A stretch of 64,000 nt of DNA, from contig NZ_FOCT01000003.1 of assembly GCF_900110185.1 (NCBI RefSeq), positions 124,001 to 188,000 of the forward strand, in the 5' to 3' direction. Source of the stretch: Nitrosospira multiformis (GTDB lineage: Bacteria; Pseudomonadota; Gammaproteobacteria; Burkholderiales; Nitrosomonadaceae). The notes beneath the pieces were generated by a model. It was not told where the DNA came from. It ran no database searches and worked only from the letters and a program-made list of their open reading frames with translations. The position numbers were made by a program, and so were the translations under genes. The first letter of the stretch is position 1. Every line of letters begins with the position of its first letter. Positions 1-64,000 of this stretch are shown piece by piece.

Positions 1-2
1 GG

Positions 3-1628
3 GTAGCCAATGCAAGCAAGTCGATGAACTTGGAGTGGTCGGTGGACAGCATTGCCCGGATTTTGACTGAAGAAGCCCGCTCCATGCTTGGAGCTCACCA
101 AGCGGTCACTTCCGTGACTATTTCAGAAAACTGGGCACAGGCGATTAGAGCGGTATCCCTGTCGGACAAGTATGCCCACTACCATGCCTATTCAGAGAAG
201 CCGGACGGGTCGGGCATTTACATGGAAGTATGCCGTACCAATCGTCCGATGCGGATGACTCAACAAGAGCTGGAAGCCCATCCAGCGTGGAAAGGGTTTG
301 GAAAGCATGCCAAAGATCATCCACCCATGAGAGGCTGGCTTGCCGTACCGCTGATCGGCCACGGGGGGAAAAACCTCGGCTTGGTCCAGCTCACGGACAA
401 GGCTCAAGGCGAATTCACCGAAGAGGACGAGGCGATTCTGGTGCAGCTTGCTGCGATTGCCTCTACTGGGATCGAAAACGCCTATCTTTATGAGCAAGTG
501 CGGAAGCAGGATCGACGCAAGGATGAATTCCTCGCCACGCTGGCTCATGAACTGAGAAATCCTCTTGCCCCCGTTCGTAACGGACTTGCCGTGCTCAAGC
601 TGGCACCTTCAATGGAGGCCACGGTGCGGACTCGGGAGATCATGGAGCGACAGGTGGAACATATGGTCCACCTAATCGACGATCTGCTTGACGTTTCCCG
701 CATTACCAGCGGAAAGATCCAACTCAAGAAGGAGTGGGTAGATATTCGCACGGTACTGGATGCAGCTCTTGAACTGAGTCGGCCCCTTATTAAGGAAAAC
801 CAGCACAGGCTGTTCATTTCGAATCCTAAAGAGTTGCTCCTGCTTGACGCCGATCCAACGCGTATGACCCAGGTAGTGAGTAACCTCCTGAATAACGCGG
901 CGAAGTACACTTCCAAAGGAGGACAAATCGAGTTGTCTGCCGAGAGAGATGGCAGCGAAGTAATCATCAGGGTGCGGGATAACGGAGTCGGCCTTACGTC
1001 AGAGGCTCTGCCAGAGGTATTTGAATTATTTAGTCAGGTCGGGAAAACCCTGGATCGCTCACAGGGAGGATTAGGCATCGGGTTAGCCCTCGTCAAGCGA
1101 CTTGTAGAAATGCACAACGGATCCATCACAGCGGAAAGCCAAGGCCTTGGGCAAGGCAGCACGTTCGTTGTCCGTCTTCCCCTCCCCCCAACGCAAATAA
1201 TCAAGAGGCAAGTTGCTGGGGCAGGTGACTTCTGTACCCTATCTGTTCCCCGTCGCATCCTTGTGGTGGACGACAATGTGGATGGGGCTGAAACACTCAC
1301 TATGCTCCTCATGATGTCTGGACATACGGTAGAGACGGTTCACACTGGCCCGGACGCCCTCAAGGCCGCTCAGACCTTTCAACCTGACGTAATATTCCTC
1401 GACATTGGCCTTCCTGTTCTGAGCGGGTATGAAGTTGCACAACAACTCCGTTCTGATTCGAACATAAATGGCTTGATCCTGGTAGCTTTGACCGGATGGG
1501 GATCCGAAGAGGACCGCCGACGAGCGCGAACTGCTGGATTCGATTATCACCTTACCAAGCCAGTCGAGATAGAAAAGCTGCAGCGGTTACTCAGCGAAAT
1601 AGATCAGGAATTAACCACCAAGAGTTGA
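3..1628 (+). CDS. Hybrid sensor histidine kinase (GAF-HisKA-HATPase-REC), 5' end probably outside the window
   Basis: A sensor kinase that would autophosphorylate on His and pass the phosphate to its own receiver domain. The first ATG is at 24, but the frame has no stop back to the window edge, so the true start and any extra sensor domain probably lie upstream. Counting from the ATG at 24, residues about 1-155 look like a GAF sensor domain. The H-box (LAHELRNPLAP) has its phospho-accepting His near residue 175. An N-box (SNLLNNAAKY) and G-boxes (DNGVGL, GGLGIGLALVKRL) follow. The C-terminal receiver starts at RRILVVDDN, with acceptor Asp near 460 in FLDIGLP and the conserved Lys in LTKP. No membrane segment is visible, so this part is cytoplasmic. 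No output domain or partner regulator is visible, so the target is unknown. Confidence 0.88.
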   Translation, partial: VANASKSMNLEWSVDSIARILTEEARSMLGAHQAVTSVTISENWAQAIRAVSLSDKYAHYHAYSEKPDGSGIYMEVCRTNRPMRMTQQELEAHPAWKGFGKHAKDHPPMRGWLAVPLIGHGGKNLGLVQLTDKAQGEFTEEDEAILVQLAAIASTGIENAYLYEQVRKQDRRKDEFLATLAHELRNPLAPVRNGLAVLKLAPSMEATVRTREIMERQVEHMVHLIDDLLDVSRITSGKIQLKKEWVDIRTVLDAALELSRPLIKENQHRLFISNPKELLLLDADPTRMTQVVSNLLNNAAKYTSKGGQIELSAERDGSEVIIRVRDNGVGLTSEALPEVFELFSQVGKTLDRSQGGLGIGLALVKRLVEMHNGSITAESQGLGQGSTFVVRLPLPPTQIIKRQVAGAGDFCTLSVPRRILVVDDNVDGAETLTMLLMMSGHTVETVHTGPDALKAAQTFQPDVIFLDIGLPVLSGYEVAQQLRSDSNINGLILVALTGWGSEEDRRRARTAGFDYHLTKPVEIEKLQRLLSEIDQELTTKS

Positions 1629-1668
1629 GGAATCCGTTCGTAGTGCAGGTAATTGTTTGGGACCTACT

Positions 1669-1698
1669 GATCATCTCAAATCAGATCATCTCAAATCA
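1669..1698. repeat. Perfect 15-bp tandem duplication
   Basis: GATCATCTCAAATCA occurs twice head to tail (1669-1683 and 1684-1698) in the gap between the hybrid kinase and the BON-domain gene. It looks like a simple slippage product. No function is evident. Confidence 0.9.
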
Positions 1699-1889
1699 GG
1701 AAGGATGAGGCCCTTCTATCCTTGCTTAAACCCTTCTACGTCCGAACCTCTTTTCACGATGGAGCAATTTATCGATAGCTCGCCCCGGTTGACAATCGCT
1801 TTTGATGCAGAAAAGGGTGGAAGGATGCACCCCAGGAGGGGATAAAAGGAGATAAAGTAGAGGTTGTGATACTTTTTCCGAGGGAATAT

Positions 1890-2477
1890 ATGCAGAACCT
1901 GAATTTGAAGTTATTGGCAGTTGTTTTTTTCCTGCTTCCGCTTTCATTTCTCTCCGGTTGCGCGGCGGTGGCGGTAACGGGGGCGGCTGCGGGCAGTGGA
2001 TATGCGGTAGCTGAGGACAGGCGTACAAGCGGCACCATGATGCAGGATGAGAGCATCGAATTCAAGAGCAACGGGAGAATCAAGGACAAATTTGGCCGCA
2101 AGGTTCACGTGGAGGTCACGAGCTTCAATGGTAGGGTACTGCTGACCGGCCAGGCAGCATCCGCGAAGGTTAAAAATGAGATTGGAGACATCGTGCAGGC
2201 CGTGGAAGGCGTGCGTGAGGTCACCAATGAAATTGCCGTAGGAGAGATCAAGCCGCTTACCGCGCGCAGTTATGATGCCTGGATTACATCCAAGGTCAAG
2301 GCGAAGTTCGTGAATGAGGGACTATTCCAGGCCAACCACGTCAAAGTCGTGACCGAGGATGGGGTGGTTTATCTGATGGGAATGGTGGATCGGGAGGAAG
2401 CACAAAGCGCGGTGAAGATTGCGAGATCCACGGATGACGTCCGCAAAGTTGTCGAAGTGTTCGAGTATCTGGATTGA
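1890..2477 (+). CDS. BON-domain lipoprotein (OsmY/DolP-like)
   Basis: Predicted periplasmic or outer-membrane-anchored lipoprotein of 195 residues. I chose the ATG at 1890 because AGGGA lies just upstream and translation from there begins with a hydrophobic signal ending in the lipobox LSGC; the longer GTG start at 1866 puts extra residues before the signal. After the Cys come small residues (AAVAVTGAAAGSG), then two BON repeats, one near residues 55-115 (VEVTSFNGRVLLTGQA... VEGVREVTNEI) and one near 125-195 (VKVVTEDGVVYLMGMVDREEAQSAV). BON domains bind phospholipid, and family members such as DolP and OsmY maintain envelope integrity under stress. The gene stands alone, with about 237 bp of upstream intergenic DNA. 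The family call is firm; the physiological role is inferred. Confidence 0.9.
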   Translation: MQNLNLKLLAVVFFLLPLSFLSGCAAVAVTGAAAGSGYAVAEDRRTSGTMMQDESIEFKSNGRIKDKFGRKVHVEVTSFNGRVLLTGQAASAKVKNEIGDIVQAVEGVREVTNEIAVGEIKPLTARSYDAWITSKVKAKFVNEGLFQANHVKVVTEDGVVYLMGMVDREEAQSAVKIARSTDDVRKVVEVFEYLD

Positions 2478-2588
2478 CGCTTGAATTTTTTAATCGACTT
2501 GGAATACTGTCCGGCACGATCCCTTTGAGCGGGCGCTCAATGCATCATGACGATGGATTCGTAGCTTCCGTACGGGAAGGCGAAAAGA

Positions 2589-3740
2589 CTAACCGGGCTT
2601 CTTGTCGATCTTCTCTGTCCCGGCTTCCGGTTTGCGTGACCGACGTGCGGCTGGCTTTTTCCTTCCCTTGATTCCTGGTTTTTCTGACACTGTTTGATCT
2701 GCCGGATTACCGGCAGTGTGTGCGGTTTCTGTCCCGGGCACAGGAGTTGCTGGCAGTAAATCTGCTTTCTTTTCCCCGGTCTTTCGACGGCTTTTTCTCT
2801 GCTCATGCGTTTCATCCAGGGAGGTGATGCCTTCGAGGGGCAGTGATGGGGCCGCAATCTCAGGCGAAGCAGGAACAGGCGGCGATGCTTCCATTGCTGT
2901 GCCATTATCGGCCGCCGCACTGCTGCTGCGATAAACGTACGTGCCCGATTTCTCGTCACGCCCCAATTCAAGCAGGCCTCTGGCTTGCGCCTCTTCAAGC
3001 AAATTACCGAAAGCACGAAAGCCATAATAAGACTCGTTAAAACCAGGTTTACGGCGCTTGATCGCTTGTTTGAGCGTCGATGCCCAGATTTTTCCGCTGT
3101 CGCCCCGCTCGGATACCAGGGCGTCGAAAGTCTCTACTGCCATGTTGATTGCCTGGCCCTTGCGTGCCTCGAGTTCCTCTCCTGGGCGTTTTTCCTCCGC
3201 AGGCCCACGTTTCACCACAGGGGGTGCTTCCGCTGTATCGTGTTTCGCGGCAGTACGCTGGATTTCCCGTACCAGATCGTCATAAAAAATGAATTCATCG
3301 CAGTTGGCTATCAGCAGGTCTGAAGTTGATTTCTTGACTCCAACACCGATCACTTGTTTCGCGTTCTCGCGCAACTTGGAGACGAGTGGCGAGAAATCGG
3401 AATCGCCACTGATAATGACGAACGTGTTCACATGCGATTTCGTATAACAAAGATCGAGCGCATCCACGACTAGGCGGATGTCGGCTGAGTTTTTACCGGA
3501 CTGACGAATGTGCGGAATTTCGATCAGCTCGAAATTTGCCTCGTGCAACGCAGTTTTAAAGGTTTTATAACGATCCCAGTCGCAATAAGCCTTTTTTATG
3601 ACAATGCTGCCCTTCAGCAACAATCGCTCCAGCACCGGCTTGATATCGAACTTCTCGTATTTCGCATCACGCACGCCAAGAGCGACATTTTCAAAGTCAC
3701 AAAATACCGCCATGCTGACATTTTCCTGAAGTGTAGCCAT
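2589..3740 (-). CDS. NYN (LabA/DUF88) domain protein with OST-HTH/LOTUS domain
   Basis: Putative RNA-directed nuclease or RNA-binding protein of 383 residues. The N-terminal 160 residues match the NYN/PIN-like fold: the conserved start AVFCDFENV carries an acidic Asp, and later acidic positions lie in NSADIRLVVDALDL and IISGDSDFSPL. Residues about 200-280 (MAVETFDALVSERGDSGKIWASTLKQAIKRRKPGF... YYGFRAFGNLLEEA) resemble OST-HTH/LOTUS, a predicted RNA-binding winged helix often joined to NYN. The C-terminal 100 residues are low-complexity, Pro- and Lys/Arg-rich. I prefer the ATG at 3740 (MATLQENVSM) with AGGA upstream over a TTG at 3758. It lies 27 bp after the DegT aminotransferase on the same strand and may be read through from it, but it shares no obvious function with that operon. 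Confidence 0.88.
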   Translation of the reverse strand: MATLQENVSMAVFCDFENVALGVRDAKYEKFDIKPVLERLLLKGSIVIKKAYCDWDRYKTFKTALHEANFELIEIPHIRQSGKNSADIRLVVDALDLCYTKSHVNTFVIISGDSDFSPLVSKLRENAKQVIGVGVKKSTSDLLIANCDEFIFYDDLVREIQRTAAKHDTAEAPPVVKRGPAEEKRPGEELEARKGQAINMAVETFDALVSERGDSGKIWASTLKQAIKRRKPGFNESYYGFRAFGNLLEEAQARGLLELGRDEKSGTYVYRSSSAAADNGTAMEASPPVPASPEIAAPSLPLEGITSLDETHEQRKSRRKTGEKKADLLPATPVPGTETAHTAGNPADQTVSEKPGIKGRKKPAARRSRKPEAGTEKIDKKPG

Positions 3741-3767
3741 AAGGTTTATTCCTATCAATAATGGAGA

Positions 3768-4892
3768 TCAGGGTGATTTCCCTTTCCTGTGTTCGACGTG
3801 TTCGAAATCCTGTATCAGTTCCCCGATATGACTTACCGCTTCGGGAGGCAGAGCGGGGTAGATAGGCAGCGCCAGCACTTGATCGGCAAGACGTTCGGCC
3901 AGCGGCAGTGAGACACCGGCGTGCGATTCCGAGAAGGCTGGCTGGCGATGGCAGGGGACAGGATAGAAAACGGCAGTTGAAATATTATGCTCTGCCAGAA
4001 ACAGCTGCAGCGCGTCGCGCTGCGGATGGGTAATTACGAACTGGTTGTGGACGGGAACAGTGTCTTCAAGGACTGCCGGCCAGTTGCATTCCGTATTTTG
4101 CAGTGCTTGCTGGTAGAGCGCGGCGAGCTGGCGGCGCTGCGTGTTCCAGTTATCCAGATAGGCAAGCTTGACTCTCAATATTGCTGCCTGGAGTTCGTCG
4201 AGACGGCTGTTGAAGCCGATCTCGGCATGCTGGTAGCGATCCTGCCGCCCATGATTTCGAAGGCGTCGCAATCGCGACGCGAGATCGGGATCGCTACAGG
4301 CAATCGCTCCACCGTCGCCATAAGCGCCCAGGTTTTTTGTGGGGTAGAAGCTGAAGGCGCCGGTGATACCGAAGGATCCGATACCACGGTCGTGATAGCG
4401 CGCGCCGATTGCTTGCGCTGCATCTTCGATCAGCCACAAGTTATGGTTCGCGCAGAATTCCTGTAACGGCTTTAGATCGACTGGCTGCCCGAAAAGATGG
4501 ACAGCGATGACAGCTCTTGTCCGCGGCGTCAACGCCTGCCCCACGCTGTTCGCATCGATATTATATTGACCGGGCGCGCAATCGGCAAAACAGGGGCGTG
4601 CTCCCGCGAGGCTTACCGCCTCTGCCGTTGCGAAAAATGTGAAGGCGGGCACGATTACGTCATCTCCCGCACCTATTCCCAATGCCCTGAGGGAGAGTAA
4701 CAGCGCGTCGGTACCGGAATTGACACAGATGACTTCAGCAGCGCCGATGTATTCCGCAAGCCTACGTTCCAGTGCCGTGTTTTCTGCGCCGTCGATAAAT
4801 GCGCCTTTCAAAAACACCTGCTGCACAGCAGCGTCGATTTCCGCACGCAGTAGCTGATACTCCTGAGCTAGATCGAGTTGCGTGACGATCAC
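3768..4892 (-). CDS. DegT/DnrJ/EryC1/StrS-family sugar aminotransferase
   Basis: PLP-dependent aminotransferase of 374 residues, typical of enzymes that convert a nucleotide-linked keto-sugar to an amino-sugar. Family hallmarks are visible: SGTDALLLSLRALGIGAGDDVIVPAFTFFATAEA near residues 59-93, the cofactor-contacting IEDAAQAIGARY, and the PLP Lys in SFYPTKNLGAYGDGG. Its start overlaps the stop of the Gfo/Idh oxidoreductase by 4 bp, so the two are translationally coupled. Oxidoreductase plus aminotransferase is the usual pair for making a 3-amino-sugar (compare WbpB/WbpE), so I infer a role in an amino-sugar for a surface glycan. The exact substrate cannot be read from sequence. Confidence 0.93.
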   Translation of the reverse strand: MIVTQLDLAQEYQLLRAEIDAAVQQVFLKGAFIDGAENTALERRLAEYIGAAEVICVNSGTDALLLSLRALGIGAGDDVIVPAFTFFATAEAVSLAGARPCFADCAPGQYNIDANSVGQALTPRTRAVIAVHLFGQPVDLKPLQEFCANHNLWLIEDAAQAIGARYHDRGIGSFGITGAFSFYPTKNLGAYGDGGAIACSDPDLASRLRRLRNHGRQDRYQHAEIGFNSRLDELQAAILRVKLAYLDNWNTQRRQLAALYQQALQNTECNWPAVLEDTVPVHNQFVITHPQRDALQLFLAEHNISTAVFYPVPCHRQPAFSESHAGVSLPLAERLADQVLALPIYPALPPEAVSHIGELIQDFEHVEHRKGKSP

Positions 4893-5881
4893 GGGCAGGA
4901 CTTGAGTATCTGCTGGCGGATGTGGTGCGCCAGCTCCAGAGCAGCATTGCCTTCCGCCGGTGTAACCTGGGGTAATGAACGGTTGCGGCAGGCATCGAGG
5001 AAGGCAGCGAGTTGCAGGTTCAAAGTATCTTCCTGTATCCGTTGGGTGAGAAACGGAAGCGTGTGGCCGTCCGCAGGCAAAGGACCCGTGGAGCTGTTGG
5101 GTGCCTTGCGATAGGTTATCCGGCGCCTGAAATCGATGACCCAGGTTTCATCATTTTCCAGTTCCGCAACCATGCGACGCTCTTCCTGCTCCGCACCTCG
5201 CCCCCAGTGCGCGCTCAGGTATGCCCGGCACCCATTGGAGAAAGTCAGTTCAACTTCTGCTTCATCTATGGCTGTTAAACCGCAGCTTCTACCGGAGGCA
5301 CGCAGTTCCACCACGGAGGAATCCAGGCTATGCAGAACCAGGTCAAGATCATGGATCATCAGGTCGATGACCACGTCCAGTGCGCTTAGTCGCGGGGAAT
5401 GTCGTGTGGTCCGCACCGATCGGATGGTACGGGCTAACGGGAGGAGTGTTCTGCCAGCGGTAAAGGCCGGATTGAAGCGTTCGATATATCCGATTTGCAG
5501 GATGCATTGGTTTGCCTCCGCTACCATTCGCAGTTCCGTCGCCTGTGCCGGGGTTTCCGCAATCGGCTTTTCCAGCAGCACGTCCAGCCCTTGCTGGAGC
5601 AGGGATCTGGTCAGCCCGAAATGCGTGGCAACCGGTGTGGCAACCGATACCGCCCGGACTGTGGGCGGAAGTTCTGCAACACATGTAAACCAGGGAACGT
5701 TCAGATGCTCAGCCAGGAATTGCGTAATCGGATCGGGGTCGACCAATGCCTGGAGCCGACTCCCCGGCAGGCGGGAGTAGCACAACGCATGCAAGCTGCC
5801 GAAATATCCGACGCCGACGACAGCGGTATCAACAGGCAACGCTGGTTCGAGGTTAAGGGATAGCGGCATGGGTGCATTCAT
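4889..5881 (-). CDS. Gfo/Idh/MocA-family NAD(P)-dependent oxidoreductase
   Basis: Cytoplasmic sugar dehydrogenase of 330 residues if it starts at ATG 5881. The open frame continues to 6016, but that stretch lies inside the upstream glycosyltransferase gene; the ATG at 5881 falls 6 bp after that gene's stop, and a second ATG follows at 5869. The N-terminal Rossmann motif is AVVGVGYFGSLHA, followed by ATPVATHFGLTRSLLQQGLDVLLEKPIAET, where EKP is the family signature Lys motif. The C-terminal part has the typical substrate domain (DVVIDLMIHDLDLVLHSL). Placed next to a DegT aminotransferase, it probably oxidises a nucleotide sugar to the keto form that is then aminated. Confidence 0.9.
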   Translation of the reverse strand: MNAPMPLSLNLEPALPVDTAVVGVGYFGSLHALCYSRLPGSRLQALVDPDPITQFLAEHLNVPWFTCVAELPPTVRAVSVATPVATHFGLTRSLLQQGLDVLLEKPIAETPAQATELRMVAEANQCILQIGYIERFNPAFTAGRTLLPLARTIRSVRTTRHSPRLSALDVVIDLMIHDLDLVLHSLDSSVVELRASGRSCGLTAIDEAEVELTFSNGCRAYLSAHWGRGAEQEERRMVAELENDETWVIDFRRRITYRKAPNSSTGPLPADGHTLPFLTQRIQEDTLNLQLAAFLDACRNRSLPQVTPAEGNAALELAHHIRQQILKSCP

Positions 5882-5886
5882 GAGAT

Positions 5887-7779
5887 TCAACAGGAGAGGC
5901 GCACCTCTGCCAGCATCCATATGCCCAGTATCTTTCCGGTTTGCGGATTTTCGACGATACGGTCCAATGGAGGGGGAAGGTTGAAAGGCGCCAGCGTCAG
6001 GTTCACGGAACGCCATCCGCCCGTGGCGATGTCTGTGTTGATGCTGGTCGTTTCATGGCTGGTTGCCAACAGGTATTTTGCCCTGGAGCGGCGGATATTG
6101 GAAAGCGCCCGTAGAATATCCGCCAGTGACAGGTGGATCAGGACATCGCGGCAGAGCACTGCGTCACCGCGCGGCAGGTCATCTTCTACCAGATCGGCAA
6201 CCTCGAATCTCCAGTTGGGATGGGGAAAGCGCCGCCGGTTTTCCTCTATCAGCGCAGGAACGATATCGACACCGATGTATGCATCGAGATCGATTGCAGT
6301 ATGCTGCCGCCAGTTGCAATCCCCGCAGGGTGCATCCACCAGTGTGCGAACGCCGAGGCGTGTCAGCAGAGGGGGAAGTTCGCGCCGCAGTATTCCGGTT
6401 CGTTCCAGCATGGAGCCGGGCCCCGAACGGGATTCAGGACTCTGCCAGGCGTTGCGGGCATAGATTTGCTCGAATACGCTCACACGATCGCCCGGATGGC
6501 TGTTTTCCCCAGTCTTGCTCTCGTCCTGGTCATTTCGATTCTCCCGGTGTCGATTTTCTCGACGTGCCCGAAGGATGGCAATGGGGCCATTCCATAATCT
6601 ATACTTGAGCCGATAGAGCGACATGACGAGTGGCCAGAGACGCGAATTGTGGATTTTCGCCAGTTCGAACTCGGCCTGCTCAGCCCGTGTGCGCTCCGCT
6701 GCGGCTTCGGCCACAGCAAGATGTTTCTCCTGCTCCACCTGATGGCGCCTTTTGGTGAAATCGGCGATCTCGCGGAGATATCTGCTTGCCGACTGAAGGA
6801 GGGAGTCGGCGTGGCTTTCCTCCTTCGGCTTCCTATCCTTGGATTCGCAGACGTGCGCTTCGATTGCCTCCTGGTAAACCTGGAGAATCCGCTCGATCGC
6901 CGGATCGATACCCGCTTCTGATCGCATGCGCTGGGTAACCTCACGCGCCCCGGCCGCATCGTATCGGTCGAGTTCCCGTGTGATGGTATCCAGAGTAATG
7001 GGATTACGCAGACTTCGTATACCGAAATTAAGCGCGCGAAAGGTTTCATAGTTGTCCGGCGTGACCATGCCCCCGAGGCCGGCAGTGTCGCAGGCTATTA
7101 CAGCTGTTCCGCTGGCAAGGGCTTCAAGCGCGCAACGTGCTTTCGCAAAGACAATATCATAGCGGCCAAGAATCTGTTCAGGCCGGGCTTCACTGTGCCC
7201 GACAGAAAGGCCGGTGGCATCGAGTTCGATGCCGCGGCCGGCACAGGCTTGGCGCAGGATTCCCAGGCAACCGTCCTCACCGATGTAATTACTGAAAACC
7301 AGGGCTTTGCGCGGTATGGCAGGTAAATCCGTGCGCAGGCCGAATCGCTGCAGATCGACAAAATTGCGTATTACACAAATGCGCCCGGGGGGGATGCCAT
7401 GGAGGCATTGCAGGCGTTCCTGGCAGAGATCGTCCAAAGCAACATAGCGCTGGATCGTGGGGAAGCGTGGTGCCATTTCTTCCCATGGCAGCCAGCCATG
7501 GCAGAAGTAGACAGCAGGCGTATCGGGAAAATGCAACATGGCCGTCATCGCCTCGAGATGATGCTGGCCATGAATAATGTCGGGTGGAACCGTCAGCAGA
7601 TTGAGATCGTCGATGACGGGAATGGTCGACGAACGCAACTCTTCGGCAACTACCCCAAGTCGGGTGCTATAGGCTACAGGATTATGGCCGTATCGCAACA
7701 GTGCCAGGGCCAGGTCGCGGACATACAGTTCCGATCCGGCGCGGGTGTCAAGCGTGTTATTGGTTATGAGTACCCTCAT
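5887..7779 (-). CDS. Bifunctional glycosyltransferase-SAM methyltransferase fusion
   Basis: A 630-residue two-enzyme fusion. Residues about 1-300 resemble GT4-like glycosyltransferases: MRVLITNNTLDTRAGSEL at the N-terminus, HGWLPWEE, then a C-terminal half with FSNYIGEDG, and EALASGTAVIACD carrying the conserved acidic residue. Residues about 320-385 form a charged, probably coiled-coil linker (RRHQVEQEKHLAVAEAAAE). The C-terminal part, about 420-630, is a class I SAM methyltransferase with motif I TLVDAPCGDCNW, then YIGVDIVPALI and DAVLCRDVLIHLS. Its start overlaps the PIG-L-like gene by 4 bp. It may transfer a sugar and then methylate it or the glycan end during O-antigen-like synthesis. 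This is inferred from domains; the acceptor is unknown. Confidence 0.85.
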   Translation of the reverse strand: MRVLITNNTLDTRAGSELYVRDLALALLRYGHNPVAYSTRLGVVAEELRSSTIPVIDDLNLLTVPPDIIHGQHHLEAMTAMLHFPDTPAVYFCHGWLPWEEMAPRFPTIQRYVALDDLCQERLQCLHGIPPGRICVIRNFVDLQRFGLRTDLPAIPRKALVFSNYIGEDGCLGILRQACAGRGIELDATGLSVGHSEARPEQILGRYDIVFAKARCALEALASGTAVIACDTAGLGGMVTPDNYETFRALNFGIRSLRNPITLDTITRELDRYDAAGAREVTQRMRSEAGIDPAIERILQVYQEAIEAHVCESKDRKPKEESHADSLLQSASRYLREIADFTKRRHQVEQEKHLAVAEAAAERTRAEQAEFELAKIHNSRLWPLVMSLYRLKYRLWNGPIAILRARRENRHRENRNDQDESKTGENSHPGDRVSVFEQIYARNAWQSPESRSGPGSMLERTGILRRELPPLLTRLGVRTLVDAPCGDCNWRQHTAIDLDAYIGVDIVPALIEENRRRFPHPNWRFEVADLVEDDLPRGDAVLCRDVLIHLSLADILRALSNIRRSRAKYLLATSHETTSINTDIATGGWRSVNLTLAPFNLPPPLDRIVENPQTGKILGIWMLAEVRLSC

Positions 7780-8696
7780 GGCGCTTTTCTGTCTTTCCCT
7801 GCTCTATCCGTCCCAGCCGATATCTTTGTATTCAGCCGATTCATGATTGGCAGAACATGCTCATGAAACCGGATGACGTCTCGGTAGCGCCCGTCCGCCA
7901 CACGCTGTTCCCCGCGGATTTCATAAAAAGGTTTCTGTTGCCGGAAATTTCGTTCCGGCTCTTTCCCCGGTACGACAGCCGCATACAGGTATTCACGGCC
8001 AAAAGCGTCTTCACCATACGAGTGGAACGCATCCTCCACCTCCTGGTGGAGGATTCCCCCCGCTCGACTGGCATACTCGCGCATGGTTTCCAGCTTGTGC
8101 GCCAACTCACGTTCGTTCAATTCGATAATGCACTGCTCGCTCTCCTGCTGGATGGCAGGATTCGCGGTTTCTGCGCGACATGCAGTTGGCTGCGCAGTGG
8201 GTCGCGGATCCCCCATGAGGGGGATAGTGTAATGCCGGACAAGGTATTCTTTTCCATCCGCAACTCTGGCGATGTGAGTGACGTTGTTGGTAATAACCAC
8301 CGCAGTCCGGACAAGTACCTCGCATAAATCATGTGTCGGGTTGTAGCCCTCAATGCCGTCGCTTACCACCGTGCGAATATCCCGGGCAGCGATAAGTGCA
8401 GCCAACCGCTCGCAGAGGTCATCGAACATATCGTATTCGCCATACAGCATCTTCCAGTAGATTTGCCGGTCGGTGAGTTCACCGCACACGGGGCCGATTT
8501 CGGCCCCCAGCCCCTTCAGGATGTTCAAGGTGGCCGCCAGCCGGGGCTTATCATCGCTTCCCGAACCATCGGTAAGAATGCAAACCAGCGGTTTCGTCTG
8601 CGCGATCCAGCCGTAGAGGCGCAGTTCATGCCCCGGATGGGCGATGACGAGCAAATTGCCTCTCCCGGAAAGATTGTTTCGCCGGGCGTCGCTCAT
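7776..8696 (-). CDS. PIG-L/LmbE-like protein, divergent metal motif
   Basis: A 306-residue protein resembling PIG-L deacetylases, zinc enzymes that remove N-acetyl groups from sugars. The opening strand LLVIAHPGHELRLYGW matches the family position of AHPDDE, but the two acidic residues are replaced (GHE), and the later metal region reads EGYNPTHDLC. CILTDGSGSDDKPRL matches the conserved strand after the first motif. The start overlaps the ABC ATPase stop by 4 bp and the stop overlaps the glycosyltransferase start by 4 bp, so it is firmly part of the operon. It could be a true but divergent deacetylase or a non-catalytic relative. I am fairly sure of the fold and unsure of the activity. Confidence 0.7.
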   Translation of the reverse strand: MSDARRNNLSGRGNLLVIAHPGHELRLYGWIAQTKPLVCILTDGSGSDDKPRLAATLNILKGLGAEIGPVCGELTDRQIYWKMLYGEYDMFDDLCERLAALIAARDIRTVVSDGIEGYNPTHDLCEVLVRTAVVITNNVTHIARVADGKEYLVRHYTIPLMGDPRPTAQPTACRAETANPAIQQESEQCIIELNERELAHKLETMREYASRAGGILHQEVEDAFHSYGEDAFGREYLYAAVVPGKEPERNFRQQKPFYEIRGEQRVADGRYRDVIRFHEHVLPIMNRLNTKISAGTDRAGKDRKAP

Positions 8697-10258
8697 TCCA
8701 GAACCCTTACGTCGAGCGTATTCGGCAGATAAACCTGTGTCCAGAACTTTGCAGTCGGATTGGGCAGCACCTCGAATACATGGGCGATCTCCACGATATC
8801 GAAGAACAGTGCCTGTTGATGGGCGTTGACGGGGTGTGTGAGTGAAATTCTCAAGCTGTATCTGCCATCGGTCAGCGGGAGCGATGTCCGGTAAAGCACC
8901 TCGGCCTGCTGCGATGGCTCCAGGGTCAGCAGCGTCTGTCTTTGCATGAGGAAGTCCGCTCCTATTACCGGCGTCCGGTTTTTATCGCAAATTTTGTAGT
9001 TGACTGAAAAAGTACAGATGCGGGCGGCTTCAACGATGATCCGTATGAGGACTGATTGTCCGAATTCTGCCGAGCGTATCGGCAGTCCTTTATCATCTGT
9101 CATTTCCGCATAAATTACACGCACATCGCCGGTTCCCGAGCGACTGTGGTTTGCATTTTCAGCAAAGCGCGCAAGATGTTCCTTCTCCACGCTCTGGAAC
9201 GGGCTTGCCGCCGTAAAGGATCCAGACGCGGCTCCAGACGCTGCCTCCGGGCTGGTGGGGGAAGCAGTACGGTGGGGGGGAATGATCCCGGTCTCAGAAG
9301 CGTTGGGTGTGCTCGCGGTTCTCGAATCGTTGTTTCCAGAAACGGTTACGTTTATTTTCCGGTTGTTTGCTTCCTGCACCTCACGAATATAGCGTGCAAC
9401 GACGTCAGGAGTAGGACCGATTTCCAGTGCCCGGCCCTGCTTGAGGTAAAGGGTGCGCTCACATAAGGCGCTCACCGCTCCCACATCATGACTGACAAAC
9501 AGAATGGTGGTACTGCGTTCCTGCATCTTCTTCAATATCACCATGCACTTCGCCTGGAACTCCATGTCTCCCACCGCCAGTGCTTCATCTATGATCAGTA
9601 CCTCCGGCTCAACCGAGATGGCGACGGCGAATGCAAGGCGTACGTACATGCCGCTTGAGTACGTCTTTACCGGTTGGTCGAGGAAATCGCCAATGTCGGC
9701 ATAAGCGGCGATGCGCTCGTAGCGCTGTCTGATCTCACCAGGATTCAATCCCGCAATCGATGCCGCCATATGGATATTCTCGCGGCCGGTAAATTCTCCG
9801 TTGAAGCCGGCTCCCAGCTCAAGCAAAGCCGAGACCTTGCCTTTGATATATATTTCACCCTGGGTGGGTGTCAGCGTTCCCGCGATCAGTTGCAGCAGCG
9901 TGCTTTTCCCGGATCCGTTCGGACCGATGATCCCAAAGGTTTCTCCACGACGAATCTCAAAGGAAATGCTGTCCAGCGCCCGGAATTCCCGATACAGTTG
10001 CTTCCGGTTACCCCACAAGCCTTGCAGCAGCCGGTCCTGCGAACGGCCATAAATGCGATAGGTCTTTGACAGGCCCGATACGCGAAGCGCAATATCTGCG
10101 CTATTGATATCATCGGTTGCCGTTGGCGGAGAGGAGGCCATGGAGGAGTCGCCTCTTGTTTCGGCTGTGAGTTCTCTCGGGACTGTCATTACAAAGTCCC
10201 GTTGAGGTTTCGTTCTGGCACGATCAGACGCTTTGGATGGAATGGGGAAGTATGGCAT
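8693..10258 (-). CDS. ABC transporter ATP-binding protein, Wzt-like (polysaccharide export)
   Basis: A 521-residue nucleotide-binding subunit of an ABC-2-type polysaccharide exporter. The ATPase core shows Walker A GPNGSGKST, signature YSSGM, Walker B VLIIDEALAVGD and the H-loop FVSHD. The motif LLELGAGFNGEFTGRENI is characteristic of Wzt/TagH/KpsT proteins. A C-terminal domain of about 170 residues (VRVIYAEMTDDKGLPI... SVNYKICDKN) looks like the Wzt carbohydrate-binding beta-sandwich that reads the modified glycan end. The N-terminal 50 residues are unusual, and internal Mets at 10189 or 10141 could be the start. It is the first gene of the operon. The membrane partner Wzm, normally adjacent, is absent here. 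Confidence 0.88.
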   Translation of the reverse strand: MPYFPIPSKASDRARTKPQRDFVMTVPRELTAETRGDSSMASSPPTATDDINSADIALRVSGLSKTYRIYGRSQDRLLQGLWGNRKQLYREFRALDSISFEIRRGETFGIIGPNGSGKSTLLQLIAGTLTPTQGEIYIKGKVSALLELGAGFNGEFTGRENIHMAASIAGLNPGEIRQRYERIAAYADIGDFLDQPVKTYSSGMYVRLAFAVAISVEPEVLIIDEALAVGDMEFQAKCMVILKKMQERSTTILFVSHDVGAVSALCERTLYLKQGRALEIGPTPDVVARYIREVQEANNRKINVTVSGNNDSRTASTPNASETGIIPPHRTASPTSPEAASGAASGSFTAASPFQSVEKEHLARFAENANHSRSGTGDVRVIYAEMTDDKGLPIRSAEFGQSVLIRIIVEAARICTFSVNYKICDKNRTPVIGADFLMQRQTLLTLEPSQQAEVLYRTSLPLTDGRYSLRISLTHPVNAHQQALFFDIVEIAHVFEVLPNPTAKFWTQVYLPNTLDVRVLE

Positions 10259-10378
10259 GTATGTAATGTATGCCGAGAATTATCTTAGTCGAGAACCGGG
10301 GTTCCTGCTACTGGTGCCTGAAGTATCCGGAGTATCAGGAATTGCCCAGGTTCAAGTTTGTCAATGCAGAGCTGACTC

Positions 10379-11161
10379 ATGAGGGAAGCGAGTATCCACC
10401 CGACAGCCGTTGTCCATCCCGGTGCACAACTTGGCGCGGATGTCACCATCGGGGCTTATTCCATCGTGGAAGAGCATGTTGCGATTGGCGACGATACCTG
10501 GATCGGGCCGCACGTTGTCATAAAGGGGCATACGCGCATCGGAGGCAATAACCGGATTTTCCAGTTCTGCTCGCTAGGGGATGAGCCGCAGGACAAGAAA
10601 TACAAGGGTGAACCAACCCGATTGGAAATAGGCGAGCGAAATACGATTCGCGAGTTTTGCACTTTCAACCGGGGTACCGCTCAAGGCGCGGGTGTTACTC
10701 GCCTCGGGAATGACAATTTCGTGATGGCTTACGTCCATCTGGCGCATGATTGCCACGTGGGTAACTTCACGACCTTTACCAATAACGCTTCCCTGGCCGG
10801 CCATGTCCAGGTGGGCGATTACGCGGGACTCGGAGGATTCACCTCCGTCCATCAGTTCGTTCGCGTGGGCGCCTACAGCTTTACCGGTTTAGGCACTGTG
10901 CTGACTCAGGACCTGCCGCCTTATCTCCTGGCGGCAGGAAATCCCGCCATGCCTTACGGTCTGAACTGGAGAGAACTCAAGCGCCGGGGATTTTCCGAAT
11001 CCACCATTCGCGCACTGAAAAGTGCTTACAAGCTGGTATACCGCTCCGGCCTCGCATTGAAAGAAGCGGAAGCGCAGCTCATGCAGCTTGCTGGCGATAC
11101 ACCGTCTGTCCAACGCTTTCTTGATTTTATTTCTGTGCGAGGACGTGGAATTATCCGATGA
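10379..11161 (+). CDS. lpxA: Acyl-ACP--UDP-N-acetylglucosamine O-acyltransferase (LpxA)
   Basis: First committed enzyme of lipid A synthesis, transferring an R-3-hydroxyacyl chain to UDP-GlcNAc in the cytoplasm. The 260 residues match the usual length (262 in E. coli). The N-terminal two thirds are hexapeptide repeats forming a left-handed beta helix (IHPTAVVHPGAQLGADVTIGAY...). The catalytic His is in HLAHDCHVGN, and the LpxA-specific GEPTRLEIGERNTIRE and AAGNPAMPYGLNWRELKRRGFS are present. The helical C-terminus ends in GIIR. It diverges from the wzt operon with a 120-bp gap, and the usual neighbours lpxD, fabZ and lpxB are absent, so it may be a second, stand-alone copy. Confidence 0.92.
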   Translation: MREASIHPTAVVHPGAQLGADVTIGAYSIVEEHVAIGDDTWIGPHVVIKGHTRIGGNNRIFQFCSLGDEPQDKKYKGEPTRLEIGERNTIREFCTFNRGTAQGAGVTRLGNDNFVMAYVHLAHDCHVGNFTTFTNNASLAGHVQVGDYAGLGGFTSVHQFVRVGAYSFTGLGTVLTQDLPPYLLAAGNPAMPYGLNWRELKRRGFSESTIRALKSAYKLVYRSGLALKEAEAQLMQLAGDTPSVQRFLDFISVRGRGIIR

Positions 11162-11453
11162 TTGGTTAGCAGGGCGGATCTTTTCAGCACGGTAAGCATT
11201 TGGGAAGTTGCAATCAAGAATTCGCTTGGTAAAATAAGCTCTCAGTACTCAGCGGAAAGGATTGCACAAGCAGCTTTGGAATCGGGTTTTATCGAATTAC
11301 TTGTTACTTCAAAGCATGCAACCCGGGCTATAACCTGCCTTTCACCCCCACGATCCTTTCGATCGACTGCTGATTGCGCAGATGCTTGCGCGGCTTATAA
11401 GCGCCGACTCCGCGTTGATGCCCGTTGCGTTATTCGTTTTTTTGCTGAGGTAG
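11162..11453 (+). pseudogene. Relic of a VapC-like PIN-domain toxin gene
   Basis: Immediately after the lpxA stop, the plus strand encodes ADLFSTVSIWEVAIKNSLGK and then ERIAQAALESGFIELLVTSKHA, the middle of a VapC PIN domain. Near 11345 the match jumps to another frame and continues as HDPFDRLLIAQMLARLISAD, a hallmark PIN segment, ending at the stop 11451-11453. The N-terminal third with the first catalytic Asp and the C-terminal end are missing, and no antitoxin gene is visible. The first frame runs on into the downstream protease gene, which would give a false 454-residue fusion. Confidence 0.75.
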
Positions 11454-11497
11454 GACGTGGGTTTACTGAATCACAATCTGAGCGGGAGAATCGTCAT

Positions 11498-12526
11498 ATG
11501 AAGAATCAAAAACAGAAAGCGATTGCACAGGCAACGCGGGCGGTAGTTAACGGAGGATTGTTTGCAAGTTGCCTGTCGTTCAGTCTCATTGCAAATGCGA
11601 GCATCAATTTCCAGTTCGTATACAAGGATGCGCCAGGTACGGGATTTCTCGATCCCGTAAACGGCGCCAGTCGACAAGCTGCGCTCAATACTGCTGCCAC
11701 GGAATTCTCCAGAATGTTTGGCAGCCACTTCGCCAACTCAGGAACCATTGTGCTGGAAGCGACGGCCACGAATGATCCCCAGAGCGATACCCTGGCAGGG
11801 GCCGGCAGTGAATATGTCATTCCCAACGTAGCGGGATTCAATCTCAACGAGGTCGTGCGCGAGAAACTCCAGACAGGGATTGATCCCAACGGAAGCAGAC
11901 CCGATGGCTCTCTCGACATTAACTTTGGGAGCAAATGGGAGCTTGGCTTCAACACGCCCGTTTCGAGTGAGCGCTACGACTTCTACTCCACGATGTTCCA
12001 CGAATTTACGCATACGCTTGGTTTTTCTTCATCCGTAGGACAATTTGGTGATCCGCTCGGGGGTACAAAGGATGCGGGAAGCTGGAGCACCTTCGACAGC
12101 TATCTAGCAGACAAGAGCGGTAATCCGATCATTGATCCCACGACTTTCGCGCTCAATCAGACTGTCTGGAATGCAGGCAGCGTGGGAGGCACCAGTCCCT
12201 CGGGAGGCCTGTTCTTCGATGGACCTCACGCCATGGCAGCAAATGGAGGCAATCCGGTGGGTCTGTACACACCGTTTCCATGGGTGGAGGGGAGCAGTGT
12301 TTCCCATCTGGATGATAATAATAGCGCTTATGCGGGAATGATGATGCTGGCCGCCTCTGAGACGGGACCTTATGCCCGGGACTACAGCGCAGTCGAGATC
12401 GGCATGCTCCAGGATATTGGATATACGGTAACGGCTGTTCCAGAGCCGGAGGGCTACGCCATGATGCTGGCCGGCTTGGGCTTGCTGGGGTGGGGAACAC
12501 GGCGCAAAAAGCGCCATGACCAGTAA
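11498..12526 (+). CDS. PEP-CTERM-anchored zincin-like metalloprotease
   Basis: Exported protein of 342 residues. I chose ATG 11498 (MKNQKQKAIAQATRAVVNG) because a signal sequence (GGLFASCLSFSLIANAS) follows and GGGAG lies upstream; the longer frame reading back to 11162 belongs to a toxin relic. The zinc-binding motif HEFTHTLGF (His168, Glu169, His172) is of the HExxHxxGF type. The C-terminus VPEPEGYAMMLAGLGLLGWGTRRKKRHDQ has a VPEP box, a hydrophobic segment and a basic tail. This is a PEP-CTERM sorting signal, which directs exosortase-dependent processing and links to extracellular polysaccharide. Substrate is unknown. No exosortase gene is in the window. Confidence 0.85.
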   Translation: MKNQKQKAIAQATRAVVNGGLFASCLSFSLIANASINFQFVYKDAPGTGFLDPVNGASRQAALNTAATEFSRMFGSHFANSGTIVLEATATNDPQSDTLAGAGSEYVIPNVAGFNLNEVVREKLQTGIDPNGSRPDGSLDINFGSKWELGFNTPVSSERYDFYSTMFHEFTHTLGFSSSVGQFGDPLGGTKDAGSWSTFDSYLADKSGNPIIDPTTFALNQTVWNAGSVGGTSPSGGLFFDGPHAMAANGGNPVGLYTPFPWVEGSSVSHLDDNNSAYAGMMMLAASETGPYARDYSAVEIGMLQDIGYTVTAVPEPEGYAMMLAGLGLLGWGTRRKKRHDQ

Positions 12527-13130
12527 TGCTGGGGAGATAATCTTTCTTGCCGCCGCCTTATCCTTATGGCGGCGGCGCAGTCTGACCTCTTGGGCACTGT
12601 TACCGCGATATCGAACTTCTCTTGCCAGGCTGCTCCCTGTTTTCATATTGTTTTTTGCCGGGTCAACGCCCATGGCAGCCGAGCGCACTTTGGGGCCTGA
12701 TGGTCCTCCACTCGCTTATCCGATCCAGGAGGTCAATCTCCATCTGATCCGACAGGCAGGCAATGCGGCCTTTCCTGTACAGCGGATCAGCCTGTCAGGC
12801 AAGGGAAGCGCTACTTTCGAACGGGGTAATGAACTTCTGCAAGTTGCTTACCCAACCGCCGAACTGATTGACCTCCTGAACGAGCTTTACAAGATTCGTT
12901 TCTTTGAACTTCCCTCGCAATACACCACGCGTTATTCTGTCTTTCTCAAGGAAGATGGGATGATTGCGACTTCTGCATTGCGCATGATGGATACAGGGAG
13001 CACGCGCATCTGTTTTGCGGTGACCGGTTATGAAAAATGTATTACGTATGGGCGTGATGGCCCCCACGACCTGGAGAATATCGTCAATCGCGTTTTTGAC
13101 GATATTGAGAAGCAGGTGAAGCGGAAATAG
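12516..13130 (+). CDS. Putative exported protein of unknown function
   Basis: A 204-residue frame whose ATG lies 11 bp inside the end of the protease gene. Residues about 25-53 contain a hydrophobic stretch ending in a plausible signal-peptidase site (LLPVFILFFAGSTPMAAERT), so the actual start may lie further downstream. The mature part has ISLSGKGSATFERG and LNELYKIRFFELPSQYTTRY. This pattern resembles small secreted domains of the DUF6438 kind, but I recognise it only loosely. Two Cys near the C-terminus (RICFAVTGYEKCITY) could form a disulfide. Close coupling to the PEP-CTERM protease suggests co-transcription. Function unknown. Confidence 0.68.
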   Translation: MTSNAGEIIFLAAALSLWRRRSLTSWALLPRYRTSLARLLPVFILFFAGSTPMAAERTLGPDGPPLAYPIQEVNLHLIRQAGNAAFPVQRISLSGKGSATFERGNELLQVAYPTAELIDLLNELYKIRFFELPSQYTTRYSVFLKEDGMIATSALRMMDTGSTRICFAVTGYEKCITYGRDGPHDLENIVNRVFDDIEKQVKRK

Positions 13131-13365
13131 CGCGGAAAGCATTAGTTGGGGCTCAATGCTCTGTCCCTGTATTAGAGAAGCCCGTGGGCTTGTAGAACTC
13201 ACTCAATAAGGTTGGGTTCGTTGGTCATGTCTATTTTATGGATTCGTTGCGAGAAGAAGAGCGCCCTGCATCCTTTCAGAATCGTGCTCAATCGTCTCGC
13301 ACAGGTCTTTTGCTTGGTAAACAATAAGAAGTTGATCCTGACATTCTCTTGAAAGAGGAGGTAGC

Positions 13366-13656
13366 ATGGCAAATGAGGGTTACCACGAACCCATTGAGGA
13401 GCTCTCCGACGAAACACGGGATATGCACAAGGCGATTGTTTCGCTGATGGAAGAATTGGAGGCTATAGACTGGTATAACCAGCGCGTGGATTCCTGCAAG
13501 GACGAGGAACTCAAGGCAATCCTTGCGCATAACCGCGATGAGGAAAAGGAACATGCGGCAATGGTGCTCGAATGGATTCGCCGTAAGGACCCGGTCTTTT
13601 CGATGGAAATGAGAGATTACCTGTTCACCGACAAGCCCATCGCCCACAAATCATGA
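13366..13656 (+). CDS. EncFtn-like ferritin (encapsulated-ferritin family), stand-alone
   Basis: Small iron-oxidising ferritin-like protein of 96 residues. It closely follows the encapsulated ferritin pattern: HEPIEELSDETRDMHKAIVSLMEELEAIDWYNQRVD and AILAHNRDEEKEHAAM. By alignment with Rhodospirillum rubrum EncFtn from memory, the ferroxidase ligands are Glu30, Glu60 and His63, with accessory Glu29 and Glu32 and Trp36, and all are present. Family members form decamers with metal sites at dimer interfaces. The usual C-terminal encapsulin-targeting peptide (LGIGSLR-like) is absent: the protein ends in FTDKPIAHKS. No encapsulin shell gene is nearby. It has a good ribosome site (GAGGTAGC before the ATG). 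It probably works free in the cytoplasm. Confidence 0.88.
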   Translation: MANEGYHEPIEELSDETRDMHKAIVSLMEELEAIDWYNQRVDSCKDEELKAILAHNRDEEKEHAAMVLEWIRRKDPVFSMEMRDYLFTDKPIAHKS

Positions 13657-13675
13657 TCAGTGGGTGACCATTGAT

Positions 13676-14578
13676 TTATCCGGGCAAGCTTTTCAGCCAG
13701 CGTTCCCTTGCACTGCGCGCCTTAGCGAAAAGCCTTTCGAGTGCATCGCCATCGCCCTGCGCCAGTATTTTGCGCACGGCTGTCAATTCCTTCTGGTACG
13801 CATCGATCTGGTTGAGCAGCGCCTCCCGATTGCCAAGGCATATGTCGCGCCACATCTCGGGAGAGCTGCCAGCGATACGTGTGGAATCGCGGAAGCCGCT
13901 GCCGGCAAAGCTCAGCAGATCATTGTCTTGTGTTATATCGTTTGCGTCATCCCCGCCAGAGGCGACGTGATTCATCAGCGCGAAAGCAAGAACGTGGGGG
14001 AGATGGCTGACAGCGGCCAGTATCTCGTCGTGCCGGTTCGCACTCATTTGAGAAACCCGCGCGCCGCAAGCATCCCATAATTCCGTTACTTTTTGCGTTG
14101 CCTCTCGACTGGTTTCCTCAAGTGGGGTCAGTACAACATTTTTACCGCGAAATAGATCTGCATTGGCTGCGCCTGCTCCACTCCTTTCCGCACCGGCAAC
14201 GGGGTGTCCGGGAACAAAATTTTTCAGATGAGGAGCGAGATGGGAGCGTGCCGCCGCTACCACATCCTGCTTAGTACTGCCCGCATCTGTCACGATGGTG
14301 GAGGGCGCAAGGTATGCGGATATCTGCGCCATGATTTCGCTGGTTTGTCCGACAGGTACGGCAAGGAACACCAGTTCCGCATCCTTCAAGGCGGACTCAA
14401 CGTCGTCGGCAATCTCATCTATCTCACCCAGCGCAAGGGCTCGCTGCATGTTTTCCCTGCTGCGACCAACGCCGGTAATATGCTGCACCCTCCCAGCCTC
14501 GCGCAACGCAAGCGCGAATGAACCGCCGATCAAGCCTACCCCGAAAACCACCAGTTTGTGGATCACAGTAGTAGTCAT
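13676..14578 (-). CDS. tyrA: Prephenate dehydrogenase (TyrA)
   Basis: Converts prephenate (or arogenate) to the tyrosine precursor using NAD(P). The dinucleotide-binding motif VVFGVGLIGGSFALALREAG opens the protein, followed by DAELVFLAVPVGQT, VTDAGSTKQDVV and the substrate-site block FVPGHPVAGAERSGAGAA with the catalytic His. The helical C-terminal half (SHLPHVLAFALMNHV, GSGFRDSTRIAGSSPEMWRDI) is typical. I use the ATG at 14578 because the fold starts right after it; the frame is open to 14635. Last gene of the minus-strand aromatic cluster, 82 bp after the DAHP synthase. The aroA-cmk-rpsA genes that often follow in betaproteobacteria are not here. Confidence 0.93.
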   Translation of the reverse strand: MTTTVIHKLVVFGVGLIGGSFALALREAGRVQHITGVGRSRENMQRALALGEIDEIADDVESALKDAELVFLAVPVGQTSEIMAQISAYLAPSTIVTDAGSTKQDVVAAARSHLAPHLKNFVPGHPVAGAERSGAGAANADLFRGKNVVLTPLEETSREATQKVTELWDACGARVSQMSANRHDEILAAVSHLPHVLAFALMNHVASGGDDANDITQDNDLLSFAGSGFRDSTRIAGSSPEMWRDICLGNREALLNQIDAYQKELTAVRKILAQGDGDALERLFAKARSARERWLKSLPG

Positions 14579-14660
14579 TGTCGGCATCGGTTTATATGGG
14601 GGGTTTATATGAGCGGTTGATATCAAGGCTCGCATGGCTATCAGGTGCAGCGGCTATTCA

Positions 14661-15677
14661 TCACAAACTCCGTCCGATTACTGCCGCTATTCCTTGCAGC
14701 GATCCCATCAGATCGCGGAATTCCTCGGGATTCAATGCCTGATCTGCGTCGCACCAGGCTTCGCATGGGTTAGGATGCGTCTCCACCAGCAGGCCATCCG
14801 CTCCCGCTGCAACTGCCGCGCGCGCAAGGGCGGGCACCATCCATGCCTTCCCTCCCGCATGGGAGGGATCGACGATCACCGGCAAGTGAGTTTCTTTTTT
14901 CAGCACGGGGATGCAGGTTACATCCATTACGTTGCGATAAGCAGTTTCAAAGGTGCGTATGCCGCGTTCGCAGAAAATGATGTTATGGTTGCCTCCGGCG
15001 GCGATGTATTCTGCCGCCATAAGCCACTCGGAAACGGTTGCTGACATGCCGCGCTTGAGTATCACCGGCTTGTTGATGCGCCCCACTTCTTTCAAAAGTT
15101 CGAAGTTCTGCATGCTGCGTGTACCGATCTGGATCACATCCACGTCATACTCAAGGAAAGTGTCCAGCATGCGCGCATCCATCAATTCCGTGACGATTCG
15201 GAGGTTGTGCTTATCCGCAGCCTTGCGGAACATTTTCAATCCTTCTTCGCCATTGCCTTGGAAGGTATAGGGACTGGTACGGGGCTTGAAGGCGCCGCCC
15301 CGCATCAGCCGGCAGCCGGCATCCGAAACATGTTGCGCTGCCGAATCCATTTGCTCTTGCGTTTCCACCGAACAGGGGCCTCCGATCACCTGCACCTGAT
15401 CGCCGCCAATCGCCACACCTCCCACATTGATTATCGAATTATCCTTGTGCCATTCGCGCGACACGATCTTGTACTGCTTGACGATATGCATGGAATATTC
15501 GACGCCGCTCAGGGTATCGAACATTTCGGGACTGAGCTTGCGCTCATCGCCAACTGCACCGATTACGGTGCGCTCGGTGCCGCGCGAAACGTTCGCGTCG
15601 AGGTCGAAGCTTCTAATTTTTGCAACCACCGTTTCGATCTGCTCTTCGGTGGCGCCGTTATTCATGACTATGATCAC
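14661..15677 (-). CDS. aroF: 3-deoxy-7-phosphoheptulonate (DAHP) synthase, type I-beta
   Basis: Condenses phosphoenolpyruvate and erythrose-4-phosphate, the first step of the shikimate pathway. The 338 residues have a ferredoxin-like regulatory domain at the N-terminus ([21 protein letters not shown]..., about 1-70), as in the Thermotoga-type enzyme. The KDO8P/DAHP-synthase barrel follows, with [36 protein letters not shown] and VDPSHAGGK. The N-terminal domain usually carries feedback inhibition by Tyr or Phe. The ATG overlaps the hisC stop by 4 bp, so the two are coupled. The allele name among DAHP synthases is by convention. Confidence 0.93.
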
Positions 15678-16852
15678 GCTGATCCTCCCGATGCAACTTT
15701 GGGGATGCTCACCGTCATCTCCGGTATTGTGTCTGCTGTTACCCCTCCCGTCGTCTCCAGGGCTATCGCCAGCGATTTCAGGAATTTCTCATTTTCAGAT
15801 TCGAGCCCGACAGTTACCCGGAGATGTTCCGGCATTTCATAGATGCTGATGGGGCGGACAATCACACCCTGCTTCAGCAAACTCTCGTTTATTGCCTTGA
15901 CATTGCCTGGCACCCGGAAGCTCAGGAAGTTTCCGTAGGATGGAATGTACTCGATTCCCATCTGACGCAGTCCGGTGACAATCTGTAGCATGCCCGCCTG
16001 ATTGAGCGCATAAGAACGCTTTACGAACTCCTCATCCTGCAGCGCCGCCACCGCGCCGGCGAGACCGATATTGTTGACGTTGAATGGCTGGCGCACGCGG
16101 TTCATCAGACCGGCGACGTCAGGATGCGCAAGGCCGAAACCGACGCGCACGCCTGCCATACCGTAAGCTTTGGAGAAAGTGCGGGTAATGAGGAGATTGG
16201 GGAACTGCTTCAGCCAGGCAATGCTATCTCCCTTGAGGGCGGGTGGCAGATACTCGTTGTATGCTTCATCGAGTACAACCAGCACGTCCGGGGACACACG
16301 CTCGAGAAAGCGCAGCACATCATCGGCAGGCAGCAGCGTGCCGGTGGGATTGTTGGGATTGGCAATAAACACAACCCGTGTTTCAGGCGCGACAGCATCC
16401 AGCATGGCGTCAAGGTCATGGCCATAGTTCCTGGCGGGAACGGAAATGCCGATTCCACCCACCGCTTTCGTGACCAGTGGATAAACCGCAAAGGCATGCT
16501 GCGAATAAACGGTTGAGGCCCCCGGCTTCAGGAATACGCGGGCGGCCAACTCCAGAACGTCGTTGGAACCATTGCCCAGCACAATCTGATCGCTGGTCAC
16601 CTCATGGCGCTCGGACAGAGCTGCTTTCAGCTCAAACCCACTTCCGTCCGGATACAACGAAACCTCGTCGAGTGCCTTGCTCATTGCGCTCAGAGCCATT
16701 GGACTGGTTCCCAGAGGGTTTTCATTGGACGCAAGCTTAATGATGGACTGTTCATCCATCCCCATCTCCCGGGCCAGTTCAGAAATAGGCTTGCCGGGTT
16801 GATAGGGACTGATGGCACGGATATACGCAGGAGCGAGATCGCAAATATTCAT
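15674..16852 (-). CDS. hisC: Histidinol-phosphate/aromatic aminotransferase (HisC type)
   Basis: PLP-dependent class I/II aminotransferase of 392 residues. Key blocks are [49 protein letters not shown] and the PLP Lys in [18 protein letters not shown]. The C-terminus carries about 25 extra residues beyond the usual 360-370 ([15 protein letters not shown]...). Its place between pheA and the DAHP synthase suggests that here it transaminates prephenate, phenylpyruvate or hydroxyphenylpyruvate as much as histidinol phosphate. Such hisC2 copies are common in betaproteobacterial aromatic clusters. A 284-bp gap separates it from pheA. Confidence 0.92.
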
Positions 16853-17136
16853 AAGATGGTATCGTGAATTGCAGAGGGAAGAAAAAGCAGAAAATAATAA
16901 CCGTCAACAAGACAGGCAATCGCACAAAAAGCATGGATTCGTGCTTGCAATAGCCCGTTTCCCGGCCGTAGGCAAAATCTTCATCATGGCCGCGCCATCG
17001 GGGATTCTGGGGTGCGGAGCCGCAATGATATGACGCTGAATTTTTCGCAGGCAGGGTAACAGGATCATCGCACGGATTCACTTTACGGCATTTCGTGGCA
17101 GTGCATGGAGGTTTGTGAGAAAACAGAGGAGGAGGG
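16853..17136. other. Intergenic gap between pheA and hisC
   Basis: 284 bp with no convincing gene on either strand. I see no strong hairpin with a T-run and no clear promoter. It could hold the hisC promoter or the remains of lost sequence. Confidence 0.4.
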
Positions 17137-18204
17137 TCAGGCTGCGGGATATGAACCGAGCACTTTGAGAAATGCCGCTTTTTCCACCAGCTCGCGCAGC
17201 GCCTGAGAAACTCTCGGCTCCTGCTGGTGGCCTTCGACATCCACGAAAAACACGTATTCCCATAAACCCGCACGGGACGGGCGCGATTCAAGCCGGGTCA
17301 TGCTGACTCCATAATGGGCGAACGGGGCCAGTAACTCATGTATGGCGCCCGGCCGATTCCTGACCGATGTTACCAGCGACGTCTTATCCCTGCCGGAAGG
17401 TGCAACTTCCTGCTCGCCTATTACCAGGAAGCGCGTCGTATTGCTGGGATCATCCTCGATGTTCTCGGCACAGACAGTGAGACCATATACTTCTCCTGCC
17501 TTTTTTCCCGCCACTGCGGCGGCGCTTTCATCTTCCGCTGCCAGTCTCGCGGCATCCGCATTGCTTGCGGCGTTGATTCTTGCCGACGCGGGTAAATGGG
17601 GCAGATGGGCATTGAGCCACTCGTGACATTGAGAAAACGATTGAGGATGAGAGTAAATCCTGCGAATGCGTGCAAGGTCGGTATGATGCGCCAGCAGAAG
17701 CTGATGTATGGCCAGCGCCACTTCGCCGCATACCTTCAACCGGGTTTGCAGCAACAGATCGAGCGATCTGCCCACTGCGCCTTCGGTCGAATTCTCTACC
17801 GGTACAACCCCATAGTTTGCCTTGCCGGCTTCCACCTTGCTAAATACGTCATCTATCGAATTGCACGGCAGTGCAGTCACCACACTACCGAAGCGCTTGA
17901 GCGCAGCCTCTTCGGAAAATGTGCCTCTCGGCCCAAGGTATGCGACTGTCAGAGGTTCTTCCATGGATCGGCAGAGAGACATGATCTCCGTAAATAACCG
18001 TGCAACCTGTTCATTCTCCAGGGGTCCCGGGTTCAGTTCGCGCATCCGCGCCAGCACCTGAGCTTCACGTTCGGGCCGATACGCAGTGCCATTCTTGATT
18101 TCTCCGATTTCGCGTGCGAGATCTGCGCGCGCGCTCACCAGTTTCAGGAGTTCGCTGTCGATTGCATCTATCTTGTCACGAAGCTGTTTGAGTTGAGCGG
18201 TCAT
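17137..18204 (-). CDS. pheA: Bifunctional chorismate mutase/prephenate dehydratase (P-protein)
   Basis: Makes phenylpyruvate from chorismate in two steps. Residues 1-90 from ATG 18204 are an AroQ-type chorismate mutase (LRDKIDAIDSELLKLVSARADLAREIGEIK). Then comes the dehydratase domain with VAYLGPRGTFSEEAALKRFG, VPVENSTEGAVGRSLDLLL and the conserved TTRFLVIG. A C-terminal ACT domain (TSLVTSVRNRPGAIHELLAPF... SRPSRAGLWEYVFFVDVEGH) normally mediates feedback inhibition by phenylalanine. The frame is open to 18246, but the mutase domain fits ATG 18204. It lies 66 bp after serA. Confidence 0.94.
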   Translation of the reverse strand: MTAQLKQLRDKIDAIDSELLKLVSARADLAREIGEIKNGTAYRPEREAQVLARMRELNPGPLENEQVARLFTEIMSLCRSMEEPLTVAYLGPRGTFSEEAALKRFGSVVTALPCNSIDDVFSKVEAGKANYGVVPVENSTEGAVGRSLDLLLQTRLKVCGEVALAIHQLLLAHHTDLARIRRIYSHPQSFSQCHEWLNAHLPHLPASARINAASNADAARLAAEDESAAAVAGKKAGEVYGLTVCAENIEDDPSNTTRFLVIGEQEVAPSGRDKTSLVTSVRNRPGAIHELLAPFAHYGVSMTRLESRPSRAGLWEYVFFVDVEGHQQEPRVSQALRELVEKAAFLKVLGSYPAA

Positions 18205-18270
18205 CGCGGGATAATTTCTGCTTTGAACCGTACCTGTCAAAGCCAAGCCAAAGCTAGCATAAAATGGCAG

Positions 18271-19470
18271 CTATTTGGCCGGTATGGGCAGGTAGCGCAC
18301 ATTCAGCACACCCTTTATCGCCGCAATCTCGTCGATCGTTTCTTGGGGTACCGGACTATCGACATCCACGAGGGTGTAGGCCATTTCGCCGCGGGACTTG
18401 TTACCCATGGTGTGGATATTGAGACCGGCTTTCGCCATGGCAGTGGAAATTTGTCCCACCATATTCGGTACGTTGGCATTCGCGACGGCCAGTCGATAAG
18501 GGGATTCCCGCTCCATTGTTATATTGGGGAAGTTGACTGCATTGGTAATACCGCCGTTCTCCAGATAATCGATTACCTGCTTCGTCACCATCACCGCGCA
18601 ATTCTCTTCCGCTTCCTGGGTGGATGCGCCCAGGTGCGGCAGGGTGATCACCCTTGCATGATGTTGAAGCTTTTCGCTGGGGAAATCGCTTACGTAATAT
18701 TTTATCTTCCCCATCTCGATTCCTTCGAGCACGGCATTTTCATCCACGATGCCGTCGCGCGAAAAGTTGAGCAGAATTGTACTGTTTCTCATGCTTTGCA
18801 CAACCTGCCGGTTGACGAGGTGCCGGGTCGAATCCAGCAGGGGTACGTGCAATGTTACAAACTCGCTGTTGCGCAACAAATCTTCAATGCTTTCCGCGCG
18901 TTTGACCTCTGAGGACAGGTTCCAGGCTGCATCCACGGTGATATTGGGGTCATATCCCATCACCTTCATGCCAAGCCGAAGCGCTGCATCAGCCACCAGG
19001 CGTCCTATTGCGCCCAGGCCAATAATGCCCAGCGTACGTCTTGGCAACTCGATGCCCGCAAACTGTTTTTTGCCACCCTCAGCCAGCCTGTTCAGGGTCT
19101 CGTTATCGCCTTCCAGTTTCTCGGTGAAATGAATCGCCGGAATCAGGTTACGGGAAGCGATCAGCAGGCCTGCCAGCACCAATTCCTTGACTGCGTTGGC
19201 ATTGGCTCCCGGCGCATTGAAAACGGGCACCCCCCGCAGGTTCATGGCGCTGACCGGTACGTTGTTCGTGCCTGCCCCAGCCCGGCCTATTGCTTTCACA
19301 CTGGAAGGAATATCCATATCCAGCATATTGTGGGAGCGCACCAGAATCGCATCGGGCTCGGTTGTATCGCTGCCCACCTTGTAATGGCCGGAATTGAAAA
19401 GCTTGAGGCCCAGCGGCGAGATCTGGTTGAGCGTCAGTATCCGGAAAATTTTATGTGCACGTTCAGGCAT
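18271..19470 (-). CDS. serA: D-3-phosphoglycerate dehydrogenase
   Basis: First step of serine synthesis, oxidising 3-phosphoglycerate with NAD. The 399 residues show the 2-hydroxyacid dehydrogenase substrate part (DAILVRSHNMLDMD, IGRAGAGTNNVPV), the NAD-binding GLGAIGRLVADAALRLGMKVMGYDP, and the catalytic region TLPHLGASTQEAEENCA. A C-terminal ACT domain (LNIHTMGNKSRGEMAYTLVDVD) is the usual site of serine inhibition. I chose ATG 19470, which overlaps the serC stop (ATGCCTGA), over the ATG at 19482; the overlap implies translational coupling with serC. Downstream is pheA. Confidence 0.95.
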   Translation of the reverse strand: MPERAHKIFRILTLNQISPLGLKLFNSGHYKVGSDTTEPDAILVRSHNMLDMDIPSSVKAIGRAGAGTNNVPVSAMNLRGVPVFNAPGANANAVKELVLAGLLIASRNLIPAIHFTEKLEGDNETLNRLAEGGKKQFAGIELPRRTLGIIGLGAIGRLVADAALRLGMKVMGYDPNITVDAAWNLSSEVKRAESIEDLLRNSEFVTLHVPLLDSTRHLVNRQVVQSMRNSTILLNFSRDGIVDENAVLEGIEMGKIKYYVSDFPSEKLQHHARVITLPHLGASTQEAEENCAVMVTKQVIDYLENGGITNAVNFPNITMERESPYRLAVANANVPNMVGQISTAMAKAGLNIHTMGNKSRGEMAYTLVDVDSPVPQETIDEIAAIKGVLNVRYLPIPAK

Positions 19471-20551
19471 GATTGCTCGCAAATTCCTTCATGAATTCCA
19501 CCAGGACCTTTACGCCTTCAAGCGGCATTGCGTTGTATATCGAAGCGCGCATTCCGCCGACAGAACGATGGCCTTTCAACTGGATGAGGCCGTGGGTTCG
19601 CGCCTGTTTCAGAAACTCTTCATCGAGCGCCGGATCTTTTAAAGTAAACGGCACATTCATGCGCGACCGGTCGGGTTTCGCCACGGGGCAATGATAAAAA
19701 TCAGTAGTGTCCAGGAAGTCGTACAGCAGACGCGCCTTGGTAATGTTGATTTTCTCCATTGCCTGAAGCCCGCCCTTCTGTTTCAGCCATTCCACCACCA
19801 GCCCCGTAATATACATCGCATAAGTCGGCGGTGTGTTGTACATGGAGTCGTTGTCGGCGTGAATCTTGTAATCGAACATGGTCGGTGTGCCCGATACGGT
19901 TGTTCCTATCAAGTCCTCACGCACGATGACAATACACAGACCTGCGGGACCTACATTTTTCTGAGTACCTGCATAAATCAGCCCAAACCGGCTTACATCC
20001 AGGGGGCGTGACATAAAGGCGGAAGAAATGTCCGCCACCAGGGGCATATCGGTACCCGACAAGTCCGGAATCCAGTTGAACTCCACTCCACCAATCGTCT
20101 CATTGGGCGTGTAATGCAGATAAGCTCCCTCCAGATCGATGTTCCATTTATCCTGGGTGGGAGCGTACGTAAAATTTGCATCTTCCGAGGAAGCTGCAAC
20201 GTGAACGGCGCAATATTTTTTCGCTTCCTTGATCGCTTTCGTGGACCACTGGCCAGTATTGATGTAATTGGCACTTTTCTTTCCGCGCACCAGGTTCATC
20301 GGCACCATTGCGAACTGGCTGGAGGCACCGCCGGACAAAAAAAGCACCTTGTAGTTGGCAGGGATGCCGGCCAATTCACGCAAATCCGCCTCGAGCCTGG
20401 CCGCGATGGACATGAATTCCTTGCCGCGGTGGCTCATCTCCATCACCGACATACCGCTGCCGTGCCAGTCGAGCATTTCATCGCGCGCCTGCTGCAAAAC
20501 TTCCTTCGGTAATACCGCTGGACCTGCGCTGAAGTTATAGATGGGTTCCAT
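19463..20551 (-). CDS. serC: Phosphoserine aminotransferase
   Basis: Second step of serine synthesis; it also acts in pyridoxal phosphate synthesis. The 362 residues begin with YNFSAGPAVLPKEVLQQARDE, a family hallmark, followed by MSHRGKEF, FLSGGASSQFAMVPMNL and the PLP Lys in LIYAGTQKNVGPAGL. The C-terminal RMNVPFTL and GLIQLKGHRSVGGMRASIYNAM complete the match. It overlaps serA by 8 bp and follows gyrA by 45 bp, all on the minus strand, which is the common gyrA-serC-serA order in betaproteobacteria. Confidence 0.96.
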   Translation of the reverse strand: MEPIYNFSAGPAVLPKEVLQQARDEMLDWHGSGMSVMEMSHRGKEFMSIAARLEADLRELAGIPANYKVLFLSGGASSQFAMVPMNLVRGKKSANYINTGQWSTKAIKEAKKYCAVHVAASSEDANFTYAPTQDKWNIDLEGAYLHYTPNETIGGVEFNWIPDLSGTDMPLVADISSAFMSRPLDVSRFGLIYAGTQKNVGPAGLCIVIVREDLIGTTVSGTPTMFDYKIHADNDSMYNTPPTYAMYITGLVVEWLKQKGGLQAMEKINITKARLLYDFLDTTDFYHCPVAKPDRSRMNVPFTLKDPALDEEFLKQARTHGLIQLKGHRSVGGMRASIYNAMPLEGVKVLVEFMKEFASNHA

Positions 20552-20596
20552 CGGGGTTCCTTATGAATTCCTCATGAGTTCCTTACTCTGGCTGTT

Positions 20597-23182
20597 TCAC
20601 GGCAAATCCGTGGCTAAGCCTTCCCCTAATCCTGGCGCTTCGTCAGTTTCCACGACTCTTTCCAGCCCGGCAAGTTTCTCACCCTCATCCAGGTTGATCA
20701 GTATCACGCCCTGTGTTGCCCGGCTCATCTCGCGAACCTCTTTCACGCGTGTGCGGATCAACACGCCACCGGTCGTGATGAGCATGATTTCGTCATCCTC
20801 GCGCACAAGCCGCGCCCCCACCACCTTGCCGTTGCGCTGAGTCGTCTTGATCGCAATCATGCCCTGCGAACCGCGGCCGTGACGAGTGTATTCGCTGATG
20901 GGAGTACGTTTGCCATAGCCATTCTCGGTTGCGGTCAGCACCGCCTGCTCCTCGCTCTCGGCCACCAGCAGCGAAATCACCTTTTGCCCCTTGCCCAGCG
21001 TCATCCCGCGCACACCACGCGCGCCCCGTCCCATCGGGCGTACGTCATTCTCGTCGAAACGCACGGCTTTCCCTCCATCGGAGAAGAGCATCACATCATG
21101 CTTGCCCTCGGTCAGCGCTACACCGATCAGAAAATCATCCTCGTCGAGTCCTACCGCTATGATGCCACTCGCGCGCGGTCGCGAAAACTCCGACAGGGGT
21201 GTTTTTTTCACCGTGCCCAGGGAAGTTGCCATGAATACATACCGGTTGTCATCGAATGTCTTTACTGGAAGAACCGCATTGATCTTCTCGCCATATTCCA
21301 GCTGCATCAGGTTGACGATAGGCCTGCCGCGGGAAGTGCGCCCTCCCTGCGGCACGGAGTACACCTTGATCCAGTAGACTCTCCCCCGGCTGGAAAAGCA
21401 CAGGATATAGTCGTGCGTATTGGCGATAAACAGGTTATCGATGAAATCATCATCTTTGGTGCCCGTTGCCTGCTTCCCGCGGCCGCCCCGTTTCTGCGCG
21501 CGGTAGTCGTCGAGCGGCTGGGATTTGATGTACCCATTGTGCGATAGCGTCACGACCACATCCTCGGATGCGATCAGGTCCTCCATGCTCAGATCCTGCG
21601 TATTGATGACAATCTCGCTGCGGCGTTTATCACCAAACTGTTGCTTCATCGCAACAAGCTCCTCGGTGATGATGGCCGTGATGCGCTCCGGGCGGGCAAG
21701 AATGTCGAGAAGGTCGGCTATTCTTTCCATTACATCCTTATACTCGCTGACAATCTTGTCCTGCTCGAGCCCTGTCAGGCGTTGCAGGCGCAATTCCAGT
21801 ATAGCTTGCGCCTGCGCATCGGAAAGATGATAACCGTCATCAAATAACCCGTATGCGGGCGCCAGGCCCCCGGGACGGAATTGTTTCGCATCCACTGCAG
21901 CGCGCGCCAGCATTTGCTCCACCAGTTGCGAGCGCCATACCCGCGACATCAATGCTTCCTTGGCTGCTGCAGGCGTCTGTGCCGCCTTGATCAGGGCAAT
22001 CACTTCATCCACATTGGATAATGCGACAGCGAGCCCCTCCAGCACGTGGCCGCGTTCACGCGCCTTTTTCAACTCGAACACGCTGCGCCGCGTAACAACC
22101 TCGCGCCGGTGGCGCAAGAACGCCTCCAGCATCTGCTTCAAATTCAGCAGGCGCGGCTGCCCGTCAAGCAGGGCCACCATGTTCATGCCGAAGGTGTCCT
22201 GCATTTGCGTTTCTTTATAGAGATTGTTCAGCACCACCTCGGGTACTTCGTTGCGGCGCAGTTCGATAACCACACGCATCCCCGATTTATCCGATTCGTC
22301 GCGCAAATCGGAAATGCCTTCGATTTTCTTGTCCCGCACCAACTCGCCGATACGGACAAGCAGATTGGCCTTGTTTACCTGATAGGGCAGTTCGTCGATA
22401 ACGATGCTCTGGCGGCCCCCCCCTTTTTCCATATCCTCGAAGTGAGTGCGCGCGCGCATGACCACGCGCCCGCGGCCCGTGCGGTAGCCTTCTTTTACGC
22501 CAGTCACGCCATAGATCAGGGCGGCGGTGGGAAAATCCGGGCCCGGTATCAGTTCGATCAGATCCTCGATAGCGATTTCGGGATCTTTCAGCAGGGCGAG
22601 GCAGGCATCCGTCACTTCATTCAGGTTATGCGGCGGAATATTGGTTGCCATGCCCACTGCAATGCCGGACGAACCATTGATAAGCAGGTTCGGGATTTTG
22701 GTCGGCAGGATCAGCGGTTCTTTCTCGGTTCCGTCGTAGTTAGGTCCGAAATCAACCGTTTCCTTATCCAGATCGGCCAGCATTTCATGCGCGATGCGCG
22801 ACATGCGGATTTCGGTATAACGCATTGCCGCCGGGTTGTCGCCATCCACGGAGCCGAAGTTGCCCTGTCCATCCACGAGCATGTAGCGCAGTGAGAAATT
22901 CTGCGCCATCCGTACTATAGTGTCATATACGGCGGTATCACCATGCGGGTGGTATTTACCGATGACATCACCGACGATGCGCGCCGATTTTTTGTAGGGG
23001 CGGTTCCAGTCGTTGGAGAGTTCATGCATAGCGAATAGAACCCGGCGGTGCACCGGTTTCAGGCCGTCGCGCACGTCAGGTAATGCGCGTCCTACGATGA
23101 CGCTCATGGCGTAGTCGAGATAGGAGCGGCGCATTTCCTCTTCGAGGCTGATCTGCAGGGTTTCTTTCGCGAATTGATCCAT
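20597..23182 (-). CDS. gyrA: DNA gyrase subunit A
   Basis: The breakage-reunion subunit of gyrase, which introduces negative supercoils. The 861 residues start at ATG 23182 ([47 protein letters not shown] reads in order); the frame is open to 23278 but the extra residues do not belong. Catalytic Tyr122 lies in [10 protein letters not shown]. In the quinolone-sensitive segment [10 protein letters not shown], position 83 is Thr and 87 is Asp; Thr83 is a natural state in many species. The gyrase-specific box [11 protein letters not shown] is in the C-terminal beta-pinwheel domain, which supports GyrA over ParC. An antisense frame of 282 residues at 22046-22894 is a shadow. Confidence 0.97.
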
Positions 23183-23338
23183 TACTTTTGAAGGGGGACA
23201 AGAACTAGCGGGAACGGGAACATATCGAGGATATATTTCTTTCCTGATATCGGCACATAAAGCCCCCCATTTTAGCATGCCACCCGTATGGGAGTCACCC
23301 GGAAAGGCCAGTTTTCATGCCGATTGCAACACCCCTAT

Positions 23339-23366
23339 TTGACAAGGACAAATATATGAATACATA
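23339..23366 (+). promoter_or_regulatory. Possible sigma70 promoter of the OmpA-family gene
   Basis: TTGACA at 23339-23344 and TACATA at 23361-23366, 16 bp apart, about 120 bp ahead of the start codon. The -35 is perfect and the -10 is moderate. Confidence 0.5.
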
Positions 23367-23486
23367 ATCAAAGCGCGATTATGCGATGATGAGCCATGTT
23401 ACAATGAGGTGGCTTAGTCTTTCATTTGCATGACTTATAGGGATGATCTGATCTTGAATCTTAGTTTTTCTAAAAAGGGGCATAGC

Positions 23487-24164
23487 ATGAAAAATACAGT
23501 AACGAAAAAACTCTTGCTTGGAGCAGCTGTTTTGCCAGTGCTGTTTTCAGGCGTCGCTATGGCTCAGGAGGTACCTGAGGCCTACGCGGTCGATAGCGTT
23601 GGCGAAGTAGTCAGAGATTCTTCCGGAGACTGTTGGCGCACCGGTTATTGGACACCTGCAATGGCAACCTACGAGTGCGATCCTGACCTGCTGCCAAAAC
23701 CCGAGAAAAAAGTCGAAGCGCCCGCTCCAGAACCCATTCCTGCCCCTGCTCCTGCTCCTGCTTATACCGAACCTGAGAAAATCTCCCTCTCCGCCGATCA
23801 ACTGTTCGATTTCGACAAGGCCAACCTGAGGCCCGAAGGCAAACAGACCCTGGATGATCTCGTGGCCAAGCTCGGTGGCGTCAAATACGATACCGTGGTT
23901 GCCATCGGTTACGCCGACCGTCTCGGCAGCGACGCGTATAACAAGAAACTCTCCCTGCGTCGTGCTGAAGCCGTCAAGGCTTATCTCGTCAACGAAAAAG
24001 GCATTCCGGCTGATCGCATCTTTGTCGACGGCAAGGGCGAAGCCGACCCCGTAACGGGCGATACCTGCAAGGGTAACAAGAAGACGAAGGCCCTGATCGC
24101 GTGTCTGCAACCCGACCGCCGCGTCGAAGTTGAAGTCGCCGGTACGAAGGAAACAGTACAATAA
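23487..24164 (+). CDS. OmpA-family outer-membrane/peptidoglycan-binding protein
   Basis: Exported protein of 225 residues. ATG 23487 follows AAGGGG and begins a clear signal peptide (MKNTVTKKLLLGAAVLPVLF... AMA). Residues about 30-70 contain two Cys (DCWRTGYWTPAMATYECDP). A Pro/Ala-rich linker (PAPEPIPAPAPAPAYTEPEK) leads to a C-terminal OmpA-like domain: LFDFDKANLRPEGKQTLDDL, IGYADRLGSDAYNKKLSLRRAEAVKAYLV, and DRRVEVEV with the conserved peptidoglycan-contacting Arg. No eight-strand beta-barrel domain is present, so it probably tethers something to peptidoglycan. A strong terminator follows. It diverges from gyrA. Confidence 0.92.
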   Translation: MKNTVTKKLLLGAAVLPVLFSGVAMAQEVPEAYAVDSVGEVVRDSSGDCWRTGYWTPAMATYECDPDLLPKPEKKVEAPAPEPIPAPAPAPAYTEPEKISLSADQLFDFDKANLRPEGKQTLDDLVAKLGGVKYDTVVAIGYADRLGSDAYNKKLSLRRAEAVKAYLVNEKGIPADRIFVDGKGEADPVTGDTCKGNKKTKALIACLQPDRRVEVEVAGTKETVQ

Positions 24165-24197
24165 TTCGATTCACATACAAAAAACACAAAAAAATCA

Positions 24198-24227
24198 AAC
24201 CCTGCCATCGCGGCAGGGTTTTTTTTT
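24198..24227 (+). terminator. Rho-independent terminator after the OmpA-family gene
   Basis: Perfect 9-bp stem AACCCTGCC (24198-24206) and GGCAGGGTT (24212-24220) with a 5-nt loop, running into nine T. It lies only about 15 bp before the next start codon. Confidence 0.93.
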
Positions 24228-24241
24228 GCTAAGCTTTGGCG

Positions 24242-25591
24242 ATGATGATGGATGCGGTAAAAATCGATACGCTGCTGGAAGCGCGCTGGGTAATCCCGGT
24301 TGAGCCCGCGGGTGCAGTGCTTCATGATCATGCCATTGCAATTGACCAGGGCATGATTCGCGCAATCCTGCCCCGTGACGAGGCACGCGTGCAATTTGAG
24401 CCGCGCGAACGCGTCGTGATGAACAGGCACGCGCTCATTCCCGGCCTGATAAATCTCCACACGCATGCGGCTATGTCGCTGATGCGAGGAATGGCAGATG
24501 ATCTGCCTTTGATGGAGTGGCTAACCCATCATATCTGGCCGGCGGAAGCGAAGCACGTGGACCAGGGTTTTGTTTTCGATGGCACCCGCTTGGCATGCGC
24601 CGAGATGCTGCAGGGCGGAGTCACCTGTTTCAATGACATGTACCTGTTTCCGGAAGCAACTGCGCGTGCTGCCTTGGCCTCGGGCATGCGCGCCAGCATT
24701 GGTATGATCGCAATCGACTTTCCCACCGCCTACGCCAGCGATCCTGACGACTATCTGACGAAGGGCTTGGCGCTCCGGGACGATTACAATCCGCATCCCC
24801 TCCTGTCATTCTGTTTTGCCCCGCATGCGCCTTACACGGTAGGTGACAAGAATTTGTCCCGGGTTCTCACTTATGCAGAGCAGCTGGATGTCCCCATTCA
24901 CATTCATCTGCACGAAACCGAGGATGAAATCAACAACAGCCTGAAAAGCTACGGGATGCGCCCGCTTGAGCGCATTCACAAGCTCGGGCTGCTCGGTCCC
25001 AATCTGATTGCGGTACACATGGTGCATCTTACCGAGGGGGAAATCGAACTGCTTGCGCAGCAAGGCTGTTCCGCAGCCCATTGCCCTTCTTCCAACCTGA
25101 AACATGCCAGCGGACTCGCGCCCGTTGCCGCTCTTATAGAAGCAGGCGTCAACGTGGGATTAGGAACGGATAGCGCCGCAAGTAACAGTCGCCTCAAGAT
25201 GTTCGAGGAAATGCGGCTTGCGGCACTCCTGGCAAAAGGACAAAGCGGCAGGGCAGAAGTACTGCCTGCGTGGCAGGTGCTGCAAATGGCCACACTCAAC
25301 GGAGCCAGGGCTTTAGGATTGGGAGATCGTATCGGCTCCCTTGTTCCAGGCAAAGCTGCGGATATTGCCGCAGTGGATTTCTCCAGTCTTGATCTGGCGC
25401 CCTGCTATGACCCTGTTTCCCATCTTGTCTATGCTGCCGGACGTGAACATGTGAGTCATGTGTGGGTAAATGGTAAAATGCTGCTGCGTGACGGGGAATT
25501 GACTACGCTGGACCGGGAAGAATTGGTGCACAGGGCTGAATTCTGGCGGGAACAAATGACAACGGGCGTGATAGCAGTTCACGAAAAATGA
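24242..25591 (+). CDS. mtaD: 5-methylthioadenosine/S-adenosylhomocysteine deaminase-type amidohydrolase
   Basis: Metal-dependent amidohydrolase of the TRZ/ATZ family, about 449 residues, predicted to deaminate S-adenosylhomocysteine or methylthioadenosine. Metal ligands are visible in [26 protein letters not shown], in the later FAPHAPYTV and [10 protein letters not shown], in [11 protein letters not shown], and in the final Asp of [10 protein letters not shown] run of three ATG codons (24242, 24245, 24248) leaves the exact start uncertain. The stop overlaps the ubiG start (ATGATGG), so the two are coupled. The pairing makes sense because UbiG releases S-adenosylhomocysteine. Confidence 0.9.
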
Positions 25592-26307
25592 TGGATAAAG
25601 AAATCGAAAATAGCAGTGTCAACGTTGATCTGCTGGAACTGGAAAAATTCAGCCAGCTTGCCCATCGCTGGTGGGATCCCAACAGCGAGTTCAAGCCGCT
25701 GCATGAGATCAACCCGCTGCGGCTGGGTTACATAGACCGTCATGCCCGCCTGGCGGGTAAAGCGGTCCTGGATGTCGGCTGTGGCGGAGGTATCCTGTCT
25801 GAAAGCATGGCGGAGAGTGGCGCGCAGGTTACCGGTATCGATCTGGGCGACAAGGCGCTGAAGGTGGCAAAGCTGCACCTGCTGGAAAGCGGGAATAAAG
25901 TCAATTACCGTAAGATCTCAGTGGAAGCGCTCGCCGCGGAGCAGCCCCATCATTATGATGTGGTTACCTGCATGGAAATGCTGGAGCATGTGCCGGATCC
26001 TGTCAGCACCGTAAGAGCCTGCGCGGAGCTCGCCAAGCCCGGTGGCTGGGTGTTCTTCTCGACCATCAATCGCAACCCCAAATCGTACCTGTTTGCCGTG
26101 ATCGGCGCGGAATACGTGTTGAACCTGCTGCCGCGCGGGACACACGACTATGCCAAATTCATCAAACCTTCGGAGCTTGGGCGCATGGCGCGCGAAGCAG
26201 GGCTGGATGTGCAGGAAGTAATCGGCATGAGCTACAATCCCATCACCAAAGTGTACTCCCTCGGACAGGATACCGATGTGAATTACATTATGGCATTGCG
26301 CGCCTGA
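25588..26307 (+). CDS. ubiG: Ubiquinone biosynthesis O-methyltransferase
   Basis: SAM-dependent enzyme carrying out both O-methylations in ubiquinone synthesis. The 239 residues show the UbiG start ([34 protein letters not shown]), motif [28 protein letters not shown], then [16 protein letters not shown], and the family-specific [14 protein letters not shown] and [13 protein letters not shown]. Length is normal (240 in E. coli). It overlaps mtaD and is followed 135 bp later by gph; ubiG-gph is a common betaproteobacterial pair. Confidence 0.96.
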
Positions 26308-26442
26308 AACCTTACTTTCCAAGGCCAGACTCAAGCGATCATTTCAGCTATCATTTCCTTCCTGCTGCCCGATCACCGGTGACATCATCAATCTGGATTG
26401 GCGTCTCTCTTTATTCCTCCAGTTCGTATCCATGCTTCTTTC

Positions 26443-27090
26443 ATGATTAACGCCGTTCTCTTCGATCTCGACGGAACGCTTGCCGATACCGCACCCGATC
26501 TCGGGTACGCCCTGAATCGGCAGCGCATTGCCCGCGGGCTGCTGCCCCTACCATTGGAGCTCATCCGTACCGAGGCTTCGGCGGGTGCGCGCGGCCTGTT
26601 GGGCCTGGGATTCAACATCAAGCCGGGAGATGCCGGATATGACGCCATGCGCGCCGAATTCCTCGACTTCTATGCGGAACACCTCTGCCGTGAGACATTC
26701 TTGTTCGCAGGTGTCGCGGATCTCCTCGATCAGCTCGATGACCGGGGCCTGATCTGGGGCATCGTCACCAACAAACCGGCCCGTTTTTCCGTACCGCTCA
26801 TGGAGGCGCTGGGTTTGGGCAACCGTGCTTCCTGCCTTATCAGCGGGGGCGATACCACGCATTCCAAACCCCATCCCGAGCCCCTGCTCACGGCGAGCGG
26901 AGCAATAGCCGTTCCGCCAGAAGAATGCATTTACCTGGGCGACGACCTGCGCGACGTCCAGGCCAGCCTTGCCGCCGGCATGGAACCCATCATCGCCAGA
27001 TACGGCTATCTCGGCAATGTAGGCGCCCCCGAAACCTGGGGCGCAAGATACCTCATAGACCGCCCGGAAGAACTGCTCGGCTATTTGTAA
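26443..27090 (+). CDS. gph: Phosphoglycolate phosphatase (HAD family)
   Basis: HAD phosphatase of 215 residues that removes phosphate from 2-phosphoglycolate. Motif I is VLFDLDGTLADTAPDL with the nucleophile Asp; motif II TNKPARF; the Lys lies in SKPHPEPLL; and motif IV YLGDDLRDVQASLAAGM. I use ATG 26443 because motif I begins a few residues later; upstream residues to 26398 look non-coding. It follows ubiG. In autotrophic nitrifiers this enzyme clears the Rubisco oxygenase product, which fits the inferred organism. Confidence 0.93.
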   Translation: MINAVLFDLDGTLADTAPDLGYALNRQRIARGLLPLPLELIRTEASAGARGLLGLGFNIKPGDAGYDAMRAEFLDFYAEHLCRETFLFAGVADLLDQLDDRGLIWGIVTNKPARFSVPLMEALGLGNRASCLISGGDTTHSKPHPEPLLTASGAIAVPPEECIYLGDDLRDVQASLAAGMEPIIARYGYLGNVGAPETWGARYLIDRPEELLGYL

Positions 27091-27135
27091 AAACCGTTCG
27101 TACGATCCTTTCGTACTCGTTCGTCTGGAAAACCC

Positions 27136-27240
27136 CCTCTCCCTGCAGGGAGAGGAACGGGGAGAGGGCAGTGCTGGCCTTTCGCCCGACGTTCGTCCAA
27201 AAAGACTCCCTCTCCCTGCCAGGGAGGGGCAGGGAGAGGG
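27136..27240. repeat. Pair of intergenic palindromes sharing CCCTCTCCCTG
   Basis: A perfect 20-bp palindrome (27136-27155, CCTCTCCCTG and its complement) and a hairpin with a 13-bp stem (27208-27220 with 27228-27240, CCCTCTCCCTGCC). Both lie in the 430-bp gap between gph and ssrA. A further stretch at 27267-27290 (CCTGAGCTTGCCGAAGG) resembles a dispersed proteobacterial repeat. These look like REP-type elements. No gene is visible in the gap. Confidence 0.75.
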
Positions 27241-27519
27241 TGGCTTCAATCTCTCGACCGCTGCTCGCCCTGAGCTTGCCGAAGGGGAACGGTGCCAAGA
27301 CCTGGGCCAAATTTCTTCCTCGAAGACATGGCTATTGGTAACGTCAAAATCAGGGAATGGGTTTGAGTTCTCTCCCCGGACAATAATGGGTATAATCCCA
27401 GCCAGTATTGCTGCAATCAAGGGAATCTTTGGGTAGGCGTGCTGAGGGATTAATGCGTAGCACTCTCCATTGAACTCTTTCGGTTCGCAGTCATCTAACT
27501 AGCCGTAATACAGAATGCC

Positions 27520-27881
27520 GGGGGCGACCTGGCTTCGACGTGGGTTGCAAAGCAGAGCAGGGCATACCGAGGACCAGTTACCTCGTAAATACATCTGGAA
27601 ACCAATAGTCGCAAACGACGAAAACTACGCTTTAGCCGCTTAAATCCGGCTAGACTCCGCACCGGTGGGCCTCAACGCCGGGTCTGGCAACAGGCAGCGG
27701 AGCCATTAACGAGGATCGCGCTCAGTAGGGTTACTTTACAGGGCGTTAAACAATAGGTAACTCGCCTGCCATCAGTCTGCCGGTTGACGGATGCCAGGTT
27801 AAATCAAAAAACATGGCTAAGTATGTAGAACTGCCTGTAGAGGACTTGCGGACGCGGGTTCAATTCCCGCCGCCTCCACCA
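27520..27881 (+). ncRNA. ssrA: Transfer-messenger RNA (tmRNA)
   Basis: One-piece tmRNA that rescues stalled ribosomes. The 5' end GGGGGCGACCTGGCTTCGACG and the 3' end with T-arm GCGGGTTCAATTCCCGC, acceptor strand and encoded CCA (27879-27881) are present. The tag reading frame at 27611-27643 encodes ANDENYALAA and then TAA, a typical betaproteobacterial degradation tag. A TAATAC -10-like box at 27506-27511 lies just upstream. The 3' end is the attachment site of the integrase-bearing island that follows, so the last bases of the gene may be supplied by the island. Confidence 0.96.
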
Positions 27882-27914
27882 ATTGAAAGTCCAAAATAAT
27901 CCAAAGAAATCCAT

Positions 27915-27948
27915 AAAACCCGCATGAATAAAGGCTTGCGGGTTTTTT
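27915..27948 (+). terminator. Rho-independent terminator after ssrA, island-borne
   Basis: AAAACCCGCA (27915-27924) pairs with TGCGGGTTTT (27937-27946), loop 12 nt, in a T-rich run. It lies inside the island and would replace the original ssrA terminator. Confidence 0.85.
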
Positions 27949-27985
27949 GTTGTCCAAACAAATCCAAACTCATCTATTGTAATCC

Positions 27986-28044
27986 GACGGTAACTGACGG
28001 TAAACTTGACGGTAATAGAGTTACCGCCAACTGGAGTTACCGTC
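27986..28044. promoter_or_regulatory. Five GACGGTAACT-type boxes in front of the integrase
   Basis: Direct copies begin at 27986, 27996 and 28008 (GACGGTAACT, GACGGTAAAC, GACGGTAATA). Inverted copies lie at 28019-28028 (AGTTACCGCC) and 28035-28044 (AGTTACCGTC, ending at the integrase ATG). The first and last boxes are exact inverted repeats. The array covers the likely promoter and ribosome site, so it may be an operator or a set of recombinase arm sites. The same core recurs at 38504-38525 and in the array at 32043-32475. Confidence 0.75.
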
Positions 28045-29256
28045 ATGGCACTTACCGACACCGCTATTCGCAATACCAAACCTGCTGACAAACCTCTCAA
28101 GCTAACAGATGAGCGCGGGCTTTACCTGCTGCTCAAGCCCAATGGCTCCCGCTGGTGGCGATTTGATTATCGGTATGGCGGCAAACGCAAAACCCTCTCC
28201 ATGGGCGTCTACCCCGACGTGAGCCTAAAGGAAGCTCGCAATCGCCGTGATGAAGCCCGCAAGCTGCTTGCTTCCGATGTCGATCCTGGCGAAAACCGTA
28301 AAGCGGTAAAAGCCGCCAAGCTGGAAAAGGCTGCAAACAGCTTCGAAGTCGTCACCAGGGAGTGGTATAGCAAGTATTCTCCGAGCTGGAATGAAAGCCA
28401 TGGCGAGCGCATCATTCGCCGCTTTGAGCGTGACATATTCCCTTGGATAGGCAGCAAGCCCATTACCGAGATAGCCGCACCTGAACTGCTGACAACAGTG
28501 CGGCGCATCGAAGACAGGGGCGCAGTGGAAACCGCGCATAGGGCATTGGGTAACTGTGGACAAGTGTTTCGCTATGCCATAGCAACCGGACGTGCTACCC
28601 GAGATATTTCCGCTGATTTGAGAGGCGCCCTTCCTCCGGTTAAGGGAGAACATTTTGCCGCTATTACTGAACCTAAGCAGGTAGGAGCGTTGCTGCGGGC
28701 AATCGATGGCTATACAGGTTCTCACGTTGTACGTTGTGCCTTGCGTCTTGCTCCGCTGGTATTCGTGCGTCCTGGCGAGCTACGTAAAGCTGAGTGGAAA
28801 GATATAGACCTGGATGTGGCAGAATGGCGTTATATCGTCACTAAGACCAATACTCCGCACATCGTTCCCCTCTCAACACAAGCAGTGGAAATACTCAAGG
28901 AACTGCAAGCTTTGACGGGCAGAAGTCCCTTTGTTTTCCCTGGTGCACGTACCAATGGCCGCCCCATGAGTGATAACGCGATACTGGCTGCGCTTCGGCG
29001 GATGGGCATAGACAAGGAAGAAATGAGTGGGCATGGCTTCAGAGCTATGGCACGAACCATTCTTGATGAAGTGCTAGGCGTTCGCCCTGACTTCATCGAA
29101 CACCAGTTAGCCCATTCGGTAAGAGACCCCAATGGCCGTGCCTATAACCGTACAGCGCATTTACCCGAACGCCGCAAGATGATGCAGCAATGGGCTGATT
29201 ACCTGGACAAGCTCAAAGCCGGGGCCGAAATCATTCCCCTGCATGGCGTGGCCTAA
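28045..29256 (+). CDS. Tyrosine-recombinase integrase (P4-type, DUF4102 N-terminus)
   Basis: Site-specific recombinase of 403 residues that would integrate and excise the island at ssrA. The N-terminal DUF4102 domain reads MALTDTAIRNTKPADKPLKLTDERGLYLLLKPNGSRWWRF with GKRKTLSMGVYPDVSLKEAR. Catalytic residues of the C-terminal domain: Arg242 in RPGELRKAEW, His330 and Arg333 in HGFRAMA, a further His in HQLAHS, and nucleophile Tyr367 in GRAYNRTAHL. I chose ATG 28045 with TGGAG upstream; the frame is open from 28006 but crosses the repeat boxes. It points away from ssrA, 163 bp from its 3' end. Confidence 0.95.
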   Translation: MALTDTAIRNTKPADKPLKLTDERGLYLLLKPNGSRWWRFDYRYGGKRKTLSMGVYPDVSLKEARNRRDEARKLLASDVDPGENRKAVKAAKLEKAANSFEVVTREWYSKYSPSWNESHGERIIRRFERDIFPWIGSKPITEIAAPELLTTVRRIEDRGAVETAHRALGNCGQVFRYAIATGRATRDISADLRGALPPVKGEHFAAITEPKQVGALLRAIDGYTGSHVVRCALRLAPLVFVRPGELRKAEWKDIDLDVAEWRYIVTKTNTPHIVPLSTQAVEILKELQALTGRSPFVFPGARTNGRPMSDNAILAALRRMGIDKEEMSGHGFRAMARTILDEVLGVRPDFIEHQLAHSVRDPNGRAYNRTAHLPERRKMMQQWADYLDKLKAGAEIIPLHGVA

Positions 29257-29263
29257 GGCAATA

Positions 29264-29857
29264 ATGACTGAAGGCAATGCTTGGCCTTGGGGACTTCGCA
29301 AGCCAAATTGGGATAACTGGAAATCGATTAAACAGGCAAGGCTTTGGCAAGCTATCGCGTTGGCGTGCGATCTTGATCCAGCCAACTTCCAACTATTCGA
29401 TAAGCCTCAACTCGCACGGCTGCTCAAGGAGCCACCCCGGCAATTTGAGGATTTACTTGACATGGCCAAGGCCAGTATTGGCGCTAATAGTGTCTTGAAA
29501 CTGCTTTCACGCAGTGAGGAAGGACTGGAAGAAAGCGAAGTAAAGCTTACAAACTTCGCCACATGGGTTAAAAGCATACAATATCCCATTCCCGCGCAAT
29601 TCCCCTGGCAGTCTGAACCCATCACTCTCAGTAATCTCGATTGGCCCTGGGGTAGGCACGAAACGCATTTGTTGCGAAAGCTTGCTGGTGCCGCTCAGCG
29701 TTTCTGGAGTAACTACGACCCGGCAGACCCGACCACCGCACCTACCAATCAACAAGTCATCGACTGGCTAAAAGGGGAAGGCGTGTCTGAACGTGCCGCC
29801 GAAATCATGGCTACTATCCTTCGCGCTGACGGTCTTCCGACCGGCCCGCGCAAATAA
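29264..29857 (+). CDS. Hypothetical mobile-element protein
   Basis: 197 residues from ATG 29264, which follows AAGG just after the integrase stop. I do not recognise a family. Visible features are two WPWG motifs near residues 6 and 122, a Trp-rich start (WPWGLRKPNWDNWKSIKQARLWQAIALACDLDP), and a Lys-rich region with a helical C-terminus (NQQVIDWLKGEGVSERAAEIMATILRADGLP) that may bind DNA. It lies between an integrase and an AlpA-like regulator, so a role in element maintenance or regulation is likely but unproven. Confidence 0.7.
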   Translation: MTEGNAWPWGLRKPNWDNWKSIKQARLWQAIALACDLDPANFQLFDKPQLARLLKEPPRQFEDLLDMAKASIGANSVLKLLSRSEEGLEESEVKLTNFATWVKSIQYPIPAQFPWQSEPITLSNLDWPWGRHETHLLRKLAGAAQRFWSNYDPADPTTAPTNQQVIDWLKGEGVSERAAEIMATILRADGLPTGPRK

Positions 29858-30002
29858 TTCACCGCGCCCTCCAAAAGCCACTACTGGCGCCAGTTTCCAC
29901 GTAATTCGCAGCGAATACCCGCGACCCACCGCGCGTATTATCGTATTCGCTTGTGCTATTTAATTGCCAACCATGTTCAACCACACCTAAAGAGGTACAA
30001 AC

Positions 30003-30254
30003 ATGGTTCAAGCAATCCTAAGACTTCCTGCTGTTAAAGCCGAGTCCGGCGCATCCCGTTCAACCATTTATCTTCGCATTCAGCAAGGGCTTTGGCCTAA
30101 GCCTGTAAGACTTGGCCCGCGTTCTGTAGGTGGGCCCGCTGGCGAAGTGGCTGCCATTAATGCTGCCCGCATTGCTGGCAAGAGCGACGATGAAATACGG
30201 GAACTGGTAGTCAAGCTGGAAGCTGCCCGTAAAACAGCGGGCAAGGCGCTGTAA
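30003..30254 (+). CDS. AlpA-family DNA-binding regulator/excisionase
   Basis: Small helix-turn-helix protein of 83 residues. The pattern ILRLPAVKAESGASRSTIYLRIQQGLWPKPVRLGPRSVGGPAGEVAAINAARIAG matches AlpA/MerR-like winged helices that regulate integrase genes or act as excisionases in P4-like elements. The ATG follows AGAGGTACAAAC, a good ribosome site. It sits 10 bp before the DUF927 gene, so they are probably one transcript. The preceding 145-bp gap may hold its promoter. It may bind the GTTAC-type boxes; this is inference only. Confidence 0.85.
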   Translation: MVQAILRLPAVKAESGASRSTIYLRIQQGLWPKPVRLGPRSVGGPAGEVAAINAARIAGKSDDEIRELVVKLEAARKTAGKAL

Positions 30255-30264
30255 GGGGATGGCG

Positions 30265-32028
30265 ATGCAAAATATACGTACACCAATCGCTTCCCTCACG
30301 GCAACCCAAAACTCAACATCTGCCTCTATAACTTCATGCTCATACGGGAGCGGGCGCTTCGAACTTGCAGAAACAGGCGTCTATTTCCACGGTAGAGATA
30401 AAGACGGAAATGAGCAACAACCTCAATGGATTTGTGCACCTTTATATGTAATAGCAAAAACAAGGGATGAGAAAAGCGGCGAATGGGGGCGATTATTGGA
30501 ATGGCAAGATGATGATGGACATATCCATCAATGGGCGATGCCGCTGGAACTACTGGAAAGCGATGGCTCGGATGTAAGGCGTGAGCTTGCCCGCCTTGGC
30601 TTGCACATCTCGCCAAATCAATTGGCACGTGGCTTGTTGAGTGCCTACATCAAGGTATGGCCAGTAGAAGCCCGAGCGCGGTGTGTGGATCGGCTGGGCT
30701 GGCACGGCAATACCTTTGTTACACCCAGTGGTGCAATTGGGGAAGCTGAAGAGCCTGTTGTGTTTCAAAACTCACATGCGATTGAACCGGCTTATGCCGA
30801 ATCAGGCACGGTAGAGGAATGGCAGGAATCAGTAGCAGCGCTGGCGTCGGGCAATACACGCCTTGTGTTCGCATTATCCATTGCTTTTGCAGGCGCTTTA
30901 GCTGAAATAGCCGGGGAAGATTCTGGCGGCTTTCATTTGCGTGGCGCTTCATCGTCCGGTAAATCCACTGCATTAAAGCTTGCCGCTTCAGTATGGGGCA
31001 ATCCTTCAGCTTATGTGCGGCTTTGGCGTGGCACAGTCAATGGCTTGGAAGGATTGGCAACACTGCACAATGACGGCTTGCTGATTCTGGATGAAATTGG
31101 GCAGATCGAACCAAAGGATGCGGGAGAAGCTGCTTATCTTTTAACGAATGGGCAAGGCAAAGTCAGAGCGTCACGCAATGGCTTTGTCCGCTCAAGCCAA
31201 CGCTGGCGGCTGCTGTTCTTAAGCGCGGGTGAAACGTCCCTTTCCGCGATCATGGCACAAGCAGGCAAGCAATCGACTGCGGGGCAAGAAATCAGACTGG
31301 CGGATATAGAAGCTGATGCAGGCTCAGGCATGGGCATATTTGAGACATTGAATGGATATCCCAATGCCGCTTCCCTGGCGATAGCGGTAAAGGAAGCATC
31401 TAGCAAATATCATGGCGGTGTTGGTAAGGAATGGTTGCGCTATCTCGTCGCGAACAGGATTTCCCTCAAAGACTTTATCCCTGAGCAAATCAAGCAATTT
31501 GTAACGGGAGTAATACCGGCAAGGGCGGCAGGGCAAGTTGAGCGGGTAGCGCGTCGCTTTGCATTGGTTGCCGTTGCCGGTGAACTTGCCACTCATTGCC
31601 AATTAACAGGCTGGCGGGAAGGTGAAGCGACTCATGCTGCTCGCACCTGCTTTGCCGCTTGGCTGGAAGCCTTTGGCGGGAGTGGCAACCGCGAAGAACG
31701 AGCAATATTGGCACAGGTACGTGCTTTCTTTGAAACCCATGGTGCAAGCAGGTTTGAAGATATCAGCGCAACAATTGACCAGCGCATTCCAAAAAGGGCG
31801 GGTTTCTACCGGAGTGGAATAAAAGATGGACGGGAATTTCTGGTATTGCCGGAAGCATTCCGTATGGAAGTATGCCAAGGTTTTGACGAAAAAACCGTTA
31901 AGAAGGTCTTGATGGAAGCGGGAGTATTGCTTCCCGGCAATGACGGCAAACCGTCGCAAGTTGTCCGACTTCAAGGATTGGGTTCATCGAGGGTCTACGT
32001 TATTCGATATCGGGATGAGGAAGAGTAA
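30265..32028 (+). CDS. DUF927-domain NTPase (putative replicative helicase of the element)
   Basis: 587 residues. Central P-loop: Walker A GASSSGKST (about 227-235), Walker B LLILDEIGQIEP (about 272-283), then RWRLLFLSAGETSLSA, all typical of DUF927, an ASCE-class NTPase found with primases of integrated elements and plasmids. The N-terminal part (CAPLYVIAKTRD... WAMPLELLESDGSDVRRELARLGLHI) is the usual DUF927 leader. No TOPRIM/primase domain is present, so this is a short form. I prefer ATG 30265 (spacing to AAGGGG) over ATG 30259. The gene is followed by an extraordinary GTTAC/GTAAC array, which suggests that Rep-like binding and origin function lie here. Confidence 0.85.
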   Translation: MQNIRTPIASLTATQNSTSASITSCSYGSGRFELAETGVYFHGRDKDGNEQQPQWICAPLYVIAKTRDEKSGEWGRLLEWQDDDGHIHQWAMPLELLESDGSDVRRELARLGLHISPNQLARGLLSAYIKVWPVEARARCVDRLGWHGNTFVTPSGAIGEAEEPVVFQNSHAIEPAYAESGTVEEWQESVAALASGNTRLVFALSIAFAGALAEIAGEDSGGFHLRGASSSGKSTALKLAASVWGNPSAYVRLWRGTVNGLEGLATLHNDGLLILDEIGQIEPKDAGEAAYLLTNGQGKVRASRNGFVRSSQRWRLLFLSAGETSLSAIMAQAGKQSTAGQEIRLADIEADAGSGMGIFETLNGYPNAASLAIAVKEASSKYHGGVGKEWLRYLVANRISLKDFIPEQIKQFVTGVIPARAAGQVERVARRFALVAVAGELATHCQLTGWREGEATHAARTCFAAWLEAFGGSGNREERAILAQVRAFFETHGASRFEDISATIDQRIPKRAGFYRSGIKDGREFLVLPEAFRMEVCQGFDEKTVKKVLMEAGVLLPGNDGKPSQVVRLQGLGSSRVYVIRYRDEEE

Positions 32029-32042
32029 ACGCAATTGCCGCT

Positions 32043-32475
32043 GTTACAGCGGTAACGCGGTAACAGCCAATAGGAGCGAAATTTTCGACGTAACCCTGAT
32101 GTTACCGCGCCAAACCAGTCGGTAACATGTATTCCGTTTCCGGAAATCTCGTTACAGGAATTCCCGTTACAGAAATCTTTGCTGAATTTATTCCTGTTAC
32201 CGTTACAGGATTTATTGATATGTTCGATTCTCTGTTACGGATACCGTTACCGTAACTGTAACCATTACTGATACTGTTACGGTTTATATCTTCCCTTTGT
32301 TCCTGGTACGGCAAGCGAGTTAAACAAGCGCCCTTCTCAAATTATTCTGACTCAAGCTGAAACCTGTTACCGCCGTTACCCCATATACTCGAACGGGTGA
32401 CGTTTCACGATAACACGGAAAGCTTCATGAATTGGACGTTTCCAGCAGCTTATCCCAATTGTTACCGGTGTTACC
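32043..32475. repeat. Array of about 19 GTTAC/GTAAC motifs, iteron-like; candidate origin
   Basis: By eye I count 13 GTTAC (32043, 32101, 32151, 32166, 32196, 32202, 32234, 32246, 32276, 32366, 32375, 32461, 32470) and 6 GTAAC (32052, 32060, 32090, 32122, 32252, 32258) in about 430 bp. Fewer than one would be expected by chance. Many extend to GTTACCG or CGGTAAC. Spacing is irregular and the two orientations are mixed, unlike a CRISPR. The 565-bp gap holds no convincing gene. It lies between the DUF927 NTPase and the mod promoter, so it could be a replication origin, a partition site or an operator field. Confidence 0.8.
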
Positions 32476-32593
32476 GCTGGTTTTATTAAAATACGCTCGC
32501 CGGATGACCGGCACAATACGCACCTTAAATACGCAAACTATAATCGCCCGTCATGTTTAATGAAACAAGGCAACGGGAAAATGAGAATATCTA

Positions 32594-34117
32594 ATGCCAC
32601 TTCTTCATTGGCTAACCCGAGACGCTGATTTAAAGCTATCGAGCAAAGCCCCTTATCGGTTGCTGGAGCACGTCCCAGAATTATCGTTTGGTGATTCTGA
32701 TTCTGAAAACATGCTCATTCAGGGCGACAACTTAGACGCGCTGAAGTCGCTGCTGCCGTCCTACTCGGGCTGTGTGAAGTGCATCTATATTGACCCGCCT
32801 TATAACACGCAGAGCGCCTTCGAGCACTATGATGACAACCTTGAACATGCCAAATGGCTTTCAATGATGTATCCGCGCCTGGAGTTGCTACGGGACTTAT
32901 TGCATGAAAATGGCAGCATATGGGTTTCTATCGATGATAACGAGGGACACTACCTTAAGATAGTGATGGATGAGGTTTTTGGGAGGAATAATTTTGTAGC
33001 AAACGTGGTTTGGCAAAAGAAAGTGTCTCCGGCGAATGATGCTCTCTGGTTAAGCGGAGATCATGAACATCTATTGCTGTATGCAAAACGAAAGACCAAA
33101 TGGAAACCTAATCGATTGGAGCGAGATGAAGCGCAAAAGTCTTATTATAAGAATCCAGACAATGATCCTAGAGGTTCTTGGAACTCAGCGGCTTATACCT
33201 GCGCAAAAACAATTGATGAGCGTCCTAATCTCTATTACCCGATAACAAATCCGAATACCGGGGAAGAAATATGGCCGAGAAAGACACGTGTCTGGGCATT
33301 CTCACGTGATAAGCATGAAGAGCATGTGGTCAACAAGCTGATCTATTGGGGTAAAGATGGTAAGGCATTGATGCCCAGATTTAAGAAATTTCTCGAAGGT
33401 AGTCGAAATGTCGTACCGAGAAGTATTTGGTTTTATAACGATGCGGGTCATACCCAGCAAGCAATGCTTGAGAGTCTTAATTTGTTTTCCGAAGATAAGT
33501 TTGGTACTCCAAAGCCTGAGCGACTGCAAAAAAAAATCATGATGATCTCGACGAAACCTGGCGACCTTATTCTTGATTCATTCCTTGGTTCTGGCACAAC
33601 CGCCGCCGTTGCACAGAAAATGGGCCGCCGCTATATCGGTATTGAGATTGGCAAGCACGCTGAAACCCATTGCGCGCCTCGCCTAAAAAAAGTTATTGAA
33701 GGTGAACAAGGTGGCATTTCAGAAGCTGTTGATTGGAAAGGGGGAGGGGGCTTCCGCTTCTATCGCCTTGGTGCTCCCGTGTTTGATGCTGATGGTCGTA
33801 TCAATCCCGATATTAGCTTCGCTCATTTGGCGGCTCATGTGTGGTTTAGCGAAACCCGAACGCCCTTGACCACACCGCCGGGTTCGCCATTCTTAGGTAT
33901 TCATAATGGAACCGCTTATTACCTGCTGTTTAACGGAATATTGGGCGATAGGCGTCCCGATGGGGGAAACGTGCTGACATCCAAAGTGCTTGCTGCATTG
34001 CCACCATTTGACGGCCCTAAGGTGATTTATGGCGAATCTTCCCGCTTTGGTTCCGAACGCTTGCAACTGGAGCGGATTACCTTCAAGCAAACTCCCTACG
34101 ACATCAAGGCAAGGTAA
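32594..34117 (+). CDS. Type III restriction-modification system, DNA methyltransferase (Mod)
   Basis: N6-adenine methyltransferase of 507 residues, the specificity and modification subunit. The catalytic motif IYIDPPYNT (DPPY at about 67-70) precedes the SAM motif DSFLGSGTTAAVAQKMGRRYIGIEIG (about 328-353), the order of beta-class enzymes. The region between them (about 140-300) would contain the target-recognition domain, and the last 150 residues are an additional Mod domain. It is followed by the res gene after 2 bp, so the genes are one operon. Its promoter must lie in or after the GTTAC array. The recognition sequence cannot be read. Confidence 0.93.
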   Translation: MPLLHWLTRDADLKLSSKAPYRLLEHVPELSFGDSDSENMLIQGDNLDALKSLLPSYSGCVKCIYIDPPYNTQSAFEHYDDNLEHAKWLSMMYPRLELLRDLLHENGSIWVSIDDNEGHYLKIVMDEVFGRNNFVANVVWQKKVSPANDALWLSGDHEHLLLYAKRKTKWKPNRLERDEAQKSYYKNPDNDPRGSWNSAAYTCAKTIDERPNLYYPITNPNTGEEIWPRKTRVWAFSRDKHEEHVVNKLIYWGKDGKALMPRFKKFLEGSRNVVPRSIWFYNDAGHTQQAMLESLNLFSEDKFGTPKPERLQKKIMMISTKPGDLILDSFLGSGTTAAVAQKMGRRYIGIEIGKHAETHCAPRLKKVIEGEQGGISEAVDWKGGGGFRFYRLGAPVFDADGRINPDISFAHLAAHVWFSETRTPLTTPPGSPFLGIHNGTAYYLLFNGILGDRRPDGGNVLTSKVLAALPPFDGPKVIYGESSRFGSERLQLERITFKQTPYDIKAR

Positions 34118-34119
34118 AC

Positions 34120-36729
34120 GTGTTCCAGCTCAAAACATATCAATCCAGAACCCTTAACGTGCTTAAAACATTTCTTGATAGCGCTCGCGTTACAGGCGTG
34201 GAAACGGCGTTCGCCAAACATGCTATGTCACTTGATGGCCGCATTCCTCGATACCGTAAAATCCCCGGCCTTCAAGAAGTGCCTTACATTTGTTTGCGCT
34301 TGCCAACAGGCGGGGGAAAAACCCTGCTAGCAGCTTATAGCATCAGCATTGCTGCCCGCGCTTACCTTGAGGAAGATAATCCCATCGTGTTATGGCTGGT
34401 GCCCTCAAACACCATTCGCATACAAACGCTGGAAACTTTGAGAAATTCCACTCACCTGTATCGGCAAGTAATCGATGAGGCTTTCGAGGGAAAGGTGTCA
34501 GTTTTCGACATTACCGAACTTGAGCTTATACGCCCTAAGGATTTGCAAGAACGGGTTTGTGTAGTGGTGGCCACGTTGCAAACCCTGCGCGTAGACAGCA
34601 CAGATGGACGGGACGTTTACGCGCACAAGGAAGCGCTGGAATCTCATTTTGCGAAGGTGAGCAAAGACTATCCTGGGCTTGAAAGGCTGAATGGCGGCGA
34701 GCAAATCAAGTTTTCTTTTGCCAATCTGCTGAATCTGCATCGGCCCCTGGTGATTATGGATGAGGCTCATAATGCGCGAACCAAGCTGACATTTGAGGTA
34801 TTAAGTCGAGTTGCGCCCGCGTGCATTATCGAGTTGACCGCGACCCCTGACACAGACAAGAAGACGGGAAGCAATGTGTTGCATCGTGTGTCCGCTTCCG
34901 AATTGAAAGCGGAAGACATGATCAAGCTGCCCATAGTGTTAACTGAACATAACAACTGGCAAGAGGCCGTGCATGCGGCTCTTGAAACACGCGCGAGGCT
35001 GGCAGCAGCGGCGGCAAAGTTCGATGGAGCGATTCGACCGATATTGCTGCTTCAAGCAGAGAACAAGGACAAGGAAGTCAACGTTGAGGTTTTAAAGGTG
35101 CACCTCGTCGAAAATGAAGGTATCGACGAAAACAGAATTGCCATTGCCACTGGAGCACAAAGGGGACTAGACGGAATTGATCTGTTTGACCCGGCTTGCA
35201 TCATTGAAATCATCATTACCGTCCAAGCGTTGAAGGAAGGATGGGACTGTTCTTTTGCCTACGTTTTTTGCTCGGTGGCGAATATCCGTTCTTCCAAGGA
35301 TGTAGAGCAATTACTTGGACGGGTATTACGAATGCCTTACGCTCGCCGCCGTGCGGTTGAAGAATTGAATCGGGCTTATGCACACGTTTCCAGCCCATCC
35401 TTTGCTCAAGCAGCCAATGATTTGAAAGATGCGTTGGTTTCCATGGGGTTCGAGCGAGAGGAAGTAGAAACGGTAATCCAGCCACAGCAGGATTTGCTGG
35501 AAGGTTCGACTCCCAGCCTTCCGCTTGTTATGCCACTGCTTACGCTCCTGACGTCTGAAAAGCCCGACCTGAGTAACCTCTCCGAAGCCGAGCAATCTCA
35601 CGTGGAAGTAATAGAAGCTTCCTCTGGCAATATTGAAATTCATGTTAAGGGTGAATTAAGCCAAGATCTTGCGGCAAAGCTGGTAAACGCCTTACCCAAA
35701 GAGGAGCGCGCAGAAGCACAGAAAACCATTGACACTCATCGGCATTACCAAAAATTCAAGCCCTCCCCATCTGAGCAAAAGCGAGCTTTCAAAGTGCCGC
35801 GCCTCTGTGTTTGGGTGCAAGGTGAACTGGAGATTGCCGAGCGGGAATTATTTTTGGATGAAAACGGTTGGAACCTTCTGGATTTTCCCCCTACGCTGCC
35901 TGAGTTCCGTTACGACGATTCTGCTAAACGCTTTATTTTCGATGTGGATGGCGACAAAGTTGTTTGGAATATGCTTGACCCGCAAGCAAAAATGACATTC
36001 GGGGAAGGTTTCTTAGGACTCACCCTAAATGATTTGGTGCGTTGGCTGGATAAACAGGTCAGGCAGCCAGATATAAGCCAGATAACAATGCTGGAGTTCT
36101 TGCGGCGTGTAGTGACTTCACTATGTGATAAACAAGGTTTTGACTTGACCACATTACTCCGTGCGAAATTTATTCTTGCAAAGGTTCTAATCGAAAAAAT
36201 CAAACGGCATCGGGAAGAAGCATACGCCAAGGGTTATCAAGAAACACTGTTTGGCCCGACTGCTGCCGTGGAGACCTCTTTCACTTACACTTTCTCGTTT
36301 GATCCTGTCAGCTATCCTGCAAACTGGCTTTACTCCGGCAGCTACCGTTTCCAGAAACATTACTACGCGCTTCCTGGTGAGCTTGAGGGCAAAGGCGAAG
36401 AGTTTGAATGTGCTTTTGCGCTAGATTCGATTAAACATGTCAAATATTGGGTACGGAACCTATCCGGCCAGCCTAGGGCTGCCTTCTGGCTACCAACTTC
36501 ATCTGATCGTTTTTACCCTGATTTTGTAGCGCTACTAGAAGATAATCGCTTGCTCGTTGTTGAATATAAAGGTGCAGCCTATGCAAGCAATGACGACAGC
36601 AAGGAAAAACGGCAGATGGGTGAACTATGGGAGAAGAAAAGCAACGGCAAAGGCCTGTTCCTAATGGCTGAGAAAAAAGACGAAATGGGGCGCGGTGTGT
36701 ATGACCAACTTTCTGCCAAGATAAGGTGA
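34120..36729 (+). CDS. Type III restriction enzyme, Res subunit
   Basis: 869-residue helicase-nuclease starting at GTG 34120. Superfamily 2 motifs: Walker A LPTGGGKTLLAA (about 60-71), DEAH box LVIMDEAHNARTKL (about 210-223), motif III IELTATPDTD, and the C-terminal helicase motif EQLLGRVLRMPYARRR. The C-terminal PD-(D/E)xK nuclease is visible as RFYPDFVALLEDNRLLVVEYKG (about 796-817). It uses ATP to translocate or switch state between two inversely oriented unmethylated sites and then cuts DNA. It appears full length and intact, so the system is probably active. A DUF262 gene follows after 94 bp. Confidence 0.94.
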   Translation: MFQLKTYQSRTLNVLKTFLDSARVTGVETAFAKHAMSLDGRIPRYRKIPGLQEVPYICLRLPTGGGKTLLAAYSISIAARAYLEEDNPIVLWLVPSNTIRIQTLETLRNSTHLYRQVIDEAFEGKVSVFDITELELIRPKDLQERVCVVVATLQTLRVDSTDGRDVYAHKEALESHFAKVSKDYPGLERLNGGEQIKFSFANLLNLHRPLVIMDEAHNARTKLTFEVLSRVAPACIIELTATPDTDKKTGSNVLHRVSASELKAEDMIKLPIVLTEHNNWQEAVHAALETRARLAAAAAKFDGAIRPILLLQAENKDKEVNVEVLKVHLVENEGIDENRIAIATGAQRGLDGIDLFDPACIIEIIITVQALKEGWDCSFAYVFCSVANIRSSKDVEQLLGRVLRMPYARRRAVEELNRAYAHVSSPSFAQAANDLKDALVSMGFEREEVETVIQPQQDLLEGSTPSLPLVMPLLTLLTSEKPDLSNLSEAEQSHVEVIEASSGNIEIHVKGELSQDLAAKLVNALPKEERAEAQKTIDTHRHYQKFKPSPSEQKRAFKVPRLCVWVQGELEIAERELFLDENGWNLLDFPPTLPEFRYDDSAKRFIFDVDGDKVVWNMLDPQAKMTFGEGFLGLTLNDLVRWLDKQVRQPDISQITMLEFLRRVVTSLCDKQGFDLTTLLRAKFILAKVLIEKIKRHREEAYAKGYQETLFGPTAAVETSFTYTFSFDPVSYPANWLYSGSYRFQKHYYALPGELEGKGEEFECAFALDSIKHVKYWVRNLSGQPRAAFWLPTSSDRFYPDFVALLEDNRLLVVEYKGAAYASNDDSKEKRQMGELWEKKSNGKGLFLMAEKKDEMGRGVYDQLSAKIR

Positions 36730-36823
36730 TTTTTAGTCTCAGAAATTATCAGACAGCGTATTTGCAGCCGCTTGTGTTACATCATTTGGTTTAAGCATCA
36801 AATAAACGGAATTATCATCAACT

Positions 36824-37909
36824 ATGGCTCAGGGAATAGAACAATCCGAACTTAGTTATTCTGAAGAATATGAATATCGTGAGCAGCCCCCGCCTGATAT
36901 TGTTGTTTTCAATGAGCTACGATCTTGCGCCGACCTCTATCGCTTATATGAAAAAAAGCAGTTAGATGTTGACCCGTACTTTCAGCGAGGTGTTGTTTGG
37001 GACGGACCAGATCAAACTCGCTTTATTGACTCGTTGATAAAGCAATTGCCAATTCCCAGCATGTGTTTCGGCTTTGACTACAAGAAAAGCAAGTGGATGG
37101 TAATTGATGGACTCCAGCGCATGTCATCTATCATTCGCTTTTTTGATAAAACTAAAAATTGGAAGTTTTCAAAGCTTAAAGACATTGACCCCAGGCTTGC
37201 CGGTGCTGACGTACGGCTTTTTCGTGATGACACCTCGGAGTTACATGTTTATTACGAGCGTGTCGAAAATCTTACCCTGCCGATTACCGTATTGAGATGC
37301 GATTTTAGCGAATTACGTCATTTGGATTACCTGTTTAAAATATTTCACAGGTTAAATGCTGGAGGGATGAGGTTAAACAATCAGGAAATACGAAATTGTA
37401 TCTACTCGGGTCCATTCAATATATTGCTAATCGAACTCGACCGGTCAGCAGAGTGGCAAACGTTTTTGTCGATTGTGCACGGTAAGAAAGAAAGATTCCG
37501 TTCTGTTGAGCTTGTGTTGCGCTTCTTTGCATTTTATGAAGATCGGGAATCATATAAAGGGAATCTTCCGCGATTCTTGAACGATTTTATGGCTACTAGA
37601 CGGTGGACTAGCGACACGTTACTTTTAGAAATGCGTTTAAAATTTAAAAAAACTTTAGATGTGATTGTTAATAAGCTAATTGTTCTCATTGATGGGAAGA
37701 AGTTCGGTTTTTCCCAGGCGGAGGCGCTGCTGGTTGCAATTGCTAGCAATATCAGCTCGGTCAGTAACTTCACTAGCGAGGAGCTTCAACAGCGCTATCA
37801 AAAGTTTTTGAACATTCCTTTACTTTCCACTACTGCATTAAGCGCCGATATTTCACGTACGGATAGCGTAAAGCAACGCATTAAGCAAGCAATCGAAAGC
37901 TTCTCCTAG
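36824..37909 (+). CDS. DUF262 (ParB/GmrS-N-like) domain protein
   Basis: 361 residues. The N-terminal half matches DUF262: LYRLYEKKQLDVDPYFQRGVVWDGPDQTRFIDSLIKQLPIP, then the nucleotide-site motif VIDGLQRMSSI (DGQQR-like) and KIFHRLNAGGMRLNNQEIRNCIY. DUF262 occurs in the type IV enzyme GmrSD and other phage-defence proteins, where it hydrolyses NTP and controls a nuclease. Here the C-terminal half lacks the GmrD-type HNH nuclease; it is helical and unrecognised. The next gene begins 6 bp after the stop and encodes a HEPN-like protein. The base composition is AT-richer than mod-res, suggesting separate acquisition. I infer a defence or regulatory function. Confidence 0.87.
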   Translation: MAQGIEQSELSYSEEYEYREQPPPDIVVFNELRSCADLYRLYEKKQLDVDPYFQRGVVWDGPDQTRFIDSLIKQLPIPSMCFGFDYKKSKWMVIDGLQRMSSIIRFFDKTKNWKFSKLKDIDPRLAGADVRLFRDDTSELHVYYERVENLTLPITVLRCDFSELRHLDYLFKIFHRLNAGGMRLNNQEIRNCIYSGPFNILLIELDRSAEWQTFLSIVHGKKERFRSVELVLRFFAFYEDRESYKGNLPRFLNDFMATRRWTSDTLLLEMRLKFKKTLDVIVNKLIVLIDGKKFGFSQAEALLVAIASNISSVSNFTSEELQQRYQKFLNIPLLSTTALSADISRTDSVKQRIKQAIESFS

Positions 37910-37915
37910 AGACTG

Positions 37916-38428
37916 ATGTTCAGCAATTCCGACCTGTTAGTTTCGCTCGCGGAGCTTGACCGTAAGTACGAAGAAAAAAGAGACCCTCGATACGCGAAAT
38001 ACGCTCTGCTGGAGCTGTGTGGATGGATTGAGGAGGCACAAGATCACGTTATGCGAGCGTGTGCTAGCAAACTAACACTTGATTCTTTTAAAAAATATGT
38101 CGAAGAGGAAATCAAAAGAAATAGTGGCTTTGACATAAACAGAAATTTTTATCCGTTGCTTTCACTCATTATTGGGATGCGGCATTTCGAGCAAATTCTG
38201 GTTAAACTTAGAAGTTCGGGAATGTACTTTCTTCCGTTTGAATCAGCCGTCAAGTCATTGAAACCTCACCGTCATACCCACGCACATACCCATTATGTTG
38301 AGAACAACAGCGAGAAAATGCTGTACATCAGTACAGCATCTCCAAGTGTTATAACACAGCAAGCAAGACAAATATTTTTCGGCCTTGAAGAGCTTGAAGC
38401 GGAGTTAAAGATTGTTGACTTTCTATAA
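37916..38428 (+). CDS. HEPN-like protein paired with the DUF262 gene
   Basis: 170 residues, mostly helical, no signal peptide. Helices such as YALLELCGWIEEAQDHVMRACA and FYPLLSLIIGMRHFEQILVKLRS precede a His-rich segment PHRHTHAHTHYV (Arg119, His124). This resembles the RNxxAHT-type active site of HEPN ribonucleases of the RiboL-PSP kind. The spacing of 6 bp after the DUF262 stop indicates co-translation. If the assignment holds, the pair would be a nucleotide-sensing switch plus an RNase effector. I am moderately sure of the HEPN call; it could be only an all-helical partner. Confidence 0.68.
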   Translation: MFSNSDLLVSLAELDRKYEEKRDPRYAKYALLELCGWIEEAQDHVMRACASKLTLDSFKKYVEEEIKRNSGFDINRNFYPLLSLIIGMRHFEQILVKLRSSGMYFLPFESAVKSLKPHRHTHAHTHYVENNSEKMLYISTASPSVITQQARQIFFGLEELEAELKIVDFL

Positions 38429-38503
38429 ATAACGGGCGGTGGGTAAGGGGCGCGAAGAATAACCCGCATTTATTACGAATTGCTTCGGTAATGCCGAGAG
38501 CGT

Positions 38504-38525
38504 GACGGTAACTCTGACGGTAACA
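38504..38525 (+). repeat. Two GACGGTAAC boxes matching the integrase-upstream boxes
   Basis: GACGGTAACT at 38504-38513 and GACGGTAACA at 38516-38525. The 12-bp pitch equals that between two of the boxes at 27996 and 28008. The boxes thus occur at both ends of a 10.6-kb stretch. Confidence 0.75.
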
Positions 38526-38632
38526 ATGCTTTCTCGAACTGGAATAATCGTGTATTCATAGGCGTTATGAAGATTATTCAATTGACGCCGCCTTAAGCCG
38601 CTGATTCTAAGCGGCTTAATCGTTTCTACACA

Positions 38633-38678
38633 TTCGATCTGGCTTGGAACTCCAACCAAGCACTCCAAACAGATCGAA
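38633..38678. repeat. Long interrupted palindrome with nested stem
   Basis: Outer arms TTCGATCTG (38633-38641) and CAGATCGAA (38670-38678) are perfect complements; inner arms GCTTGG (38642-38647) and CCAAGC (38656-38661) also pair. ACTCCAA occurs twice inside. It could be a recombination or protein-binding site. Confidence 0.7.
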
Positions 38679-38862
38679 ATGCCATGGAACAAAAGACGAT
38701 TTTTTCGCATTTTACCTGACTACCCAAACGGCAAAGATCAAGGCTGGCTAAGGCGCGTTGAGGCGTCTAGCCTAAAGGAAAGGATTAAAATGTACCAGCT
38801 CCATCAACCTGGAGCATCGGAAACGCTGAATATCAATCCCGGTTCATGTAAAGGAGTAAGCC

Positions 38863-39372
38863 GTGGAAATCGATGAACAACATAATGCCGCTCTGGCTAA
38901 AGTGGCGGAAATGGTTGGCGATGCCAAATTTGCGATGTTGACGACCAAGGAAAAAGACGGGACCTTGCGTAGCCGTCCCATGGCTACGATGCAACTGGAC
39001 AGCGAAGGCAACCTCTGGTTTTTTACTTCCCTGTCATCCCCAAAAATCGAGGAAGCGCAACCGGACCAGCAAGTCAATCTCTCTTACGCTCGTACCGATA
39101 AGTACGACTATCTTTCCATATCCGGGCCAGCGGAGCTGGTGCACGACAAGGAGAAGATGCAGACTTTATGGTCTCCGTGGCTCAAGCCCTGGTTCCCAAA
39201 GGGCTTGGATGATCCGGATCTCGCTTTGCTCAAAGTCAGCATCATAGCAGTCGAATATTGGGATGCGCCTGACAATGCTACTGCGCGGGCATACGGACTT
39301 GTGAAAGCGCTGGTGACAGGTGATACCGATGCATTGGGGGAACATCGCAAACTGGATGTAAACGAGGAATAA
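38863..39372 (+). CDS. Pyridoxamine 5'-phosphate oxidase-like protein (general stress protein 26 family)
   Basis: 169 residues from GTG 38863 after a strong AAAGGAG. Split-barrel flavin-binding pattern: DAKFAMLTTKEKDGTLRSRPMATMQLDSEGNLWFFTSLSSPKIEEAQ, YLSISGPAELVHD, and the C-terminal VEYWDAPD. Members bind FMN, FAD or F420 and are often stress-induced; true PNPOx activity is unlikely in this short type. It lies alone between the mobile module and IS debris. Intact. Confidence 0.9.
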   Translation: MEIDEQHNAALAKVAEMVGDAKFAMLTTKEKDGTLRSRPMATMQLDSEGNLWFFTSLSSPKIEEAQPDQQVNLSYARTDKYDYLSISGPAELVHDKEKMQTLWSPWLKPWFPKGLDDPDLALLKVSIIAVEYWDAPDNATARAYGLVKALVTGDTDALGEHRKLDVNEE

Positions 39373-39554
39373 TCGGGGCAGCTGTTGAAAACTCCTGGCC
39401 TCCTGTGAAACTAAACGCTACAGGATTCATTCGCTCCTTTTTCAACTCTTCGGCTGTCCCCATAGCACGCGAAATTCATAGCTGGCACGGCAGCAGAATC
39501 CAAGTACGCCAAGAGCTGGACTGGGGTTTGCCAAATCTGTTTATCATCCCGATA

Positions 39555-39812
39555 TTAGTATATCCGCCTGTCTGTCTCGAGACTCGCACTGCTTGCGGGG
39601 GGAATATAGCGGTATAGCGTGGTAACACCGTAACGCATTCCCGTATCAACTTCACTGGGCACCCATTCGTTCAAGGCTTGCGGCACACAGCCAATCTTGG
39701 GCGCAATCGATTCAATGGTGGCCCACAACGATGGATACTCGCCGCGGTGCTCCAGCACCATGCGCATAGCGCACTCACGCACCTCGGGGGAAAAGTTGTT
39801 TTGTTTCTTCAT
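39555..39812 (-). pseudogene. Relic of an IS3-family transposase OrfA
   Basis: The minus strand begins [30 protein letters not shown] and continues AAPKIGC-like text through [17 protein letters not shown], the N-terminal helix-turn-helix of IS3-group OrfA. After about residue 50 the match becomes poor and ends in unrelated sequence ([13 protein letters not shown]). OrfB is absent. A dead fragment. Confidence 0.8.
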
Positions 39813-39884
39813 GGCTCCATTTTCTCAGATGTTGGAGCCTCCTCAAAACCCGGGGCGGTTCATGTCACTGTGTTAGCTTTACCT

Positions 39885-40480
39885 ATACTTTGCTTCGGTA
39901 CATGGGCATGGATAAGCGGTGTTCGATTGTGTTTTTCTTGACAACCACCTCCCTTTTCGCGCGGCGCAGCACGTCTGCATCAATGTCGGTGGCTAGAATG
40001 GACAGATTTAGCGCTGGCCATCGGTCCGCAGGGCGAAGCTCCATAGGAGGCTCATACTGTAAGGTTCCTCGCCGCTTGCGCAGCCCGCGCTCCATACGCG
40101 TAAAGTCTTTTCACCCTTTTTAAGGGCCAGTTCGGCCAAGGCGGGGAGGATGGATTGTATTAGGGCATGGAACGTGCCCCGGCCCGGGAAAAACGGGAGA
40201 CGGTTACCCTGAGAGTGGCGCGTAGCGCTGTCCACTCTGCCGGATCCTCTTCCACCCGTCTGCGATAAGCCGGCATATCGGCGAGACCCAGTGCATCAAT
40301 GCGTGCAGCGAGACGCCTGCAGATCTGCCGTCGTACCCTGCGGTAGCCCTCCCAGCGATGGCTGAGCTGAGGCAGCGCCCATTGAGCAGGGCAGTGCAGT
40401 CCCGGTCGCTCATGCCAGACAGTCCACCCCTGCGGCAAGTTCGGCCCAAGGCATTTTGACGAACTCCATGCCCACATTCC
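39885..40480 (-). pseudogene. Broken CheR-type methyltransferase gene
   Basis: Three minus-strand frames together spell a CheR-like protein: ICRRLAARIDALGLADMPAYRRRVEEDP and LRATLRVTVSRF (about 40190-40400), then GTFHALIQSILPALAEL and LRVWSAGCASGEEPYSMSLLW (about 40025-40170), then ALNLSILATDIDADVLRRAKRE (about 39940-40015). At least two frameshifts separate the pieces, and the C-terminal end is missing near the IS relic. CheR proteins methylate chemoreceptors using SAM; this one cannot be functional. Confidence 0.78.
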
Positions 40481-40555
40481 CTGTGATGATAATCAGTTTA
40501 TGTAAAGAGAATGCCGCCGAGTTCATCCCCATTGCCATTTTGCGTTGGGGTTCCC

Positions 40556-41239
40556 TCATCGGCGCAGGATCGCCAACCAACGGGCCATGTTGAGGAGAGT
40601 CATCAGGGAAGCTGCGACATAAGTCCATGCCGCAGCGCCAAGCAAGCGCCGGGCGTGCGGCATATCACCATTGATCAGGTAGCGTTCTCGCTCCAAAAGG
40701 GGCAGGGCCCGGTTGAAACTGGCATTCAACTCCATTGGTAAGGTTACCGCGTGCACGAGCACAGTGCTTCCCAGGGTCAAAATGCCACTGACAAGCAAAA
40801 GCAACCCAGCTGCAGGGGAGCGGAATACCGTCATCATTACTGGAGCCAACATCAGGATACCGGCACCCAGTTTCTCCACACCCGCAGTCCATTGCATCAG
40901 CCTAGTACGCATGGCAAGGGGTGGATAGTTATCGTGATCCTGGATGGCATGGCCAACTTCGTGCGCTGCAACTGTTATAGCTGTCAGTGAACGGCCGTTG
41001 AATTTATCCGGTGTGAGACGGACTGTTTTTTTCAACGGGTCATAATGGTCGCCCGATTCGGTTACCTCCACGCCTACATGTGGCAGCTTCGCGCTGTTCA
41101 GCAGGTTGCGAGCCAATTCCGCTCCGGTAAATGAATAGCGATTCGCGGGTTCGCTATATTTTTCCATTGTATGTTTGACCCAATAGGAAGGCCCGACGAT
41201 CAGGAGAGCGATGAAACAGATCAATATCAGATAGAGCAT
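40556..41239 (-). CDS. Membrane zinc metallopeptidase (YugP family)
   Basis: 227 residues. An N-terminal membrane helix (MLYLILICFIALLIVGPSYWV) precedes the zinc motif AAHEVGHAIQD with His, Glu and His in HEVGH. Two further hydrophobic stretches (LGAGILMLAPVMMTVF, AAGLLLLVSGILTLGSTVLV) and one near the C-terminus follow, and the third ligand is probably the Glu in the LPMELNASFNRA block. This is the pattern of the DUF/Zn_peptidase_2 family. Function in bacteria is poorly known. The gene seems intact among degraded neighbours. Confidence 0.88.
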   Translation of the reverse strand: MLYLILICFIALLIVGPSYWVKHTMEKYSEPANRYSFTGAELARNLLNSAKLPHVGVEVTESGDHYDPLKKTVRLTPDKFNGRSLTAITVAAHEVGHAIQDHDNYPPLAMRTRLMQWTAGVEKLGAGILMLAPVMMTVFRSPAAGLLLLVSGILTLGSTVLVHAVTLPMELNASFNRALPLLERERYLINGDMPHARRLLGAAAWTYVAASLMTLLNMARWLAILRR

Positions 41240-41394
41240 GCGGAAATTTAATAAAAAACTACTTTAATCGACTGTCCAGATGGCGCTTATCTATAACTCA
41301 GCTTCGAAGCGCGCTATATCTGTACGTTTGATCAATAATGTTCAAAATAATTTCTTGAGCCCAACCAGATAAAGCCTAAATAGAAGCGTTTACG

Positions 41395-41550
41395 TCAGAT
41401 ACCGGCCCGCCAAACTTGGGGCTCTAGGTGTAGAAGAGGCATCAGAAAAGCCATGTTGACGGCACAATTCCCGACTGGAATGCCTTCATCTGCCTGCTTC
41501 AGAAATCCAATAATTTGCTCATCCGTAAAACCGTTCTTCACGTCCACTCT
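41395..41550 (-). pseudogene. Relic of a second IS3-family OrfA
   Basis: Minus-strand NGFTDEQIIGFLKQADEGIPV matches the start of a different IS3-family OrfA (usual text FTDEQIIGFLKQAEAG). A frameshift follows, and in other frames the usual HGFSDASFY region is recognisable only faintly. About 150 bp survive within the 540-bp gap upstream of the small protein gene. I see nothing else in that gap. Confidence 0.7.
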
Positions 41551-41689
41551 CCTCGAAAAACGAACTTTACTAGATTCCAAATGGCGCGTTTTAACGGGAG
41601 CACATCAGGGCTTCTAAAAGCGTTAAAGTTTTGCCGAATAAATCATCATTTAATTTAGTGTGGCGAAGCTTTATCCTTATGCCATCGCG

Positions 41690-42175
41690 CCCATTAGGTA
41701 TCTGCATGGACAGGCGATATCACAGGACGTAATAGCCATTTGACAAAGTGTATTTTATCTAGGGGAGAGGGGGGAAATATGGCGGATAACAAGCAAAAAC
41801 ATGCACTTGTTCCAGTACAACCGCGAGAAACCAAACCGCGAGAAACCATGACGCGAGTTTATGAGATAGATGGCGTCAGATACGTGGAGACTCAAGAATT
41901 CGGTTGCCAGCTGGTTAGTCGGGAGAAGAAGAGGCCCCAAGTCACTATTGATAACGGAAGGCAAATCCTGGGGGAGAAGTTTGTTCCTTTGCACTCCGAA
42001 AGGTCGGGGTTATTTGAATACAAAGTCTTCTGGAGCCTCCAATCCGTTAAAGATGATCAGGGACGAAGGATCAGCAAAACACAACTATTTAGAAATTTAT
42101 TCTTAAGTTAAGGAATTCATGAATGTCTTAAAGTTTGGTTGGCAGTTATAAAGCGTGAATTTTTAGGAATTCGGC
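41690..42175 (+). repeat. Segmental repeat, copy 1 (partner at 46257-46745)
   Basis: This stretch and 46257-46745 are direct repeats, with matching 5' flank (GGACGTAA... TTTGAC/GAACAAAG), the small protein gene, and 3' flank (TAAGGAATTCAT... GTCTTAAAGTTTGG). They bracket 4.1 kb of cargo. I did not compute exact identity. Confidence 0.85.
41779..42111 (+). CDS. Small hypothetical protein, paralogue 1
   Basis: 110 residues from ATG 41779, which follows GGGGGGAAAT. Begins MADNKQKHALVPVQPRETKPRE and has a Pro/Lys/Glu-rich leader, then TRVYEIDGVRYVETQEFGCQLVS and REILGEKFVPLHS-like text. It is closely related to the protein at 46348-46692. I do not recognise a domain. No signal peptide or membrane segment. 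The conservation of the protein frame between the two copies (many silent or conservative changes) suggests it is a real gene. Confidence 0.75.
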   Translation: MADNKQKHALVPVQPRETKPRETMTRVYEIDGVRYVETQEFGCQLVSREKKRPQVTIDNGRQILGEKFVPLHSERSGLFEYKVFWSLQSVKDDQGRRISKTQLFRNLFLS

Positions 42176-42192
42176 AGGCGCGGCGACATGGG

Positions 42193-42687
42193 TTAGGCAT
42201 CGGGAGCGTCACCACGGCGAGCCGCTTCGATCACAGCTATGTCGATCTTTCCCATTCCCATCATGGCTTCGAACGCGCGCTTGGCCGCTGCTCGATCAGG
42301 ATCGCTGATCGCAGCCGTCAGGGCACGTGGCGTGATCTGCCATGACACTCCCCACTTGTCCTTGCACCAGCCGCATACGCTTTCCTGGCCGCCGTTTCCG
42401 ACAATCGCGTTCCACAAACGGTCTGTTTCGGCCTGGTCGTCGGTCGCAACCTGGAACGAGAATGCTTCGTTGTGCTTGAACGCTGAGCCCCCGTTCAAGC
42501 CGAGACAAGGGATGCCCATTACCGTGAACTCGACCGTTAAGACATCGCCCTGCTTGCCTGCAGGAAAGTCGCCAGGCGCGCGATGGACTGCCTCCACCGC
42601 GCTGTCCGGGAACGTCTCGGCGTAGAACCTCGCGGCATCCAGCGCGGTGCCGTCATACCAAAGGCAAATCGTGTTCTTGCTGACCAT
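42193..42687 (-). CDS. VOC-superfamily protein (PhnB/YjdN-like)
   Basis: 164 residues from ATG 42687, with AGGAGAACCAAT upstream. Text such as ICLWYDGTALDAARFYAETFPDSAVEAVHRAPGDFP, VLTVEFTVMGIPCLGLNGG and CGWCKDKWGVSWQITPRAL matches the PhnB branch of the vicinal oxygen chelate fold, once labelled 3-demethylubiquinone methyltransferase-like. The family is metal-binding; its substrate is generally unknown. Convergent with the small gene before it. Intact. Confidence 0.9.
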   Translation of the reverse strand: MVSKNTICLWYDGTALDAARFYAETFPDSAVEAVHRAPGDFPAGKQGDVLTVEFTVMGIPCLGLNGGSAFKHNEAFSFQVATDDQAETDRLWNAIVGNGGQESVCGWCKDKWGVSWQITPRALTAAISDPDRAAAKRAFEAMMGMGKIDIAVIEAARRGDAPDA

Positions 42688-42795
42688 ATTGGTTCTCCTG
42701 AGTTGGAACAGGTACGTACATTCAAGCTGCGCAGGCAGGGCGATTGCTTCATCAGCCATGCCCACCGCATGTTCAAGTCATAGCGGCCCAGTACG

Positions 42796-44322
42796 CTAGT
42801 CGCTCTTGTTGGGCGGAAGTGTCAACAGGTATTTCCGCTTCAGGTACGCAACGAAGGGTTTCGACGATAAGTCGTGACCGGTCACACGGCGGATCAGTTC
42901 TTGCGGGAAAAGACTTGAGCCGTACTGATAAATGTTTTCCTTCAGCCATGAATGAAGGGTGCTGAAATTTCCCTGCATCATGCCCTGCGGAATTTCCGGA
43001 TGGACTTCAAGAGCAGCCTCGAAGCACTGTGCGCTAAAGAGATTTCCAATCGTATAGCCTTGGAACATTCCACCAACGCCCCCGTAATACCAATGGACAT
43101 CCTGAAGGCAGCCCTGAACATCGGACGACGGACGTACGCCAAGGTCAGCCTCATACCGGTCATTCCAGGCCGTGGGCAGATCCTTCACTTGGAGTGAGCC
43201 GTCCAGAAGCTGCGATTCGATGTCGAAGCGGATCATGACGTGGAGGTTGTAGGTCACTTCATCAGCCTCGGTTCGAATCAACGACGGTTCCACGCAATTA
43301 ATGCCGCAATAGAATTCTTCCACCGAAACATCCCCAAGAGCCTCTGAAAAGTTGGCCTGCAGGTGGGGATAAAAATATGTCCAGAATTCCCGGGACCGGC
43401 CAACCTGGTTTTCCCACAGCCGGCTTTGGCTCTCGTGAATTCCGGCGGAAGTGCCGTGACCCAGGATAGTTCCATCCAGGCCTGGCGAAAGCCCCAGTTC
43501 GTAAAAGGCATGCCCGCACTCATGAATGGTGCTGAAAATGCCATCACAGAGATTCGTCTCATTGATTCGAGTGGTGATGCGTACATCCCCGGCGCCAAGC
43601 TTTGTCATGAACGGGTGGTGAGTGAGATCCTGCCGCCCCCGATTGAAGTCATAACCGATATTCCTGGCAAGCCAGTTCAAAAACCCCACCTGCTGGGACT
43701 TGGGGCAGGCCCGTGACAAAAAATCGGTTCGTGGCTTGCTTCGAGACGACAACTCCTGGACCAAGGGTACGAGATCATGTCGAAGGTCAGCAAAAAGCGT
43801 CTTGAGAGCTGTCGTGGTCATGCCCGGGTCAGCGTCTTCGATGTGCGGGTCCATCGGATGCATCCACGCGGTTTCTCCCATATTGAAGAAATCCGAGAGG
43901 GCTCGTGAGTATGCGACCGTCTTTTCCAGAAAGGGCGCGACGACGTTGAAGTCATTCAATTTTCGTGCGTGGACCCAAACTTCGTAGGTCTCGGCCATGT
44001 GCTGAAAAAATTCGGCCTTGAAACCGGAAGGGATTTTCGACGCGCGGACAAACTGCCGGCGGGCCAGACGTAGGAACGCGCGATCGTCTGCAGACAGCGT
44101 TGCATCGGGTAATGCCTCTGTTTCTTCCAGAAGCCCGGCCAGATGGGGGTCGATGAGTTTTTCGTGAGCGGCCTTTTCGACCGTGGCTATCATGCGGCCC
44201 CGGGAGGCTGTTCCGTCCTGAGGCATGTAGGTGGACATATCCCAATGGAGCACGGAAACGGCCCGCCGTAGGTCATCGATTTCTGCAAACCGGGCCTTCA
44301 AAGACTGGAGGGCTGGATACAT
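42796..44322 (-). CDS. Carboxypeptidase Taq, peptidase family M32
   Basis: Zinc carboxypeptidase of 508 residues, the usual M32 length. Zinc motif IHECGHAFYELG with His-Glu-x-x-His, and the family-specific LHWDMSTYMPQDGTASRG at the N-terminus, DVRITTRINE, GTSAGIHESQSRLWENQVGRSREFW and GVGGMFQGYTIGNLFSAQ. It removes C-terminal residues from peptides in the cytoplasm. The gene appears intact and its ribosome site (AGAAAGGAC before ATG) is acceptable. As cargo of the island it may be a metabolic passenger. Confidence 0.94.
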   Translation of the reverse strand: MYPALQSLKARFAEIDDLRRAVSVLHWDMSTYMPQDGTASRGRMIATVEKAAHEKLIDPHLAGLLEETEALPDATLSADDRAFLRLARRQFVRASKIPSGFKAEFFQHMAETYEVWVHARKLNDFNVVAPFLEKTVAYSRALSDFFNMGETAWMHPMDPHIEDADPGMTTTALKTLFADLRHDLVPLVQELSSRSKPRTDFLSRACPKSQQVGFLNWLARNIGYDFNRGRQDLTHHPFMTKLGAGDVRITTRINETNLCDGIFSTIHECGHAFYELGLSPGLDGTILGHGTSAGIHESQSRLWENQVGRSREFWTYFYPHLQANFSEALGDVSVEEFYCGINCVEPSLIRTEADEVTYNLHVMIRFDIESQLLDGSLQVKDLPTAWNDRYEADLGVRPSSDVQGCLQDVHWYYGGVGGMFQGYTIGNLFSAQCFEAALEVHPEIPQGMMQGNFSTLHSWLKENIYQYGSSLFPQELIRRVTGHDLSSKPFVAYLKRKYLLTLPPNKSD

Positions 44323-44520
44323 GGCAGCATTGTCCTTTCTAAGTAAGAAGCGCTCAGGAGAAATAAAAGCTTTTTTTCATAGAAATGAAATTACATGGAA
44401 ATGGTTAAAGGCGCAATCGGGTGAAACAGGACAAGCAAAGTAGGGTGTGCGGTACTGACTTATTCTTAAAATGGCAGCAAGGCGAGAGCAGGGTATGCGC
44501 AATACTCTGCCCACCTGTTA

Positions 44521-44817
44521 GCAGCGACCTTCAAGCAGGCTTTTAAGTGGATTCGACAAGACATCCGTTGCAGTATGAGCCGTAAGGGCAATTGCTGGGA
44601 TAATAGAGTAATAGAGCGCTTCTTTCTGAACTTGAAAATGGAATGTGTTTGGCAGCAGGATTATGCCGATCATGCCGAGCTCAACGCGATATTGCCGATA
44701 CATCATCAGCTTCTACAACGGTATTCGGCCGTACTCGAATTGGGCTACCTGTTCCCCACCGCCTATGAACGGATAATGACAGCAACACCCCCTATCTCAC
44801 TGTCTGAAATTACTTGA
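44521..44817 (+). pseudogene. Relic of an IS3-family transposase OrfB (C-terminal part)
   Basis: Plus-strand CSMSRKGNCWDNRVIERFFLNLKMECVWQQDYADHAEL is the C-terminal DDE region of an IS3-group OrfB, and it ends ERIMTATPPISLSEIT before the stop at 44815-44817. The N-terminal two thirds, including the first catalytic Asp residues, are lost. The sequence just after the stop (GACCACTACA) may be the old IS end. Confidence 0.85.
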
Positions 44818-44861
44818 CCACTACATGAATTTAAATATTTCATCCATAAACTGCCTTGTTG

Positions 44862-45713
44862 TTATGGATCCCCGCACTCCTGTTCATACCTTCTGTCCTC
44901 CTCCCTTCTTTCTGCCTCCTTTCGCTGTACCTCATAAAAAGCTTCTTGCTGAATACGTTCCAACTCTCTACCAGTATTATCCGCTAGTACTTGAATGGTT
45001 TGCCCAATGTTTTTCTCAAGAGACTTAAATTTGGCTAACGGGCTCGCAGGATCGTTATCCTTAATTACTTCCTCACCAAGTTCTTGCAAACGAACTTTTG
45101 CTAATGCATTGCCCTGGCCTGCAGAAAGCCGAAAATATTTTTTCGCTTCCTCGATACTTTTTGGTACACCGATCCCTGATTCATATCTAACCCCAAGTAA
45201 ATAATTCTCGGCTCCCTGTACCGTCTCAGTTTTTTTATCGTGCTGGGTTTTATCAACATAGGCAGGACTAACATTTTGCAATTTAGGGCTGGCAGCTGGC
45301 TTATTCTGCGTTACTTCACCCTGGACTTGCACTTGATCAAGCCGGGCTAGGCCAATTTTTGCCGAAGGGTTCCCAAGCTGGGCAGATATCTGATACCACC
45401 TTCGAGCCTCCTCGATATTTTTGGGAGCACACGTTCCTGTTTCATATTTAAAGCCCCGCTGATAGTATTTTTGCGCTAGAGATTGCACTTGGGCTTGCCC
45501 CTGAGCTTGCGCTTTAACTATTCCTTGAGCGTATGCTTGATCTTGAGCTATCGCTTGAGCTCGCGCTTGATCTAGAGTCTGCGCTTGAGTTTGAAGCGAA
45601 TGCCGTGGAATAGGAGTGGCGCATCCCGTTAAAGAGAGCAATGCAATTGTTAGTGAAACAAATAGGCTGTGAGAAGCTCTTGCTCGCTTCGCTATAATCC
45701 GATGATTAAGCAT
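44862..45713 (-). CDS. Sel1-repeat lipoprotein with Gln/Ala-rich segment
   Basis: 283 residues. Signal with lipobox (LFVSLTIALLSLTGCATP), so probably outer-membrane-anchored. Residues about 40-80 are an alternating Gln-Ala-rich stretch. Two Sel1-type helical repeats follow (YYQRGFKYETGTCAPKNIEEARRWYQISAQLGNPSAKIGLARL and YLLGVRYESGIGVPKSIEEAKKYFRLSAGQGNALAKVRLQEL), a fold used for protein-protein contacts. The C-terminus is strongly charged and coiled-coil-like (AERREEDRRYEQE). The partner is unknown. AT-rich relative to host genes, in keeping with an acquired region. Confidence 0.87.
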   Translation of the reverse strand: MLNHRIIAKRARASHSLFVSLTIALLSLTGCATPIPRHSLQTQAQTLDQARAQAIAQDQAYAQGIVKAQAQGQAQVQSLAQKYYQRGFKYETGTCAPKNIEEARRWYQISAQLGNPSAKIGLARLDQVQVQGEVTQNKPAASPKLQNVSPAYVDKTQHDKKTETVQGAENYLLGVRYESGIGVPKSIEEAKKYFRLSAGQGNALAKVRLQELGEEVIKDNDPASPLAKFKSLEKNIGQTIQVLADNTGRELERIQQEAFYEVQRKEAERREEDRRYEQECGDP

Positions 45714-45829
45714 ATTGCTCCCTATTTTGGCTGCTTATTAACGATGTTATGGCCTCTTGATTTTCGTGGGAGCCATCAATTGGTATTGCGGAATGTATGG
45801 TATCCCTTTGAGATGAAGGGGAACGATAG

Positions 45830-46050
45830 ATGTACCCGGCGCTTACGGAAGCGGCATCCAGAAAACTGTTGAGGTCGGTCGCAGCTGTGCCATTCCACAA
45901 TGTGTAGCGTGATGATCAGTATTGTTCCAGGTAGTGCCTACCACTAGACCAGCATGGTTGATATCTAAAGCCTGAGTGGAAGTAGCTCTGCTCAGCGTAT
46001 CGAGAGCAGTCATTGTAGTGCCATTTCACGAGGCAGGGTGGAGATCAGCA
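45830..46050 (-). pseudogene. Relic of a HAF-repeat exported protein gene
   Basis: Minus-strand translation in two frames gives ALDTLSRATSTQALDINHAGLVVGTTWNNTDHHAT and then LWNGTAATDLNSFLDAASVSAG. This is the HAF-repeat pattern (HATLWNGT.. DLG.. AxxINxxGxVVG) of exported proteins that often carry PEP-CTERM signals. A frameshift lies near 45900 and a stop near 46033, and both ends are lost. The rest of the 45714-46347 gap holds nothing I can support. Confidence 0.65.
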
Positions 46051-46256
46051 TCCCCTACTGCTTAGCCCATATTATTGATGACAAAAGCTGAACTGCTACT
46101 TTTGCTCTTCGCCATAAGTCCATTGTTTCTGATTCGATCTGCATTTCGATTGCGGGTTACGGATCGAATTTATTTAGTGCTAGTAGCCTTACAAGAAAAT
46201 CACTTCCTTGATGCTCAACACCAGAAAATTTTTGCCCTCCTAAAAAGTTACTCTCT

Positions 46257-46745
46257 TATACTCTTGCATGGAGAAGCGCGATACCGCAGGACGTAACAAG
46301 CCGTTTGAACAAAGTTTATTTTTATCTAAGGGAGAGGAAAGAGATATATGGCTGATAAAGAACAGAAACATGAAGTTGTTCCAGCGCAACCGCAAGAAAC
46401 CAAACCGCAGGAAACCGTAACACGAGTTTATGAGATAGGCGATGTCAGATACGTTGAGACTCAAGAATTCGGGTGCCAGTTGGCTAGTTGGGAGAGGAAG
46501 AGGCCCCAAGTCACCATTAATAACGGAAGAGAAATCCTGGGAGAGAAGTTTGTTCCTTTGCACTCCGAAAAGGCTGGGTTATTTGAATACAAAGTCTTCT
46601 GGTGCCTCGAATCCATTAGAAATGATCAGGGGACAAAGGACCAGCAAAACAAGGCTGTTCAGAAGTTTATTCATAAGCTAAGGAATTCATAAATGTCTTA
46701 AAGTTTGGCTGGCAGTTATAAAGCATGAATATTGCAGGAATTCGC
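46257..46745 (+). repeat. Segmental repeat, copy 2 (partner at 41690-42175)
   Basis: Second copy of the 0.5-kb direct repeat, containing the paralogous small protein gene and both flanks. It ends about 160 bp before the candidate attR. Confidence 0.85.
46348..46692 (+). CDS. Small hypothetical protein, paralogue 2
   Basis: 114 residues starting MADKEQKHEVVPAQPQETKPQETVTRVYEIGDVRYVETQEFGCQL. Closely related to the protein at 41779-42111, differing mainly in the leader and the last 20 residues (DQQNKAVQKFIHKLRNS). The shared block (REILGEKFVPLHSEKAGLFEYKVFWCLESI) is probably the functional part. No known domain. The ribosome site is GGGAGAGGAAAGAGATAT. Confidence 0.75.
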   Translation: MADKEQKHEVVPAQPQETKPQETVTRVYEIGDVRYVETQEFGCQLASWERKRPQVTINNGREILGEKFVPLHSEKAGLFEYKVFWCLESIRNDQGTKDQQNKAVQKFIHKLRNS

Positions 46746-46904
46746 ACCGAAGTTCCAAAGCAGGAATCGAACAGACTGAATGAGTTTGCTTGGGCTTGCT
46801 CCTCATCATCTTATGTTGCCCCCAACCTGGAACTCCAAGTGAACTCCAAAACCCAAGCTGATTGGATTTAAAAGCTCTATAAATCAGAGGGAAAAACGTT
46901 GAAT

Positions 46905-46971
46905 GGTGGAGGTTATAGATTTCCCCCGCTTCCACCATTTCCCCAAAGCCCAACTGTTCTCGTTGGGCTTT
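46905..46971 (+). other. Candidate attR: degraded ssrA 3' end with terminator
   Basis: The stretch near 46911-46935 (GGTTATAGATTTCCCCCGCTTCCACCA) resembles the 3' end of ssrA at 27857-27881 (GGTTCAATTCCCGCCGCCTCCACCA), with GCTTCCACCA matching GCCTCCACCA. It is followed at once by a strong terminator: AAAGCCCAAC (46945-46954) with GTTGGGCTTT (46962-46971) and a T-rich tail. A CCA end running directly into a terminator is what ssrA should look like without an insertion, so I read this as the displaced host end. Also present is an IR AATGGTGGA/TCCACCATT (46901-46909 and 46930-46938). Confidence 0.6.
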
Positions 46972-47122
46972 TTGTTGCCTGGAATGCCGGTGCTTCGCCC
47001 AGATTCCCTGAGGAACACTATCTGCGACAACATGGCTCAAGCCCATCAGGAGTGTTCACTTCGGTAGCATGCCAGGCGCGATTTCCGCTTTCGAAGTTTA
47101 GATAAAAAATACAGGTCGTTTC

Positions 47123-47869
47123 TCAGCCGCCGTCGCACCCGCCACAGCCACAACCGCTGCCCTCGCCAGAGGCGCCTTCTCCGCCTTCGCTTGCCTGATT
47201 GCCATCCACCGCGTAGTCATTATCGAGAGAATGTCGGAATCCGTCCGGAATGAGCAATCTTGCGTCTATTTCAAACAAGAACGGTAGCCGCTCCGGTTTC
47301 CTGGGGTCGATCCTTTCCCATTTGCAGGCGAGCCGCCAAGCTGTCTTCATTCCTGCATCGGCTCCACTGGTTGACGCCGTCGCTGCCGGTGCTCCGCTGG
47401 CCGGCACATGATGCAGGAAGCGGTTCAGGCCCTTGTTGCAGAATTCCGCATATTCGCGTGTGAACAGAATGAACTCGTGCCAGGCTGCATCCACCGCGTG
47501 CGAAGGCATCGATACCCTGCCGCCTCTCGCGGCATTGCACAATATGAAATATTGCCGCAACCCCAGCATGACCAGGGACAGTTGCTCCTCCGACAGGTGG
47601 GGATAGCGTTTCCTGACTCGCTCCGGGACGGGAGCCGGAAATTCATACGCACGGAGGTATTTTGTTCGCTCTGCGTCCTTGCTCCTCTGGATGCACCAGT
47701 AAACAAAGAAACCCAAGGCAACCAGCAGAAGCCACGAGTCCCGTATTAGGGACAGGAGAAAGCCGCCGCCGACGATCAGCCAGAACAGGTTTAGTTCCTG
47801 TTGGGGGCTGTCCAGTGGCGGCGCTGCCAGAATGTCTCTGTTCGAACATGAATTTCCCTGAGTATCCAT
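47123..47869 (-). CDS. Glycine-rich-domain-containing protein-like (DUF1399-like), membrane-anchored
   Basis: 248 residues. One or two N-terminal membrane segments (LFWLIVGGGFLLSLI, WLLLVALGFFVYWCIQ) are followed by a cytoplasmic-looking domain with YPHLSEEQLSLVMLGLRQYF and the hallmark VDAAWHEFILFTREYAEFCNKGLNRFLHHVP, as in plant and bacterial GRDP/DUF1399 proteins. The C-terminus GSGCGCGGCDGG is a striking Gly/Cys tail that might bind metal. Function unknown. The 5' end of this gene is repeated at about 54215-54250, showing it was beside the duplicated kinase module. Confidence 0.75.
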   Translation of the reverse strand: MDTQGNSCSNRDILAAPPLDSPQQELNLFWLIVGGGFLLSLIRDSWLLLVALGFFVYWCIQRSKDAERTKYLRAYEFPAPVPERVRKRYPHLSEEQLSLVMLGLRQYFILCNAARGGRVSMPSHAVDAAWHEFILFTREYAEFCNKGLNRFLHHVPASGAPAATASTSGADAGMKTAWRLACKWERIDPRKPERLPFLFEIDARLLIPDGFRHSLDNDYAVDGNQASEGGEGASGEGSGCGCGGCDGG

Positions 47870-48170
47870 GATTCACCTCCAATGCCGTGAAATGCCATGC
47901 TTGAGCCAGGCAAATCTCATCCAGCCTGATTTTTTGGGAACGGAATCAAGTATTCGCCGGGTGATAGCCGGTGGCAAGCACAGGGCTGCGTAGTTTCCTT
48001 ATGCAGGGGTGTGCAGAGGGAAGATGGGGATGCCGGGGGTGCGGTAAGGGCAAGGGTCAGGGAGAAATCGGGCTTTACCCGATGAAGAGCCGTTGTAGGC
48101 CTGGTCAAGATGTTTCTCGAGATCCGAACCGGGCTGTGAGAGCCATCGGGCACCATTCGCGGGCAGTATC

Positions 48171-48245
48171 CTAATCGGAAGACCGCTTGTCCTGCAGAGG
48201 GAAGCGTTGCAAAAAGGGCCGGGGAATGATGGCGGTTACTTTGTG
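48171..48245 (-). pseudogene. Stub of the second histidine kinase gene (last ~24 codons)
   Basis: Minus-strand KVTAIIPRPFLQRFPLQDKRSSD and a stop at 48171-48173 match the end of the kinase at 54556-55911 (KVTATIPRPFLQRFLLMRDKRSPN). Everything upstream in that kinase is gone, and the stub is fused to the 3' end of the response regulator, whose last codons (APTK) read into it in another frame. Confidence 0.85.
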
Positions 48246-48916
48246 GGGGCGAGGTTCATTCCCTCGGGTACTCCGGGCATCTCTGTCGGTATTCCACCCC
48301 CCAGAATGACGAGCAGATTGGGATTGTTCGTTTCTTCTTCCGGGAGGATCGCTTTCAGTTTCTGCCAGATATTATGCCCATGGGTGAGCACGGGGACCTC
48401 GCTCATCCCCATTCTGGATGCAATCCTGGCGGTATCATATTCACGGTGGCCGCTGAGCCACAACACTCGCTTTTCGCTTGGGGTAAGCAGCGCTAGCAGC
48501 GCTTCGAGCCAGGTCTTGCCTGGAAAGACCTTTTCGCCGTTCCCAACCCTGTGGATCGTTTTAAAGATCTCGGCCAGGTCAGCGGTCTTCATCAGATATC
48601 CATCCGCCCCGGCCTCCATTGCGCGGCGGACATACTGGCCCTCATCATGCATCGCGAGCATGAGTATGAAAAGTTTTCTATTCGGATAACGGGCCCAAAA
48701 CCGGGAGGCCAGTTCGATGCCATCCATGTCCGGCATGTGGGTGTCCAGCAGCACGAGGTCGATATCCGTTTTCTCCAGATAGTCCAGCGCTTCCTTTGCG
48801 CTCCCGGCTTCCGCCACTACCTTGAAGCAGGTCTGGGTTTCGAGCACGGCCCTGATGCCATAACGGAATGTGGAGTGATCGTCAACAATCAGTATCTTGA
48901 TGGGGAGGTTGAGCAT
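48236..48916 (-). CDS. NarL/LuxR-family response regulator, orphaned
   Basis: 226 residues. Receiver domain MLNLPIKILIVDDHSTFRYGIRAVLE with acceptor Asp in DLVLLDTHMPDMDG and Lys in GYLMKTADL. The C-terminal HTH is recognisable (LTPSEKRVLWLSGHREYDTARIASRMGMSEVPVLTHGHNIWQKLKAI). It is the duplicate of the regulator at 56008-56652, but with about a 12-residue different C-terminus created by fusion to a kinase stub. Both flanking kinases are deleted, so it must be driven by another kinase, for instance the intact copies elsewhere, or have lost function. Confidence 0.9.
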   Translation of the reverse strand: MLNLPIKILIVDDHSTFRYGIRAVLETQTCFKVVAEAGSAKEALDYLEKTDIDLVLLDTHMPDMDGIELASRFWARYPNRKLFILMLAMHDEGQYVRRAMEAGADGYLMKTADLAEIFKTIHRVGNGEKVFPGKTWLEALLALLTPSEKRVLWLSGHREYDTARIASRMGMSEVPVLTHGHNIWQKLKAILPEEETNNPNLLVILGGGIPTEMPGVPEGMNLAPTK

Positions 48917-49122
48917 GATGTGGATATCAGTCGTTGTAAAAAGGGTCGGGGAAGGGTGGCGGTCACCTTCGTGCTGCCCCGCGTGGAGGTAGTGATAGGC
49001 CGCTCGCCTGCCTCTTCCACGCGGGCTTTCATATTGCGCAGATCTGCTCTGCGTGAGCGACCGTCGACCTGATCCGTGAAGCGGCGCCAGGGTCAGCAGG
49101 ATGAGTTTTTGCCGGAGTCGAT
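48917..49122 (-). pseudogene. Histidine kinase gene with large internal deletion
   Basis: The minus strand begins like the kinase at 56645-57988 (AAAACTCATCCTGCT and CTGGCGCCGCTT in the first 15 codons), but its ATG is changed to ATC and the frame is broken. It then jumps directly to the last part: RSRRADLRNMKARVEEAGERPITTS... STKVTATLPRPFLQRLI. About 1.1 kb encoding the Cache sensor, H-box and most of the ATPase is missing. Confidence 0.88.
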
Positions 49123-49414
49123 GGTTCCATTATGCATCAGGCAGACGCATTGGCATCCATAGCGTTACGTAGATGGGCTGCATACATTTACGCTTTTCTT
49201 TCTTTTTTCGTTATCTGCGTTATCTGTTTCCCGGAAAAAGCGATTTCCCTCTCATCGGCAGCACCAACTCGCACCCGTAAACGTCTACGCAATTCTGCAT
49301 AGCTGGCGTACGTATTCCTGCACTTTTCCAGGCATTCGTTCAGGCGTGTAATACCTCAATTCGAGCCATGGTTCAAAGAATACAAGATCAACTTAAAAAA
49401 TAAGGGGAAAAGCA
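49123..49414. other. Intergenic stretch homologous to 57989-58205
   Basis: No gene seen. It aligns by eye with the region upstream of the intact kinase (shared CATCCATAGCG, TACATTTACG, TTTCGTTATCTGC, TGCATAGCTGGC, TACGTATTCCTGC), so the duplication extends to about 49345. It may contain the conserved promoter of the module. Confidence 0.7.
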
Positions 49415-49813
49415 ATGATCTCAAGAAAATGGACAACCTTTGTTTGCGTGCTGGCATTGGTTTTTAGCTCCGGGTGTTCAGTCTTCATGGCTGCCAAGCA
49501 GCCAGACAAGAAGAATGTTGATTTATTCCGTATGGGTACTCCTCGGACCATGCTTCTGGGAGAGTTTGGCCCCCCTGTAACAAGCGAGATAAGAAACGGC
49601 AGGAAATATGAAGTTTTCAAGTTCGTCCAAGGGTACAGCACTGGGGTAAAAGCTGGCAGGGCGCTTTTCCATGGAGCTGCCGATGTGATGACCCTGGGCT
49701 TATGGGAGGTCGTTGGCACCCCGGCCGAAGCTGTCTTTAGTGGCGATGAAATGGCATTTGAGGTTTCGTATGACCGGAATAATCGGATCAACCAGGTAAC
49801 GACAATAAAGTAA
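49415..49813 (+). CDS. Small lipoprotein of unknown function
   Basis: 132 residues with lipobox VFSSGCSVFMAAKQPDKK near residues 17-34, so an exported lipoprotein. The remainder contains RMGTPRTMLLGEFGPPVTSE and RKYEVFKFVQGYSTG, a pattern like SmpA/BamE-type small envelope domains (start of a helix, then Gly-rich beta text), but I am not certain. GAGGTCGT-like hydrophobic region (FHGAADVMTLGLWEVVGTPAEAVF) precedes the end. A ribosome site AAGGGGAAA lies upstream. No clear partner. Confidence 0.8.
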   Translation: MISRKWTTFVCVLALVFSSGCSVFMAAKQPDKKNVDLFRMGTPRTMLLGEFGPPVTSEIRNGRKYEVFKFVQGYSTGVKAGRALFHGAADVMTLGLWEVVGTPAEAVFSGDEMAFEVSYDRNNRINQVTTIK

Positions 49814-49940
49814 TAGCTGAAATCTTTAATAGCCATCCATCATTCAGCTTTGAAGTTTTTTCTCATATAAAAAGTGATGTTCCTGAGGCATTTTCCGAAA
49901 AAATTTGAATTCAGCTTTTAATTGTTCCACATTGAAAATC

Positions 49941-50636
49941 ATGCCAAATAAATACTTTTTTACTTCCGTTCTCATTGCCGCTGCTTTGATTCTCACTGGT
50001 TGTGCTACGCCTCAGCGGCCTCTTTCTCTTTCTGAAAGCACATTAGCCTCAAAAACCCATCGGATTGGTGTCGCCATGACGCCCCTGCCAAAGGTGGACA
50101 TGCAGTTACCGGGAGCCAGCTGTCTACTCTGTATCGCTGCCGCGACCTTGGCAAATTCCTCGCTTATCGATCACACACGCACATTGCCGCATGAGGATCT
50201 ACCGAAACTCAAGAACAGTCTGGCTGAACTGCTTCGCAAAAAGGGTTCCAATGTAATCGTGATCTCCGAAGACCTGGATATCAGCAAGCTGCCGGATTAC
50301 AACGGCAAAGGCACTGACATCGCCGAGAAAGATTTTTCGCCACTGAAGCAAAAATACAGCATCGACAAAGTTGTTCTGATCCAGATCACAGACCTGGGGA
50401 TGCTGCGGCCTTATTCCACCTATTTTCCCACGAGCGAGCCTCAAGCAATATTGAAAGGAGTGGGATCGATGGTCAGTCTTAACAACAACGCTTACGAATG
50501 GTACATGCCGGTGGAGCTGGCGAAGGGTTCAGAGGGTCCATGGGACGAGTCTCCGAATTTTCCGGGTTTAAGCAACGCCTACTTCCAGGTATTGGAAATG
50601 GGCAAAGACGCCTTTCTCAAGCCATTCAATAATTGA
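49941..50636 (+). CDS. Putative lipoprotein of unknown function
   Basis: 231 residues from ATG 49941, which begins a classic signal with lipobox (MPNKYFFTSVLIAAALILTGCATP); the longer start at 49905 would spoil the signal. After the anchor the chain shows DLPKLKNSLAELLRKKGSNVIVISEDLDISKLPDY and KYSIDKVVLIQITDLGMLRPYSTYFPTSEPQA, an alternating alpha/beta pattern that I do not recognise. It is followed by another exported protein gene 31 bp later and is probably co-transcribed with it. Confidence 0.8.
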   Translation: MPNKYFFTSVLIAAALILTGCATPQRPLSLSESTLASKTHRIGVAMTPLPKVDMQLPGASCLLCIAAATLANSSLIDHTRTLPHEDLPKLKNSLAELLRKKGSNVIVISEDLDISKLPDYNGKGTDIAEKDFSPLKQKYSIDKVVLIQITDLGMLRPYSTYFPTSEPQAILKGVGSMVSLNNNAYEWYMPVELAKGSEGPWDESPNFPGLSNAYFQVLEMGKDAFLKPFNN

Positions 50637-50667
50637 TGGCATGCTTATTCGAGGAGACTTTTCATTC

Positions 50668-51600
50668 ATGAGACCTGCACTGGCACGACAAATGATACAA
50701 ACGGCATTAGCTGCCGCAAGTGTCCTCACACTCGTTATCGTAATGTCTCCAGCAGAGGCTGATAGTGATGCACAATCCGGGGAGAGAACAGCCCCTGTAA
50801 GGTTGGGCCCAGAACAGAATTGGTCTGTCCGTCTACCGGAAGTCGACAAGGTGGTCTACAAGGGCGAGCTCATTCAAGACAACAAGAACGTTGAGACAAA
50901 CGGGATCCATTCCATCGATGTTCTTTACTCTCTGGCGTTTGTCACCGGGAAGTACATCAAGGAATATGGAAAAGATGAGGAGCTTCAGACTGAAGCTGAC
51001 AAGGTACTCCTCCCATACCGAACTGCACTGGGCAATTTCACATATAGGGAATTGGTGCAGCGAGGATTGAATAAGACAGCGGTGGGCGGCAGCAAGAAAT
51101 GGGTTGAGTTCAATGCCCCATCCGTAGCTGAATGGGTAGTTGAAGTAACGCCATCCTTCATCCTTACTCAAGACCAGAGTGCCATCGTTCTGAATAACCA
51201 CATTTCCATCTATGCTCCCGGTTCACCTTCAGAGCCCCTTTATAAAAATCTCATCAGGATTGTTTCCGATCCAAGAGATGAACCGGACCCTGCTGGTTTC
51301 TGGATGATGGGCGGGAGTGAAAGACTGAAAGAGGAGAGCGCTAATCTCTTCGCACGATCTTTAGAAATCGCCTGGGGGCAAATAGATAATGCTTCCCCCA
51401 AGGATGACCCAGCCCATCCAAAGACGATACGGTATCGTCAAGGAAAATCCGAAAAGATGGAACGGGCAGGGGTAATTGATATGAGATGCAATCGCGCGGT
51501 GGTCAGGACCTTGAGGGGCTGGCTCATGTCTGTTCCTCTGGCAAGGGGGGACGCAACTGGGAACGAATGTGACAATAAACTCAGCAAAAACCTTTATTGA
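50668..51600 (+). CDS. Exported protein of unknown function
   Basis: 310 residues from ATG 50668 with a likely signal peptide (MRPALARQMIQTALAAASVLTLVIVMSPAEAD); GAGGAGA lies upstream, and an alternative ATG is at 50641. The mature part includes RLPEVDKVVYKGELIQDNKN, KYIKEYGKDEELQTEADKVLLPYRTALGNFTYRELVQRGL and a C-terminal region with two Cys. No domain recognised. Short spacing after the lipoprotein gene suggests one transcript and perhaps a joint envelope function. Confidence 0.75.
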   Translation: MRPALARQMIQTALAAASVLTLVIVMSPAEADSDAQSGERTAPVRLGPEQNWSVRLPEVDKVVYKGELIQDNKNVETNGIHSIDVLYSLAFVTGKYIKEYGKDEELQTEADKVLLPYRTALGNFTYRELVQRGLNKTAVGGSKKWVEFNAPSVAEWVVEVTPSFILTQDQSAIVLNNHISIYAPGSPSEPLYKNLIRIVSDPRDEPDPAGFWMMGGSERLKEESANLFARSLEIAWGQIDNASPKDDPAHPKTIRYRQGKSEKMERAGVIDMRCNRAVVRTLRGWLMSVPLARGDATGNECDNKLSKNLY

Positions 51601-51817
51601 AGGCTGAATTTACTGGAATAGCTTTCTTCCTTGAGCAGTCCGAGGCGCTGTAGGCAAAACAATGTAAGCTTTATGCTGCCTGAAAACCACTTGAGAAAGT
51701 AAGTGGCTAAACAGATGACTCAACTTGCAGCCGATCCCTCCATTCCTGGAGGAGTTTCTTCGGTTCTTGGAGCGGCCCCTTTCGTTTGAAGAGGTTCACT
51801 GTTCCAGGCGCAGGTTT

Positions 51818-52504
51818 TCACGTTGATAGCCCTTTGTCCATTTTTCGCACTCCATCGACATCCGGGTTCCCATATCGCCTTATAGCTTCCCTGAGAAATT
51901 CAGTATTACCGTTCAGCTCCAGCTTCCAACCAATGTTATTGCAGTGGCAATTAACTGTTGCTAGCTTTATTCCAAGCTCTTGGGCGATCTGTTCTCTCGT
52001 CATCCATTTTCCGAACAAACGCAGGACTTGCTCTTCCTTAGGAGTCAGAGCTACTCCACTAGGCCGTTTTGGTACTTCCGGCAAATCTTGATCCATATAA
52101 ATTCCCCCCGCCATGACAATATCAATTGCTTCCTTGATAACTGGAATGTCTGATGTTTTCAATACATACCCGCGTGCCCCAGCCTCCTTTGATAGTCTCA
52201 CGACCTCTATATTCTCATCTGCCGTATACACAAGGATAGCTAAATCGGGATAGAGGTCACTAAATTCAGCAGTCAGGGCTATGCCGCCATCATTAGTTTT
52301 CACTCCTTTTTCATCCGGTAAACGAATATCCATGATCACAAGGTCGACCTCGTTGCTTCCCATAACGACCCTTGCTTCTTCAATGTTCTTGGCTGTGCCT
52401 ACCACCTTGAATTGGGGTACTGTATTTAGATAATCACGCAAGGCGTGAACTATTGGCGGATGATCTTCAACAATGACAATCTTGATGGATTGTGTATTAG
52501 TCAT
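51818..52504 (-). CDS. NarL/LuxR-family response regulator
   Basis: 228 residues. Receiver KIVIVEDHPPIVHALRDYLN with acceptor Asp in DLVIMDIRLPDEKG and Lys in GYVLKTSDI. The C-terminal HTH reads LTPKEEQVLRLFGKWMTREQIAQELGIKLATVNCHCNNIGWKLEL. It follows the kinase at 52518-53915 by 13 bp and is surely its partner. It is only distantly like the two regulators at 48236 and 56008, so this is an older member of the family. Confidence 0.92.
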   Translation of the reverse strand: MTNTQSIKIVIVEDHPPIVHALRDYLNTVPQFKVVGTAKNIEEARVVMGSNEVDLVIMDIRLPDEKGVKTNDGGIALTAEFSDLYPDLAILVYTADENIEVVRLSKEAGARGYVLKTSDIPVIKEAIDIVMAGGIYMDQDLPEVPKRPSGVALTPKEEQVLRLFGKWMTREQIAQELGIKLATVNCHCNNIGWKLELNGNTEFLREAIRRYGNPDVDGVRKMDKGLST

Positions 52505-52517
52505 GATTTATTAGTGA

Positions 52518-53915
52518 TTAGTGATTATTGAAGGGATGGTTAGAAAGGGGAATAGTGACAATCACGCAGGTGGCACTGGGCGAGGAAATGATTTCAAATT
52601 TCCCACCCACTGATTCAACACGTTCTTTCATATTGCGTAACCCGGTGCTCTGGCCAGGATTTTTTGAAACAAGGGCAACGTCAAAACCTACACCGTCATC
52701 ACAGATCTCAAGCCTTACAAAGCCTGCCGTACCTTCAAGTTTTACCGAGACATGCTTTGCGGCGGCGTAGGAAACCACGTTGGTTAATGCTTCTTTAGCC
52801 ACCAGGAACAGGACTTGCTCCGCATCACTTGTTAAGCCATGGGTCTCGCCCTGTGCATTAAATTCGATTGCCAGAGCAGGGTGAGTCATGTCAAGGGTGA
52901 GCTTCTTTAGCATTTGAGCCAAACTGAGAGATCCACTAGGTCGAATACCGCGAATGATGTTTGTCAGTTCGAGCAAGCTTTCTTTCAAGAGCACCGAGGC
53001 TGACTGAAAAGTATTTTCTGCAACGGTTGTTTCTTCTGGGGATTTTGGTAACTGGATGAGACCTGTCTGTATTTTGAGTTTGACGGCGACGAGGGAAGGT
53101 TTTACCCCATCATGTAAATCTTTCTCTATCCTCTTCCGCTCTTCATCCCGTGCATTTATCACACGCTGTGCTAGTGCCCTAAGCTCGAGATTCGCCTGGT
53201 GGAGCATGTCATCCAGGGCCGTTCGCTCTCTGATATTGCGCATGAGGCCCAGAAATATGGCAATGGCACTGAACACTGCAATGGCTGCAATCCAGAGCAT
53301 TGTATGGTCAATGTTGCGAGCTACCTTCAACTCGATGGCTGTTAGCGCATCGTCTACATCATCCAGATAAACGCCTGTACCAAGCATCCACCCCCACTTG
53401 GGCAGGTCAATCACATAGGCCCGTTTAGGCTTGGGATCAGAACTTCCAGCCGTGCCCGAATATTTCTGCCAAAAATAGTCCCTATACCCTCCATCGCTAT
53501 TTTGCGAAAGACGGATCAAATCCTTGATAAGCGGTCCAACTATGGGATCGGATCCCATGTTCTTGCCCACCGATTCTGGCATTCGCGGATGCACTACTAG
53601 CATCGTTGATTGAAGGTCATATACAAAGAAATAGCCATCCTTCCCGTATTCGAGCCTCTCCAGGATTGCCTTGGCTTCACGCTTGATTGCTTCGTCTGTT
53701 CTGCCTGAATCATAAAGATGAGCAATCGCGCGCTTGGCAATTGCTACGTAGCTCTTCAGTTCCACATCCTTCGTGGCAAGATATGCTGGCTTAATAATGG
53801 ATTGCTGCTGCTGCGCGAGCGATAGTGCGTGGTGCCGTACTGTGATGGCGATCATCCCAAGCGCTATCGCTAAGGGCAAAACAGCAAACAGCAAAATTTT
53901 CAATCGTAGTTCCAT
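52518..53915 (-). CDS. Cache-domain histidine kinase (HisKA_3 type)
   Basis: 465 residues. Membrane helix (LLFAVLPLAIALGMIAITV), then a periplasmic single-Cache domain about residues 30-200 (YGKDGYFFVYDLQSTMLVVHPRMPESVGKNM, LPKWGWMLGTGVYLDDV), second helix (LWIAAIAVFSAIAIFLGL), dimerisation domain with phospho-accepting His in EERKRIEKDLHDGVKP, and a HATPase with DDGVGFD and GLRNMKERVESVGG. The Cache sensor usually detects small carboxylates or similar ligands. The paired regulator gene is 13 bp downstream. The ligand is not predictable. Confidence 0.92.
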   Translation of the reverse strand: MELRLKILLFAVLPLAIALGMIAITVRHHALSLAQQQQSIIKPAYLATKDVELKSYVAIAKRAIAHLYDSGRTDEAIKREAKAILERLEYGKDGYFFVYDLQSTMLVVHPRMPESVGKNMGSDPIVGPLIKDLIRLSQNSDGGYRDYFWQKYSGTAGSSDPKPKRAYVIDLPKWGWMLGTGVYLDDVDDALTAIELKVARNIDHTMLWIAAIAVFSAIAIFLGLMRNIRERTALDDMLHQANLELRALAQRVINARDEERKRIEKDLHDGVKPSLVAVKLKIQTGLIQLPKSPEETTVAENTFQSASVLLKESLLELTNIIRGIRPSGSLSLAQMLKKLTLDMTHPALAIEFNAQGETHGLTSDAEQVLFLVAKEALTNVVSYAAAKHVSVKLEGTAGFVRLEICDDGVGFDVALVSKNPGQSTGLRNMKERVESVGGKFEIISSPSATCVIVTIPLSNHPFNNH

Positions 53916-54012
53916 CTTTTATCCTGATTGGTCAATTTGTTTTCATGCCCATGATCTTGTTGAGGCGGTTTAACATCGAAAGAAATAGCAGTGTTATTCC
54001 TTCTTCAGTATT

Positions 54013-54058
54013 GTTTCCTGTTGTCCTCTACCTCTGTTTCCTGTTGTCCTCTACCTCT
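54013..54058. repeat. Perfect 23-bp tandem duplication
   Basis: A 23-bp unit beginning GTTTCCTGTTGTCCTC occurs twice head to tail (54013-54035 and 54036-54058) in the gene-free stretch between two kinase genes. 23 is not a multiple of three. Confidence 0.9.
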
Positions 54059-54214
54059 CCCGCATTCGCTCCACCTGACATCAGCTTAATCGCGACTTCG
54101 AGCATTCACATCAACTTTTTGTTGAGTCCCTGCCCATTTTTGCGTCATAGCGATTCATATAATGCCCACCGCTTCTATAGCCAATTCATAGGGAGGCGCG
54201 TTCCAAGACTGGAC

Positions 54215-54555
54215 CGCACTCGGATACCCCCGCGCACGATGAATTTTCCTGAATATCCATCATCCACCTCCCTGGCGCGAATGTGATGATCGGCCCAGGC
54301 CAGTCTCAGTCTGATTTTGCAGGGCCGAATCAAGCATTCGCCGGGTCGTGCCGCTGGCAAGCACAAGACTGTGTAGCTTCCTTACACAGTTTTGTGCAGA
54401 AGCAACATCGGATGCCAGAGATGCTGTAAATGGTAAGGATCAGGGAGAGAGCGGGCTTTATCCAGAGCTAGCTGTGAAGTTGGGTCCGGCGAAGATGCTT
54501 CTCAAAGCCCGAACTAAGCTGGACGATCATCGAGTAACTATTCGCGACCAGTATC
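54215..54555 (-). other. Duplicated intergenic stretch with a remnant of a gene start
   Basis: The minus strand at about 54225-54250 reads MDIQENSS, matching the start MDTQGNSC of the gene at 47123-47869 including its GGAGGTG ribosome site, but the frame runs on into unrelated text. The remaining sequence to the kinase stop aligns with 47880-48170. No intact gene. The 53916-54212 part has no match and nothing I can support. Confidence 0.7.
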
Positions 54556-55911
54556 CTAATTGGGAGATCGCTTGTCCCGCATGAGCAGGAAGCGTTGCAA
54601 AAAGGGCCGGGGAATGGTGGCGGTCACCTTCGTGCTGCCCGGCTTCGAGGTGATGGTCAGCCGTCCGCCTGCTTCTTCTACGCGCGCTTTCATGTTGCGC
54701 AGACCTGCTCCGCGTGAGCGATGGCCAGTCATGCAATTCGGATCGAATCCGATGCCGTTGTCCCATACGGTGAGACGCACAGCGCGCCTGGTCCCTGCAA
54801 GGCGCAGCACGGCCTCGCTGGCGCGCGAATGCCGTTTGACGTTGGACAGGCATTCCTGGGCGAGACGATAGAAGACGAGGTTGGCGTCACCAGGAAGCCT
54901 TTCGACCGGGCCGCGGCTGCGGAGGCGGATTGAGGTCGCGTCATTTTCCATGTCATGCGCAAGCCTCCGCAGCACTGTCGGCAGTCCAAGTTCCTTCAGA
55001 TTCACTGGATGCAGTCCGCGCCCGGTCTCTCGAACCTCGTTCAGGATTTCAGCCAATTCCGTGCTGATCCGCTTGAACGGAGCTTCCGCGAGGGCGAAGT
55101 GAGCGGATGTTCCGAGTAGCCTAATTGCCATTGCTTCGACCTGCAATTTAAGGGAAACCAGCCGCTGGCAGATGCCGTCATGCAGTTCGCGCGACAGCCA
55201 GGCGCGCTCTTCTTCCTGTCCCGCCCGGTGCTCCCTGATATTGAGCATCAGGCCGGAAAAAATGATAGTCGCCATTCCCAGAAAGGCAATGCTCCCGATC
55301 CAGCGCATGGTGTCGCGGTTGTTGTCGGTCACCTGCGTGTCTATCCTCTTCAGCACGTATTCCACATCTTCGAGATAGATGCCGGTGCAGAGAATCCATC
55401 CCCATTTTGGCAACGGTGTAACGTAGGTGAGCTTGAGTGCGGGCTTTCCGGTAGATGGCTTTTCGATGACATATCTGACAAAACCGCCGCCCTCGCGCCC
55501 GCGAGCGATGAGGTGCTGGACATGAGGAAATCCATTCAGGTCGCGATAGTCGAGCCGGTTCGTTCCGACCCGCTCGGGTGTGCGGGGATGCACAAGCAAG
55601 ATTCCCTGCTGATCGTATACAAAAAAATAGCCATCGTCCCCGTAATCCATGCGGGAGAGAATGGCTTTTGCTTCCGCTTTCCCCATCTCGTCCGTGCGGT
55701 CTGAGTCATAAAGAGGAGCAATGGCATGCTGCGCCAGCTTGAGATAGCTCCTGAGTTCGGCTTTCTTGCTGGCGAGATACGCCGGTTCGATGACCTCACG
55801 TTGCTCTTTCGCCAGTTCGACTGACTGGTGATTGACCATGAAGGCGACCGTGCAGAGCACCAGTACAAGCAAGGCGAGGGTCAGCAGGATGATTTTTTTG
55901 CGCAGCTTCAC
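54556..55911 (-). CDS. Cache-domain histidine kinase (HisKA_3 type), second kinase of module
   Basis: 451 residues from GTG 55911, which aligns with the ATG of the paralogous kinase and follows GGCGGAA; an upstream TTG at 55932 is less likely. Architecture: membrane helix (IILLTLALLVLVLCTVAFMV), periplasmic Cache (YGDDGYFFVYDQQGILLVHPRTPERVGTN, LPKWGWILCTGIYLEDV), membrane helix (IGSIAFLGMATIIFSGLML), phospho-accepting His in AWLSRELHDGICQR, and HATPase DNGIGFDPN with GAGLRNMKARVEEAGGRLTI. It lies 96 bp after the shared regulator. Close relative of the kinase at 56645-57988; both probably act on the same regulator, perhaps with different ligands. Confidence 0.93.
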   Translation of the reverse strand: MKLRKKIILLTLALLVLVLCTVAFMVNHQSVELAKEQREVIEPAYLASKKAELRSYLKLAQHAIAPLYDSDRTDEMGKAEAKAILSRMDYGDDGYFFVYDQQGILLVHPRTPERVGTNRLDYRDLNGFPHVQHLIARGREGGGFVRYVIEKPSTGKPALKLTYVTPLPKWGWILCTGIYLEDVEYVLKRIDTQVTDNNRDTMRWIGSIAFLGMATIIFSGLMLNIREHRAGQEEERAWLSRELHDGICQRLVSLKLQVEAMAIRLLGTSAHFALAEAPFKRISTELAEILNEVRETGRGLHPVNLKELGLPTVLRRLAHDMENDATSIRLRSRGPVERLPGDANLVFYRLAQECLSNVKRHSRASEAVLRLAGTRRAVRLTVWDNGIGFDPNCMTGHRSRGAGLRNMKARVEEAGGRLTITSKPGSTKVTATIPRPFLQRFLLMRDKRSPN

Positions 55912-56007
55912 GTCCGTTCCGCCAATAGGCAAAGGATCAGGTCATCGGGAGCAAGGATGAGGAGTGCTGCGGGGATGAAACGTCCAGCCTGTCTTTCATG
56001 GCGAAGC

Positions 56008-56652
56008 TCATTCCATCGGGTACTCCGGACAGCGCTGCCGGTATTCCACGCCAAGGATGACAAGCAAATTAGGATTGCTGGTTTCTACTTCCGGAAGGAT
56101 CGACTTCAGTTTCTGCCAGATATTGTGCCGATGAGTGTTCACCGTGGCATCGACTATCCCCATGTGGGATGCAATCCTCGCAGTATCGTATTCGCGGTGG
56201 CCGGTGAGCCACAATACCCGCTTTTCACTTAGGGTGAGCAGCGCTTCGGGCCAAGCTTTGTCTGGAAAGAACTTTCCCCCCTTCGCAACCTTGTGGATCG
56301 CTTTAAAGATATCCTCCCATTCAGCGTCTTTTATCACGTAACCCTTTGCCCCGGCTGCCATTGCCCTGCGGATGTACGCGTCCTCCTTATGCATTGTGAG
56401 CATGAGTATGGCGAGGTCTGGATAACGGCCCCGAAGCTCGGAGGCCAGTTCAATCCCGTCCGTGTCCGACATGCTGATATCCAGCAGCACGAGGTCGATA
56501 TCCGTTTTCTCCAGATGACGCCACGCCTCCTTTGCGTTGCCGGCTTCCGCCACCACCCTGAAGGAGGGCTGGGTTTCGAGCAGATCTCGTATGCCGTGAC
56601 GGAATGTGGGGTGATCGTCCACGATCAGTATCTTAATGGGGAGGTTAGGCAT
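56008..56652 (-). CDS. NarL/LuxR-family response regulator
   Basis: 214 residues. Receiver PIKILIVDDHPTFRHGIRDLLE, acceptor Asp in DLVLLDISMSDTDG, Lys in GYVIKDAEW. HTH: LSEKRVLWLTGHREYDTARIASHMGIVDATVNTHRHNIWQKLKSI. Its start overlaps the stop of the kinase at 56645-57988 by 8 bp, so the two are translationally coupled, and a second kinase follows. It has a decayed-neighbourhood duplicate at 48236-48916. The HTH is somewhat unusual: GHREYDTARIA replaces the more typical text, so its DNA site may differ from NarL. Confidence 0.93.
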   Translation of the reverse strand: MPNLPIKILIVDDHPTFRHGIRDLLETQPSFRVVAEAGNAKEAWRHLEKTDIDLVLLDISMSDTDGIELASELRGRYPDLAILMLTMHKEDAYIRRAMAAGAKGYVIKDAEWEDIFKAIHKVAKGGKFFPDKAWPEALLTLSEKRVLWLTGHREYDTARIASHMGIVDATVNTHRHNIWQKLKSILPEVETSNPNLLVILGVEYRQRCPEYPME

Positions 56653-57988
56653 GATTTCCAGTTATCAGTCGTTGTAAAAAGGAATGGGGAAGTGTGGCGG
56701 TCACTTTCGTGCTGCCCGGCTTCGAGGTAATGGTCAATCGCCCGCCCGCTTCTTCCACGCGAGCATTCATGCTGCCCAGACCAAGGCCGCGCATCCGGCC
56801 GCATTTCGGGCTGCCGGCATCGAATCCGATACCGTTGTCCCATACGGTGAGCCGCACGGCATGCCTGTTCCCGGCCAGGCACAGCGTCGCCCTGCTGGCT
56901 TGGGAATGCTGCCTGAGGTTCCTCAGGCATTCCTGGGCGAGACGATAGAAGACAAGGCTGGTGCCGTCGGGAAGTCTTTCGACCGACCCGCGGCTGCGGA
57001 AGCGGATGACGATGGTGTCGTTTTCCATGTCATGCACAAGCTGCCGCAGCGCTGCCAACAGTCCAAAGTCCTTCAGGATCATCGGATGCAGCCCCTGGGA
57101 GATTTCCCGCGTCTCCCACAGGACATTCTTCAAATCCTTCTCCAGATTCCGGAACGCGGCTTGCGCCTGCATATAAGGCGCCGGCACACCTGTCAGATGG
57201 ATGAGGCCGGTACTTGCCTGCATCCTGGCAGCCGCGAGCCGCTGGCAGATGCCGTCATGCAACTCCCGCGACAGCCAGGCGCGCTCCTTTTCCTGTGCCT
57301 CGTACCGCCCCCTGATGTTCAGCATCAGGCCGCAGAGGATGATGGCTGTCATGCCCAGCGATGCCGCCAAGCCGATCCACAGCAGGGTGTCGTAGTTGTT
57401 GGCTGCCACCTGTTCGTCCACCTTCGCCAGTACGCCGTGGACATCGTCCAGGTAAATACCCGTGCCCAGCACCCATCCCCAGTTGGGGAGAAGAACGGAA
57501 TAGGTAAGCTTGGTGGCGGGTTTGCCGGTGGAAGGTTTTTCCGTCGCATACTGGACAAATCCCCCGCCCTCGCGCGCCTTTCTGATCAGCATCTCGACGG
57601 TGGGGTACCCATTGATGTCGCGATAATTCCAGCGATTTACTCCGATCAGTTCCGGCTTGCGGGAATGCACCAGAAGTGTCCCATGTAGGTCGTACACGAA
57701 AAAATAACCGTCATTTCCATAATCGAGCCGATGCAGGATGCCTTTTGCTTCCGATAATGCGGCCTCGTCCGTGCGGCCTGATTCATGAAGCGGGGCAATG
57801 GCATGCTGTGCCAGCGTCAGGTAGCTCCTGAGCTCGTCCTGCTTGCTGGCAAGATAAGCCGGTTCGATCACGTCGCGCTGCTCTTTCGCCAGTTCGACTG
57901 ACTGGTGATTGACCATGACGGCAATCGTGCAGAGCACCAGTACAAGCGGCGCCAGGGCGAGCAGGATGAGTTTTCGCCGAAGTTTCAT
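56645..57988 (-). CDS. Cache-domain histidine kinase (HisKA_3 type), first kinase of module
   Basis: 447 residues. Membrane helix (LILLALAPLVLVLCTIAVMV), periplasmic Cache domain about 28-195 (YGNDGYFFVYDLHGTLLVHSRKPELIGVN, LPNWGWVLGTGIYLDDV), second helix (IGLAASLGMTAIILCGLML), phospho-accepting His244 in AWLSRELHDGICQR, and HATPase with TVWDNGIGFDAG and GLGLGSMNARVEEAGG. First gene of the kinase-regulator-kinase operon. A gutted duplicate survives at 48917-49122. Confidence 0.93.
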   Translation of the reverse strand: MKLRRKLILLALAPLVLVLCTIAVMVNHQSVELAKEQRDVIEPAYLASKQDELRSYLTLAQHAIAPLHESGRTDEAALSEAKGILHRLDYGNDGYFFVYDLHGTLLVHSRKPELIGVNRWNYRDINGYPTVEMLIRKAREGGGFVQYATEKPSTGKPATKLTYSVLLPNWGWVLGTGIYLDDVHGVLAKVDEQVAANNYDTLLWIGLAASLGMTAIILCGLMLNIRGRYEAQEKERAWLSRELHDGICQRLAAARMQASTGLIHLTGVPAPYMQAQAAFRNLEKDLKNVLWETREISQGLHPMILKDFGLLAALRQLVHDMENDTIVIRFRSRGSVERLPDGTSLVFYRLAQECLRNLRQHSQASRATLCLAGNRHAVRLTVWDNGIGFDAGSPKCGRMRGLGLGSMNARVEEAGGRLTITSKPGSTKVTATLPHSFLQRLITGNHA

Positions 57989-58205
57989 GGTTCCATTATG
58001 CGGGAGCCCGGCACATGCACATCCATAGCGCTGCGTAGATGGGCTACATACATTTACGTTTTTCCTTATTTTTCGTTATCTGCTTTGCCGGAAAACCAGT
58101 TTCCCTCTCATTGGTGGCCCAGTTGGATGCTCGTCAAGCGAATACGTAATTCTGCGTAGCTGGCTTACGTATTCCTGCGCTTTCCCGGGCATTCGTTCCC
58201 ATGGT
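57989..58205. other. Upstream region of the kinase-regulator-kinase operon
   Basis: No gene seen. It aligns with 49123-49345. The conserved blocks include TACATTTACGTTTTTC and TTTTTCGTTATCTGC. A promoter is likely here, but I cannot place one with confidence. Confidence 0.6.
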
Positions 58206-58269
58206 ACTTTTTGTCGAAACTGACGACCCAAGTCGGATGAGACAACCCTCAATTCTAAAGGAGAACTCT

Positions 58270-58391
58270 ATGGCTCAGCCACAAGAGGGAAGCATCCTCC
58301 GATCTCTATCGAAGAACTGAATCTGGAACTCACTGTTGCGCTCATACAATGTTTGAAAATCTATCAAGAACCGCGTCGATTAAGGAACTGA
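58270..58391 (+). pseudogene. Possible frameshifted small open reading frame
   Basis: A strong ribosome site (AAAGGAGAACTCT) precedes ATG 58270. The frame gives only 16 residues (MAQPQEGSILRSLSKN), but a one-base shift at about 58289 opens HPPISIEELNLELTVALIQCLKIYQ to the stop at 58389-58391. The second frame looks protein-like. It may be a broken small gene or a leader peptide for the regulator that follows. Confidence 0.4.
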
Positions 58392-58462
58392 CAATATCAG
58401 GCAGTTGCCGTGCCGCCCGCAGCGGCGGCGCACTCAACGGTTCAAAAAAGCAAGAGTTGGGA

Positions 58463-59173
58463 ATGGCCGCGGTAAATACATCAGTTGAACGAGGTGGCGC
58501 GTCACTTGCAGGTATTAAAGAACTTCAAAATCTGTCAGTTGCGGAGTTGGAAGCAGTGACTGACTGCTGCCGCACGCACAGATATGCGGCGGGGGAAGCC
58601 ATTATCAGGCATCAGGATGATACAAATAGTATTTTTTTTATTGTGGAAGGCATGGTGCGGGTTACCTATAATTCCTGCAAAGGTCATGAAGTTATTTTGT
58701 GCGACTTATCGAGCGGAGACATATTTGGAGAGCTGGCGGCAATCGACGGCCATACTCGCTCGGCAACTGTGATTGCTAAAAAAGATTCAGTGGTGGCCTC
58801 CCTGCCGACACAATCTTTCCTGGACCTCATTTATTCCAACAAGGAAATATATTTAGCTGTTCTGAAGCGATTGACAAGTCAGGTAAGGCATCTTATAGAC
58901 CGGGTTTATGGCCTTAGCACATTGAAAGTTCCGAACCGTATTCGTGCCGAGCTTCTGCGCCTTGCGAAAACGCATTCAGCAGCACCAAATCGGGGCCTAA
59001 TCTCCCCGGTACCCACTCACGCGGAGATAGCCATCCGTCTCAACACCCATCGGGAGACCGTAACTCGCGAATTGAATGCATTAGCCAGACAAAAGGTGAT
59101 AGCCCGGACAAGACGTGATCTGCACATTCTTGATATGACCCGCCTGGGACAAATGGTAAATGGTAATGATTGA
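58463..59173 (+). CDS. CRP/FNR-family transcriptional regulator
   Basis: 236 residues from ATG 58463 (MAAVNTSVERGGASLAG); the frame is open to 58349, which would overlap the preceding small frame. The N-terminal cyclic-nucleotide-binding-like domain includes YAAGEAIIRHQDDTNSIFFIVEGMVRVTYNS and SSGDIFGELAAIDGHTRSATVIAKKDS. A long helix (LTSQVRHLIDRVYGLSTLKVPNRIRAELLRLA) leads to the HTH PTHAEIAIRLNTHRETVTRELNALARQKVIARTRRDLHI. The typical FNR Cys cluster is absent, so it is not an oxygen sensor of the FNR type. The effector is unknown. It converges with the type I secretion operon. Confidence 0.92.
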   Translation: MAAVNTSVERGGASLAGIKELQNLSVAELEAVTDCCRTHRYAAGEAIIRHQDDTNSIFFIVEGMVRVTYNSCKGHEVILCDLSSGDIFGELAAIDGHTRSATVIAKKDSVVASLPTQSFLDLIYSNKEIYLAVLKRLTSQVRHLIDRVYGLSTLKVPNRIRAELLRLAKTHSAAPNRGLISPVPTHAEIAIRLNTHRETVTRELNALARQKVIARTRRDLHILDMTRLGQMVNGND

Positions 59174-59223
59174 AGCGATATGCGGTTCTTTCCGCTAGAT
59201 CGCCTCCCGCCTTCCACCTTCCT

Positions 59224-60642
59224 TTACCTGGAAGTGTATGTAATCGAGCTATTAGCCGTTTCCATTTTGTTTCCCGTGGTTAACGCCACATCTATTGATA
59301 CCGGGGAGGTATCGCTGGAGGTGAAATAGGTCGCGATATCATGCAAATCGCCGATCCCGACTATTCCTGCCGCCTTCCGTAACCGAAGATAGGCAAGTAG
59401 ATAGCCATAACGCGCCTCAGCGAGATCCCGCTTTGCTTCAAATAACCGCTGTTGGGCATTAAGGAAATCGAGATTTGTTCGTACCCCGCCCTTGATGCTT
59501 TTCATAGTGGCTTCCATCAGAAAGCTTGCTGAATTGACAGATTTTACTAGAGCGGCAATACGAGAAGTGCTTGTCAAAGCAAGATTGAACTGTTTACGCA
59601 ATTCCACGGTTATTTGATTCGTTTTCGTCTCCAGATCAGCTTTCGCTTTTTCGTAGTTGGATTTTGCCTGGCTCGTCATGGCGCTTACATTGCCGCCGGA
59701 ATACAAAGGCAAGCTTACTTGCACGCCTATGCTTTGTGTAAGCGCATCGATGCCAACCAGGATCGGGTTATCGGATTTGTTGCGCGCGATCGCTGCGACA
59801 GCTTCCACCCGCGGGAAGTGGCCCGCCTGCTGCTTGTTAATCTCCTCCCGCGCCACGTCTACCGCGTGACGCCGAGTGGCAATCTCGGGATTATTTTCCA
59901 GGGCAATTTCCTTCCAGTCGTCAAATCGTCCTGGTTGCAGGGGTTTGACCCGAAAATCATCCGATAATGGATCAAGTTCCGTGACTTCCTCGCCCATGAT
60001 GGAAGCCAGCACATCCCGTGCGTTCGCGAGACTGTCCTGTGCTTCGAGTACCTGGGCTTCCGCGAGATCATGTCTTGCCTGTGTTTCCAGGGCATCAGTT
60101 TTTGTACCCTCACCTTTTTCCAGCATGCGTTCGTTTGCCCGGCGCTGCTCCTCCAATGCTGTCCGTTGTGCAGTCATTAGCGCCAACTGATCTTCGGCGT
60201 ACTTCACATTAATATAGGCGCCTACAAGACGCAGGATAAGCTCTTGACCCTGGTTGGAGAATTCGGCGTTGCTCTGGTTCGTTTTTGAAACCCCTTGTTT
60301 ATAGCCTGCGAACGCTCCCAGGTTGATAAGAGGCTGTCTTAGCTGAATCGTAGCCGTTTGACTTTCATAGCTTCGTTGGAGGCTGATGGCTTGACGGGTA
60401 AAATCCTGTTGGTTCTGGTTTATCGCAAAACTTGCGGAGAGGGAGGGGAGCAAGGCGGATCGTCCAATCGCCGCAAATTCCTGGCCCGCCCTGTTTTCGT
60501 GAATCGCCGCTTGGTAAGCGGAGTCGTTCGCCAAAGCTGTTTCGTAGACCTGAACCAATCCTACTGCCAATGCCTGCTTTGGTGGAAACAGCGCTAGCAG
60601 GCCCAGGGCTGGAATAATCAGACGGTGCGCGCGAATAGGCAT
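59224..60642 (-). CDS. TolC-family outer-membrane efflux protein of a type I secretion system
   Basis: 472 residues with signal peptide (HRLIIPALGLLALFPPKQALAV). TolC hallmarks: LVQVYETALANDSAYQAAIHENRAGQEFAAIGRSALLPSLSASFAINQN, RQPLINLGAFAGYKQG, and the repeated C-terminal half VSLPLYSGGNVSAMTSQAKSNYEKAKADLE and GVRTNLDFLNAQQRLFEAKRDLAEARYGYLLAYLRLRKAAG. It forms the outer-membrane channel-tunnel. It starts 1 bp after the HlyD stop, so it is the last gene of the operon. Confidence 0.94.
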   Translation of the reverse strand: MPIRAHRLIIPALGLLALFPPKQALAVGLVQVYETALANDSAYQAAIHENRAGQEFAAIGRSALLPSLSASFAINQNQQDFTRQAISLQRSYESQTATIQLRQPLINLGAFAGYKQGVSKTNQSNAEFSNQGQELILRLVGAYINVKYAEDQLALMTAQRTALEEQRRANERMLEKGEGTKTDALETQARHDLAEAQVLEAQDSLANARDVLASIMGEEVTELDPLSDDFRVKPLQPGRFDDWKEIALENNPEIATRRHAVDVAREEINKQQAGHFPRVEAVAAIARNKSDNPILVGIDALTQSIGVQVSLPLYSGGNVSAMTSQAKSNYEKAKADLETKTNQITVELRKQFNLALTSTSRIAALVKSVNSASFLMEATMKSIKGGVRTNLDFLNAQQRLFEAKRDLAEARYGYLLAYLRLRKAAGIVGIGDLHDIATYFTSSDTSPVSIDVALTTGNKMETANSSITYTSR

Positions 60643-60643
60643 C

Positions 60644-61996
60644 CTAATCCTCCGTCATGGCCATTTTTAAATGATCCAGTATCGGTTTTAGGATGTAGTT
60701 CATCATCGTACGCTCACCCGTCTTCACGAACAGATCAACTGGCATTCCCGGCTTGATCTGCAAGTCGACGATCATTTTTATCCCTTCAGGTGCCACCCGG
60801 GCTTGCAGTTTGTAGTAGGGCTCTCCCGTGTTTTCATCAACAAAGCGATCCGCAGACACCTGAGTCACTATTCCTGGTATATGAGGCGTCAGATTGCGGT
60901 TGAATGCGGTAAATATAAGTTCCACAGGAAGATCGGAATGGACTTTATCGATCAGATGCACTGGCAGGCGACCTTCAACCATCAATGGATCATCTCGGGG
61001 AACAATGTCCATCATCTTAAAACCAGGGGCGATTACACCGCCTCGGGTGAAGACGTTCAAGCCGACTACTGTGCCGTCAACCGGCGCTTTGACCAGCACG
61101 TTTGCGAGGTCATGATCCAGACCGCTTAGCTTGTGAGCAAGCGCCTCTGCTTCTTTTTGCACATCCGACAACTGAGAGCGCACTTCCTTCTGGTATTCCT
61201 GCTGACGTTGGATACGGCGCAGCTTCAATTCGGCAATTTGCCGCTGTCCTCGGCCGATGTTGCCAATGTCTTCAGAAATTGCCCCCCTGATCTGCACATA
61301 CATTCGCTCCAGTTCCAGCAATCGATTGCGAGCTACGTAACCTTCCGAGGCCAGATCACGCATCCCACCCAACTGCTCTTGTAAAAATTCCAGTTGCTGT
61401 TTTTTACTATCCCGTGATTCCTCCAGACCACTGGTTTGCAACTTCAGACCGGAAATACTCTCATCCATTGCGGACAACTCACTCTGTATTCCCAATAGTC
61501 GGGAACTGAATAGATGCTGCTGCAGGGCGATATAGTTGGCAACAATCGGGTCGCTTTTCATCTTTTCCAGCTCTATGGGAAAAACAATGGCCTTTTTCCC
61601 ATCACGCTCAGCAATCAAACGAGCTTCTGCTGCACGCGCAGCAAAATATTGGACCCGCATCGTCTCGGCGTTAGCTTTGACTTGCACGCTATTCATGCGA
61701 ACCAGTACAGTCCCCGCTTCAACCACATCTCCTTCTCTCACGAGGATGTCTTCAATCGTTCCGCCCGCTTGATGCTGTATTGCTTTCCTGTTGTTCGCCA
61801 CCGTAACAGTGCCGCTAAGTGGCACCCCTTTATCGAGCGGAGCCAGTGAACCCCACAATAAAAAACCTCCAATACCCGCGATGACGATTCCCCAGCCGAG
61901 GCGGATATACTGGAGAGCATCGCCGTCTACTCCTGAAAGGGTCGATTCGTGGGGGCCCCCATAGGTACTGCCGCTGCTCTGCAACTTCATTTGCAT
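60644..61996 (-). CDS. HlyD-family periplasmic adaptor of a type I secretion system
   Basis: 450 residues, ATG with AGGAG spaced 8 bp. One N-terminal membrane helix (LGWGIVIAGIGGFLLWGSLAPL), lipoyl-like half (AIQHQAGGTIEDILVREGDVVEAGTVLVRM), a long coiled coil (about 95-290), second lipoyl half (VLVKAPVDGTVVGLNVFTRGGVI) and the C-terminal beta-barrel ending LQIKPGMPVDLFVKTGERTMMNYILKPI, all in the HlyD/PrtE pattern. It joins the ABC transporter to TolC. 117 bp separate it from the ABC gene. Confidence 0.95.
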   Translation of the reverse strand: MQMKLQSSGSTYGGPHESTLSGVDGDALQYIRLGWGIVIAGIGGFLLWGSLAPLDKGVPLSGTVTVANNRKAIQHQAGGTIEDILVREGDVVEAGTVLVRMNSVQVKANAETMRVQYFAARAAEARLIAERDGKKAIVFPIELEKMKSDPIVANYIALQQHLFSSRLLGIQSELSAMDESISGLKLQTSGLEESRDSKKQQLEFLQEQLGGMRDLASEGYVARNRLLELERMYVQIRGAISEDIGNIGRGQRQIAELKLRRIQRQQEYQKEVRSQLSDVQKEAEALAHKLSGLDHDLANVLVKAPVDGTVVGLNVFTRGGVIAPGFKMMDIVPRDDPLMVEGRLPVHLIDKVHSDLPVELIFTAFNRNLTPHIPGIVTQVSADRFVDENTGEPYYKLQARVAPEGIKMIVDLQIKPGMPVDLFVKTGERTMMNYILKPILDHLKMAMTED

Positions 61997-62090
61997 TTCA
62001 TCACTCCTACGATCTCATACTCGTCAGCAGACTTTGAATTCTCTGATAGACATTTCCTCTTTACTTCCGACCAATTTTTATCTTGACTGC

Positions 62091-62126
62091 GCCTGCTACG
62101 CCTGCTACGCCTGCTACGCCTGCTGC
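62091..62126. repeat. Four-copy 9-bp tandem repeat spanning the ABC gene stop codon
   Basis: GCCTGCTAC repeated at 62091-62099, 62100-62108 and 62109-62117, then GCCTGCTGC at 62118-62126. Read on the minus strand each unit is GCGTAGCAG and supplies a TAG stop, so copy-number change would not alter the protein. Confidence 0.9.
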
Positions 62127-63823
62127 ACTGGCTGTGGACGGGAGTTCCTCAACCTGTCCAGGACTTGAGCAGTCGGGCCAAACAATTGCGCTTTTCCATC
62201 CACTAACAGCAGCAGCTTGGTTGTGGCAGCCAGTACCCTGTTCTTGTGGCTGATTATTACAATGGTTTTACCCTGCTTGCGCAGATCCTCGATTGCCTCA
62301 ATCAATGCCTGCTCACCCATCTCGTCAAGATTTGAGTTGGGTTCATCCAGCATAATCAGGGAGGGCTCACCGTACATTGCCCGCGCCAGGCCGAGACGCT
62401 GCTTTTGACCACCCGATAATCCTGCTCCGCCGTCTCCAAGAGGGGTGTCGTAACCTTGGGGGAGGCGCAAGACCATTTCATGAATTCCCGCGCGCTTGGC
62501 TGTCATTACCACGTTTTCTGAATTGACCTCTCCAAACCGGGCGATATTCTCCGCAACCGTTCCCGCAAACAGCTCGATACCCTGCGGAAGGTAACCGATG
62601 TGCGGGCCGAGCTCATCCTTGTTCCAGTAATAGACATCTGCTCCATCTAGACGTACTTTACCCATTGCCACTGGCCAGACCCCCACCAGCAAACGCGCTA
62701 GTGTCGATTTTCCCGAACCACTGGGGCCGATGACTCCCAATACATCACCGGGCACAATCTTAAAACTCAAGTTTTTAAGAACGCTGACTGTAGAACCCGG
62801 GGGGGCGCTGGTCACCGCTTCCACCGACACTTCCCCAAGCGGTTTTGGCAGCGGCATTCCTGTTTCACGCACGGGATTCGCCACCAAAAGTTCGTTCAGA
62901 CGCTGGTAAGCACTCCGCGTGCTACTCCAGCTTCTCCACACACTTATCAACTGCTCCACCGGGCTCAATGCCCTGCCCAGCAGAATCATGGCAACGATCA
63001 TCATTCCGGGCGTAACTTTCCCTTCCAGGACAAGCAGGGCTCCCAGACCCAATATGAGCGACTGCATCGAAACCCGGACGAACTTTGTAATTGAACTGAT
63101 CTTTCCCGCCTTTTGGCTGGCTTCCGCTTGCAGTTGCAGAACCCTGTCATTGAGTCTTAACCAGCGTGCCATCAGGTCGGGCAGCATACCCATTGCGGCA
63201 ATGACTTCCGCATTCCGCAAATTGTTGGTTGCGAGATTGCTTGATGTAATCGCTACCGCATTTGCTTCCTCGAGTGGTTTTTTGGATAAGGCTTGGTTGG
63301 CAAAGGCCAAAGCAATGAGCACCGCAGCTCCAGTCAAGGCAAACAAGCCTAGCAGCGGACTAAACAGGAAAATGACAGCCAGATATATTGGGAACCATGG
63401 AACATCAAAAAAAGCAAACAGGCCTTGACTTGTTAAAAACTGACGGATGGTGGTGAAATCCTGCAGCGCCTGCCCCGCGCTACCCCCTGCGCGCTTCAGA
63501 TTTTGTTCAAACGCAGCTGTATAAATGCGTTTGTTCATCTTCATATCAAGCTGTGCCCCGATCCGGATCAGAACAAAGCTTCGTACAAGCTCCAGGGCGC
63601 CCATGAACAGAAAGGCTCCGAGCGCCATCAAAGTCAGCATCAGCAAAGTCGTTTCGTTCCGGCTTGCCAGAACTCTGTCATACACTTGCAGCATGTACAG
63701 GGATGGAACCAGCATCAACAAGTTGATAATGGCGCTGAAGATTCCTACCGTTCTGAATGCCCCCTTGAAGCTTAGAAGGATTTGCGCAATTTCTGTCTTG
63801 GGAAATTTCAATTTGTAAGTCAC
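62114..63823 (-). CDS. Type I secretion ABC transporter, permease-ATPase (PrtD type)
   Basis: 569 residues. Membrane domain with about six helices (INLLMLVPSLYMLQVYDRVL, LLMLTLMALGAFLFMGAL, FPIYLAVIFLFSPLLGLFALTGAAVLIALAF, SLILGLGALLVLEG), then ATPase: Walker A GPSGSGKS, signature LSGGQKQRLGLARAMYG, Walker B LIMLDEPNSNLD, H-loop IISHK. The lack of an N-terminal C39 domain and the sequence style resemble PrtD/AprD exporters of RTX proteases. GTG 63823 (AAGG is too close) or TTG 63811 could be the start. First gene of the transporter part of the operon. Confidence 0.94.
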   Translation of the reverse strand: MTYKLKFPKTEIAQILLSFKGAFRTVGIFSAIINLLMLVPSLYMLQVYDRVLASRNETTLLMLTLMALGAFLFMGALELVRSFVLIRIGAQLDMKMNKRIYTAAFEQNLKRAGGSAGQALQDFTTIRQFLTSQGLFAFFDVPWFPIYLAVIFLFSPLLGLFALTGAAVLIALAFANQALSKKPLEEANAVAITSSNLATNNLRNAEVIAAMGMLPDLMARWLRLNDRVLQLQAEASQKAGKISSITKFVRVSMQSLILGLGALLVLEGKVTPGMMIVAMILLGRALSPVEQLISVWRSWSSTRSAYQRLNELLVANPVRETGMPLPKPLGEVSVEAVTSAPPGSTVSVLKNLSFKIVPGDVLGVIGPSGSGKSTLARLLVGVWPVAMGKVRLDGADVYYWNKDELGPHIGYLPQGIELFAGTVAENIARFGEVNSENVVMTAKRAGIHEMVLRLPQGYDTPLGDGGAGLSGGQKQRLGLARAMYGEPSLIMLDEPNSNLDEMGEQALIEAIEDLRKQGKTIVIISHKNRVLAATTKLLLLVDGKAQLFGPTAQVLDRLRNSRPQPVQQA

Positions 63824-63895
63824 CTTAGAGCCAGGTCCAAGCGCAACTGTATGAGTGGGGACGAACCCTTTGCGGGACCTGAATGATTACGGTCT

Positions 63896-63948
63896 GGGGA
63901 AGAGGAATCGCTTCCCCCCCAAAATCTACCAGGTCACGCTGCGTGACC
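63896..63948 (-). terminator. Two hairpins upstream of the ABC gene; possible attenuator
   Basis: GGTCACG (63932-63938) pairs with CGTGACC (63942-63948) with a 3-nt loop; on the minus strand it is followed within a few bases by GATTTT. A second hairpin, GGGGAAG (63896-63902) with CTTCCCC (63911-63917), lies nearer the ABC gene. They sit between a probable substrate gene and the transporter genes, where partial terminators are common. Confidence 0.5.
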
Positions 63949-63972
63949 CAGTAGAAGATGAGTTATCAGCGG

Positions 63973-64000
63973 TTAAGCGATAACATCCAGGCTTGGATCG
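63973..64000 (-). CDS. C-terminal end of a gene at the right edge, probably a type I secretion substrate
   Basis: On the minus strand the last codons visible read DPSLDVIA and then TAA (63973-63975). Type I-secreted proteins often end in a hydrophobic motif after an acidic residue, such as DVIA-like or DFxV tails. The gene would lie directly upstream of the transporter operon, where substrates often are. Only eight residues are visible, so this is a context-based guess; the remainder is outside the window. Confidence 0.35.

Follow-up and report, generated by a model that had tools for sequence, protein, structure and literature searches.

The closest described systems to the locus reported here are integrative elements in which an iteron origin lies behind the gene of its initiator. 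For SaPIs, the available text of the source describes a Rep protein that uses its C-terminal domain to read an iteron origin directly downstream of its own gene; it also states that Cch contains DUF927 and is related to SaPIbov1 Rep, and it maps a putative origin for Cch2, not for Cch (PMC7581432). Gram-negative PICIs (EcCICFT073 and others) are integrative and carry alpA and rep followed by an iteron origin, as far as the accessible parts of the two reports describe them (PMC6092414, PMC10111431), and a cloned rep-ori segment of this type drives replication in E. coli (PMC6092414, available text). In MGIVchHai6, the DUF927 gene is dispensable for excision, mobilization and integration, and the available portion of the source calls the role of DUF927 elusive (PMC7449626). 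The P4 record places type I iterons, TGTTCACC (that is, GGTGAACA), directly downstream of the alpha gene in crr. In a literature search that covered few of the subscription papers, we found no replication experiment on a DUF927 element from Pseudomonadota and no description of arrays behind Pseudomonadota DUF927 genes; iterons are named for Cch2.

The 64-kb stretch of Nitrosospira DNA analysed here (the window) includes an island of approximately 10.7 kb inserted in the tmRNA gene. Its components follow the order integrase, 204-aa protein, AlpA, DUF927 protein, iteron array, mod, res and PD-T4-2 subunits A and B (Table 1), so that the int, alpA, rep, ori order of Gram-negative PICIs is found with the array in the place of ori. 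The array is, with high probability, the replication origin of the island, and the adjacent DUF927 protein its self-loading initiator helicase. This is very probably an island of the SaPI/PICI type ('initiator helicase plus downstream iterons') with a DUF927 initiator, no matched primase domain and a defence cargo. The original prediction, made from the letters of the window, knew of no described element with this array; the literature searched has provided none for this sequence, although SaPIs, Gram-negative PICIs and P4 crr have the general arrangement.

SaPIbov1 resembles the window island in being integrative, in its initiator fold (PDB 8tch, Z 27.9) and in the position of SaPI iterons directly downstream of rep (PMC7581432, available text). 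It differs in host and in cargo, and the window island has no recognised packaging or interference gene. SCCmec Cch, which also contains DUF927, is the best structural match to the window protein. SCC uses serine recombinases, whereas the window island encodes a tyrosine integrase. Compared with the Gram-negative PICIs, the island differs in its defence cargo, in having no recognised packaging or capsid gene and in the lack of a matched primase domain in its Rep. In the PICI layout two sets of iterons flank an AT-rich region; in the array GC dips to 0.32, with iterons also inside the dip. MGIVchHai6 and MGIVflInd1, as described in the available text, are likewise integrative, with HTH/Xis-type genes beside the DUF927 gene (PMC7449626, PMC4958241).

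P4 shares with the window short, mixed-orientation iterons 3' of the initiator gene, and GGTGAACA is close in form to the GG-n1-4-ACA pattern described below. P4 alpha, however, is a Toprim/D5_N/Pox_D5 protein, and none of these domains was matched in the DUF927 protein. P4 also has a second array at ori1, whereas none was found in the 64-kb window (exact GTTAC; maximum of 5 elsewhere). The P4 alpha family was considered for the DUF927 protein and rejected, as profile comparison found only the P-loop, and not significantly. Since the two proteins are not demonstrably related, the resemblance of their iterons is a likeness in form.

The island and its iteron array

Throughout, G000 denotes the genome of the window (the array is on contig C44), other G numbers denote the genomes compared and L numbers denote loci. 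The left and right attachment repeats are equal at 14 of 16 positions. Searches for the right site by 11-mers and short-word blastn gave nothing convincing, and the site was placed by comparison with G404. In G404 (L096) the first island is followed at its right end by a tandem insertion, with a copy of the att-flanking sequence and approximately 1 kb of additional DNA between this copy and the chromosomal flank. The groups of short sites at the two ends look like integrase arm sites, and those resembling TGACGGTAACTC at the left end recur in all five genus relatives checked. These arm-type-like sites and the iterons have CGGTAAC in common, by chance or through a common origin.

Table 1. Coordinates of features of the island in the window
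Feature	Coordinates	Strand	Basis or remark
tmRNA gene (ssrA), integration target	27520..27881	+	ARAGORN
Putative left attachment repeat TTCAATTCCCGCCGCC, tmRNA 3' end	27859..27874	+	junctions in G404
Cluster of integrase arm-type-like sites, TGACGGTAACTC with 0-3 mismatches	27985..28060	.	putative function
Tyrosine integrase (Arm-DNA-bind_3, Phage_int_M, Phage_integrase)	28006..29256	+	Pfam
204-aa protein	29243..29857	+	conserved in five genus elements, 78-91%
AlpA-family regulator/excisionase	30003..30254	+	PF05930 E=4.9e-10
DUF927 protein, 589 aa, predicted initiator helicase of Cch/SaPIbov1-Rep type	30259..32028	+	PF06048 E=4.9e-103
C-terminal winged-helix-like domain, residues 478-589, proposed iteron reader	31690..32025	+	model secondary structure, covariation
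Iteron array, 19 GTTAC/GTAAC in mixed orientation, proposed replication origin	32043..32474	.	counts, conservation, DUF927 survey
Lowest-GC part of array, GC 0.32-0.40 in 50-bp windows, candidate melting region	32160..32309	.	
Two direct GTTAC pairs	32366..32474	+	9 bp apart within pair, 95 bp between pairs
Cargo: type III methyltransferase (mod)	32594..34117	+	PADLOC MTase_III E=2.5e-191
Cargo: type III restriction enzyme (res)	34120..36729	+	PADLOC REase_III E=1.5e-198
Cargo: PD-T4-2 subunit A (GmrSD_N/DUF262)	36824..37909	+	E=1.6e-151
Cargo: PD-T4-2 subunit B	37916..38428	+	E=6.8e-77
Right-end arm-type-like sites, two TGACGGTAAC	38503..38526	+	
Putative right attachment repeat TTCAATTGACGCCGCC, island end	38577..38592	+	comparison with G404

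The cargo (32594-38428) corresponds to two defence systems, type III R-M and PD-T4-2 (PADLOC). The 204-aa protein has no match in Pfam, PHROG or PADLOC and could hide a function. Among the eight island proteins scanned, no phage packaging, capsid or interference gene was recognised and no ParA/ParB or relaxase family was matched in Pfam (two of the proteins matched nothing). An oriT was rejected on this result, as was the partition locus that had been offered as one possibility in the original prediction.

The array is separated from the DUF927 stop codon by 14 bp and from mod by 119 bp. Its 432 bp hold 13 motifs on the plus strand and 6 on the minus strand, in agreement with the 19 mixed-orientation motifs in about 430 bp first described. 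GTTACCG accounts for 9 of these and GTTACAG for 5, while 17 of the 19 conform to GTTACNG. In 500 first-order Markov shuffles of the 565 bp from 32029 to 32593, GTTAC/GTAAC occurs 1.9 times on average and at most 8 times. The total across the window is 104, and the densest 450 bp clear of the array, in the tmRNA region, contains 5 (counting exact GTTAC only). Of all 5-mer pairs in the window, GTTAC/GTAAC reaches the highest local count (19, the next being 13). The array is a real, local feature.

At the level of the genome, three same-strand GTTAC with gaps within 30 bp are found at 16 places, 7 of them in the array, compared with 18 places for the backward control of this pattern; the motif is thus concentrated at the array and not over-represented overall. 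The stricter triple GTTACNG is found at 6 places, including 4 in the array, and its backward control at none. Another dense cluster in the genome is on contig C11, within a P2 gpA-like gene. GC is lowest (0.32) at 32180-32229, but the AT-rich region is modest and iterons are also present inside the low-GC stretch. The segment with the two direct pairs aligns with the relatives G403, G411 and G384 (blastn). Simple patterns for the DnaA, IHF and Dam consensus gave no match in 32001-32600.

A DUF927 match (E<=1e-20) is present in 13 of 23 genus genomes. In six of these (G000, G404, G408, G403, G411 and G384) a close DUF927 gene is located at the tmRNA gene; Nitrosospira briensis Nsp8 is the named relative closest at this locus, its DUF927 protein being 84% identical. 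The original prediction had proposed looking for the array in other DUF927 elements, and it is found in all six relatives and remnants with 19-22 motifs: the densest 450 bp holds 20 in G404, 19 in G408, 21 in G403, 21 in G411, 20 in G384 and 22 in G418 (19 in G000). Motif positions are 81-93% identical to the window in the six relatives while spacers are 46-58% identical (83% in the very close G404), in a comparison based on the motif positions of the window, which the aligner may favour. The sequences of the relatives diverge past the last array motif and the cargo differs; the best likeness to the window mod (26-27%) and res (23-30%) is limited to G404 and G408, and the comparison for G384 covers approximately 3.2 kb beyond the DUF927 gene. 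With 19-22 motifs retained in relatives whose spacers and cargo have diverged, the array belongs to the DUF927 gene and not to mod-res.

In G384 (L040, G384:C33) the DUF927 gene is broken, and G418 (L104) keeps a truncated remnant elsewhere than at the tmRNA gene; these two loci still have arrays of 20 and 22 motifs, respectively. Two further tmRNA-linked elements contain GTTAC-rich stretches, with 10 GTTAC per 450 bp at ~5362 of L101 (G402) and 8 at ~8540 of L097 (G405) (coordinates in tmRNA orientation). No close DUF927 gene was found in either, and the stretches are possibly array remnants.

DUF927 genes, their downstream arrays and the encoded protein

In samples of 399 genomes of the order (E<=1e-30) and 398 genomes of the phylum (E<=1e-15), DUF927 genes were identified in 52 and 47 genomes, respectively. 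From 160 loci, 140 with a DUF927 hit were retained and 9 were then dropped (short downstream DNA or short open frame); the 131 usable loci were clustered to 82 representatives (<80% identity). An array was considered strong if the best 7-mer in the first 700 bp downstream of the gene scored at least 15. Such arrays are present behind the gene in 40 of the 82 representatives, compared with 1 of 82 for in-gene DNA of the same size. Further downstream (1.0-1.7 kb) they are found in 3 of 68 (L032, L142 and L004); in L032 the 7-mer is the one from its own downstream region, and those of L142 and L004 may represent shifted arrays. Compared with Markov shuffles, 57 of the 82 downstream regions score higher at p<=0.02 and 25 do not; 42 representatives have no strong array within the 700 bp. 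A further 26 loci from the search of the phylum served as a second set, with strong arrays in 12 (in-gene, 0 of 26) and 16 at p<=0.02; this set is unclustered and its likeness to the first set unchecked.

Even at relatively high protein identity the array may differ: L042 (66% identity) has no clear GTTAC-type array (6 GTTAC; top 7-mer CCTAGGC, score 14.2) and L046 (56%) has no clear GTTAC-type or strong array. Plasmids and phages also carry arrays behind DUF927 genes, for example Legionella fallonii plasmid III (TGGGACA, 9 copies) and Pseudomonas phage phiAH14b (GGGGAAC, 10 copies). Four of five further plasmid loci exceed shuffles: Skermanella pSR-7 (GTGGTAC, 11 copies), Methylobacterium pMNOD05 (GGTGTGA, 6 copies), a Salmonella plasmid (GTGGTAC, 4 copies, score 14.8) and a 16-kb Klebsiella record; a Cereibacter plasmid locus does not (p=0.165). 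The 700 bp behind the DUF927 gene of the Candidatus Nitrosoglobus plasmid pTAO100 (L036) include no strong array. The Klebsiella record (L193) includes int, AlpA, DUF927 and capsid genes, with 11 GAACCAA/TTGGTTC behind DUF927 (7675-8017), and resembles a capsid-forming PICI.

Motif extension by EM was obtained for 61 of the 82 representatives. The extended repeats vary by lineage (for example, GGTGGGACA, GGTGTAACA, GGTGAAACA, GGTGGCACA, CGGGACA, GGGGAACA and CGGTAACA). All 40 strong arrays use both orientations. The form GG-n1-4-ACA, first noticed on these same 40 arrays, is present in the consensus of 30 and absent in 10, compared with 2.6% of shuffled consensuses. In the second set it is found outright in 4 of 12 strong top 7-mers (L164, L169, L175 and L177), with GTGGnAC in 3 more.

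PF06048 is the only Pfam match of the DUF927 protein, and no primase domain was matched in its 589 aa. The full-length model (pLDDT 82.8) is closest to SCCmec Cch (PDB 5dgk; Z 30.4, 482 residues) and then to the SaPIBov1 initiator (Z 27.9, 460 residues), the third match being at Z 13.3; these Z scores come from realignment of Foldseek matches. Matches in sequence to 8tch (E 8e-14, residues 140-333) and 5dgk (E 5.7e-11, residues 225-333) concern the ATPase part and the stretch that precedes it. The protein is thus predicted to have the Cch/SaPIbov1-Rep MCM-like AAA+ helicase fold over its full length. In the C-terminal part of the model the order H-E-E-E-H-H-E-E is winged-helix-like; folded alone, this domain gave a poor model (pLDDT 55.8) and was excluded from the fold search. 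The structure alignment includes 26 sequences and leaves out L156, L158, L160 and L161 (viral contigs with a frame shift between match start and gene end) together with other near-duplicate or short viral loci.

Covariation between repeat and protein was examined with 48 of the 82 loci (score>=13 and p<=0.02). Repeat distance correlates with the distance in residues 506-589 (r=0.24, p=0.001) and less with that in the ATPase domain (r=0.13, p=0.03). After mutual correction, the values are r=0.22 (p=0.0005) for the C-terminal domain and r=-0.08 (p=0.88) for the ATPase domain. The C-terminal covariation persists when close pairs are removed (p=0.002 and 0.0025) and weakens when only the strongest 31 loci are used (r=0.15, p=0.027). 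Among 17 sliding windows of 80 residues, only 510-589 has p<0.05 (r=0.21, uncorrected p=0.007, a value that would not survive correction for 17 windows). The repeat therefore seems to track, weakly, the C-terminal winged-helix-like domain and not the ATPase domain.

GTTACNG repeats in gpA elements

GTTACNG repeats are found outside the DUF927 island as well. Across the 23 genus genomes the triple GTTACNG is found at 87 places (17 for the backward control), which include DUF927 arrays, gpA linkers and others. One of these others, at G403:C1:415618-416236, is a coding-type 36-bp repeat with GTTACGG that is unlike iterons in look. The original prediction treated the same motif density at unrelated loci as a point against itself: the concentration at the array holds genome-wide, but a similar GTTACNG density does occur in other mobile elements of the genus.

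Matches to a P2 gpA-like initiator (E<=1e-20; family PF05840, E=3e-88) are present in 10 of the 23 genomes. In four gpA elements (G000, G411 and two in G408) gpA comes after an integrase and an unknown gene, an order visible in three of them, and each gpA linker contains 7-10 GTTAC motifs; the two G408 elements (contigs C18 and C21) have 13 more at the 3' end of the integrase gene. GTTACNG in the gpA linker can be seen at G000:C11 ~106852-107066 (L195:4853-5066; L224) and also in L221, L222 and L223. Arrays of this kind occur in six genus genomes (G000, G408, G411, G418, G406 and G409), and two of these, G406 and G409, have no DUF927 match at E<=1e-20. Two other genus gpA loci have few motifs or none (two in L210, none in L204). 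Outside the genus, 28 gpA loci include one with 5 motifs (L262) and 27 with 0-2.

In five gpA linkers (three from G408), 47 of 48 Val-Thr codon pairs are GTT/GTA+AC, compared with 20 of 49 in the ORFs of the window; outside their linkers, the same gpA genes have 8 of 11. Because of the difference between 47/48 and 20/49, the DNA motif itself seems to be kept in the linkers, although the small 8/11 control weakens the contrast. The second base after the core is G in 31 of 35 gpA motifs, 24 of 26 integrase-proximal motifs and 17 of 19 array motifs (background, 25 of 85); tandem 6-bp spacing explains part of this enrichment.

Given these gpA elements, the reader of the repeat need not be the DUF927 protein alone. 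It is conceivable, though we consider it rather improbable, that the DUF927 island and the gpA elements (integrase, unknown gene, P2 gpA-like rolling-circle initiator) are two interacting replicons that use one iteron. If so, the gpA elements would carry DUF927-Rep sites within coding sequence, with helicase borrowing, copy-number interference or decoying as the outcome, an effect comparable to that of the Vibrio origin-directed nuclease on satellite iterons. The differences in iteron between lineages of DUF927 elements would, in that case, be an arms race in which the address of the origin is contested. For Odn in ICP1, the available text describes how the iterons of a satellite can be targeted by another genome (PMC8263062).

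The proposed origin and alternative readings of the array

That the array could be the origin of an integrative element, as first suggested, is supported by its fixed place behind DUF927, the conservation of its motifs while spacers and cargo change, the recurrence of such arrays in about half of the loci, the weak covariation with the C-terminal domain and the Cch/SaPIbov1-Rep fold. Points that speak against it are the 42 of 82 representatives without a strong array (L042 and L046 among them), the small size of the covariation, the GTTACNG repeats of the gpA elements, the modest AT-rich region, the lack of DnaA, IHF or Dam matches to the simple patterns and the dispensable DUF927 gene of MGIVchHai6. 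The following mechanism is proposed from the match of the DUF927 model to Cch and SaPIBov1. Int/AlpA would excise the island as a circle before replication. The C-terminal winged-helix-like domain of the DUF927 protein would bind CGGTAACA-type iterons and DUF927 hexamers would assemble on the array, where the helicase would melt the AT-richer middle and then unwind the DNA. Priming would be provided by the host or by another element, given that the protein has no matched primase domain.

If this is correct, sequence alone suffices to locate the origins of many DUF927 elements, the DUF927 gene is explained as an initiator of replication, and the natural pairs of protein and iteron, a few dozen in number, can be used to decode how the C-terminal domain reads its repeat. 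It would also suggest that a defence island (type III R-M plus PD-T4-2) of an ammonia-oxidizing soil bacterium carries its own replicon. For the specialist, the interest lies in the recurrence behind DUF927 genes, the covariation of repeat and domain, and the repeat common to gpA elements.

Binding of the repeats by a host protein (for example, in partition, silencing or replication control) common to several mobile elements of the genus is very unlikely. It would fit the presence of GTTACNG in genus P2-gpA-type elements, both within gpA and beside the integrase gene, and a second genus DUF927 lineage whose AGAGGTAACA/AGGGGTAACA-like repeats (3-4 copies; L285, L118) have GGTAACA in common. It is weakened by different repeats at the DUF927 loci of one genome: GTGGCAC and GTGGGAC in G134, TGAGGAC and GGGGACA in G059, and GTGGGTATG and TAACAAC in G202. 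Where pairs in the same genome have equal repeats (G268, G341), their proteins are similar and belong to one cluster, and repeat similarity follows the DUF927 C-terminal domain.

We give equally little credence to the large operator of the original prediction, that is, an operator/promoter region for mod-res or a region bound by AlpA, in spite of its position directly upstream of mod and just downstream of the alpA-DUF927 pair. The array stays with DUF927 when the cargo changes, close relatives keeping it with other DNA behind, and the truncated remnant in G418 retains it. In addition, the intergenic region before alpA has no GTTAC/GTAAC motif, and such arrays are found again downstream of DUF927 genes elsewhere in the phylum.

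Integrase arm-type sites or a recombination site are scarcely credible as an explanation: despite the CGGTAAC shared with the end sites TGACGGTAACTC, no array position matches these with <=2 mismatches (five do with 3), the arm-like sites form tight groups at the two island ends, and in P4 the arm sites and iterons are different sequences. A reading as non-functional repeat DNA, such as the decayed remains of a coding repeat like that of the gpA linkers (PVTVTG), would account for CCTGTTACCGTTACAGG in both array and linkers and for the 6-bp GWTACN tracts in parts of each, but is extremely improbable given that motifs are conserved above spacers between relatives, with 19-22 per locus, and that distant DUF927 loci have arrays of other sequence at the same place.
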